From positions 1-38,555 of the forward strand of contig JAGPIY010000002.1 of the NCBI GenBank assembly GCA_018054715.1: a stretch of DNA of 38,555 nt, written 5' to 3'. Below, piece by piece: positions 1 to 38,555 of this stretch (its first letter is position 1; each line of letters opens with the position of its first letter). The position numbers and the translations under genes were made by a program. Under the pieces are notes generated by a model. The model did no database searches. It was not told the DNA's origin and saw nothing but the letters and a program-made list of their open reading frames with translations. This DNA comes from Bacteroidaceae bacterium. Its GTDB lineage: Bacteria > Bacteroidota > Bacteroidia > Bacteroidales > Bacteroidaceae.

Positions 1-2193
1 ACTACCACTCGTAATTACGGGCAAACGGCCTCGGATAAAGTATCCGAACTCTTATTACACCTATTTGTGGCAATTGTAGCAGTAACGTTGTTCGTGATGA
101 TAGCTATGGGATGGAGAGGCGGATTAGTTATCTTCCTTTCGGTTCCGGTAACCTTTGCACTCACGCTATTCGCGTATTACTTTATGGATTATACGCTGAA
201 TCGAATCACCCTTTTTGCCTTGGTATTCGTAACGGGTATTGTAGTGGACGACTCAATCATTGTAGCTGAAAACATGCACCGTCACTTCAAGATGAAGCGT
301 TTACCTTTTATCGACGCAGCTATCTATGCAATTAATGAAGTCGGCAATCCTACGATTCTAGCTACCTTCACGGTTATTGCAGCCGTTTTACCGATGGCAT
401 TCGTTTCAGGTATGATGGGACCTTATATGAGTCCAATGCCTATTGGAGCTTCTATCGCGATGATCTTCTCATTACTAGTGGCACTAACGCTGACTCCTTA
501 TTTAGGTTATATTTTTCTTCGTTCTAAAGAGGACAAAGAAGAAAAAGAGGAGAAGGAAGATCAATTGGAAGACAGCAAGATTTATAAAATCTATAAAGCC
601 GTTGTATCTCCTTTGTTGGAATCACGCAAAAAACGTTGGACGTTCATGTTGGCGACTGTAGTCTTACTATTACTTTCCGTATCACTGTTCTTCACAAAGT
701 CGGTACCGGTAAAAATGTTACCGTTCGACAATAAGAATGAATTCCAAGTCGTGGTAGATATGCCCGAAGGCACCACGTTAGAACGTACAGCTGCTGTTAC
801 CAAAGAAATTGCAGCATACGTGGTTTCGAATAAAGAGGTGGTAAATTACCAAACCTATGTAGGCACGTCAGCTCCGATCAACTTTAACGGGCTGGCACGT
901 CATTACGACTTGCGAAGCGGAGAGAATGTAGCGGATATTCAAGTAAACCTCACGGACAAAGGGGAACGTAAACTACAAAGCCATGACATTGCAAAGGCAC
1001 TTCGCCCGGGTATTCAAAAAATAGCAAGAAAATATAATGCCAACGCTAAAGTAGTCGAAGTTCCTCCCGGACCTCCTGTACTCTCTACCTTAGTAGCCGA
1101 GATTTACGGCCCTGATTATAAGGAACAGATTAAGGTAGCTAGTCAGGTAAAAGATTTACTGAACCGCACCCCGGGAGTCGTTGATGTAGATTGGATGGTA
1201 GAAGGTGATCAAAAAGAATACGTTTTTGATGTGGACAAAGAGAAAGCAATGCTTCGCGGAGTAGCTCCGGCACAAGTAATAATGGCGGTTCAATCGGCTA
1301 TTACAGGTGAAACGGCAGGGATGGCTCATCAGCAAAGCTCATCGGTATCGGTGCCTATCAAGTTACAATTCTCGGATGCGGATAAAAACGATCTTAATAA
1401 TTTACGTAACCTAACGGTGGTAAATCAAAGAGGAGAAAGCGTACCGGTAGGCGATTTGGTTCAGATCACAGAAAAAGTGAAGGAGAAAAGTATTTTCCGC
1501 AAGAATCAAAAGCAAGTGGTTTATGTGGTTGGCGATATGGCGGGAAAATTGGAAAGTCCGGTGTATGCGATGACCGACGTTTCAAAACATTTGAATGAGA
1601 TAAAACTACCCAAAGGGTATCGTTTGAACGAAAAGTACAATAGTCAACCGAAGTTTGAAGATGAGTATACTTTAAAGTGGGATGGTGAATGGCAGATTAC
1701 GTACGAAGTTTTCCGAGATTTGGGAATTGCTTTCTTAATCGCGATTATCATTATCTATATGTTGATTATCGGATGGTTCCAGAACTTTACTGTACCTTTG
1801 ATTATGCTTACCGTGATCCCATTATCGCTTATCGGCATTGTACTCGGTCACTGGGTGATGGGGGCTTTCTTTAGCGCGACTTCTATGATTGGCTTTATTG
1901 CCTTAGCGGGAGTAATGGTACGAAACTCGATTTTGCTGATCGACTTCATTGACATCCGCTTGAAAGAGGGAGTATCCTTAAAGCAAGCAATCTTAGAATC
2001 GGGCACTGTAAGAAGCATCCCTATCCTACTCACAGCGGGCACTGTGGTGCTAGGTGCGATTGTGATCCTCTTCGATCCGTTGTTCCAAGGGTTGGCTATC
2101 TCACTGATGGGAGGAACGGTAACAGCTACCTTGCTAACGCTAGTAGTAGTTCCACTACTCTACTTCAAGTTAATGCGCAACAAACAGAAATAA
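1..2193 (+). CDS. Efflux RND transporter permease subunit (5' partial)
   Basis: Inner-membrane proton-driven RND (AcrB/MexB-type, HAE-1-like) drug or solute exporter. The frame is open from base 1, so the gene begins upstream; about 730 of the usual 1,000-1,100 residues are present. The GTG at 67 is internal. Visible features: the TM2-TM4 block including GIVVDDSIIVAEN, whose DD pair corresponds to the proton-relay aspartates of TM4; a charged E/K-rich cytoplasmic loop; the second large periplasmic domain; and the final TM block with GVMVRNSILLIDF, where Arg-Asn occupies the place of the AcrB Lys-Asn relay pair. It ends in a hydrophobic helix and a short basic tail. A strong terminator follows, so it is the last gene of its operon; the membrane-fusion and TolC-type partners would lie upstream, outside the window. 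Family assignment is certain; the substrate cannot be told. Confidence 0.95.
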   Translation, partial: TTTRNYGQTASDKVSELLLHLFVAIVAVTLFVMIAMGWRGGLVIFLSVPVTFALTLFAYYFMDYTLNRITLFALVFVTGIVVDDSIIVAENMHRHFKMKRLPFIDAAIYAINEVGNPTILATFTVIAAVLPMAFVSGMMGPYMSPMPIGASIAMIFSLLVALTLTPYLGYIFLRSKEDKEEKEEKEDQLEDSKIYKIYKAVVSPLLESRKKRWTFMLATVVLLLLSVSLFFTKSVPVKMLPFDNKNEFQVVVDMPEGTTLERTAAVTKEIAAYVVSNKEVVNYQTYVGTSAPINFNGLARHYDLRSGENVADIQVNLTDKGERKLQSHDIAKALRPGIQKIARKYNANAKVVEVPPGPPVLSTLVAEIYGPDYKEQIKVASQVKDLLNRTPGVVDVDWMVEGDQKEYVFDVDKEKAMLRGVAPAQVIMAVQSAITGETAGMAHQQSSSVSVPIKLQFSDADKNDLNNLRNLTVVNQRGESVPVGDLVQITEKVKEKSIFRKNQKQVVYVVGDMAGKLESPVYAMTDVSKHLNEIKLPKGYRLNEKYNSQPKFEDEYTLKWDGEWQITYEVFRDLGIAFLIAIIIIYMLIIGWFQNFTVPLIMLTVIPLSLIGIVLGHWVMGAFFSATSMIGFIALAGVMVRNSILLIDFIDIRLKEGVSLKQAILESGTVRSIPILLTAGTVVLGAIVILFDPLFQGLAISLMGGTVTATLLTLVVVPLLYFKLMRNKQK

Positions 2194-2210
2194 GAATTCT
2201 ATAAAAAAGG

Positions 2211-2260
2211 AAGAATAAGGGTGTGTAAAAAGTAAAATGCTTAACACATCCTTATTCTTT
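2211..2260 (+). terminator. Rho-independent terminator after the RND gene
   Basis: A 16-bp stem, AAGAATAAGGGTGTGT (2211-2226) pairing with ACACATCCTTATTCTT (2244-2259) with one G-U wobble, is followed by a T-rich stretch. It lies 17 nt after the RND stop codon and just before the next promoter, separating the two transcription units. Confidence 0.8.
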
Positions 2261-2275
2261 ATTAAATTTTTATCT

Positions 2276-2283
2276 TATCTTTG
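2276..2283 (+). promoter_or_regulatory. Bacteroidetes -7 element (TATCTTTG)
   Basis: Exact match to TAnnTTTG, 22 nt ahead of the ATG at 2305. No clear TTTG -33 box is visible because that region overlaps the terminator arm. Because this element overlaps the upstream TTG start of the longest open frame, translation must begin further down. Confidence 0.6.
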
Positions 2284-2304
2284 TACCCAAACTGTTACTG
2301 CGCT

Positions 2305-3471
2305 ATGAATACAAAAGTCATTCTATGTACTATTTTGCTCTCCACATTCGGGGTTTCTAAAAGCACTATGAATCGACTCATAGCACAAACGCACAGCACA
2401 CCAATTATTCTCTCAGTGTGCAACCCACTTGCTACAACGCCTTACGATTCACTCATAAGTACTCCTATCAATATAGGAATTCTTAGTACTACGGAAAAAA
2501 TCAATGGAATTGCGCTGAATACAATCGCTAGCACAAATAAAGGTTCAGTACATGGAGTACAAATCAGCGGACTAGGTAGTGCTAGTCAAACTAATTTATA
2601 TGGAGTACAGATTGGTTCTCTTTATAACTTGACAGGAGGAAGTATGAAAGGTATGCAGCTTTCGCTTATTCAGAATACAGTACTTCGAAAAGCACAAGGA
2701 TGCCAAGTAGCAGGCTTCTCAAATTTTGTAATAGGAAAAGGACGCGGAATGCAACTAGCCGGCTTTACAAATATTGCAGGCACTTATCGAGGAATGCAAC
2801 TTACCGCAGGAGTAAATATAGCATCAACCTCCACCGCAAAAATCGCTCAAATAGCAATACTTGCAAATATATGTGCTGATACACTAAAAGGAGCTCAAAT
2901 AGCATCTAGTAATTATGCCGGAAATGTAAAGGGGGTACAGCTTGGATTGATTAATGTATGTACGGGTGAGATAAAAGGAGTACAAATTGGACTGATTAAT
3001 CGTAGTGAGGATACAGCTACAGTAAAAATAGGGCTTGTAAATCTTAATCCCAAAACACGTTTCTCGGGGATGATGTATGTAGGCGATGCTTGCAAATCGA
3101 ATTTTGCATTACGCTTTACAAATCATTCCATTTATACGATTCTTGGCATCGGAACCCACTATCGTGATCTAGATGCGCATTTCTCGGGTGCAGTCTTTTA
3201 CCGTGTCGGATACGAATGGACACTACTTCGAGAACATTTATTCTTAAGCGCCGACCTCGGTTATGCACATATAGAGAATTTCACGGAAAATAAGGAAACG
3301 CCACATTGTATGTATTCCTTGCAAAGTCGTTTAAATCTAGAATATCGCCCGAAGAAGATTTTAGGATTTTTCCTCTCAGGAGGTTTTGCACACACTAGGC
3401 ATTACGATAGTAACGATATTTATGAGAACAAACCAATTGTAGAATTCGGCATTTCACTTTTGAAACCTTAA
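2305..3471 (+). CDS. LA_2272-type surface repeat protein with C-terminal barrel-like region
   Basis: Exported protein of 388 residues. The start is placed at ATG 2305, just after the -7 element. The N-terminus is hydrophobic (MNTKVILCTILLSTFG), consistent with a signal peptide. Residues of about 50-250 are made of degenerate repeats of roughly 20 residues with the pattern G-V/M-Q-I/L followed by GL/GF/N (for example MKGMQLSLIQN, GRGMQLAGFTN, VKGVQLGLINV, IKGVQIGLIN), the hallmark of LA_2272-like surface repeat proteins. The last 130 residues alternate polar and aromatic residues and end in a beta-rich segment (IVEFGISLLKP), like an outer-membrane barrel terminus. A DUF3943 gene follows after 23 nt and is probably co-transcribed. 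Function unknown; a cell-surface role is inferred. Confidence 0.8.
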   Translation: MNTKVILCTILLSTFGVSKSTMNRLIAQTHSTPIILSVCNPLATTPYDSLISTPINIGILSTTEKINGIALNTIASTNKGSVHGVQISGLGSASQTNLYGVQIGSLYNLTGGSMKGMQLSLIQNTVLRKAQGCQVAGFSNFVIGKGRGMQLAGFTNIAGTYRGMQLTAGVNIASTSTAKIAQIAILANICADTLKGAQIASSNYAGNVKGVQLGLINVCTGEIKGVQIGLINRSEDTATVKIGLVNLNPKTRFSGMMYVGDACKSNFALRFTNHSIYTILGIGTHYRDLDAHFSGAVFYRVGYEWTLLREHLFLSADLGYAHIENFTENKETPHCMYSLQSRLNLEYRPKKILGFFLSGGFAHTRHYDSNDIYENKPIVEFGISLLKP

Positions 3472-3494
3472 AAATAATATTTATTCTTTCGTAC

Positions 3495-4967
3495 ATGAAG
3501 CTTTACCAACAGTTCCTCATAAGTATCCTTTTTTGCCTAAGCACATTACAAGCTTTACCAACATTGGCGCAGTCGAAAGATTCTATTTTCGTTTGGAACG
3601 ACTCTTCGCGATTAATAAAGCGCCCTGTAAAAGCCGCAGCAGAAGTCTTTGGACTAAACATGGGGGTATGGGCCTTCGATCGATATGCGTTAAATGCTGA
3701 ATTCTCAAAAATATCAATTAATACAATTCGCCATAATATCAAAAACGGATTCGTATGGGACAACGATCAGTTCTCTACGAACCTTTTTGCACATCCGTAT
3801 CACGGTAACTTATATTTTAACTTGGCTCGTAGTAATGGAATGAACTTTTGGCAATCAGTCCCTTATGCTATAGGTGGCAGTTTGATGTGGGAAACATCGT
3901 TAGAAAATGAACCCCCTGCATTAAACGATTTTATAGCAACTCCAATAGGAGGCATTGCACTGGGCGAAGTAACACATCGACTCTCTAATTTAGTACTAGA
4001 CGATTCCCGCACCGGAGGTTCAAGGGTAGCACGGGAAGTCTTGGCAGGATTAATCTGCCCTATGAAATCACTCAATCGATTAATTAGTGGAGACGCATGG
4101 AAAGTACGTAGCAGGCACTACAAATATCACGATACAGAAGATATTCCGGTTCATTTCACTGCAGGACTCTACGGACGCTATATAGCCGATAACAATTCTT
4201 TATTTAAAGGAGAAAACGTAGCTAATATTAATTTCAGAGTCGATTATGGAGATCCTCTCGACGATGATTCACAAGAACCTTACGATTACTTTAGTCTACA
4301 AGCTGGCTTCAATGTTGCAGGCAATCAGCCACTCATCAGCCAAATTAACTTAATAGCTAAGATAGCCGGGAAATATATGGAACCTCTTCCTGGACACAAA
4401 ATGTTGGTAGGTATATTCCAGCATTTCGATTTCTACGATTCAGAGCCTGTTATCGATAATTCCGAACGTTCACCTTTTAAGTTAGCCGAGGCAGCGGCCG
4501 TAGGGTTAGGAATGATTTATCAACTCCCCACTGAAAACAAGCGCGTGAGCATCCGACAAAGTTCTTTTGTAAATGCCATTCTGCTAGGGGGAAGCATTAG
4601 TGATCACTATCACGTAATTGATCGTAACTATAATATGGGTAGTGGTTTCAGTCTGAAAGGGCAAACAGAGATTCATTTCAAGGGATATGCCGACTTTAGT
4701 CTTGACGTACAACATTATCAGCTATATACTTGGAAAGGAAAAAGTCCGGATCAACTTTCAGGGAATCCTATTTATTATAATGTGCAAGGCGACAAAGGAT
4801 ATGCTGCATTCACCGTAATTTCACCCACTTTGGGAGTATATATAATTCCTTGTTTGAAGTTCCAAGCCAGCCTCTCGTACTACTTGCGCAATACACATTA
4901 TAAATACTACGATGATGTACGCTTTGAAACTTTTGAAACAAAGATCGGATTAGCATACGAATTTTAA
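3495..4967 (+). CDS. DUF3943 domain-containing outer-membrane-type protein
   Basis: 490 residues with a clear signal peptide ending near ALPTLAQ. It carries the DUF3943 signature: a block of about 80 residues beginning FVWDNDQFSTNLFAHPYHG, then YFNLARSNGMNFWQS, ending in the ATPIGGIALGEVTHRLSN segment. The rest alternates hydrophobic and polar residues with many Tyr/Phe and ends in YEF, typical of an outer-membrane beta-barrel. The family has no established function that I know of. It sits 23 nt after the surface-repeat gene and 18 nt before the tRNA-dihydrouridine synthase, with no promoter element seen in either gap, so the three may share a transcript. Confidence 0.85.
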   Translation: MKLYQQFLISILFCLSTLQALPTLAQSKDSIFVWNDSSRLIKRPVKAAAEVFGLNMGVWAFDRYALNAEFSKISINTIRHNIKNGFVWDNDQFSTNLFAHPYHGNLYFNLARSNGMNFWQSVPYAIGGSLMWETSLENEPPALNDFIATPIGGIALGEVTHRLSNLVLDDSRTGGSRVAREVLAGLICPMKSLNRLISGDAWKVRSRHYKYHDTEDIPVHFTAGLYGRYIADNNSLFKGENVANINFRVDYGDPLDDDSQEPYDYFSLQAGFNVAGNQPLISQINLIAKIAGKYMEPLPGHKMLVGIFQHFDFYDSEPVIDNSERSPFKLAEAAAVGLGMIYQLPTENKRVSIRQSSFVNAILLGGSISDHYHVIDRNYNMGSGFSLKGQTEIHFKGYADFSLDVQHYQLYTWKGKSPDQLSGNPIYYNVQGDKGYAAFTVISPTLGVYIIPCLKFQASLSYYLRNTHYKYYDDVRFETFETKIGLAYEF

Positions 4968-4985
4968 TTACCAATCAACTATTTT

Positions 4986-5936
4986 ATGATCGATCAAACC
5001 CACAAATACGCCTTGCACTTCGCTCCACTACAAGGCCATACCGAAGCCGGTTATCGAAACGCCCACTCCAAAGTTTTTGGCGGCATTGATGCCTACTATA
5101 CTCCTTTTGTTCGTTTGGAGCAAGGGGGCATGCGCAATAAAGATCTTCGAGATTTAGTTGCAACGCGTAATAACGTACCACGACTTATTCCACAACTTAT
5201 TGCCAACAAGGCAGAAGATGCCGAAATTGTATTGAAACGTTTCATTGAAGAAGGATATACCGAAGTCGACTTTAATATGGGATGCCCTTTCCCTCTACTT
5301 ACAAGACGAGGCAAAGGAGCCGGGATATTAACTTCTCCACAACAGGTAGACGAAGTACTCAAGTTAACCAACGCCTACCCAACGATAAATTTTTCGGTTA
5401 AGATGCGTCTCGGTTTAGAGGATCCGGAAGAATGCCTTCGTTTGCTTCCTATTCTCGCTGAAGCACAGCTCCAACACATCACGCTTCATGCACGAACAGG
5501 AAAACAACAATACAAAGGGATATGCAACTTGGAAGCCTTCGAAGCCTTTTATAAGGAATGCCCACATCCTTTACTATACAATGGCGACATCCAAACAGCA
5601 GAAGAAGTAGAACGCTTATACACTCGTTTTCCTCGCTTAGCAGGAGTTATGCTAGGCCGTGGATTGTTGGCAAACCCTGCTCTAGCAATGGAAATTCAAA
5701 CACAGAAAACACTCTCGAAAGAAGAGTTGTACTCCAAGGTTTTCACCTTACATCAAAATGTTTGGATCGAGAATGAAAAATTAATCGAAGGAGGTGAAGC
5801 TCAATTATTGGGAAAGATGAAAACCTTCTGGGAATATCTTTTACCCGATGCAGAGAAGAAACTACGAAAGAAAATTCTGAAGAGTAATCGTACCAGCGAT
5901 TATCTGCTCGCAGTAAAACAACTACTTCTTATTTAA
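4986..5936 (+). CDS. tRNA-dihydrouridine synthase family protein
   Basis: FMN-dependent enzyme that reduces uridines in the tRNA D-loop to dihydrouridine using NADPH. 316 residues, usual Dus length. Visible: an N-terminal TIM-barrel strand with the FMN motif (FAPLQGHTEAGYR), the family motif EVDFNMGCPFPLLTRRGKGAG with the conserved Cys of GCP, SVKMRLG, the LHARTGKQQYKG loop, YNGDIQT and VMLGRGLLANPAL for the phosphate-binding end. The C-terminal helical domain is present. Which uridine it modifies cannot be told from sequence alone. The start ATG follows the DUF3943 stop by 18 nt. Confidence 0.93.
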   Translation: MIDQTHKYALHFAPLQGHTEAGYRNAHSKVFGGIDAYYTPFVRLEQGGMRNKDLRDLVATRNNVPRLIPQLIANKAEDAEIVLKRFIEEGYTEVDFNMGCPFPLLTRRGKGAGILTSPQQVDEVLKLTNAYPTINFSVKMRLGLEDPEECLRLLPILAEAQLQHITLHARTGKQQYKGICNLEAFEAFYKECPHPLLYNGDIQTAEEVERLYTRFPRLAGVMLGRGLLANPALAMEIQTQKTLSKEELYSKVFTLHQNVWIENEKLIEGGEAQLLGKMKTFWEYLLPDAEKKLRKKILKSNRTSDYLLAVKQLLLI

Positions 5937-5938
5937 AC

Positions 5939-5980
5939 TAGACAGATTATTAAATTAGACAGATTATTAAATTAGGCAGA
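5939..5980. repeat. 17-bp tandem repeat, two and a half copies
   Basis: TAGACAGATTATTAAAT occurs at 5939-5955 and 5956-5972, with a decayed partial third copy (TAGGCAGA) to 5980. It fills the gap between the convergent dus and pfkA ends. No convincing terminator hairpin is visible here. Confidence 0.85.
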
Positions 5981-5991
5981 GCAGAGCTCAT

Positions 5992-6999
5992 TTATCCGAA
6001 ACAGATACCCATTCGTCGACCTTGAATAAGCAGCGCATTATCTGGTTGCACTAATTTGGTTTTGCCGGCCACTTCTTCAAGTGGCAATGAAGTCAATTCA
6101 TTACTGCCTAGTACAGCAACCATTTGACCAAACTTTCTTGAGGCAATAAGCTCCGTGGCATATCCGCCTATCAAGGTGGAAAGATTACGGTCGTAAGCCG
6201 TAGGCGATCCTCCACGTTGTACATAGCCAAGCACCGTATATCGACTCTCAAGGCCAAGTGTTTTCTCAACATTGAGACTCAAGAACTCACCCGGACGATG
6301 AATACCATCGGTTTTCAAACCTTCGGCTACTACAATAATCGTAAAACTCTTTCCCTTAGCTTGACGATCGCGAATCGCTTTATACACATGCTCAAGATCA
6401 TAATCCAACTCAGGAATTAGAATAACATCTGCCCCACCGGCCATTCCGGAATAAAGTGCAATCCAACCAGCTTTATGCCCCATTACTTCCATTACCATCA
6501 CTCGCCCATGTGAAGAAGCTGTTGAATGCAAACGATCGACCGCCTCGGTAGCAATGCTGACAGCCGTATCGAAGCCAAACGTACAGTCTGTTCCCCAGAT
6601 ATCGTTATCGATAGTTTTAGGGATGCCAATGGTAGGAATGCCAATGCGATGCATCTTGTAGGCCGTCTTCATCGTACCATTTCCACCAATACAAACCACA
6701 CAATCAAGACCTAAGTCGATAAAAGTGCGTTTCAGCTGCAGTGATTGATCTTCTCCGGTAGCTGGGTCTTTCTTAAAAGGTTTGCAACGAGAAGTCCCAA
6801 GAATAGTACCACCCAAAGTAAGAAGGCCCTGAGCTTGTCCTTCCAAAGACATCACCTCGCCCGTAAGGAGACCTTGAAAGCCATTTTTAATTCCTACGAC
6901 TTCCATTCCGTAATGGTGCGTAGCCGATTTTATAACCCCACGTAAAGTGGCATTAATGCCCGGACAATCACCGCCTGATGTAAGAATACCTATCCGCAT
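5992..6999 (-). CDS. pfkA: 6-phosphofructokinase (mixed G104/K124-type)
   Basis: Glycolytic phosphofructokinase, 335 residues. The start is set at the ATG giving MRIGILTSGGDCPG; the longer frame opening at GTG 7023 would begin inside the -7 element. Motifs: GGDCPG (9-14), GGNGT (105-109), PKTIDND (127-133), MEVMGHKAGW (170-179), GYVQRGGSPTAYDR. The Gly at the E. coli Gly104 position indicates ATP use, while Lys at the Gly124 position is the residue found in PPi-type and mixed-group enzymes. Two further changes are unusual relative to E. coli PfkA: Asn for the Mg-binding Asp103, and His for Arg162. Most likely a mixed-group (group III) PFK; phosphoryl donor uncertain. Transcribed divergently from the GH3 gene. 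Confidence 0.92.
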   Translation of the reverse strand: MRIGILTSGGDCPGINATLRGVIKSATHHYGMEVVGIKNGFQGLLTGEVMSLEGQAQGLLTLGGTILGTSRCKPFKKDPATGEDQSLQLKRTFIDLGLDCVVCIGGNGTMKTAYKMHRIGIPTIGIPKTIDNDIWGTDCTFGFDTAVSIATEAVDRLHSTASSHGRVMVMEVMGHKAGWIALYSGMAGGADVILIPELDYDLEHVYKAIRDRQAKGKSFTIIVVAEGLKTDGIHRPGEFLSLNVEKTLGLESRYTVLGYVQRGGSPTAYDRNLSTLIGGYATELIASRKFGQMVAVLGSNELTSLPLEEVAGKTKLVQPDNALLIQGRRMGICFG

Positions 7000-7022
7000 T
7001 GCTAAATCTAAGTTATTTTGCA

Positions 7023-7030
7023 CAAAGATA
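7023..7030 (-). promoter_or_regulatory. Bacteroidetes -7 element for pfkA (TATCTTTG)
   Basis: On the minus strand TATCTTTG ends 23 nt before the ATG at 6999. A GTG start for pfkA would overlap it, which decides the start. No clear -33 TTTG. Confidence 0.65.
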
Positions 7031-7075
7031 ACAAAAAAACATGACGGCTATACATGTTATATAAAAATTTAACCT

Positions 7076-7083
7076 TATTTTTG
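7076..7083 (+). promoter_or_regulatory. Bacteroidetes -7 element for the GH3 gene (TATTTTTG)
   Basis: Match to TAnnTTTG on the plus strand, 45 nt before the ATG at 7129. It is back to back with the pfkA promoter in a 129-bp divergent intergenic region. Confidence 0.55.
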
Positions 7084-7128
7084 CAGACTATTTAGGCAAA
7101 ACAACCTGCCTCAAAATACTAGATTGCG

Positions 7129-8640
7129 ATGAATGAGACTCAGATTATAGGACAATTTTTCAAGAAAAGGGCACACGAAATAGAGCGTTACCAAACAGAA
7201 GCGGAAGCACTACAAATGAATGCCTTCCATACACTACTCCGCCAAGCTGCCCAAACAGAATGGGGAAAACAATATGGGTATGGAGAAATTCGAAACTATG
7301 AAGAGTACACACGTCGCGTACCACTGCAAACTTACGAAGAGATAAAGCCCTACATAGAAAGAATGCGCCAAGGTACACAAAATCTACTTTGGCCGTCCGA
7401 CATCAACTGGTTTGCCAAATCATCGGGTACCACAAACGATAAAAGTAAATTTCTACCCGTCAGTCGGGAAGGATTAAAAGGAATACATTACCAAGGAGGG
7501 GCTGATGTCATCGCATTGTATTTACATCAAATCAATCCACAAAGTCGCTTATTCTCAGGCAAAAGTCTCATTTTGGGTGGAAGTCACGTTCCTAATTATA
7601 ACAATAAGCATTCACTTGTAGGAGATTTGTCAGCAATCCTCATTGAAAATATCCCTTCGTTAGTCAACTTAATTCGTGTGCCAAACAAATCGATTGCACT
7701 CATGGACGAATGGGAAAGCAAGCTCGAAGCGATTGCCAACAGTACACTGAATAAAAATGTGACTAACTTAAGTGGAGTACCTTCGTGGTTTTTAGTACTC
7801 ATCAAACGCATACTGGAGAAAACCGGCAAAACTTATTTAGAAGAAGTATGGCCTAACCTTGAAGTATTCTTTCATGGAGGCGTAGCATTTACTCCCTATC
7901 GCAATCAATACAAAGAGATCATCCACTCTTCTAAAATGCATTATGTAGAAACATACAACGCTTCAGAAGGCTTTTTCGGTATACAAAACGATCTTAGCGA
8001 CCCGTCAATGCTACTGATGATCGACTATGGAATGTTCTACGAATTTATGCCGATGGAAGATTTAGATAGCCCGCACCCAAGAACCATTATGCTACCGGAT
8101 GTAGAGCTCGACAAGAATTATGCACTCATACTCAACACGAATTGTGGCTTATGGCGATATTTAATTGGCGACACAGTAAAATTCACCTCACGGAATCCTT
8201 ATAAATTTGTCATCACAGGGCGTACTAAACATTTCATCAATGCGTTTGGCGAAGAACTAATGATAGATAATGCAGAGAAGGGGTTATTACGAGCCTGTCA
8301 AGCAACCGGAGCAGAAATAGTAGACTATACCGCTGCGCCCGTATTCATGGATGCAAATGCCAAATGTCGCCATCAATGGCTCATTGAGTTCGCAAAAGCA
8401 CCAAACAGCCTTGACACATTTGCCCATACGCTAGACGAAGCATTAAAAGAGATAAATAGCGACTACGAAGCCAAACGATGGAAAGATATTGCCTTGCAAC
8501 CACTTCAAGTAATCGCTGCCAGAAAAGGGCTCTTTCACGACTGGCTTGCACAGAAAGGGAAGCTTGGAGGGCAGCACAAAATACCGCGTTTAAGTAATAA
8601 TCGGGAGTATATTGATGAAATGTTGAAGTTCAACGAATAA
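7129..8640 (+). CDS. GH3 auxin-responsive promoter family protein (acyl-amido synthetase homologue)
   Basis: 503 residues matching the GH3 family of the ANL adenylating superfamily. In plants, GH3 enzymes adenylate acyl acids such as indole-acetate or jasmonate and conjugate them to amino acids; the role in Bacteroidales is not established. Visible: an N-terminal helical region (residues 1-90), the ATP-binding SSGTTNDKSKFLPVS motif (about residue 98-112), the central YNASEGFFG block typical of the nucleotide site, YRYLIGDTVKF-like LWRYLIGDTVKFTSRNPY, and a C-terminal cap with GRTKHFINAFGEEL. It lacks a signal peptide, so it is cytosolic. No operon partner is visible: pfkA is divergent and a tRNA with its own promoter follows. 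Confidence 0.9.
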   Translation: MNETQIIGQFFKKRAHEIERYQTEAEALQMNAFHTLLRQAAQTEWGKQYGYGEIRNYEEYTRRVPLQTYEEIKPYIERMRQGTQNLLWPSDINWFAKSSGTTNDKSKFLPVSREGLKGIHYQGGADVIALYLHQINPQSRLFSGKSLILGGSHVPNYNNKHSLVGDLSAILIENIPSLVNLIRVPNKSIALMDEWESKLEAIANSTLNKNVTNLSGVPSWFLVLIKRILEKTGKTYLEEVWPNLEVFFHGGVAFTPYRNQYKEIIHSSKMHYVETYNASEGFFGIQNDLSDPSMLLMIDYGMFYEFMPMEDLDSPHPRTIMLPDVELDKNYALILNTNCGLWRYLIGDTVKFTSRNPYKFVITGRTKHFINAFGEELMIDNAEKGLLRACQATGAEIVDYTAAPVFMDANAKCRHQWLIEFAKAPNSLDTFAHTLDEALKEINSDYEAKRWKDIALQPLQVIAARKGLFHDWLAQKGKLGGQHKIPRLSNNREYIDEMLKFNE

Positions 8641-8655
8641 AAAGAAGGGAAAAAT

Positions 8656-8686
8656 TTTGGTAGTTTAAAAAAAGTGCTTATCTTTG
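8656..8686 (+). promoter_or_regulatory. Promoter of tRNA-Leu (TTTG-N19-TATCTTTG)
   Basis: TTTG at 8656-8659 and TATCTTTG at 8679-8686, separated by 19 nt, match the full Bacteroidetes consensus. The tRNA begins 25 nt downstream. Confidence 0.8.
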
Positions 8687-8711
8687 CACCGCTAAACAAA
8701 ACCAGCATCTT

Positions 8712-8793
8712 GCGGATGTGGCGTAATTGGTAGCCGCGCTAGACTTAGGATCTAGTGTCGCGAGACGTGTAGGTTCGAGTCCTATCATCCGCA
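8712..8793 (+). tRNA. tRNA-Leu (anticodon UAG)
   Basis: Class II tRNA of 82 nt with a 7-bp acceptor stem (GCGGATG/CATCCGC), D-arm, anticodon stem CTAGA/TCTAG around loop CTTAGGA giving anticodon UAG, a long variable arm (GTCGCGAGACGTG region), T-arm with GGTTCGAGTCC and discriminator A. No encoded CCA: the next bases are CCC. It reads CUN leucine codons. Confidence 0.95.
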
Positions 8794-8831
8794 CCCAAGC
8801 ATACTGATTCAAGTCAGAAGCTTATGAAATT

Positions 8832-8874
8832 AGTCCCTTATTTGAATCTGAAAAGAGCAAATAAGGGACTTTTC
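8832..8874 (+). terminator. Terminator after tRNA-Leu
   Basis: A perfect 13-bp stem, AGTCCCTTATTTG (8832-8844) with CAAATAAGGGACT (8858-8870), is followed by TTTCTTAT. It closes the tRNA unit 38 nt after the tRNA end and lies just ahead of the small secreted protein gene. Confidence 0.8.
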
Positions 8875-8908
8875 TTATAGAAGTGAATTATAACTAAAAT
8901 AAAAAATT

Positions 8909-9283
8909 ATGAAAACAGTAATTTTATCAACACTCCTTGCGCTAAGTAGCACAACGCTCGTTTTTGGTGTAAATAACAACTCTTCTTTGAGTGCAGATTC
9001 AATTGCCTTATCAAGCGCCACTTGCTGCAAAGCGGTAGGCATGGCAAAAGCGACCTGCTGCGATGCAAAGAACAAAATGGCAGATTGCAAAGATGCTCAG
9101 AAAAAGGTAACCAATGAAGCCTCAAAAGCACTAAAAAGCAAATGCTCAAGCTGCAAACAGACTGGAAAGAAAGCTATAAACAAAGCTTCAAAGGCTGTAA
9201 AAGCAGGGACAAAGAAAGTATCTACAGCAAGCAAAAACGCTGTAAAAAAGACAGTTGAAAGTCAGGTGGAAAAGTTAAAGTAA
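8909..9283 (+). CDS. Small secreted Cys/Lys-rich protein, histone-H1-like tail
   Basis: 124 residues, not matched to a family I recognise. Residues 1-20 form a signal peptide (MKTVILSTLLALSSTTLVFG). Residues 37-82 hold seven cysteines (39, 40, 50, 51, 60, 79, 82), with a repeated ATCC(K/D)A motif and a CSSC pair. Residues 83-124 are Lys/Ala/Ser-rich with KKAINKASKAVKAGTKK-like repeats that resemble the basic tail of histone H1-type proteins and look helical. Predicted to be periplasmic or exported, strongly basic, and able to bind metal, DNA or anionic polymers. No TAnnTTTG box was seen in the short gap after the tRNA terminator. The open frame on the opposite strand here is a shadow. Confidence 0.75.
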   Translation: MKTVILSTLLALSSTTLVFGVNNNSSLSADSIALSSATCCKAVGMAKATCCDAKNKMADCKDAQKKVTNEASKALKSKCSSCKQTGKKAINKASKAVKAGTKKVSTASKNAVKKTVESQVEKLK

Positions 9284-9287
9284 AATC

Positions 9288-9307
9288 CGAGGGAAACTCG
9301 TCTTTTT
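9288..9307 (+). terminator. Short hairpin after the Cys-rich gene
   Basis: CGAG-GGAAA-CTCG (9288-9300) followed by TCTTTTTAT, 4 nt after the stop codon. The stem is only four base pairs, so this is a weak call; a stronger terminator lies just downstream. Confidence 0.35.
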
Positions 9308-9318
9308 ATAAAACAATA

Positions 9319-9353
9319 AGGTTGTGTCATATCGGCACAACCTTTCTTTTTTT
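9319..9353 (+). terminator. Rho-independent terminator
   Basis: An 8-bp stem, AGGTTGTG (9319-9326) with CACAACCT (9336-9343), is followed by TTCTTTTTTT. It is the likely end of the small secreted protein transcript. Confidence 0.75.
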
Positions 9354-9379
9354 AACTTTCCACGCTACAAGTGAACGAT

Positions 9380-9457
9380 TGCCAGTTGGCAAATTCATTT
9401 TTAGCAGTTGGCAAAAATGGATTCAACAGCTGTTAAAAATGAATTTGCCAACTGGCA
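9380..9457. repeat. 28-bp near-perfect inverted repeat
   Basis: The left arm 9380-9407 (starting TGCCAGTTGGCAAATTC) and right arm 9430-9457 (ending GAATTTGCCAACTGGCA) are complementary with one mismatch across 28 bp, around a 22-nt loop. The loop repeats the arm motif AGTTGGCAAA. It sits between convergent genes, has no coding potential I believe, and lacks a T-run directly after it. Confidence 0.85.
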
Positions 9458-9546
9458 GTAACTCTTTTGATGGGAATGTTATTGCATCCACCATTAAGAA
9501 AAAAGGTGCGCCGAACATGTCACTTTTAGTGTGCTAAAAGTTTAGT

Positions 9547-11859
9547 TTATTTGAGAGAGCCGACCGGAAATACTAAATCCGCATTGGCCTTTTCCGGAAG
9601 GAACCAATCGGTTTTACTTACACCTCCAGAAGTAGCCCATTCTGAAAAGTCAGAATATACTTCATTTATTTTGGCCTTCTCTTGAGGCCAATAATAAGCC
9701 CCGGGAATCAACAAGCCAAAACAAAATCCCTCCTTTGTCAGATAAGGATTATCACTTCCGGCACAATTACCTGCTCCAAGAAAAGTTTTATTAATAAGTT
9801 TCGTTGGCCCAAAAGTGGACAAATGAACCTCTTTTCGGCCCAATTCGCTTTCTTTGGTGATAATGAACAAATCAAGCAAGCTGGTTGCTAAATCTTCTTC
9901 GGTTACAGCTCCGGCAACAAAATTCAATTTGATTGTAAACTTACGTTCCGGAGTAAGTGGGTCTATGAGAGATGTATTTACATAAGAAAGTTGATCATCT
10001 TTTCTTATAAAACGATGCGCATCACTGCAAATCGGTATTACGACTGCATCGTCTTGGTTATTTTCTATATTTTGAGAAGAGAGATCGAATGCATAATTCT
10101 CATTATTAAATCCAATTGTTCCCATCTCACTCAACGTTACCGCTCCTTGAATATCACTACTTGTAATTCCTTTTAATTGCATTGCTGCTGCATGCCGCGT
10201 GCCAGCGCCTACTGCAGAAAGCTTTCCGGTAAATACAGCACTAGATATCGAACCATCTTCTTCTTTATTTAAAGTACGGCTGGTAATAGCTATCACGATG
10301 TCATTTAAATCATAATCTCCATACGACGGCCACAAATCTTCAAAAGCATAATTATATTGCGTTGAATCTTTTATCACCAGAGGGTAAGTCGGACCTGTAG
10401 GAGTATTACCGGAGTTGCCACCATTACCTTGTTCTGAACTACTACAGAGTTCTATTACTACGGTAGAACCCCCATAGCTAGTTAAAAAAGCAGGAGCTTG
10501 TACGCTATAAGGTTTCCACCATTGATTGCCCGGATAGTAATTCGATTCGGCAACCAAATTTCCTTTAAATGTAACTCCTGAACTAATTGAATAAGTAGGT
10601 GCTTTTATCAAGCTCGTCACTGTGCCTGTACCTCCATCGAAGTTATCATTCGATTGCATGTTTATACTTTCACTTGCAGAAAGCATTGAACCGTTATAAA
10701 GGTAAACCGTAGTGCCATTAAAGGTCATTGTTTTTGAAGTAACCATACCTTGATCCATTGTTATAGTACCTCCTTGAAAACTAAAATTATTTTTGGTAGC
10801 AATTGTACAGTAATTATACAGCTTTTGTCCACTATTTACCGAGAAATTATCACAATTAATTACACCTCTATTTTCAATGGTATATTTGCCGGAACCTGCA
10901 TTTGCTCCAAAGCTTGTAATAGTGGCAGTTGCTCCATTGGCATTGTAAAACAGTCCCGGATTATCGCTCAGAGCATCTGCTGCAAAAGTGCCTAAATTAT
11001 AAATTTGATTGTTATTCGATAAGCTCAAAGTACCAAAGGTAGCTTTAGCTCCAGACATTACATCGAGTTGCGTGGTACCTATTAAAGTAGTCGACCCAGA
11101 AGTTACTAAACTTGCACCAGGCAATACAATTATTTCAAGCCCTTTCTGAAATCGTGTACCTGCGGGTATCTTCCATACCGCATTTACAAATATCCGAGTT
11201 CCTTTTGTGCCGTTATGGCGAAAGAGTCCTTCGTAGTTACTCGTTATTTTATAATCAGTATTATCTTGAAGTACATCTGCATTATTTGTTTGGTCTCTAG
11301 CTACAACAGTTGCTAATTCTAAAGCACCTGTCGGAATTGCCGTAAACGAAGGAACAGTATTCCCATTTGCATCAATCAACCTGCTAGAAAGTTTTTTAGA
11401 AGATTTAGCAGAGCTACCGTTAGCCGCTGTGGGTAGAAAGCTACAAACCAAATCGTTACTTGTCTGATCAATAGCAAACTCACCGACTAAGACACGCCCC
11501 TTAGGATCAGTTTGTTTTACAAACAAAGTTTTAAGAGCAATAGGTATAGTAAGTTTTACAGTATAGGGCATGTCCTTTTGAGCAGTACCTACGGTATATT
11601 CATTGGCACTGACATTTCCTATCGGATTTGCATCGTACACAGCCACAGTATAAGGATAGCCATACTGCTCATCATTTACATTAATGGTTACAGAAAGTTG
11701 ACGTGTAGTGCTCCAATCAAAACCAGTTTTAACCGTAATTTCACTAAGGGGATTCGTTGTAGAGGCCGCAGGGGTTTCAAACCATTCAGGATTGTTTACG
11801 CAGCCTGAGAACAGGAGCAAAACTAATAAAGCAATAATGGAGGAAAAACACTTTTTCAT
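9547..11859 (-). CDS. LruC domain-containing lipoprotein
   Basis: 770-residue predicted lipoprotein. The N-terminus MKKCFSSIIALLVLLLFSGC has a lipobox with Cys20. Residues of about 200-450 are rich in short Asn/Gly/Thr-containing turns (GTTQLDVMSGAKATFGTL, NRGVINCDNF), suggesting a right-handed beta-helix. From about residue 505 the LruC/DUF4842 region follows, with the signature FEDLWPSYGDYDLNDIVIA and the C-terminal block ending in GLLIPGAYYWPQEKAKINEVY and WFLPEKANADLVFP. Related proteins are surface-exposed Bacteroidetes proteins of unknown function, sometimes near adhesins or glycan genes. It has its own promoter. Surface location is inferred. Confidence 0.88.
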   Translation of the reverse strand: MKKCFSSIIALLVLLLFSGCVNNPEWFETPAASTTNPLSEITVKTGFDWSTTRQLSVTINVNDEQYGYPYTVAVYDANPIGNVSANEYTVGTAQKDMPYTVKLTIPIALKTLFVKQTDPKGRVLVGEFAIDQTSNDLVCSFLPTAANGSSAKSSKKLSSRLIDANGNTVPSFTAIPTGALELATVVARDQTNNADVLQDNTDYKITSNYEGLFRHNGTKGTRIFVNAVWKIPAGTRFQKGLEIIVLPGASLVTSGSTTLIGTTQLDVMSGAKATFGTLSLSNNNQIYNLGTFAADALSDNPGLFYNANGATATITSFGANAGSGKYTIENRGVINCDNFSVNSGQKLYNYCTIATKNNFSFQGGTITMDQGMVTSKTMTFNGTTVYLYNGSMLSASESINMQSNDNFDGGTGTVTSLIKAPTYSISSGVTFKGNLVAESNYYPGNQWWKPYSVQAPAFLTSYGGSTVVIELCSSSEQGNGGNSGNTPTGPTYPLVIKDSTQYNYAFEDLWPSYGDYDLNDIVIAITSRTLNKEEDGSISSAVFTGKLSAVGAGTRHAAAMQLKGITSSDIQGAVTLSEMGTIGFNNENYAFDLSSQNIENNQDDAVVIPICSDAHRFIRKDDQLSYVNTSLIDPLTPERKFTIKLNFVAGAVTEEDLATSLLDLFIITKESELGRKEVHLSTFGPTKLINKTFLGAGNCAGSDNPYLTKEGFCFGLLIPGAYYWPQEKAKINEVYSDFSEWATSGGVSKTDWFLPEKANADLVFPVGSLK

Positions 11860-11887
11860 ATTAGCTGGAATTGATTGGTTTTAAATA

Positions 11888-11895
11888 CAAATATA
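11888..11895 (-). promoter_or_regulatory. Bacteroidetes -7 element for the LruC gene (TATATTTG)
   Basis: Match to TAnnTTTG on the minus strand, 28 nt ahead of the ATG at 11859. An AT-only hairpin (GTAATAAA 11905-11912 with TTTATTAC 11924-11931) lies immediately upstream and may end the rnc transcript. Confidence 0.5.
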
Positions 11896-12030
11896 GTAAC
11901 TAAAGTAATAAAAAAATGATTTCTTTATTACTTTTTAACAAGTATTGTCGGTTTTCTATTCATTATTACAACTCAGCATTGATATAGTCGTAAATAAAGA
12001 ACGCTTATTTTGCAAGAAATAAAAGGAGGC

Positions 12031-12828
12031 TTATTCTACTTCAACCTTAGATGTTTGGCAACCAGCTCTTTTAAGAACTTCTTCACAGAAGGATTGGTCT
12101 TTCTTTAAGCGCTTTAACGCTTTCTGGGCAGCTTTCTGATGAGACTCTTTTTTGGTATAGCCTGTTCCCTCTGCCGCTTCAAGTCCATGTAGACGAACCT
12201 GCGAATTAAAAATCTGACTATTCGCTTCATCAGTTGTTTGATCTAATAAATCAAACGAAATTTCTACATGATAATGTTGAGCCCACTCTAACAATTTGGA
12301 TTTGTGATTTTCTTCTTTAAAAGCAATGCGATTAAAATTCAAATAGGGCTTTTGTATCTTTTCTAGAAAAAAGGTATAACAAACCTCATATCCCTGATCT
12401 AAGTAAATGGCACCCATAAAAGCTTCAAAGGCATTTCCACAAAGATAACTATTGTGTGTTTCAATAGCACTATGATGGCTCTTCACGAGTTTGTCAAGGC
12501 CTATCTCTTTACCAAGATTGTTCAACATCTCTCGCTTTACAATCTTAGAGCGTGTTTTAGTTAGAAAACCCTCCGACTTATGAGGGAAATAACAATATAA
12601 TAAATCAGCTACAATAATATCGAGTACAGCATCACCCAAAAATTCCAACCGTTCATTATTCAAAGGTTTCCCATCAGAACGTTTTGCCAACGATGACTTA
12701 TGCAATAAAGCCTGCTGATAAAGTTCTATCTTCCGAGGATAGAAACCCAGAATACGATAAAGAACTAAATAAGACTCTTTATCCTTGCAGAAAAAGAGTC
12801 TTATTTTTTGTATAATATCGGTAAACAC
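12031..12828 (-). CDS. rnc: Ribonuclease III
   Basis: Double-strand-specific endoribonuclease processing rRNA precursors and structured RNAs. 265 residues. The catalytic signature NERLEFLGDAVLD is near residue 58-70, with the second acidic patch in the NAFEAFMGAIYLDQG region. A C-terminal double-stranded-RNA-binding domain follows (about residues 170-245, with GTGYTKKESHQKAAQKAL). An N-terminal extension of about 25 residues precedes the nuclease domain. The gene starts 7 nt after the fabF stop, completing the acpP-fabF-rnc operon common in bacteria. Confidence 0.96.
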   Translation of the reverse strand: MFTDIIQKIRLFFCKDKESYLVLYRILGFYPRKIELYQQALLHKSSLAKRSDGKPLNNERLEFLGDAVLDIIVADLLYCYFPHKSEGFLTKTRSKIVKREMLNNLGKEIGLDKLVKSHHSAIETHNSYLCGNAFEAFMGAIYLDQGYEVCYTFFLEKIQKPYLNFNRIAFKEENHKSKLLEWAQHYHVEISFDLLDQTTDEANSQIFNSQVRLHGLEAAEGTGYTKKESHQKAAQKALKRLKKDQSFCEEVLKRAGCQTSKVEVE

Positions 12829-12835
12829 AGTTGCG

Positions 12836-14095
12836 TTACTTATATTTTTTATAGATTACGCAAGCATTATGTCCTCCAAAACCAAAGGTGTTAGAAAGAG
12901 CTACATTTACCGTACGCTTCTGAGCCTTGTTAAAGGTGAAGTTTAGGTTGTAGTCAATATTTTCATCTTGGTCATCATGCTGATGATTGATTGTAGGAGG
13001 CACGATGTCATTTTTAATGGCAAGGATACTTGCAATACTCTCTATCGCACCTGCTGCTCCAAGGAGATGGCCGGTCATCGATTTTGTCGAACTGATATTG
13101 AGTTTAAATGCATGATCACCAAAAACATCTTTAATAGCTTTCACTTCAGAGATATCTCCAACAGGAGTAGACGTTCCGTGCACATTAATATAATCAATTG
13201 CGTCAATCTGCATTTCCGCATCTTCAAGCGCATTTCGCATTACAAGCTTAGCACCAAGTCCCTCTGGATGAGAGGCGGTTAAATGATAAGCATCTGCAGA
13301 TGCGCCACAACCAGCAACTTCTGCATAGATTTTGGCACCACGAGCTTTAGCATGCTCAAGTTCTTCCAAAATCAAGCAACCACCGCCTTCGCCCATAATA
13401 AAACCGTCACGACTTGCACTAAAAGGGCGCGAAGCTGTTTCAGGAGAGTCATTACGAGTAGAAAGGGCATGCATCGCATTAAATCCACCAACTCCACCGG
13501 CTGTAATAGCAGCCTCTGCACCACCTGTTACAATCGCATTCGCTTTTCCTAAACGAATATAATTGAACGCCTCAGTAATAGCTGTAGAAGACGTAGCGCA
13601 AGCAGAAACAGTTCCGAAGTTAGGACCACGGAAACCATATTGAATAGAGATCTGACCTGCAGCAATATCTGAAATCATCTTGGGGATGAAGAAAGGACTA
13701 AAACGAGGGCCTGCCTCTTTGTTGCAATAGTAGTTACCAACTTCCTGTTCGAAAGTCTCAATACCACCAATACCTGCACCAAAGATAACACCAATCTTAT
13801 CCAGATTCTCTTTTTCAACATCTAAACCCGAATCTTTTATAGCTTCAGCGGCCACAACAAGGGCATACTGTGCATAACGATCCATTTTACGCGCTTCCTT
13901 ACGATCAATAAAATCGGTTGCGTTAAAATTCTTCACCTCACAAGCAAATTGCGTCTTGAATAAGGTGGGGTCGAAATGAGTGATAGGCCCTGCACCACTC
14001 TTTCCAGCTAACAAGTTTTCCCAAAATTCGGGAACCGTATTGCCGACAGGAGTTAGTGCACCTAGACCCGTTACTACTACTCTCTTTAATTCCAT
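12836..14095 (-). CDS. fabF: 3-oxoacyl-[acyl-carrier-protein] synthase II (KAS II)
   Basis: Condensing enzyme of type II fatty acid synthesis that extends acyl-ACP with malonyl-ACP. 419 residues, standard length. Active-site Cys166 lies in GTVSACATSS, the two His lie in VHGTSTPVGD and TGHLLGAAG, and the C-terminal glycine-rich NTFGFGGHNA is present. Divergent overlapping frames on the other strand are shadows. It lies 29 nt downstream of acpP, whose product is its carrier substrate. Confidence 0.97.
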   Translation of the reverse strand: MELKRVVVTGLGALTPVGNTVPEFWENLLAGKSGAGPITHFDPTLFKTQFACEVKNFNATDFIDRKEARKMDRYAQYALVVAAEAIKDSGLDVEKENLDKIGVIFGAGIGGIETFEQEVGNYYCNKEAGPRFSPFFIPKMISDIAAGQISIQYGFRGPNFGTVSACATSSTAITEAFNYIRLGKANAIVTGGAEAAITAGGVGGFNAMHALSTRNDSPETASRPFSASRDGFIMGEGGGCLILEELEHAKARGAKIYAEVAGCGASADAYHLTASHPEGLGAKLVMRNALEDAEMQIDAIDYINVHGTSTPVGDISEVKAIKDVFGDHAFKLNISSTKSMTGHLLGAAGAIESIASILAIKNDIVPPTINHQHDDQDENIDYNLNFTFNKAQKRTVNVALSNTFGFGGHNACVIYKKYK

Positions 14096-14124
14096 AAGAT
14101 TAAAAGGGTATGAATGCAGGGCGA

Positions 14125-14361
14125 TTACGCCTTAGCCTGCTCAATATAAGAGATAGCGTCGCCTACAGTACCAATTTTCTCAGCCTGAGTGTCGGGGATC
14201 TGGATTCCAAATTCTTTCTCAAACTCCATAATGAGCTCTACAGTATCTAAAGAATCTGCGCCAAGGTCGTTAGTAAAGCTTGCGCCTTCTACAACTTCTG
14301 ACTCTTCTACTCCCAACTTATCAACGATAATCGCTTTTACTCTTGATGCAATTTCTGACAT
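14125..14361 (-). CDS. acpP: Acyl carrier protein
   Basis: 78-residue acidic four-helix carrier of growing acyl chains. The phosphopantetheine attachment Ser37 is in the canonical [10 protein letters not shown] motif. First gene of the acpP-fabF-rnc operon, with a well-formed promoter upstream. Confidence 0.98.
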
Positions 14362-14414
14362 AACTTTTAAATTTTAAATGAATGATTCTAATTAATTTTT
14401 TATTTTTGTCGGTG

Positions 14415-14446
14415 CAAAGGAACGCATAATTCTCAAAGTACGCAAA
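14415..14446 (-). promoter_or_regulatory. Promoter of acpP-fabF-rnc (TTTG-N20-TTCCTTTG)
   Basis: On the minus strand a TTTG -33 box (14443-14446) is followed after 20 nt by TTCCTTTG (14415-14422), one base off TAnnTTTG. A 53-nt leader precedes the acpP ATG. Confidence 0.65.
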
Positions 14447-14527
14447 TATTTAAGGAAAAAAATGCATAAAACGGCACATTAGATAGTTATTTGTGCGCAT
14501 AAAACGGTCGAATTACAAAAAAAGTAG

Positions 14528-14535
14528 TACTTTTG
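14528..14535 (+). promoter_or_regulatory. -7 element of the glycosyltransferase-to-kinase operon (TACTTTTG)
   Basis: Match to TAnnTTTG, 32 nt before ATG 14568. It lies inside the upstream part of the longest open frame (GTG 14493), so that GTG is not the start. No TTTG at the usual -33 spacing. Confidence 0.6.
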
Positions 14536-14567
14536 CATCGAGAAAAGCAACAAATGCTTTTTATGAA

Positions 14568-15950
14568 ATGAAAAAGAAGATGAAAAAGGATGTTATCTCT
14601 TTTGCTCCTATTGCAGATTTATTACCAAACTCAATTGTCATCAAAGATTGGGGAAGTAGCAAATCGCTTTGTGAGATTGCCACAATTGCGGAATCAAGTG
14701 AAGCGAATTATATATTGCTCATCGTTCGACCTACACAAATAGAGTTGGGTTATTTAGCTTTGGAGCGTTTAGTCTCAGTAGCTGATGCTACTAATGCCGG
14801 AATGGTATACGCAGACCACTATTTAACCAAAGATGGAAAGAAAGAAATCGCCCCTGCGATTGACTATCAAGAAGGGGCTCTCAGAGATGATTTCGACTTT
14901 GGTGCAATTCATATATATAATAAGGTAAAATTTCTCTCTGCCGTAGCAAGTTTTACAACAGAACGTAAATTTGCCGCACTTTACGAGTTACGCCTCGCTA
15001 TTGCAAGAAAAGCCGAACTCATCCATCTGAATGAAGCTCTTTATACTGAAAAGGAACTCGATGCACGGTTAAGCGGAGAGAAGCAATTCGATTATGTAGA
15101 TCCACGTAATCGTGCCGTGCAAATTGAAATGGAGAATATTTGTACGGAGCATCTTAAGGCTATAAATGCTTATCTTGCTCCTGAATTTAAGAAAATAGAC
15201 CTTACAGAGGGACAATTCTTATTAGAAGCTTCCGTTATTATTCCTGTACGCAATAGAGTAAAAACCATTCGGGACGCAATACAATCTGTGTTGATGCAAA
15301 AAGCATCTTTTCCATTCAATCTTATCATCATTGATAACCATTCCGACGATGGCACAAGCGAAGCGATTCAAGAATTTGATGATCCGCGCATAGTACATCT
15401 TATCCCTTCACGCTACGACCTCGGCATTGGCGGTTGTTGGAACTGGGGAGTACAATCGGATGCTTGTGGGCGCTTTGCCGTTCAACTTGATAGCGACGAT
15501 GTATATAGTAGTCCTGAAGCCTTACAACGCATTGTTGATGCTTTTTATACACAACAATGCGGTATGGTTATAGGAACGTACCGAATGACAAACTTTAAGA
15601 TGGAAACATTGCCTCCGGGCATTATTGATCATCGTGAATGGACGCCTGACAATGGACGAAATAACGCGTTACGGATTAATGGCTTGGGTGCACCTAGAGC
15701 TTTCTTCACTCCATTAATTCGTAAAACGGCTCTGCCTAATACAAGTTATGGAGAAGATTATGCGATGGGACTTGCGATTTCTCGTCACTACCAAATCGGC
15801 CGTGTATATGAAGTGGTATACTGTTGTCGACGTTGGGAAGGGAACTCTGATGCTGCTCTAAGTATTGATAAGGTAAATGCAAATAATTTATACAAGGATC
15901 GCATACGCACCATTGAAATCTTGGCACGTAAAAAACTTAATCAGAACTGA
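14568..15950 (+). CDS. Family 2 glycosyltransferase with a degenerate N-terminal GT-like half
   Basis: 460 residues; start chosen at the first in-frame ATG after the -7 element (ATG 14580 is an alternative). Residues 220-460 form a GT-A family 2 fold: VIIPVRNR (223-230), [23 protein letters not shown] (303-311) for the nucleotide/metal site, and a late [12 protein letters not shown] segment placed like the catalytic-base ED motif. Residues 46-125 look like a second, truncated GT-A core ([38 protein letters not shown]) without a convincing DxD. No signal peptide or membrane segment. First gene of a five-gene operon; the next ATG is 6 nt after its stop. Donor and acceptor unknown; peptidoglycan- or glycan-linked by context. 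Confidence 0.85.
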
Positions 15951-15956
15951 TACAAA

Positions 15957-16928
15957 ATGCAAACAGAGTTGATTAATTCGGAAGTTGCAAGAGCTTTAGT
16001 AGAGCAACAATGCAATACATGGGATACGGCTCATACTAATTTTGAAGCCATTAGCCAAGTTAAAACACGAGAAATAAGTCTGACAAATTATATTGAACAA
16101 CCCGCGAGATTGCAATTCAATCCAGCTCGAATTCTTTCTTCTGCAGCAAAAATAGATACACTATCGCTTGCTGAACGGCCTTGTTTCCTTTGTGCAAATA
16201 ATCGTCCAAAGGCTCAACTTTGCGTGCCGTTCATGAATGATTATGAAATACTAGTGAACCCTTATCCTATTTTTCCCTACCATCTTACCATTCCGGCAAT
16301 TCATCATCAGCCTCAGCGCATTGAACGAAGACTTGGCATTATGCTGCAACTCGCACAGCAACTTAATGAGTTTGTAATCTTCTATAACGGCCCAAAATGT
16401 GGTGCCTCAGCACCTGACCATGCACATTTCCAAGCAGGCAATCAAGGAATATTACCTATTGAGCAAGAGCCTTTCTTCGAGAAAAAAGGAGAATTACCTC
16501 CTATCATTTCCGAATATCAAGAAGCGACCTTACGAAGTTTCTCCCAATATTCACGCCCTTTCTTTGAAATAAGGGCTACCAAAGAAACTGGAATTATCTA
16601 TCTTTTCTCCATTCTCTATAATGCTTTGGAAATTGAAACAGGAAAAGCAGAAGAAGAGCCAATGATGAACCTTCTTGTTTGGCATAAAAAAAGCGAATGG
16701 ATTGTTCTTCTTTTCCCTCGTACCAAACATCGCCCAAACTGCTATGAAGCAATTGGTGAAGACAATATATCACTCTCACCAGGTTGTGTTGATATGGGAG
16801 GATTGTTTGCTATCTCGCAGAAAAAAGATTTTGATAAAATAACCGCTTCCGATCTAGAATCAATTCTAGGAGAGATTTGTTACTCTCCTGAAAAAATGCA
16901 TGCAGTTACAACTCATCTGAAAAGTTAA
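15957..16928 (+). CDS. DUF4922 protein, GalT/HIT-superfamily nucleotidyltransferase-like
   Basis: 323 residues, cytosolic. The sequence reads like the GalT branch of the HIT superfamily: a zinc-type CFLC pair (Cys76, Cys79), a NPYPIFPYHLTIPAIHH block (101-117) like the GalT NPyPifP-H segment, and the active-site-like PDHAHFQAGNQG with His155-x-His157-x-Gln159. GalT, Ap4A phosphorylase and ADP-glucose phosphorylase use such a central His to form a covalent nucleotidyl intermediate. DUF4922 has no known function that I am aware of; a nucleotidyl-transfer or phosphorolysis role is inferred. Second gene of the operon, 6 nt after the glycosyltransferase and 3 nt before the SpoIID-like gene. Confidence 0.82.
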   Translation: MQTELINSEVARALVEQQCNTWDTAHTNFEAISQVKTREISLTNYIEQPARLQFNPARILSSAAKIDTLSLAERPCFLCANNRPKAQLCVPFMNDYEILVNPYPIFPYHLTIPAIHHQPQRIERRLGIMLQLAQQLNEFVIFYNGPKCGASAPDHAHFQAGNQGILPIEQEPFFEKKGELPPIISEYQEATLRSFSQYSRPFFEIRATKETGIIYLFSILYNALEIETGKAEEEPMMNLLVWHKKSEWIVLLFPRTKHRPNCYEAIGEDNISLSPGCVDMGGLFAISQKKDFDKITASDLESILGEICYSPEKMHAVTTHLKS

Positions 16929-16931
16929 TTT

Positions 16932-18254
16932 ATGGATCACCAAAGCTCAAATACAGAAGTGCAAGTAGGTATTCTATATGCTACGGAAGTCGAATTGCTC
17001 TTGCAAGGGATCTATTTTTCTAGTGGAAAAGAAGTAACAGGTGAGCAGCATTTTGGACTTGAGAATGGGCTAATTTGTTGGCAAGACGCACAATATAAAG
17101 AACTTCTTTTTATACCCAAAGGGGCAATAATTAAACAATTTGTTGAAATACAAAATGTTACTATTGGGATTAATTTTCATTGGGAGCGTAAAGAAAATCA
17201 ACGCTTTCGTGGAGCAATAAAAATAATTCCTATTCTCGAAGAAGGAACAAACCATCCTTGTCTGCAGGTTATAAATATCTTACCGGTTGAAGAATATCTA
17301 CTAAGTGTAATTTCATCTGAAATGAGTGCAACTGCTTCGCTTCAGTTATTGAAAGCTCATGCTGTTATTTCTCGTAGCTGGTTATTAGCCCAAATAGCAA
17401 ATCGAAATTCAAAAAGCACTAAAGAGGAAAGAACTCTAGAACTACAAATACGTCCCAATCAAGAGGCCGAGCTTATATATTGGTGGGATCACGAGAATCA
17501 TACTTTATTCGACGTTTGTGCAGACGATCATTGTCAACGTTACCAAGGTATTACCCGTGCACATACACCAGAAGTAGAACGTGCTATTCAAGAAACCCAC
17601 GGAGAAGTATTAACGTACGAAGATAAACTCTGTGACGCACGATTCTCAAAATGCTGTGGAGGAGAAATGGAATTATTTTCATCCTGTTGGGAAAATCAAG
17701 ATTACCCTTACTTACAGTGGAAGAAAGACCCTTTCTGTAAAAATGCAAATCCCAAAATTCTACAACAAGTACTTAATAATTACGATCAAGAAACAGCTCA
17801 TTATTATCAATGGGAAGTACGATACTCCGCAAAAGAACTTAGTGAGTTAATACACCGCCGCCTTGGCGAAGTTTGCAAACAAGGAAAAGACAGCATAGAT
17901 CTAGGAGATATTATTAATTTGGAGCCCGTAGAGCGTAGTCCGTCAGGACGACTCATTCGACTTCGGATCGTAGGCAAAAAAAACAGTTTAATTGTAGGAA
18001 AAGAATTACTAATTCGCCGCCTTCTTTCAAACTCGCATCTATACAGTGCCGCCTTCGAGATAGAACGTCTTTTTGACCATCAGGCCACATCAGGGAGCAT
18101 GGAACCTACCGGATTCATCCTAAAAGGTAAAGGTTGGGGACACGGCGTAGGCCTTTGCCAGATTGGTGCAGCTGTAATGGCAGAAAACGGTTATGATTAT
18201 CTTGAAATTCTAGCCCACTACTATCCACATTCACAACTTACTCATCTTAATTAA
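16932..18254 (+). CDS. SpoIID/LytB domain protein (lytic-transglycosylase-like), no signal peptide
   Basis: 440 residues. SpoIID-family proteins cleave stem-peptide-free peptidoglycan glycan strands. Visible: the catalytic-type segment VEEYLLSVISSEM with Glu130 in the position of the SpoIID catalytic Glu, KAHAVISRSWLL, a zinc-type DVCADDHCQRYQG (Cys196, His200, Cys201), FSKCCGGEMELF (residues 238-249) and the C-terminal GKGWGHGVGLCQIGA (399-413). It begins directly with the domain; an in-frame stop codon 6 nt before the ATG excludes an N-terminal extension, so it has no signal peptide and is probably cytosolic. Third gene of the operon; the AmpG-like permease follows after 6 nt. Activity is inferred. 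Confidence 0.9.
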   Translation: MDHQSSNTEVQVGILYATEVELLLQGIYFSSGKEVTGEQHFGLENGLICWQDAQYKELLFIPKGAIIKQFVEIQNVTIGINFHWERKENQRFRGAIKIIPILEEGTNHPCLQVINILPVEEYLLSVISSEMSATASLQLLKAHAVISRSWLLAQIANRNSKSTKEERTLELQIRPNQEAELIYWWDHENHTLFDVCADDHCQRYQGITRAHTPEVERAIQETHGEVLTYEDKLCDARFSKCCGGEMELFSSCWENQDYPYLQWKKDPFCKNANPKILQQVLNNYDQETAHYYQWEVRYSAKELSELIHRRLGEVCKQGKDSIDLGDIINLEPVERSPSGRLIRLRIVGKKNSLIVGKELLIRRLLSNSHLYSAAFEIERLFDHQATSGSMEPTGFILKGKGWGHGVGLCQIGAAVMAENGYDYLEILAHYYPHSQLTHLN

Positions 18255-18260
18255 ACCAAT

Positions 18261-19568
18261 ATGTCACAAGAAAAATCCTCACGGAGCTGGACTTGGATAC
18301 CTACTCTTTACTTTGCAGAAGGTTTACCTTATGTAACAGTAATGACACTCGCCGTCACACTTTATAAAAATCTGGGGCTTTCAAATAGTGAAATTGCTTT
18401 TTACACTTCATGGATGTACTTCCCATGGGTTATTAAACCTATCTGGAGCCCATTTATAGATATTATTAAAACCAAACGAGCTTGGATTGTTGCAATGCAA
18501 AGTCTGTGTGGAGCGGCTTTTGCAGGCATTGCTCTTACTCTGCCTAGTCCTTTCTGGCTGCAAGCCTCTCTTGCGTTCTTTTGGATTCTGGCTTTCAGCT
18601 CTGCCACTCACGACATTGCCGCCGATGGTTTTTACATGCTTGCTCTTTCTGAAAATGAACAAACCCTATTTGTCGGTATTCGAAATACTTTCTATCGACT
18701 AGCCAACATTTTCGGACAAGGCATACTGGTTATGTTAGCAGGTGGACTAGCCGAAGGGAAAATACTAAGCTATAGCACAGGAAATTTCCCTTTAGCATGG
18801 AGTCTCGTTTTCTTTTTGTTGGCAGCAATCTTTATCGGAATCGCACTTTATCATTTTATGCTTCTTCCACATCCAAGTAAAGATGCTCGGCAACCAAAGC
18901 TTAAAACAAAAGAATTATTTTATGAGTTTTTCGAAACAATCCGTAGCTTTTTTGCCAAAAAGCATGTCGGACTAATGATCGGTTTCATTCTTTGCTACCG
19001 ATTGGGAGAATCTCAACTCATCAAAATAGCTTCTCCTTTCTTCTTAGATCCTATTGAAAAAGGAGGGCTCGGGCTTGAAACCTCTGAAGTTGGATTAGCA
19101 TATGGCACTATTGGAGTTATGGCACTATTAGCCGGAGGCATCTTGGGAGGACTTCTAGCCTCTCGATTCGGATTCCGGAAATGCCTCGTTCCAATGGCCT
19201 TTACTCTCAACATTCCTCATCTACTATATCTCTATCTTGCTTGGGCACAACCTGAATCTTTTGGAATTATCCTTGCTGCAATTACAATTGAACAATTTGG
19301 ATATGGAGTTGGATTTGCTGCATTCATGCTATACCTTATATACATTTCACAAGGGAAACATCAAACAGCGCATTACTCCATTGCAACTGGATTAATGGCA
19401 CTAGGCATGATGTTACCGGGAATGCTGGCCGGCTGGCTACAAGAAATATTAGGCTATACCGAGTTTTTTGCTTGGATTTGCCTATGTGCTTTGCCAAGTA
19501 TTTTCATTACCTACCTTATTAAGAAGCATATCACGGCCGATTTTGGGAAAAAAAATAAAAACAGCTAA
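18261..19568 (+). CDS. AmpG-like MFS transporter (muropeptide permease family)
   Basis: 435 residues, about 12 hydrophobic segments of the major facilitator fold. The N-terminus TLYFAEGLPYVTVMTLAVTLYKNLGLSN and the WSPFID and SSATHDIAADGFY segments match AmpG-type permeases, which import GlcNAc-1,6-anhydro-MurNAc peptides from periplasm to cytosol in Proteobacteria. Neighbouring SpoIID-like and BadF/BadG-kinase genes fit a muropeptide or amino-sugar import role. Exact substrate is inferred. Starts 6 nt after the SpoIID-like stop and ends 3 nt before the kinase ATG. Confidence 0.88.
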   Translation: MSQEKSSRSWTWIPTLYFAEGLPYVTVMTLAVTLYKNLGLSNSEIAFYTSWMYFPWVIKPIWSPFIDIIKTKRAWIVAMQSLCGAAFAGIALTLPSPFWLQASLAFFWILAFSSATHDIAADGFYMLALSENEQTLFVGIRNTFYRLANIFGQGILVMLAGGLAEGKILSYSTGNFPLAWSLVFFLLAAIFIGIALYHFMLLPHPSKDARQPKLKTKELFYEFFETIRSFFAKKHVGLMIGFILCYRLGESQLIKIASPFFLDPIEKGGLGLETSEVGLAYGTIGVMALLAGGILGGLLASRFGFRKCLVPMAFTLNIPHLLYLYLAWAQPESFGIILAAITIEQFGYGVGFAAFMLYLIYISQGKHQTAHYSIATGLMALGMMLPGMLAGWLQEILGYTEFFAWICLCALPSIFITYLIKKHITADFGKKNKNS

Positions 19569-19571
19569 AAA

Positions 19572-20453
19572 ATGGAGTCTATATTAATTGCAGATAGTGG
19601 TTCTACAAAAACAGATTGGGTTATACTGGCGAAATCAGAAAACGAAGAGAATGGTTCATGCAAAATTGAAAAACTCTGCACCAAAGGATTAAATCCATTC
19701 TTTCAGACAATTGATGAAATGACAGAAACGATGCATGAAGTAAAAGAATGGTTGTCAAAAAAGAATCAACACTTTACTCTATCATCGCTTTCAAAGATTT
19801 TCTTTTATGGAGCAGGTTGTGCTTTTCCTGAGAAAATTGCAGAAGTTGAAAAAGCGATTCGCCTCACATTGGAAGGAGATTACACCTTATCTGTAAATAG
19901 CGATCTACTCGGAGCCGCTCGTGCCCTATGTGGGCATTCAGCAGGTATAGCCTGCATACTTGGTACTGGTTCAAATTCATGCTATTACGATGGGATAGAA
20001 ATAGTACAGCAAGTTTCGCCACTTGGTTTCATCCTAGGAGATGAAGGTAGTGGTGCCGTATTAGGTAAACGCTTTATTGGTGATTTACTAAAAGGTCAAC
20101 TTCCAATAGCACTCCGTGAAGAATTCCTAAAAGAATATCAATTGACCCCATCAATTATTATAGAGCGCGTATATCGGAAGCCATTCCCTAATCGCTTCTT
20201 AGCAAGTTTTTCACCTTTCATTTTGAAAAGCATAGAGAAAGAGCCAATGCTTAGAGAACTAGTAAAGGCTACCTTAAAAGAGTTCTTCACACGCAATATA
20301 ATGCAATATCCAAAACTCCCAATTCATCTAACAGGTTCGATAGCTTACTACTATCAATCTATTCTCAAAGAAATTGCTGTAGATCTATCCCTAAATATCG
20401 AATCGATTAGTGCTTCACCTATAGAGAACTTAATAACTTATCATCAAAAGTAG
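19572..20453 (+). CDS. BadF/BadG/BcrA/BcrD-type ATPase, N-acetylhexosamine kinase-like
   Basis: 293 residues of the ASKHA fold. Phosphate-1 loop DSGSTKTDW (8-16), NSDLLGAARA (109-117) with the Asp expected to act as base, phosphate-2 loop ILGTGSNS (129-136) and GDEGSGAVLGKR (156-167) are all present. This size and pattern are typical of N-acetylglucosamine or N-acetylmuramic acid kinases of the BadF/BadG family rather than of benzoyl-CoA reductase activators (no CxxC iron-sulfur ligands). Last gene of the operon, 3 nt after the AmpG-like gene; it would phosphorylate the imported amino sugar. Substrate is inferred. Confidence 0.87.
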   Translation: MESILIADSGSTKTDWVILAKSENEENGSCKIEKLCTKGLNPFFQTIDEMTETMHEVKEWLSKKNQHFTLSSLSKIFFYGAGCAFPEKIAEVEKAIRLTLEGDYTLSVNSDLLGAARALCGHSAGIACILGTGSNSCYYDGIEIVQQVSPLGFILGDEGSGAVLGKRFIGDLLKGQLPIALREEFLKEYQLTPSIIIERVYRKPFPNRFLASFSPFILKSIEKEPMLRELVKATLKEFFTRNIMQYPKLPIHLTGSIAYYYQSILKEIAVDLSLNIESISASPIENLITYHQK

Positions 20454-20465
20454 TTGCACTAAATA

Positions 20466-20483
20466 GCAGACAATCTGCAAAAA
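20466..20483. terminator. Small hairpin between convergent kinase and esterase genes
   Basis: GCAGA-CAA-TCTGC (20466-20478) flanked by an A-run on the plus strand, which is a T-run in the minus-strand transcript entering the hairpin. Weak stem; it may serve as the end of the five-gene operon. Confidence 0.3.
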
Positions 20484-20511
20484 CCACATTCCTGCTACGA
20501 ACAAATATCAT

Positions 20512-21387
20512 TCAGCGCAGGCCGGTTTGTATATATGAAAGTCCATTCACTATGCCCGATTGCCAATATTTCCAAGTATGCCCGCCATTACGAATGCGAA
20601 ATTCATGCTCAATACCACGATCACGCAACAGAATATGAAGTAAAGAATTTGCTTTATAAAGGAAGTCATCATCGCCAATGTCAATATAAAATCGGACAGA
20701 CTTCTTTTGTTCCTCAGGCATTTCACTTACTAAATGAAGTATGCTATATTTTGTTTGGTAAAGCCTTGGAACGCGTGGCTGTTCTTCCGAAATCGGTCCA
20801 AAACAGATTCCATAGCGTTCATTATATTCTTTCTCATTCATTTGATCGATCTGTTCATCTGTCCGTATCCCGGGACTCATCGCCACGCAAGTATGAAAAA
20901 GATCCGGTCGATGAATAGCATAAAGCAGAGCTCCATATCCACCCATTGAGAAACCCGCAATGCTACAATTCTGTTTACCTGGGGTAATATAATAAGTATG
21001 CTCAATATGAGGCATTAACTCTTGAAAGAAATAATCTTCATAACGTGAAGCGCCATCCATACTATTCATATAGTATGACATTCCGGCATCAGGCATTATC
21101 ACAATCATTGGATCAAGAGCTCGTATGGAAATTGCCTTATCTAGAATCTGCTGAATCTTACCCTTCCTTATCCACGAAACATGATTACTTCCTACCCCAT
21201 GCAATAAATAGAGTACAGGATAAGTTTTCTTCGAAGACAGATAACCCGCAGGAAAATATACTGAATAATGCATCTCACAATGCATTATGCTACTGTGCAG
21301 CACAGGGTTCTCTTCTATTTTACTATTCTGTGCATATAAGCTAATAGAAAGTAATGAGAACCATACAATAAATAAAAACTTTTTCAT
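20512..21387 (-). CDS. Secreted alpha/beta-hydrolase, esterase-D family
   Basis: 291 residues with a signal peptide (MKKFLFIVWFSLLSISLYAQ). The fold matches the PF00756 putative esterase family, which includes acetylxylan/feruloyl esterases, S-formylglutathione hydrolase and mycolyltransferases. Visible: LLHGVGSNHVSW oxyanion region, nucleophile Ser147 in GFSMGGYGA, an acidic residue in DIGDDDFLY and the His of NGGHTWKYW. Periplasmic or extracellular, probably de-esterifying plant polysaccharide or another glycan. It lies downstream of the helicase on the same strand, with a hairpin terminator between. I saw no clear TAnnTTTG box in front of it. Confidence 0.88.
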   Translation of the reverse strand: MKKFLFIVWFSLLSISLYAQNSKIEENPVLHSSIMHCEMHYSVYFPAGYLSSKKTYPVLYLLHGVGSNHVSWIRKGKIQQILDKAISIRALDPMIVIMPDAGMSYYMNSMDGASRYEDYFFQELMPHIEHTYYITPGKQNCSIAGFSMGGYGALLYAIHRPDLFHTCVAMSPGIRTDEQIDQMNEKEYNERYGICFGPISEEQPRVPRLYQTKYSILHLVSEMPEEQKKSVRFYIDIGDDDFLYKANSLLHILLRDRGIEHEFRIRNGGHTWKYWQSGIVNGLSYIQTGLR

Positions 21388-21397
21388 TCCAAAAGGA

Positions 21398-21437
21398 CTA
21401 AAAAGACACCGCTCACAATATCTTAAGATTCGTGAGC
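21398..21437 (-). terminator. Terminator after the DEAD-box helicase
   Basis: On the minus strand GCTCAC (revcomp of 21432-21437) pairs with GTGAGC (revcomp of 21411-21416) with a partly palindromic TCTTAAGA core inside, followed by GGTGTCTTTTT. It lies 12 nt after the helicase stop. Confidence 0.6.
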
Positions 21438-21448
21438 AGTACTCTATT

Positions 21449-23272
21449 CTACTTTCTGGGCAACATCTTTTTTATTTTTGCCCCAAATTTTTTAAGGCCC
21501 GACACTAACCCTTTTTTCTCATCTGCTTGTGAACTAGCAACAGGCACTGGCGTGCGAGCTTCTATTTTCGACAGTTGCTGGTCAGAGCGAGTTCTTCGAG
21601 TTCGTTCGTCTCCATTACGAGGTTTCCGATACTCACGATGCGATTCATCGCCTTCTTTGCGAGGTTCTCTCGACTCTCCTCGAGGAGCACGGGGCTCTCT
21701 TCTTTCACGAGGCTGTCTATCTTCACGAGGCTGTCTGTCCTCACGAAAAGGCTTGTTTTCACGGGGGGCACGTTCCTGCTTTTCCTCGGAACGATTTTCA
21801 GTTCCCATCTGGGGTGATCGGTTAGGATCACGACGGTCTCGTGAATTGCGACGGCTATTATTAGAAGAACGACGATTTGCATTAGAACCCGGCTCTCCTT
21901 CTTTACGAGGCTGCTGTCTTTCTGCAGAAGCAGGCTGATCTGCACTCATCGTTACCTCGGTTGATGATTCCGTTACCTCGGATTCAGGAGCAGGTCTATT
22001 CTTACGGCGATCGTTGTTACGACCTTCTCCCTGACCTTTTCTACGATTTTCAGAAGAAGGACGCTCACGACCATCTGAAGGACGTCCTTCACGACGTCCA
22101 CGAGTCTCACCACGCGAATTTGGACTATAAGCAGGAGCCTCACCTAATTCACTAGGTATTGGTATTTTATAAATATCCTTTTCAAGAAATTTCTCTATTT
22201 GACGCCATTTGCCTTGTTCTTTCTCACAAACAAAAGTAATTGCAACACCATCACGATCCGCACGAGCTGTACGACCAATACGGTGCACATAATCCTCGCT
22301 ATCATGAGGCACATCATAATTGATTACCAGACTAATATCGTCAATATCAATGCCTCGGCTTACAATATCCGTAGCGACCAAAATCTGGACACGTCCGTTT
22401 TTAAATTCGTGCATCACCTCATCCCGCTGCGATTGATCAAGATCAGAATGCATCTCACCCACACTTAAATTCATACGGAGTAGCGACTTCGTAACTTCCT
22501 TCACTTTCAATTTCGAGGAAGAAAATATAATGACACGTTCCGGAGGCTGCTCTTTAAATAGTTGGCTAATGATGCCTAATTTCTGCTTTTCATAACAGAT
22601 ATAGCAACTCTGCATGATCTTCTCTGCCGGCTTTGATACAGCAAGTTTCACCTCTACAGGATTATGCAAGATATTCTTAGAAAGCTTCTGAATATTATCA
22701 GGCATTGTAGCTGAGAAAAGTATTGTTTGACGAGTATCAGGCATTAATTTCACAACTTGCATAATATCATCATAAAAGCCCATATCAAGCATTCTGTCAG
22801 CCTCATCCAAAATAAAATAAGAAATCTTAGATAAGTCTACATATCCTAAAGCAATATGAGCCAATAAACGTCCGGGGGTAGCAATCACGACATCCGCTCC
22901 AAGAGTCAATCCCTTCCGCTCTTGCGCAAAACGAACTCCGTCATTTCCTCCATATACAGGCACGCTGCTAAAAGGTACATAATAAGAGAAACCTTCCATT
23001 TGTTGGTCGATCTGCTGCGCCAATTCACGCGTAGGAGCCATAATAATGCAATTAATTGCATCATCAGGGTGCCCATCGTTAAGTAAGTTGTTTAATAGAG
23101 GAAGGATATATGCAGCAGTTTTTCCGGTACCGGTCTGCGCTACGCCAATTAAGTCTTTTCCTTCTAAAAGAGGCGGTATGGTATGTTCTTGCACCGGAGT
23201 GCACTCGTCAAATCGCATGATTTCAAGTGCATCAAGCACTGCGTCATCAAGTTTGAGTTCTGTAAATTTCAT
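21449..23272 (-). CDS. DEAD-box RNA helicase with long Arg/Glu-rich tail
   Basis: ATP-dependent RNA helicase, 607 residues. The start is ATG 23272 (MKFTELKLDDAVLDAL); the longer frame to 23383 runs through a -7 element and the PL11 terminator. Motifs: Q-motif FDECTPVQ, motif I AQTGTGKT (45-52), Ia PTRELAQQ, TPGRLL, II DEAD, III SAT, ARGIDID-like VSRGIDIDD, and VI HRIGRTARADR. After about residue 385 comes a 220-residue low-complexity tail rich in Arg, Glu, Pro and Asn, with near-exact REDRQP repeats, expected to be disordered and RNA-binding. RhlE-like by organisation. Cold-adaptation or RNA-turnover roles are typical of such paralogues. Confidence 0.94.
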   Translation of the reverse strand: MKFTELKLDDAVLDALEIMRFDECTPVQEHTIPPLLEGKDLIGVAQTGTGKTAAYILPLLNNLLNDGHPDDAINCIIMAPTRELAQQIDQQMEGFSYYVPFSSVPVYGGNDGVRFAQERKGLTLGADVVIATPGRLLAHIALGYVDLSKISYFILDEADRMLDMGFYDDIMQVVKLMPDTRQTILFSATMPDNIQKLSKNILHNPVEVKLAVSKPAEKIMQSCYICYEKQKLGIISQLFKEQPPERVIIFSSSKLKVKEVTKSLLRMNLSVGEMHSDLDQSQRDEVMHEFKNGRVQILVATDIVSRGIDIDDISLVINYDVPHDSEDYVHRIGRTARADRDGVAITFVCEKEQGKWRQIEKFLEKDIYKIPIPSELGEAPAYSPNSRGETRGRREGRPSDGRERPSSENRRKGQGEGRNNDRRKNRPAPESEVTESSTEVTMSADQPASAERQQPRKEGEPGSNANRRSSNNSRRNSRDRRDPNRSPQMGTENRSEEKQERAPRENKPFREDRQPREDRQPRERREPRAPRGESREPRKEGDESHREYRKPRNGDERTRRTRSDQQLSKIEARTPVPVASSQADEKKGLVSGLKKFGAKIKKMLPRK

Positions 23273-23296
23273 TCTAATGTATTCTATATCAAGTTG

Positions 23297-23304
23297 CAAA
23301 GATA
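23297..23304 (-). promoter_or_regulatory. Bacteroidetes -7 element for the helicase (TATCTTTG)
   Basis: Exact TAnnTTTG on the minus strand, 24 nt upstream of ATG 23272. It decides the start. Confidence 0.65.
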
Positions 23305-23369
23305 GTAATAAAATATCATATCCCGAAATTTTTATCTCCCTTTGTAGATATAAGCATCCTAAATAAGTG

Positions 23370-23405
23370 CAAAGAGCCCTCATTATTAAATAAGAGAGCT
23401 CTTTG
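23370..23405 (-). terminator. Terminator after the PL11 lyase
   Basis: CAAAGAGCCCTC (23370-23381) and GAGAGCTCTTTG (23394-23405) pair across 12 positions with one mismatch. It lies 10 nt after the lyase stop codon and upstream of the helicase promoter. Confidence 0.6.
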
Positions 23406-23415
23406 GAAAGATATA

Positions 23416-25413
23416 TTATTTCAAGTCCGTTCCGAAATAAAAGCCTAATTGTGTAGGTTGATTATACGCCACATTTTGAGTTACTATACTCAATCGGTAA
23501 ATAGGGTCTTCCAGAAATGTAACGAAGCGATAAGGAGTCATATAAGGAGTTACATACAGCTGCAAAGCCGTGTTATCGACTGTACGAACAAGCACTTCTT
23601 CCCGCCAATCACCTACTATATCAGCGGCAAGACAAGGATTCGCTTTCGAACCATTGTTACTAGCGCATCCTTCCATTTCTAAAAGAGGGCGAGTGGTATG
23701 AATTATCCAATCCCATTTACTAATCGTAGTGCGATCAAGCATTTCACGTAGCAGATCGCCATCCCACCATACTGCCATATTAGTTGGTAAGCGCACTCCC
23801 TTTGCAATTAATTCTCCTTTTAAGTTACGTATACCACCCGAAGCAGACGACCACATCTCTACTCCGTAGTTAGTTGGATCAATATCTGCCGCCATGCACC
23901 GACCTACATCTGCTGTAGAAGGAATCTTAAAAATGACATTACCCGTAGCAGCATCACGGAAGTCGGAACCATCCTTCTTATTTTCATGACAATCCCACAC
24001 CTGCAACTTCTTTGAAGAAGGATCGAAAGCCGTTAAATGCAAAGCATCCCCATGTCCCATCCGCGTATTGTAAAGTCCCTTGCCATTATCGTCAATAGCC
24101 ATTGAGCCATAGGTTATCTCATCTTTTCCATCAGCATCCACATCGCCTACACGAAGGTTATGATTGCCTTGCGAAGCCCAATCTGCCCATTGAGAATCCT
24201 TCGTATCAAACACCCATTGATTCTTTAATTCTTTGCCATCCCAACGATAAGCCGCTAAAACGGTACGTGTATAGTAGCCGCGACACATTACCACCGAAGG
24301 ATGTACTCCATCTAGATAAGCCACACAAGCTAGAAAGCGATCCATGCGATTGCCATATGAGTCACCCCAATCCTGACTTTCTCCACGAGCAGGAACATAA
24401 TCGACAGTAGAAAGAGCACGACCTGTTAAGCCTTCAAAGACCGTTAAATATTCAGATCCAGTCAAAATACGTCCAGTTACACTTTTAAGTCCAATTGGTT
24501 TTCGTTTACGGACATCACGAGGAGGAAGCTCAGGCTCACCGTCTTCAGCTTTAATTGTTGTACTTTGCGCATCCAAAAGAGCTTTCTGAGTTGAAGATCC
24601 AGTAGCATGTTTCTCGGCTTGTTTGCGTAAAGCTTCAGAAACCTCAGGAGAATCCTTACTTCGCCAATCCGCCTGCACATCACCAATAACAACTCCAGTG
24701 CCATCCACCGTACCATCAGCTGTCTTCATCACCACTTCGGCACGTCCATCTCCATCCAAATCGTACACCATAAATTGGGTATAATGCGCACCTGCACGAA
24801 TGTTCTTTCCCAAATCAATACGCCAAAGACGTTCGCCGGTCAATTTATAACAATCGATAAATACATTACCCGTATAGCCACTTTGCGAATTGTCGCGAGA
24901 ATTCGAAGGATCCCACTTTAAGATAATTTCCATCTCTCCATCTCCATCCACATCACCAATTGAAGCATCATTCGCAGAGTAAGTATACGATTTACCATCT
25001 GGAGTTATTCCATCTTCCGGCTTCTGCAAAGGGATATTGATATAGCCAATTGGCGAATCCTTCTTCAACAAACAAGTTTGAGCTACATCCAACTGCTCTT
25101 TCTGACCAAGCTGCGGACAAACTTTATACACAGCATCAGCGCCTGCTGGGAAAGCATCACGAAAAAAAGTAGCCCCTGTTAAAGGCTTTTTATTTAGCTT
25201 CTTTCCATTTCGATACACATTAAAGGCCATATTTTTAGCATCACCCCCCAAAGAACGCCATTGTATAGCTACCGAATCAGCGCTCGTACGTACAGCCACC
25301 AAGCCTCTGCCTAGTTTCTCGCGCTGCAATTTAGTGAAATCGTAATTCGGCTGCGCCTGCATTCCCATAGTAATGCACAAAAAAACAGCGAATAGCAAAA
25401 ATGAATTCTTCAT
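23416..25413 (-). CDS. Rhamnogalacturonan lyase, polysaccharide lyase family 11
   Basis: 665 residues with a signal peptide ending at MGMQAQ. Cleaves the rhamnose-galacturonate backbone of pectin RG-I by beta-elimination. The eight-bladed propeller signature is clear: ASIGDVDGDGEMEIILKWDP (150-169), AHYTQFMVYDLDGDGRAEVV (209-228), VVMKTADGTVDG, RVGDVDADGKDEITYG, MGHGDALHLTAFDP and the C-terminal LQLYVTPYMTPYRF segment; DxDxDG loops bind calcium. Residues of about 256-310 (Lys/Glu-rich, EVSEALRKQAEKHA and following) form an insertion that I do not expect in this family. It has its own consensus promoter and is isolated from other pectin genes, apart from the nearby esterase and GH95. Confidence 0.95.
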   Translation of the reverse strand: MKNSFLLFAVFLCITMGMQAQPNYDFTKLQREKLGRGLVAVRTSADSVAIQWRSLGGDAKNMAFNVYRNGKKLNKKPLTGATFFRDAFPAGADAVYKVCPQLGQKEQLDVAQTCLLKKDSPIGYINIPLQKPEDGITPDGKSYTYSANDASIGDVDGDGEMEIILKWDPSNSRDNSQSGYTGNVFIDCYKLTGERLWRIDLGKNIRAGAHYTQFMVYDLDGDGRAEVVMKTADGTVDGTGVVIGDVQADWRSKDSPEVSEALRKQAEKHATGSSTQKALLDAQSTTIKAEDGEPELPPRDVRKRKPIGLKSVTGRILTGSEYLTVFEGLTGRALSTVDYVPARGESQDWGDSYGNRMDRFLACVAYLDGVHPSVVMCRGYYTRTVLAAYRWDGKELKNQWVFDTKDSQWADWASQGNHNLRVGDVDADGKDEITYGSMAIDDNGKGLYNTRMGHGDALHLTAFDPSSKKLQVWDCHENKKDGSDFRDAATGNVIFKIPSTADVGRCMAADIDPTNYGVEMWSSASGGIRNLKGELIAKGVRLPTNMAVWWDGDLLREMLDRTTISKWDWIIHTTRPLLEMEGCASNNGSKANPCLAADIVGDWREEVLVRTVDNTALQLYVTPYMTPYRFVTFLEDPIYRLSIVTQNVAYNQPTQLGFYFGTDLK

Positions 25414-25471
25414 TTTTCAATATTTAGTTAGTTAGTAAATGCAATCTGATGTCTGCTCAAAAGACAGGATA

Positions 25472-25502
25472 CAAAGATAACGTTTTTCGAGAGTTCTTCA
25501 AA
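25472..25502 (-). promoter_or_regulatory. Promoter of the PL11 gene (TTTG-N19-TATCTTTG)
   Basis: Minus strand: TTTG (25499-25502) and TATCTTTG (25472-25479) at 19-nt spacing, with a 58-nt leader to ATG 25413. Confidence 0.8.
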
Positions 25503-25602
25503 AAAAAGCATATAAAAGATTCTTTATTTTTGAGGAACGCTTCGAAGAATATCCAAATCCTAGGTGAAAGAAACCCTTTTTAAGGCTTTTCTAATCAGCA
25601 GC

Positions 25603-25633
25603 TTTGCTAACTCAATTCTTTTTTGTACCTTTG
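25603..25633 (+). promoter_or_regulatory. Promoter of the DMP19-YIP1-smpB-metH operon (TTTG-N19-TACCTTTG)
   Basis: TTTG at 25603-25606 and TACCTTTG at 25626-25633, 19 nt apart. The longest open frame starts at TTG 25623, inside this element, so the start must lie downstream; ATG 25641 would leave almost no leader. Confidence 0.8.
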
Positions 25634-25700
25634 CGACCTGATGTTTACATCCGTCAAAGTAAAAGAAAAGAGAGGAATAAGATCTCCTAAAACAACAATT

Positions 25701-26210
25701 ATGAGCAATACAATAACACTTACCGACCACCAGTTAAAACAGGCGGCCGAAGCAGGTATCGACGAGTTCCTCAAAGTTATCGCAACACGTTACTTAGATG
25801 AAGTCGGCGGTCAACTAAGCGCAGACACAATGGATCGCCTTTCTGGTGAGCAACATACCCTATTAGCCTATTGGATCTTTCGTGAAGAAATTCAAGAAGG
25901 CGGCTTTATACAGCTCATCCAAAACGGATACGGAGCTTATATCTTTCTAAATCCTTTTGCAAAAGCGATTCGTGAATGGGGGCTTGGTGAACTTACTAAG
26001 CTTATTTACGCTGCACGAAAACTTTATGAGTTGCATCATGAAGAGCTGGAAAAAGAGTATACAGAAGAAGAATTCATGGCACTCTATGAGCAATTTGGAG
26101 ACTTTGACGACCTCCAAGATCAGTTTATTATTCAAGAAGAGGAATTTACAACACTTGTAGCAAGTTATGTGGACGAGCACCTCAATCAGTTCATCACCAT
26201 CGAAAAGTAA
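25701..26210 (+). CDS. DMP19/DUF4375-like protein
   Basis: 169 residues from ATG 25701. Acidic, helical and cytosolic, with a core of LSGEQHTLLAYWIFREEIQEGGFIQLI and GYGAYIFLNPFAKAIREWG that matches the DMP19/DUF4375 pattern (helical, with an EGGF..L..NGYG motif). Relatives include a DNA-mimic protein from Neisseria, but most members are uncharacterised. First gene of an operon with YIP1, smpB and metH; the next ATG follows after 9 nt. Function unknown. Confidence 0.75.
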   Translation: MSNTITLTDHQLKQAAEAGIDEFLKVIATRYLDEVGGQLSADTMDRLSGEQHTLLAYWIFREEIQEGGFIQLIQNGYGAYIFLNPFAKAIREWGLGELTKLIYAARKLYELHHEELEKEYTEEEFMALYEQFGDFDDLQDQFIIQEEEFTTLVASYVDEHLNQFITIEK

Positions 26211-26219
26211 ATAGAACAA

Positions 26220-26897
26220 ATGAATATTCGATTTTTTAAACGCATATGGGCTTTCATTATCAGTCCACAGAAAGCATGGCAAGAGGTAAAAGATGAGAAA
26301 GATAGCCAAGACCTTTTTTCAGAATACCTTTACCCGTTGATCGGATTTGTCGGACTCGTGGTATTGGCAGCTTCAATTTATCTAAATTATTTTGCACAAG
26401 TAGCAGAAGGTGCAAAACCTTCGGCTAATATGCTCATTCAAAATGGACTAATAGAAGCTGCGCAAGTCTTTTTCTCCTTTGTTGGAGGATTCTTTCTAAT
26501 ACAGTGGCTACTTATTAAGCTCTTTCCTCGAATGTGGACCATCGATATGGATCAGGTACCTGAAGAAGACCGAGAAGCAGGACGCGTCCGCATCGATTGG
26601 TTGCCCAAAATAATCGGTTATGGCCTTACACTTCCTTTACTTGCGAAGATGGCTAATACACTTTGTATTTGCTTTGTTCCTGAAGACTACTATTTCTTTG
26701 TACAAGCAACCGTACTTTGGAGTTTTTTCTTCTACTCTACCATACAAATCTGGATTGGCAGCCATTTATTAGCTCCAATAACCCGCAAAGGGAAGACCTC
26801 TTTTTTCATTGTTGCTGCAATAAGTATTCTTGTATTGCCACAACTAATTGACATTCTATTTACGCTACTTACCCATTCTTTTAATGGACTTTTTTAA
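26220..26897 (+). CDS. YIP1 family membrane protein
   Basis: 225 residues with five hydrophobic segments and the Yip1-like N-terminus in which a cytosolic helix with the SPQKAWQEVKDE motif precedes the first membrane span. The membrane spans lie near residues 38-60, 83-100, 132-150, 160-180 and 195-220. A charged loop (DMDQVPEEDREAGRVRID) separates spans two and three. Bacterial members are of unknown function. 6 nt before smpB. Confidence 0.82.
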   Translation: MNIRFFKRIWAFIISPQKAWQEVKDEKDSQDLFSEYLYPLIGFVGLVVLAASIYLNYFAQVAEGAKPSANMLIQNGLIEAAQVFFSFVGGFFLIQWLLIKLFPRMWTIDMDQVPEEDREAGRVRIDWLPKIIGYGLTLPLLAKMANTLCICFVPEDYYFFVQATVLWSFFFYSTIQIWIGSHLLAPITRKGKTSFFIVAAISILVLPQLIDILFTLLTHSFNGLF

Positions 26898-26903
26898 TGC
26901 GTT

Positions 26904-27365
26904 ATGACTAAGCTGAAACTTACCCCTATTAATATTAAGAACAAACGTGCCACATTTGATTTCGAAATAACTGATACCTATACCGCAGGTATCGTACTAA
27001 CAGGTACTGAAATCAAATCGATACGCCTTGGAAAAGCTTCGCTTGTAGACACCTTCTGCTATTTTAACAAAGGTGAACTATGGGTGAAGAATATGAACAT
27101 TTCCGAATACTTCTACGGCTCATACAACAATCATATTGCACGCCGCGAACGGAAATTACTACTCAATCGAAAAGAGTTACATAAGCTAGAACGCGATGGT
27201 AGCACTCCCGGATTCAGTATTGTGCCTTTGCGAATGTTTGTCAACGATAAAGGCCTCTGCAAAGTAGTAGTTGCACTCGGAAAAGGTAAAAAAGAATTTG
27301 ATAAACGACAATCCATCAAAGAACGGGATGACAAACGCATGATGGATCGTTTTTTTAAGAAATAA
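26904..27365 (+). CDS. smpB: SsrA-binding protein
   Basis: 153-residue partner of tmRNA in trans-translation, rescuing ribosomes stalled on broken mRNA. Recognisable by the beta-barrel core ([36 protein letters not shown]), [12 protein letters not shown], and a basic C-terminal tail ([20 protein letters not shown]) that mimics mRNA in the decoding centre. The ssrA gene itself is not in the window. 4 nt before metH. Confidence 0.97.
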
Positions 27366-27369
27366 GCCG

Positions 27370-30114
27370 ATGAAGACTTTGACTCAGTGCGCTAAAGAGC
27401 GCATTTTAATCTTAGATGGTGCAATGGGCACCATGATTCAAAACTATAACCTCACGGAAACAGATTTCCGTGGAGACCGCTTCGCACATATCCCGGGACA
27501 AATGAAAGGCAATAATGACATATTATGCCTTACCAGACCTGATGTAATACAAGATATCCATCGCAAATACCTCGAAGCAGGAGCTGATCTTATTGAAACC
27601 AATACCTTCAGTGCCAATGCAATATCCATGCTCGACTATCATGTGGCCGACTTGGTGCGCGAGTTGAATATCGAAGGAGCACGCATCGCACATGAAATAG
27701 CAGAAGAATATACTCAGTTGAATCCCGAAAAGCCTCGCTTTGTAATCGGTTCGGTAGGTCCAACGAACAAAAGCTGCTCTATGAGCAAAGAGGTAGACAA
27801 TCCCGGTGCACGTGAAATTACTTTCCAAGAATTACGTACTGCCTATTATGTGCAGATGGAAGCACTTCTTGAAGGCGGAGTAGATGCCATTCTCATTGAA
27901 ACAATTTTCGATACTCTAAATGCCAAAGCAGCCATACAAGCGGCTGAAGAAGCAATGGAGAAACTTCAAAAGCAGGTTCCAATAATGGTATCTGCTACTA
28001 TTGCCGATAAAGGAGGACGTATCCTATCCGGACAAACTTTAGAAGCGTTTGTTGCCTCGGTAATGCATGCGAACCTGTTCTCCGTCGGCTTAAACTGTTC
28101 ATTTGGAGCAAGCGATTTGAAACCATTCTTGGAACAGTTAGCCGCGCTAGCACCATGCTATATCTCGGCCTACCCCAATGCCGGGCTGCCTAATAATTTA
28201 GGTCAATACGACCAAACTCCGGAAGAGATGGCCAGTCAAGTACGCCAATACTTAGAAGAAGGATTAATTAATATTATTGGCGGATGCTGTGGTACTACCA
28301 ACGAATTTATCGCAAAGTTCCCGGCACTCATTGAAGGATACACCCCTCATCAGCCTGTTGCCCCATCCGATTATTTATGGCTATCCGGATTAGAACGACT
28401 AGAACTGACTCCCGATGTACGTTTTATTAATGTTGGTGAACGTTGCAATGTAGCGGGATCGCGTAAATTTTTACGCCTCATCAATGAAAAGAAATATGAA
28501 GAAGCACTAAGCATCGCCCGTAGCCAAGTACAAGATGGCGCATTAGTCATCGATTTAAACATGGATGATGGGCTACTTGAAGCACAACACGAGATGGTAA
28601 CTTTCCTGAATTTGCTAGCCTCGGAACCGGAAATAGCTCGAGTTCCGTTTATGGTAGATTCCTCAAAATGGGACGTTATTGTCAGTGGACTGGAAGCAAT
28701 TCAAGGCAAAGCCATTGTCAACTCCATTTCGCTCAAAGAAGGCGAAGAGAAATTCTTAGAAAAAGCACGTACCATTCAACGATATGGTGCAGCTGTCGTT
28801 GTAATGGCTTTCGATGAAAAAGGACAAGCCGACACTTTCGAACGAAAGATAGAAGTCTGTGGACGCGCCTATGCGCTTCTCACAGAGAAAGTACAATTCA
28901 ATCCACGTGATATCATCTTCGACCCGAATGTACTAGCCGTAGCTACCGGCATAGAAGAACATAACAGCTATGCACTCGACTTCATTCGTGCTACCGAATG
29001 GATCAAGCAGAACTGCCCTTACGCTCACATCAGTGGTGGTATTAGCAATCTTTCTTTCTCTTTCCGTGGCAATAACTATCTCCGCGAAGCCATGCATGCG
29101 GTATTTCTTTACTATGCCATAGCAAAGGGAATGGATATGGGCATAGTCAACCCGAGCACAGCTGTACTTTACAGTGACATCCCTACCGATCTACTCACCT
29201 GCATTGAAGACGTCATCCTAAATCGACGCGCTGATGCGGCAGAGCAGTTAATAGAGATTGCTCAACAATTAAAAGCAGAAACCACAAACACCTCTGTCAC
29301 CCCCAACAAGCACGATGCATGGCGTGAAAACTCACTTGAGGAACGTTTAAAATATGCCCTAACAAAAGGGATAAGCGAATATCTTGAAGTCGATCTGCAA
29401 GAGGCCTTGAAACAATATCCCAAAGCTGTCGCTATTATCGAAGGGCCACTTATGTCCGGTATGAACTACGTAGGCGAACTTTTCGGAGCAGGAAAGATGT
29501 TTTTGCCGCAAGTGGTAAAAACAGCACGCACCATGAAGCAAGCTGTATCCATCCTCCGCCCTTCCATTGAAGCAGAAAAAACAGAAGGTGCCTCTACAGC
29601 TGCCCGTTATCTAATAGCCACGGTAAAAGGCGATGTACACGACATCGGAAAAAATATTGTAAGCGTTATTTTAGGCTGCAACAACTACGAAATCATTGAT
29701 TTAGGCACCATGTGCCCCACTGAAACTATTGTAGAAAAAGCAATCAGCGAAAAGGTCGATCTCATTGGATTATCCGGCCTCATTACTCCCTCTCTCGATG
29801 AAATGGTGCACGTTGTAAAATCACTCAAACAAGCAGGTATATCCGTACCTGTGATGATAGGAGGTGCCACAACCTCTAAATTGCATACTGCCTTGAAAAT
29901 AGCTCCGGCATATGACGGCCCCGTTTTATGGATGAAAGATGCAGCACAAAACGTAGTAGCTTCGAGCAAGTTAATGAATAAAACAATGTGCGAAGGCTAT
30001 GTAAAAGAAGTGAATTCCGAGTATGAAACATTACGTCAAAACTATCAAAAGAAACAAATACAAACCGTTTCTTTAGAAGAAGCACGTAATCGCAAGCTGA
30101 ATTTATTCAACTAA
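27370..30114 (+). CDS. metH: Cobalamin-dependent methionine synthase lacking the activation domain
   Basis: Transfers the methyl group of methyltetrahydrofolate via cobalamin to homocysteine. 914 residues. Modules in order: homocysteine-binding barrel with zinc ligands Cys243, Cys306 and Cys307 (GGCCGT); pterin-binding domain (about 350-610, beginning FINVGERCNVAGS); cap helices (about 650-740); and cobalamin-binding domain with the lower-ligand His757 in GDVHDIGKNIV, plus GLSGLITPSLDEM and GGATTSKLHT. It stops at the linker (EEARNRKLNLFN), about 300 residues short of the E. coli enzyme, so the C-terminal AdoMet-binding reactivation domain is absent. No in-frame or frameshifted remnant follows. 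No cobalamin riboswitch precedes it because smpB is only 4 nt upstream. Confidence 0.96.
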   Translation: MKTLTQCAKERILILDGAMGTMIQNYNLTETDFRGDRFAHIPGQMKGNNDILCLTRPDVIQDIHRKYLEAGADLIETNTFSANAISMLDYHVADLVRELNIEGARIAHEIAEEYTQLNPEKPRFVIGSVGPTNKSCSMSKEVDNPGAREITFQELRTAYYVQMEALLEGGVDAILIETIFDTLNAKAAIQAAEEAMEKLQKQVPIMVSATIADKGGRILSGQTLEAFVASVMHANLFSVGLNCSFGASDLKPFLEQLAALAPCYISAYPNAGLPNNLGQYDQTPEEMASQVRQYLEEGLINIIGGCCGTTNEFIAKFPALIEGYTPHQPVAPSDYLWLSGLERLELTPDVRFINVGERCNVAGSRKFLRLINEKKYEEALSIARSQVQDGALVIDLNMDDGLLEAQHEMVTFLNLLASEPEIARVPFMVDSSKWDVIVSGLEAIQGKAIVNSISLKEGEEKFLEKARTIQRYGAAVVVMAFDEKGQADTFERKIEVCGRAYALLTEKVQFNPRDIIFDPNVLAVATGIEEHNSYALDFIRATEWIKQNCPYAHISGGISNLSFSFRGNNYLREAMHAVFLYYAIAKGMDMGIVNPSTAVLYSDIPTDLLTCIEDVILNRRADAAEQLIEIAQQLKAETTNTSVTPNKHDAWRENSLEERLKYALTKGISEYLEVDLQEALKQYPKAVAIIEGPLMSGMNYVGELFGAGKMFLPQVVKTARTMKQAVSILRPSIEAEKTEGASTAARYLIATVKGDVHDIGKNIVSVILGCNNYEIIDLGTMCPTETIVEKAISEKVDLIGLSGLITPSLDEMVHVVKSLKQAGISVPVMIGGATTSKLHTALKIAPAYDGPVLWMKDAAQNVVASSKLMNKTMCEGYVKEVNSEYETLRQNYQKKQIQTVSLEEARNRKLNLFN

Positions 30115-30190
30115 GTTTTTAACTTCTTTACGGCAAAGTTCTATACTTGCCTTCAGCAGACACTTTTGCCGATTGACACTCAAACAAATA

Positions 30191-30223
30191 ACCCTGAAGA
30201 GTTCTATCAGAACCTTTCAGGGC
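30191..30223. terminator. Hairpin between convergent metH and GH95
   Basis: CCCTGAA (30192-30198) pairs with TTCAGGG (30216-30222), and inside it GTTC (30201-30204) with GAAC (30210-30213). It could end both transcripts, though no U-run follows directly on either strand. The core is shared with the repeat cluster at 33634-33828. Confidence 0.4.
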
Positions 30224-30272
30224 TATTAAATAACAAAGCAGACCAGCCGCTTCGTACACTGCCAGCACCTTT

Positions 30273-33200
30273 TTACAGAGCCATCTTGTACATGTCCTTC
30301 TTTTTATTTTCGGTATGTTTTACCTCTACTATAAAAACTTTATTAGCCGTAGCAGGAAGTACAAAGGAGTAGCTTTTAGTATTTAATATCTCACTACCTT
30401 CAACATTATAAACAGCAATACGGTCAATGTCATTGCATCCTGTAACGGTGACCACACGCCCCTCTACTGCTATTTTCGTATTGGTTTCAGCCACCACCGC
30501 AGTAATACCCGTACCACCTCCGGGATTCATTATGATGGTATAGATTCCACCTTCTTTAGTCTGGAACTTAATATGGTTACTATTCAGAATTTCCGATTTT
30601 ATCGTATCACCCTTGGCATCAACAACCACAGCCTTATTAATATTAGCATAAGCCACCGAACAATCTTTTCCGCTAAAGGATTTGATAATTACCTTGGTCG
30701 GCTTCCCCTCCTCCCAGTATTCGTCCACTTCAAAGTTATTTATAGCACGTAACCCCGTAACCGAACCTTTTTTCCAAATAGAAGGTAGTGCCGGAAGAAT
30801 CTGTATCGTATCGTTTTGACTTTGCAACAGCATTTCCGCAATGCCGGAACAAGCACCGAAGTTTCCATCAATCTGGAAAGGAGAATGCGAGTCGAACAAA
30901 TTGTAATAAACACCTCCCGCACTCATATTTACAGTATAGGCTGTAGAATGTTTCAAAGCAGCCTTCAAAAGGGCACGAGCATGATCTCCATTAAGAGCTC
31001 TTGCCCAAAGATTTATTTTCCAGCCCATCGACCAGCCCGTAGATTCGTCACCACGGAGATTCATCGCATTTACCGCTGGAGTAAAATAAGAACTTGATGG
31101 GGAAATTTGGTTGAAAGGGAAAAGACACATCAAATGAGACAAATGCCGATGTGCACTTTCACTTCCGTTGCCTGTGGCATAATCGGTATATTTCCATTCT
31201 CGGAGAATTTGATTTCCAGTGCTAACCCCATTACGTGTAGCTCCAAAAGTACCCTTATAGGTTTCCAGGCCAAGGCCAGTATCCAGATTATTAAATTTGT
31301 TTGTGAGTTCCACCATAAAGTCGTTGTCCACTCCTGCCTCTTGAATGCCTAATACATTGATAGCTTCCAACGTATTACGAAACAAATCCCATGTTAACTG
31401 TTGCGCATGTGCCGTCGCGTTTTCCGAATCAGGACCATGCTCAGGTGACCATTCTTTCGGACATTCGTACGTACCGTCAGAAGCTTTTACCAGGCGTTCC
31501 ATCCAAAACTTCGTACAGCTCAGCATCACAGGCATTGCCTTTGCTCTGAGGAATTCCTTATCAAGCGTATAGCGGTAATGTTGCCACATATGCGAAGCAT
31601 ACCATGCATTAGCTATCACATAATTATTCTTGAAAGAAGTACAATGCCCAAAAATATTGTTTTCTGTGAAGCAAGTCCACCCCGTAGTCTGCCCCGAATT
31701 CCGTGCATACTGTTTCCATTGCGGTTGCACAATGGCCATATCGTACACATAATTAAGAAATTTCTCATGCATTTCGGGAAGATTTGTAACCTCCGCCGGC
31801 CAATAATTCATCTGCACATTGATATTGCTGTGAATGTCTGATTGCCAAGCTGGCGATGCAGAGTTATTCCAGATGCCCTGCAGGTTGGCAGGTGAGTCTA
31901 CACCTCGTGACGAACTAATCAACAAGTAACGACCATAATGGAAATACAATTGTTCTAACATGAACATTGTCGATTTATTAGTGGTTGTACTGTAAGTATC
32001 GATAAGTTTATTAGTGGGTAAAGAGTTAACCGCCTCATCCAAAGTAAGCCGTACCCTTGCAAAAAGAGGCTGATAATCAGAAATATGTCGATTATAAAGC
32101 TCCGTCCATCCTTTTTCTCCAGCTTCCGTGGCACGAGCAGAAATCTTCGAAGCCAACTCAGTCGTCCCGCTGATATATCCGGAAGCTACCGGATCGAAAT
32201 CGGTTCCACCAGCTAGAATAACGAGTACCTCATCCGCACCTTTTACAGTAACTCCGGTCGCATTTGTGGTTAGACTGCCACCAACGGGAATTACCTTCAT
32301 GCGCGCATTGTAACTCACAGCAGTTAGTTTTCCTTTAAACACGCCCTCTCCATTAGCATAAGAAGGCCTTTCACCAAGTGCATTATAAAGATAGAAATGG
32401 TTATTGATGCATCCCGGTTTCGAAGCGCTCAAACGGATAGCAATACATTGATCGGAATAACTAGCAATATATTCACGCTTAAAGGTAACTGTACCTGCAG
32501 GATTTGTCCAACTTGCCGAGGCTGTTGCCGTTTCCAAATCCAACTGACGATAGTAATTTTTAACCGCTTTTGCAGCTAGAGTAGTAGAGAACAAAGAATC
32601 ACACGTCTCCTCAATATAGAGTTGCCCGAAGTTTTGATAAGCTCCACGCACCGTAGAGCTCCCCGTCCATAAAGTTTTTTCATTAAACTGAAGTACATCC
32701 TGATGAATACCACCATACACCATACCTCCAAACTGTCCATTGCCGATAGGCAATGCATAATCCATCCACGGATTGGAAACCGTTTCACTCGTAGTGGGTT
32801 TCGTATACCACAGAGTAACTTGATTTGAAGGAGTATAAGAAATAGAAGCCGCATATTTGTATTCTGCCAACGTGGTAGGCAGTTTATCGTTAATAACAAC
32901 ATCAGAAGGCAATACAAATTCCAAAGGATTATTTGGATCGTATGCATCCCAACTACCCAACTCTTTATATGCTCCGGCACCACTCCACTGATTCATTGAA
33001 TATCCCGGCATAGTGCGATTTTGAATTTCCCATGCAGGACTGTACGTAGAATTGGTTGTAGGCACAAGCTTCAAATTCCCAATACGACTTGTAGAAGAAG
33101 CAAAACGGTAACTGCTCCCGCGACTTGCACCGGTATAGTAAATGTGCCGCCCATTTTTACTGACAATTTCACAAGAGTCCTGAGTCCCAAGCACTTTCCA

Positions 33201-33399
33201 AAGTTGACTATCAGAGGTAACCGGTGCTTTTGTCATCACATTTTTGCCGTCACCCATATCCTGTAATACGGCACTACCGTTTTTAAATTGGATATAATAC
33301 CACACTTCATTTCCACCTGCACTAAACGTAGGAAGAGTTTGCGCCGCCAGTCGAAAAGAAAAGATAACGACTCCTAAAAATAAAAAAAAGATTTTTCAT
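30273..33399 (-). CDS. GH95 glycosidase (alpha-L-fucosidase family), signal peptide out of frame
   Basis: Family 95 glycoside hydrolase: exo-alpha-1,2-L-fucosidase or alpha-L-galactosidase activity is typical. The main frame (33305-30273, 1,010 residues) has a ricin-like N-terminal part, then GNGQFGGMVYGGIHQDVLQFNEKTLWTG, NLQGIWNNSASPAWQSDIHSNINVQMNYWPAE (catalytic Asn/Asp region), ECPKEWSPEHGP, and FQIDGNFGACSGIAEMLLQ. A C-terminal beta domain (DRIAVYNVEGSEI, VFIVEV) resembles T9SS-type or adhesin tails. An ATG at 33399 opens a signal-peptide-like reading frame, MKNLFFIF, but a run of eight T (minus strand; 33382-33389) shifts it by one base; with seven T it reads MKNLFLFLGVVIFSFRLAAQ and joins the main frame. 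Coordinates span the reconstructed gene; translation as sequenced would need a frameshift. Confidence 0.85.
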
Positions 33400-33633
33400 A
33401 TAAATAAAGATTGAGAAGTTTTAATTGTTTCTCTTTAATACGAATCAATACTGATCTTTACACAAAGGCTTGTAATTAATTAACGTTGCTACATATAAAA
33501 AGCATCATTGGAAGAAAAGACATCAATTAGTCTACCTTTTTCAGAAAAGGACAATGAGTGCTATTTAAATAATAATGATTCTTTAGGAGATATTTTTTGG
33601 CTAAATAAGAATTTCGGGGAAAAAAGTTTCATC

Positions 33634-33828
33634 TTTCAGGTTTTGAATTTAAACAGCTGTAAAGCAAACAGATAAACCCTGAAAGATTCAAAAAAAGCCT
33701 TCAGGAAACCTTCAGGAGAAAAACAGATAAATTATAGGAACGGGCTGAAGGATTTCTGAAGGGTTGAGAGAAACCCTTCAGGGTGTTTTACACTGTATAT
33801 CAGTAGGTTATATGAAAAGACTGAAGGG
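33634..33828. repeat. Cluster of TTCAGG/CCTGAA repeats
   Basis: At least eight copies in both orientations: TTTCAGG 33634, CCCTGAA 33677, CCTTCAGG 33698 and 33709, CTGAAGG 33745, CTGAAGGG 33756, CCCTTCAGGG 33774, CTGAAGGG 33821. Two form a perfect 10-bp hairpin, CTGAAGGGTT (33756-33765) with AACCCTTCAG (33772-33781), loop GAGAGA. AAACAGATAAA is also duplicated at 33666 and 33721. Confidence 0.85.
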
Positions 33829-33953
33829 TTGAAAGGTTTTTTAGCAAATTGTTTATTATAGATATAAGAGGGGAAATACGGCAAAAAAACAGCTAGCAAA
33901 AAGATAAATCTATAAATTCAAGCCCCAAAAAGGATAGCATCAAGCTACAAAAA

Positions 33954-34082
33954 CATAAGCATCTTTCCAAGCAAACATAAGCATCTCTTGGACAAGACAT
34001 AAGCATCTCTTAAACAAGACATAAGCTGCTTTTTTAAAATCATAAGCAACAAATTTTATTTCATGCCCAACAAATTTAATCC
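33954..34082. repeat. Tandem array of 21-22-bp repeats (CATAAGC array)
   Basis: Six consecutive units start at 33954, 33976, 33998, 34020, 34041 and 34062, at spacings of 22, 22, 22, 21 and 21 bp. Each begins CATAAGC (the last decayed to CATGCCC). The first three share CATAAGCATCT and an A/C/G-rich tail; the later units diverge into T/A-rich tails. The period is not a multiple of three, so it is not a coding repeat, and there are no separated spacers as in CRISPR. Confidence 0.85.
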
Positions 34083-34193
34083 GGAAAGGTTAAACGTCTC
34101 TATTTATACAACATTACAACGTTTAATGATCGATGCATTCTCGCTCTCAATATATATATGCGCTCATAAAAGGCACTTATTGAGCTGCTTCCC

Positions 34194-34337
34194 TTAGATA
34201 AAATCGGAAGCAAATAAATAAATTACGAATGCTATTGCCGCCAATAAAAGGATGCCTTTTACAAGAATTGTTTTTACAATTTTCCATCCAATAAATACAG
34301 CTAAAATTATTAAAAGTATATAAATATAATGTGTCAT
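34194..34337 (-). CDS. Small hydrophobic membrane protein (47 aa)
   Basis: 47 residues from an ATG at 34337 to TAA at 34194-34196. The sequence has two hydrophobic stretches (YIYILLIILAVFIGW and ILLLAAIAFVIYLFA) separated by KIVKTILVKG, so it is a one- or two-helix membrane protein. A TACTTTTG element sits 15 nt upstream in the right orientation. Codon use and hydrophobic organisation look real but homology is unknown; it could be chance. Divergent from the DUF4251 gene. Confidence 0.5.
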   Translation of the reverse strand: MTHYIYILLIILAVFIGWKIVKTILVKGILLLAAIAFVIYLFASDFI

Positions 34338-34352
34338 GCTTCTTTTTTGCGA

Positions 34353-34360
34353 CAAAAGTA
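34353..34360 (-). promoter_or_regulatory. -7 element for the small membrane ORF (TACTTTTG)
   Basis: Match to TAnnTTTG on the minus strand, 15 nt before the ATG at 34337. No -33 box recognised. Confidence 0.4.
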
Positions 34361-34383
34361 GTAAAAGAAATCAGAATAATCGC

Positions 34384-34391
34384 TATCTTTG
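34384..34391 (+). promoter_or_regulatory. Bacteroidetes -7 element for the DUF4251-ffh unit (TATCTTTG)
   Basis: Exact TAnnTTTG, 34 nt ahead of ATG 34426. The longer open frame starting at 34336 would contain it and is rejected. Confidence 0.65.
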
Positions 34392-34425
34392 TACCAAAAT
34401 AAACCTTAATTTAATATCAGGAGAC

Positions 34426-34914
34426 ATGAAAAAATGGATATCATACTTGCTCCTAATCGTTTTTACGATGAGTGCTAGTACTTGCATTGCACAAAGCAAA
34501 GCAGAAAAGAGAGAATTAATAAAGGCGCAGATTATGCGTCGAGTTGAAGCACGACGTTTTAAAATTAATATAACAGAGATCAAAGCTTCGCGACAAAATT
34601 CGGGTGCTGTAGATGCCTCGCTTGAGATTATTGACTCGCTGTGTGTTTCCTATCTGCCCTATTTCGGACAGATCCATGGAGCAATTCTCAACTCGAGCGA
34701 ACAAGGTTTGAGTTTTGAAGCCCCTACAGAAGGTTATATATCTTCTATAATCTACGATGGTACGGCGAAGATACTCTTTAACGTAAAGCGCAATCAAGAT
34801 GAATTCGTTTATTATTTAGTTATTTCGCCCAAAGGCAAAGCGGATTTAACAGTATACGAAAAAAGCAACCGGCGCTCACCCGCCTCTTATTCAGGGGAGA
34901 TTGAGTTGCCGTAA
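34426..34914 (+). CDS. DUF4251 domain-containing exported protein
   Basis: 162 residues from ATG 34426, preceded by AGGAGA at a good distance. Signal peptide MKKWISYLLLIVFTMSASTCIAQ. The remainder matches DUF4251: an Arg/Lys-rich helix (KAEKRELIKAQIMRRVEARRFKINI), then DSLCVSYLPYFGQIHG, LSFEAPTEGY and a C-terminal beta segment. Function unknown; common in Bacteroidetes. 32 nt before ffh with no promoter in between, so probably co-transcribed. Confidence 0.85.
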   Translation: MKKWISYLLLIVFTMSASTCIAQSKAEKRELIKAQIMRRVEARRFKINITEIKASRQNSGAVDASLEIIDSLCVSYLPYFGQIHGAILNSSEQGLSFEAPTEGYISSIIYDGTAKILFNVKRNQDEFVYYLVISPKGKADLTVYEKSNRRSPASYSGEIELP

Positions 34915-34946
34915 AAGATAGATAAACTTACAGTAACAATAAAAAT

Positions 34947-36269
34947 ATGTTCGATAATTTAAGCGAAAGACTTGAACGGTCGTTTAAAATCCTAAAAGGT
35001 GAGGGAAAAATCACCGAGATAAATGTAGCAGAAACGCTGAAAGATGTGCGCAAAGCACTCTTGGATGCCGACGTAAACTATAAAGTAGCAAAAAACTTCA
35101 CCACCACCGTGAAGGAAAAAGCGTTAGGTCAAAATGTGCTCACAGCGGTAAAGCCTAGCCAACTGATGGTAAAAATCGTGCACGATGAGTTAGCCCTTTT
35201 GATGGGTGGCGAAACAGCGGAAGTGCACACAAAGGGAAATCCGGCGGTTATTCTAATGGCTGGTTTACAAGGTTCCGGTAAAACGACCTTCTCTGCCAAG
35301 CTTGCTAAAATGCTTAAGGAAAAGAAGAGTCTCAAACCTCTTCTGGTAGCCTGCGACGTATACCGTCCTGCTGCAATTGAGCAGCTCCGCGTTCTAGGTG
35401 AACAAATCGGAGTGCCTGTATTCATGGAACCGGAAAGCAAAGATCCGGTTTCAATTGCCAAACACGCTATCATTGAAGCACGCACCAAAGGTTGCGACTT
35501 AGTGATTGTCGATACAGCCGGCCGTCTGGCAGTAGATGAGCAGATGATGAATGAAATTGCAGCGATTAAAGATGCAATTACTCCACACGAAATTCTGTTT
35601 GTGGTCGATTCTATGACTGGTCAGGATGCTGTCAATACAGCCAAAGAATTTAACGAACGGTTGGATTTTACAGGTGTAGTACTAACGAAGCTCGACGGTG
35701 ACACCCGTGGTGGTGCCGCGTTGTCGATTCGTTCGGTGGTAGAAAAACCTATCAAATTTGTAGGAACGGGCGAAAAGATGGAAGCGATCGACTTCTTCCA
35801 CCCTAGCCGTATGGCAGATCGTATCCTCGGAATGGGCGATATCGTATCGTTAGTAGAAAAAGCACAAGAACAATACGATGAAGCAGAGGCACGACGTCTT
35901 TCAAAGAAGATTGCAAAGAACCAATTCGACTTTAACGACTTCCTCTCACAAATTCAGCAAATCAAGAAGATGGGCAACTTGAAGGATCTTGCCAGCATGA
36001 TTCCCGGCGTAGGAAAGGCTCTGAAAGATGCAGAAATTGATGACAATGCCTTTAAAGGCGTAGAAGCTATCATCTTTTCGATGACCGCTAAGGAACGTAA
36101 GAATCCGGATTTGCTAAACAGTAGCCGTCGCGAACGCATTGCAAAAGGTAGTGGCACTAGTATACAAGAGGTTAACCGCTTCCTCAAGCAGTTTGAGCAA
36201 ACCCGTAAAATGATGAAAATGATGACTGGACCAAAAGCGGCTCAGATGATGGCACAAATGAAACGATAA
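34947..36269 (+). CDS. ffh: Signal recognition particle protein Ffh
   Basis: GTPase binding 4.5S RNA and nascent signal sequences for co-translational membrane targeting. 440 residues: N domain (1-90), G domain with GLQGSGKTT (G1), DTAGR (G3) and [10 protein letters not shown] (G4 region), and an M domain rich in Met, ending [20 protein letters not shown]. Full length and intact. folD follows after 17 nt. Confidence 0.97.
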
Positions 36270-36286
36270 ATTCAACGGAAAAAGAT

Positions 36287-37168
36287 ATGCAGCTCATTAA
36301 TGGAAAAGAAGTTGCGGCTCAGATTAAGAAAGAGATCGCAGCAGAGGTAGCAGAAATTATAGCAAATGGAGGCAAACAACCTCATCTCGCAGCTATTCTA
36401 GTAGGCCACGACGGAGGAAGTGAAACTTATGTACGCAATAAGGTACTTGCTTGCGAAGCTTGTGGCTTTAAGTCGAGCCTCATCCGCTTCGAAAGTGATG
36501 TCACAGAAGAGGCATTACTTGCTGAAGTAGAACGCCTAAACCAAGATAACGATGTGGATGGCTTCATTGTACAACTACCCTTACCCCGCCATATCAGTGA
36601 ACAGAAAGTGATCGAGACGATCGACTATCGCAAAGATGTCGACGGCTTCCACCCCATCAACGTGGGCAGAATGAGTATTGGCTTACCTTGCTACATTTCG
36701 GCTACACCTAATGGTATGATGGATCTCTTATCACGTTATCACATCGAAACAGCCGGAAAACGTTGCGTAGTGCTAGGCCGAAGCAACATTGTAGGCAAAC
36801 CTATGGCATCCTTGATGCTACAAAAAACAAATCCGGGCGATGCTACCGTAACGATCTGTCATAGCCATACTAAGAACTTAAAAGAAATTTGCGCAGAGGC
36901 AGACATCATCATTGCCGCAATGGGGCAACCTAACTTTGTAACTGCTGATATGGTAAAAGAAGGAGCTGTAGTGCTCGACGTAGGTACCACACGCGTACCT
37001 TCTACAGAAACCAAAAGCGGCTTTAAACTTACCGGCGATGTAAAATTCGATGAGGTAGCTCCCAAATGTGCTTACATAACCCCTGTACCTGGTGGAGTAG
37101 GCCCGATGACAATTTGCTCACTGATGAAGAATACTCTTCTAGCCGGTAAAAAAGCGATTTATAAATAA
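36287..37168 (+). CDS. folD: Bifunctional methylenetetrahydrofolate dehydrogenase/cyclohydrolase
   Basis: Interconverts 5,10-methylene-, methenyl- and 10-formyl-tetrahydrofolate with NADP. 293 residues. Visible: [13 protein letters not shown] with the catalytic Lys, [38 protein letters not shown] for the nucleotide-binding fold, and the C-terminal [19 protein letters not shown]. One-carbon metabolism links it to metH, located 6 kb upstream. Follows ffh in the same operon and precedes the CapA-like gene by 9 nt. Confidence 0.97.
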
Positions 37169-37177
37169 TCGCCCTAA

Positions 37178-38299
37178 ATGAAGAGACCGATCCTTTCATT
37201 CTTTACGCTCCTTGCGTTGATGGCTTGTACGCCTTCTACGCAGGGGCAAAACAGCACCTCGCTTTCTGCAGACAGTGCACTTGTAAAGCCACAACAAATT
37301 ACACTACTTTTTGTGGGCGACTTGATGCAGCATCAAGGTCAAATAGATGCTGCCAATGCAGCTGCAGGAGGAACCGGCTACGACTATTCCGACTGTTTTG
37401 CACAAGTAAAAACGCGCATTTCGGCAGCTGATGTAGCAATCGGTAATTTTGAAGTTACCCTTGGAGGAAAACCTTATCAAGGGTATCCTTGCTTCTCCGC
37501 ACCCGATGAATATTTAAATGCTATTCGAGATGCCGGATTTGATGTCCTTCTGACTGCCAACAACCATTGCCTCGACAAAGGACAACCGGGATTTAATCGG
37601 ACCTTACAGGTGCTTGATTCACTAAAGGTACCACATCTTGGCACCTATCGTGATGCGGCTGAACGCAAAGAGAAATTTCCTTTTCTACTCGAGAAGAACG
37701 GTTTCCGACTAGTCTTCTTAAATTATACTTATGGCACTAACGGGCTCGCTGCAAAAGCTCCCTCAGTGGTTAATTATTATAATCCGACTATCATTAAGGC
37801 AGACCTTGCTACAGCACGTGCTCTAAAGCCGGATGCTATTATCGCGTTTATGCATTGGGGAGATGAATATCAACTTCTACCCAATAACGAGGAAAAAGAA
37901 TTAGCCGACTTACTCTTCAACGAGGGCGTGACTCATATTATCGGTGGGCATCCGCACGTAATTCAGCCACTCGAACTTCGTAAGGACTCGCTGGGAAGAA
38001 AGCACCTGCTCGCATATTCACTAGGTAATTTTATTTCAAACATGTCAGCGCCCAATACAGATGGTGGATTAATGGTGGAAATAAAGCTTAGCAAAAAAAC
38101 TCCGTCTGCTCCTACAGAACTTGCTGATTATTCTTATCAATTGGTTTGGTGCGCACGGCCTAAGATAAGCGGGAAGAAAAACTACCAACTTTTCTACGCC
38201 GAAAAAGAAACGCCACTCAACAGTGATAGTGAGACGCTTCGGAAACAGTTTACAGCGACTGCAAAACAGCTTTTTAAGGAGCAGAATAAAGGTTTTTAA
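37178..38299 (+). CDS. CapA/PgsA-type metallophosphatase-like lipoprotein
   Basis: 373 residues with lipobox LMAC (Cys17). The PgsA_CapA fold (calcineurin-like) is shown by LLFVGDLMQHQ, VAIGNFEVTLGG, LTANNHCLDKG, FMHWGDEYQ, HIIGGHPHVIQP and AYSLGNFISN, which hold the metal and phosphate ligands. CapA-like proteins are linked to capsule or poly-gamma-glutamate synthesis, but lone copies like this have no assigned function. Outer-membrane or periplasmic anchoring is inferred. Last gene of the DUF4251-ffh-folD run. Confidence 0.92.
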   Translation: MKRPILSFFTLLALMACTPSTQGQNSTSLSADSALVKPQQITLLFVGDLMQHQGQIDAANAAAGGTGYDYSDCFAQVKTRISAADVAIGNFEVTLGGKPYQGYPCFSAPDEYLNAIRDAGFDVLLTANNHCLDKGQPGFNRTLQVLDSLKVPHLGTYRDAAERKEKFPFLLEKNGFRLVFLNYTYGTNGLAAKAPSVVNYYNPTIIKADLATARALKPDAIIAFMHWGDEYQLLPNNEEKELADLLFNEGVTHIIGGHPHVIQPLELRKDSLGRKHLLAYSLGNFISNMSAPNTDGGLMVEIKLSKKTPSAPTELADYSYQLVWCARPKISGKKNYQLFYAEKETPLNSDSETLRKQFTATAKQLFKEQNKGF

Positions 38300-38303
38300 A
38301 ACC

Positions 38304-38326
38304 AAGCGAAAAGCTTCTTTTTCTTT
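38304..38326 (+). terminator. Short hairpin after the CapA-like gene
   Basis: AAGC (38304-38307)-GAAAA-GCTT (38313-38316) followed by CTTTTTCTTT. Only a four-bp stem, but the T-run is good. Confidence 0.4.
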
Positions 38327-38394
38327 CCACTTTACTAAGGAATAAGGCAAATGTCTAAAAAATGGGCGGAAAAGAGAAAAAAGTCCAGAAAATA

Positions 38395-38426
38395 TTTGGC
38401 AAATTCCGGATTTCTCCCTATCTTTG
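38395..38426 (+). promoter_or_regulatory. Promoter of tRNA-His (TTTG-N20-TATCTTTG)
   Basis: TTTG at 38395-38398 and TATCTTTG at 38419-38426, 20 nt apart. A hairpin, GCGCTTTT (38429-38436) with AAAAGCGC (38443-38450), lies in the short leader before the tRNA. Confidence 0.8.
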
Positions 38427-38456
38427 CAGCGCTTTTAAGAAGAAAAGCGCTTTATG

Positions 38457-38530
<74 letters not shown>

Positions 38531-38555
38531 CTCCCTTTCATAACATTTGATTTAG

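What the first reader, a model, noticed from the sequence alone, without database searches (positions are those of the whole stretch)
33954..34082. Six-unit tandem array of 21-22-bp repeats beginning CATAAGC
The spacing is 22, 22, 22, 21, 21 bp, close to two helical turns, so each CATAAGC would face the same side of the DNA. Iteron-like or regulator-binding arrays look like this. It is not coding and not CRISPR, and the units decay toward the small membrane ORF. No known element of this description comes to mind.
Basis: seen in the sequence. Interest (0 to 1): 0.62.

Follow-up and report, generated by a model that had tools for sequence, protein, structure and literature searches.

The report
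Dispersed two-turn-phased intergenic repeat arrays
The six-unit 22-bp array is one copy of a repeat array scattered through the gaps between genes in this Bacteroidaceae bacterium and, with other letters but the same spacing of two DNA turns, in many of its relatives; this points to a widespread, apparently undescribed class of phased DNA arrays rather than a switch for one gene.

Summary
The array is real: exact CATAAGC at 33954, 33976, 33998, 34020 and 34041, a decayed sixth unit at 34062 (22,22,22,21,21) and a decayed unit at 33931. It is not local. The same 22-bp unit recurs at about ten or more other intergenic places in the 1.94-Mb genome. The window copy sits in a ~490-bp composite repeat (~33590-34079) with an inverted CTGAAAGAT module. 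The only other species held from the genus carries its own version (AGYGCTGCATCTTTTYC..AAA, ~58 arrays/Mb), free-standing and in either orientation. Spacing is constrained: 42/42 and 102/104 neighbouring units lie exactly 22 bp apart although spacers are only 46-59% identical; between copies the flanks carry indels, the array only whole-unit gains. Unexpectedly, a letter-blind scan finds 22-bp arrays of unrelated sequence across Bacteroidaceae genera (lag 22 in 55 of 424 gaps; lags other than 21, 22, 44 at most 8) but in 1 of 178 control gaps and 2 of 700 coding pieces. Best reading: two-turn-phased intergenic arrays, probably multi-site protein docking or chromosome-architecture elements; main rival: selfish BrickBuilt-like minisatellites. 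Not an iteron origin, CRISPR or single-gene operator. Any binding protein is unknown.

The parts
33931..33952 (+). decayed first unit (AGGATAGCATCAAGCTACAAAA), 'leader' of the array
   Evidence: 22-bp unit profile score 4.3 in phase with the array; AAAAAGGATAGCATCAA..TACAAAA is conserved in close copies
33953..34018 (+). three full 22-bp units ACATAAGCATCTYTTNNNNNAA
   Evidence: profile scores 25.3, 27.0, 27.3; TRF score 83
34019..34040 (+). terminal unit whose spacer is a T-run; a T-run at this place occurs in all ten copies first compared
   Evidence: profile score 13.1
34041..34078 (+). tail CATAAGCAACAAATTTTATTTCATGCCCAACAAATTT: two decayed 21-bp units, sharp right edge of the repeat
   Evidence: similarity to close copies stops at 34077-34079; tail conserved over 17 arrays
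33743..33850 (+). upstream module R2: CTGAAGGATT..CTGAAGGGTT hairpin, CTGTATATCAG, CTGAAGGGTTGAAAG
   Evidence: 52 hits at E<=1 in own genome, none in the sister species; DNA fold z = -3.4
33590..33715 (-). second R2 copy in inverted orientation (left arm of the composite repeat)
   Evidence: R2 model hit 33620-33715 minus, E=5e-11; blastn similarity to another copy from 33590
33851..33930 (+). variable linker between R2 and the array
   Evidence: length and sequence vary, with indels, between copies
34194..34355 (-). small membrane ORF (53 aa) next to the array
   Evidence: ORF list; no Pfam match
30273..33305 (-). GH95 glycoside hydrolase gene; listed start about 650 bp from the array
   Evidence: Pfam PF22124, E=2.3e-122
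34429..36269 (+). DUF4251 gene followed by ffh (SRP54); the sister species has the same pair with array units nearby
   Evidence: Pfam; units at G001:C20:35373 and 35417

Best explanation
The array is one copy of a dispersed, non-coding, intergenic repeat made of tandem 22-bp units. Its conserved part (A[CG]NNNNGCATCT) recurs every two helical turns, so that several identical contacts line up on one side of the DNA. I infer that it works as a multi-site docking array for a DNA-binding protein with a general, probably architectural role (nucleoid organisation or insulation of gene junctions, BIME-like) and not as the operator of one gene. Shown: dispersal, intergenic location, conserved spacing under divergence, species-specific consensus, no preference for a gene arrangement, and recurrence of the same period with other sequences across Bacteroidaceae. 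Inferred: that a protein binds it, and the architectural role.
For: Dispersal: 16 exact double units at 10 contigs and 62 model hits at E<=1 in the genome; none of 19 profile-defined arrays lies inside a predicted gene. Spacing: neighbouring units exactly 22 bp apart in 42 of 42 cases (own genome) and 102 of 104 (sister) with spacer identity 0.46 and 0.59; between copies the R2+linker part has 38 indels per 188 mismatches, the array none per 77 except clean 22-bp unit gains (pairwise counts are not independent). Free-standing in the sister: no conserved flank beyond about one decayed unit over 95 arrays, which speaks for site-wise selection rather than one transposon. No arrangement preference: tandem/divergent/convergent 39/17/11 against background 71/35/27, orientation 24 against 15 in tandem gaps. 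Letter-blind scan: lag 22 in 55, lag 44 in 35, lag 21 in 18 of 424 Bacteroidaceae gaps, every other lag at most 8; 1 of 104 gaps in other Bacteroidales families, 0 of 74 in E. coli, 2 of 700 coding pieces.
Against: No binding protein has been identified. In several genomes more than one unrelated 22-bp family occurs, which does not fit a single sequence-specific protein and would need several proteins or one that reads structure. In the window's genome most strong arrays travel with a companion module (R2), which looks like a mobile or copied element. Species-specific sequences could also arise by copying alone. In tandem gaps of the sister the array tends to lie nearer the upstream stop (29 of 42), which also suits an RNA 3'-end role or simple avoidance of promoters.
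Confidence: 0.42

Rival explanations
1. Selfish or neutral intergenic minisatellite of the BrickBuilt kind: a MITE-like element (R2 inverted module + linker + array) spread by a transposase in trans; the 22-bp period reflects how units are duplicated, not a function.
For: Composite of constant order at most strong loci; whole-unit gain in the window copy; P. gingivalis BrickBuilt is an intergenic 23-nt minisatellite with leader and tail (PMC4596501); a Tannerellaceae MAG carries a similar unit inside a longer conserved repeat.
Against: No terminal inverted repeats were seen in the window element; sister arrays have no conserved flanks and no R2; no IS200/REP-type Y1 transposase in either genome (other transposases not searched); absence of non-unit indels in the array against many in the linker; the same period with unrelated letters across genera.
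Confidence: 0.33
2. The arrays act as RNA: tandem small hairpins in 3' or intercistronic mRNA that stabilise transcripts or set their ends (REP/BIME-like).
For: 21/22-bp arrays carry inverted repeats more often than tandem-preserving shuffles (arm of 5 or more: 58% against 18%); in tandem gaps of the sister arrays lie nearer the upstream stop; T-run at the end of the array.
Against: The window array itself folds little better than shuffles (DNA z = -1.0 and -1.8; whole element as RNA z = -1.3); the dyad centre shifts from unit to unit (read from the unit list); arrays occur in divergent gaps and in both orientations; RNA hairpins do not demand a fixed 22-bp spacing.
Confidence: 0.12
3. Operator array of a local regulator (of GH95, the small ORF or DUF4251-ffh).
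For: Intergenic; a multi-unit phased array looks like an operator; array units also lie beside DUF4251-ffh in the sister species.
Against: About 650 bp from the listed GH95 start and over 300 bp from the DUF4251 start; the same unit occurs beside unrelated genes at many loci, including convergent gaps; about one gap in eight of the sister genome has an array anyway.
Confidence: 0.07
4. Iterons of a replication origin.
For: Tandem 22-bp direct repeats next to AT-rich DNA resemble plasmid iterons.
Against: No replication gene among the neighbours; many dispersed copies; no match among 72,556 plasmids.
Confidence: 0.02

Closest known systems
BrickBuilt minisatellite/MITE of Porphyromonas gingivalis (Klein et al. 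2015, PMC4596501)
   Same: Bacteroidales; intergenic; tandem units of about two helical turns (23 nt); 19 dispersed copies; variable unit number; leader and tail around the array
   Different: BrickBuilt has 12-bp IS5-like terminal inverted repeats, arrays of up to 22.8 units, and is reported only from P. gingivalis and P. gulae; here arrays are 2-6 units, no terminal inverted repeats were seen, and arrays are free-standing in the sister species
REP/BIME elements
   Same: Short repeats dispersed in intergenic gaps, species-specific sequence, dyads enriched
   Different: REPs are 20-40-bp palindromes; here units are direct repeats with a strict 22-bp period, and no IS200-type Y1 transposase is found
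TAACTGA direct-repeat sets of Beggiatoaceae, Cyanobacteria and some Bacteroidetes (PMC4679880)
   Same: Intergenic direct-repeat sets of 2-6 copies at many loci, function unknown
   Different: A heptamer unit, in the best-studied genome mostly just upstream of start codons; here 22-bp units with diverged spacers and no link to starts
Plasmid iterons
   Same: Tandem direct repeats of about 22 bp, one unit per two turns (own knowledge)
   Different: Dispersed chromosomal copies without a Rep gene

Membership tests
BrickBuilt-type minisatellite MITE | tandem ~23-nt units, dispersed, intergenic | tested here: met
   22-nt units, dispersed, none of 19 profile-defined arrays in genes
BrickBuilt-type minisatellite MITE | leader and tail segments flanking the array | tested here: inconclusive
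   leader/tail-like conservation in own genome, none in the sister
BrickBuilt-type minisatellite MITE | terminal inverted repeats matching a resident IS | tested here: not met
   by eye, the right end (..CAACAAATTT) has no inverted match at the left end in the aligned copies; resident IS ends were not examined
REP/BIME | 20-40-bp palindrome as the unit | tested here: not met
   AT-rich direct repeats; array folds little better than shuffles
REP/BIME | RAYT (Y1 transposase) in genome | tested here: not met
   PF01797: 0 matches in both genomes, found in 5 of 14 control genomes
Iteron origin | adjacent replication initiator gene | tested here: not met
   neighbours are GH95, DUF4251, Ffh, FolD
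CRISPR | repeats of constant sequence separated by unique spacers, with cas genes | tested here: not met
   contiguous 22-bp units with a conserved half and a diverged half; no cas-like neighbours among the six genes tested
Phased protein-docking array | spacing conserved at whole helical turns under divergence | tested here: met
   42/42 and 102/104 at 22 bp
Phased protein-docking array | a bound protein | not testable with these tools
   needs affinity pull-down or ChIP

The most novel reading that the evidence does not exclude
Bacteroidaceae genomes share an undescribed, sequence-independent class of intergenic arrays whose only constant is the ~22-bp, two-turn period: each species, and each family of arrays within a species, has its own unit. 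This would imply a conserved reader or builder of two-turn-phased DNA (a nucleoid protein or a dedicated copying machine) that shapes gene junctions across the family.
Probability: 0.35. Interest if true: 0.82.

Novelty: new variant of a known kind. Interest (0 to 1): 0.6.

Why it matters
Bacteroidaceae dominate many gut communities, yet their intergenic DNA is poorly understood. A two-turn-phased array class that occupies a sizeable share of intergenic gaps in several genera, with different letters but the same period, would be a shared structural feature of their chromosomes and gives direct tests: which protein sits there, and whether half-turn insertions abolish it.

Tried and rejected
Iteron origin (no rep gene, dispersed). 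CRISPR (no cas-like neighbours, contiguous units). Rfam family (only two tRNAs in the window). REP/RAYT (no Y1 transposase). Canonical MITE for the array itself (no TIR seen; sister arrays lack flanks). Local operator (position statistics). RNA structure of the array (z near -1 to -2). A shared R2 module in Prevotella-type loci looked plausible by eye (ATCAGTTAGTTATA) but the R2 model found nothing there, so I dropped it. A shared GCATCTTT core across genera was set aside as partly a selection effect of my own pattern search: the reversed control pattern also found a few dispersed families; I therefore used a letter-blind lag scan. A first context table with crude ORFs was replaced by a codon-scored gene caller, which is itself home-made. 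GTDB-wide exact pattern: one real relative, a Tannerellaceae MAG, and four isolated hits that look like chance or coding matches. The plasmid search found nothing.

Full report
Observation. The window shows exact CATAAGC at 33954, 33976, 33998, 34020 and 34041 and a decayed unit at 34062, spacings 22,22,22,21,21; TRF gives it the highest score in the window. A decayed unit precedes it at 33931. No simulated window had even two units 21 or 22 bp apart (0 of 300).

Not local. The same double unit occurs on ten contigs of the own genome, on both strands; a sequence-only model of units plus tail (R1) gives 62 hits at E<=1, the weaker of which may be chance. A 22-bp profile finds 19 arrays in the fetched contigs, none inside a predicted gene and none in shuffled sequence. 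The neighbours are unrelated genes; in the window they are a GH95 enzyme, a small membrane ORF, DUF4251 and Ffh.

Composite repeat in this species. Most strong arrays are preceded, some 60-250 bp away, by a second module (R2), a pair of inverted CTGAAAGAT/CTGAAGGGTT hairpin blocks; R2 has 52 hits in the genome and none in the sister species. Comparing close copies puts the window element at about 33590-34079, with a sharp right edge at 34077-34079. The window copy has exactly one more 22-bp unit than the other three aligned copies.

Sister species. The only other genome held from the genus (G001, about 60% G+C against 41% for the window; Ffh 84% identical) has its own 22-bp unit, AGYGCTGCATCTTTTYC..AAA. 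In 393 kb taken without regard to hits there are 23 arrays (58/Mb), and 16 of 135 gaps over 80 bp hold one. In stretches around model hits they lie in tandem, divergent and convergent gaps in background proportions and in both orientations, and over 95 arrays there is no conserved flank beyond about one decayed unit. Array units also lie beside DUF4251-ffh there, but with about one gap in eight occupied this is weak evidence for conservation of the site.

Phasing is constrained. With unit cores detected independently of spacing, neighbours are exactly 22 bp apart in 42 of 42 cases (own genome) and 102 of 104 (sister), although the 9-bp spacers are only 46% and 59% identical. Between four copies of the composite the R2+linker part shows 38 indels per 188 mismatches; the array shows none per 77 mismatches apart from whole 22-bp units. 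Pairwise comparisons are not independent, so this is a strong indication, not a formal test.

Wider distribution. The exact CATAAGC pattern is confined to the own genome among 399 family members. In GTDB it hits one further real repeat, in a Tannerellaceae MAG, where units lie inside a longer conserved repeat. A GCATSTTT pattern search met dispersed 21-23-bp arrays in other genera, among them a two-replicon genome whose sizes match, from memory, Prevotella melaninogenica ATCC 25845. Because that search fixed the letters, I scanned intergenic gaps for any self-similarity at fixed lag. In 424 Bacteroidaceae gaps lag 22 occurs in 55, lag 44 in 35 and lag 21 in 18, every other lag in at most 8; other Bacteroidales families have 1 of 104 and E. 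coli 0 of 74 at lag 22. Coding pieces of the same Bacteroidaceae genomes give 2 of 700. Restricted to 15 genomes of other genera not chosen for earlier hits: lag 22 in 9 of 99 gaps, in 7 genomes; Fisher p = 5e-4 against the controls. The units are unrelated in sequence, several families can occur in one genome, and they carry inverted repeats more often than tandem-preserving shuffles (58% against 18%). Lag 21 may include coding heptads; lag 22 cannot. Limits: the control sets are small, other families were sampled with one stretch each, and genes were called with a home-made codon score.

Mechanism. Constraint on spacing without constraint on spacer letters is what a row of protein contacts on one face of the helix predicts; many loci, all gap types and both orientations argue for a general rather than gene-specific role. 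I therefore favour multi-site docking with an architectural role (0.42). The main rival is a BrickBuilt-like selfish minisatellite (0.33), supported by the composite form in this species and by the known P. gingivalis case (PMC4596501). RNA hairpins (0.12), local operator (0.07) and iterons (0.02) fit less well. The binding protein, if any, is unknown; how short flankless arrays with a species-specific consensus come to be dispersed remains unexplained.

Known kinds. BrickBuilt shares location, period class and leader/tail design, but its defining terminal inverted repeats were not seen here; REP/BIME shares dispersal, but the palindromic unit and the RAYT transposase are missing. I found no paper describing a family-wide 22-bp intergenic period in Bacteroidaceae in the open-access library searched, which does not cover most subscription journals.

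Noticed in passing
L167-L206 (Bacteroidaceae stretches of 20 kb, several genera): Intergenic 21/22-bp arrays of unrelated sequence in many genera, e.g. AAACTAACGTTAGTT units (L188), GCACCATTGGTGC units (L172, L206), TTTTCATGAAAATAAATA units (L168), GACTGTACAGTC units (L184).
   Followed up: partly
L093-L101 (Tannerellaceae MAG JAISRY01): A dispersed repeat with conserved flanks (..AGTGAACGAATGTAAATCGACC..) whose centre holds CATAAGCATC units at 22-bp steps in mixed orientation, able to form long hairpins.
   Followed up: partly
window 33590-33850; R2 hits on many contigs of the own genome: Inverted CTGAAAGAT/CTGAAGGGTT hairpin module with a CTGTATATCAG centre, also present without a strong array nearby (e.g. 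C82, C242, C185, C33); MITE-like, mover unknown.
   Followed up: partly
L216 (other Bacteroidales family), 8231 and 9647: 23-bp intergenic arrays ACCTCACAAGTTTGTCAGTTTTT at two nearby gaps: the period can be 23 outside Bacteroidaceae.
   Followed up: no
L139-L141 (G127): Dispersed 23-bp arrays ACCGCCCGAGGGACGGCATGTTT with a GC-rich dyad, flanked by GTCACTT..CGCGCCG repeats of another kind.
   Followed up: no
window 21688-21746 and 5933-5980: Other short tandem repeats (18-bp CACGAGGCTGTCTATCTT; 17-bp TTAAATTAGACAGATTA) in the window.
   Followed up: no
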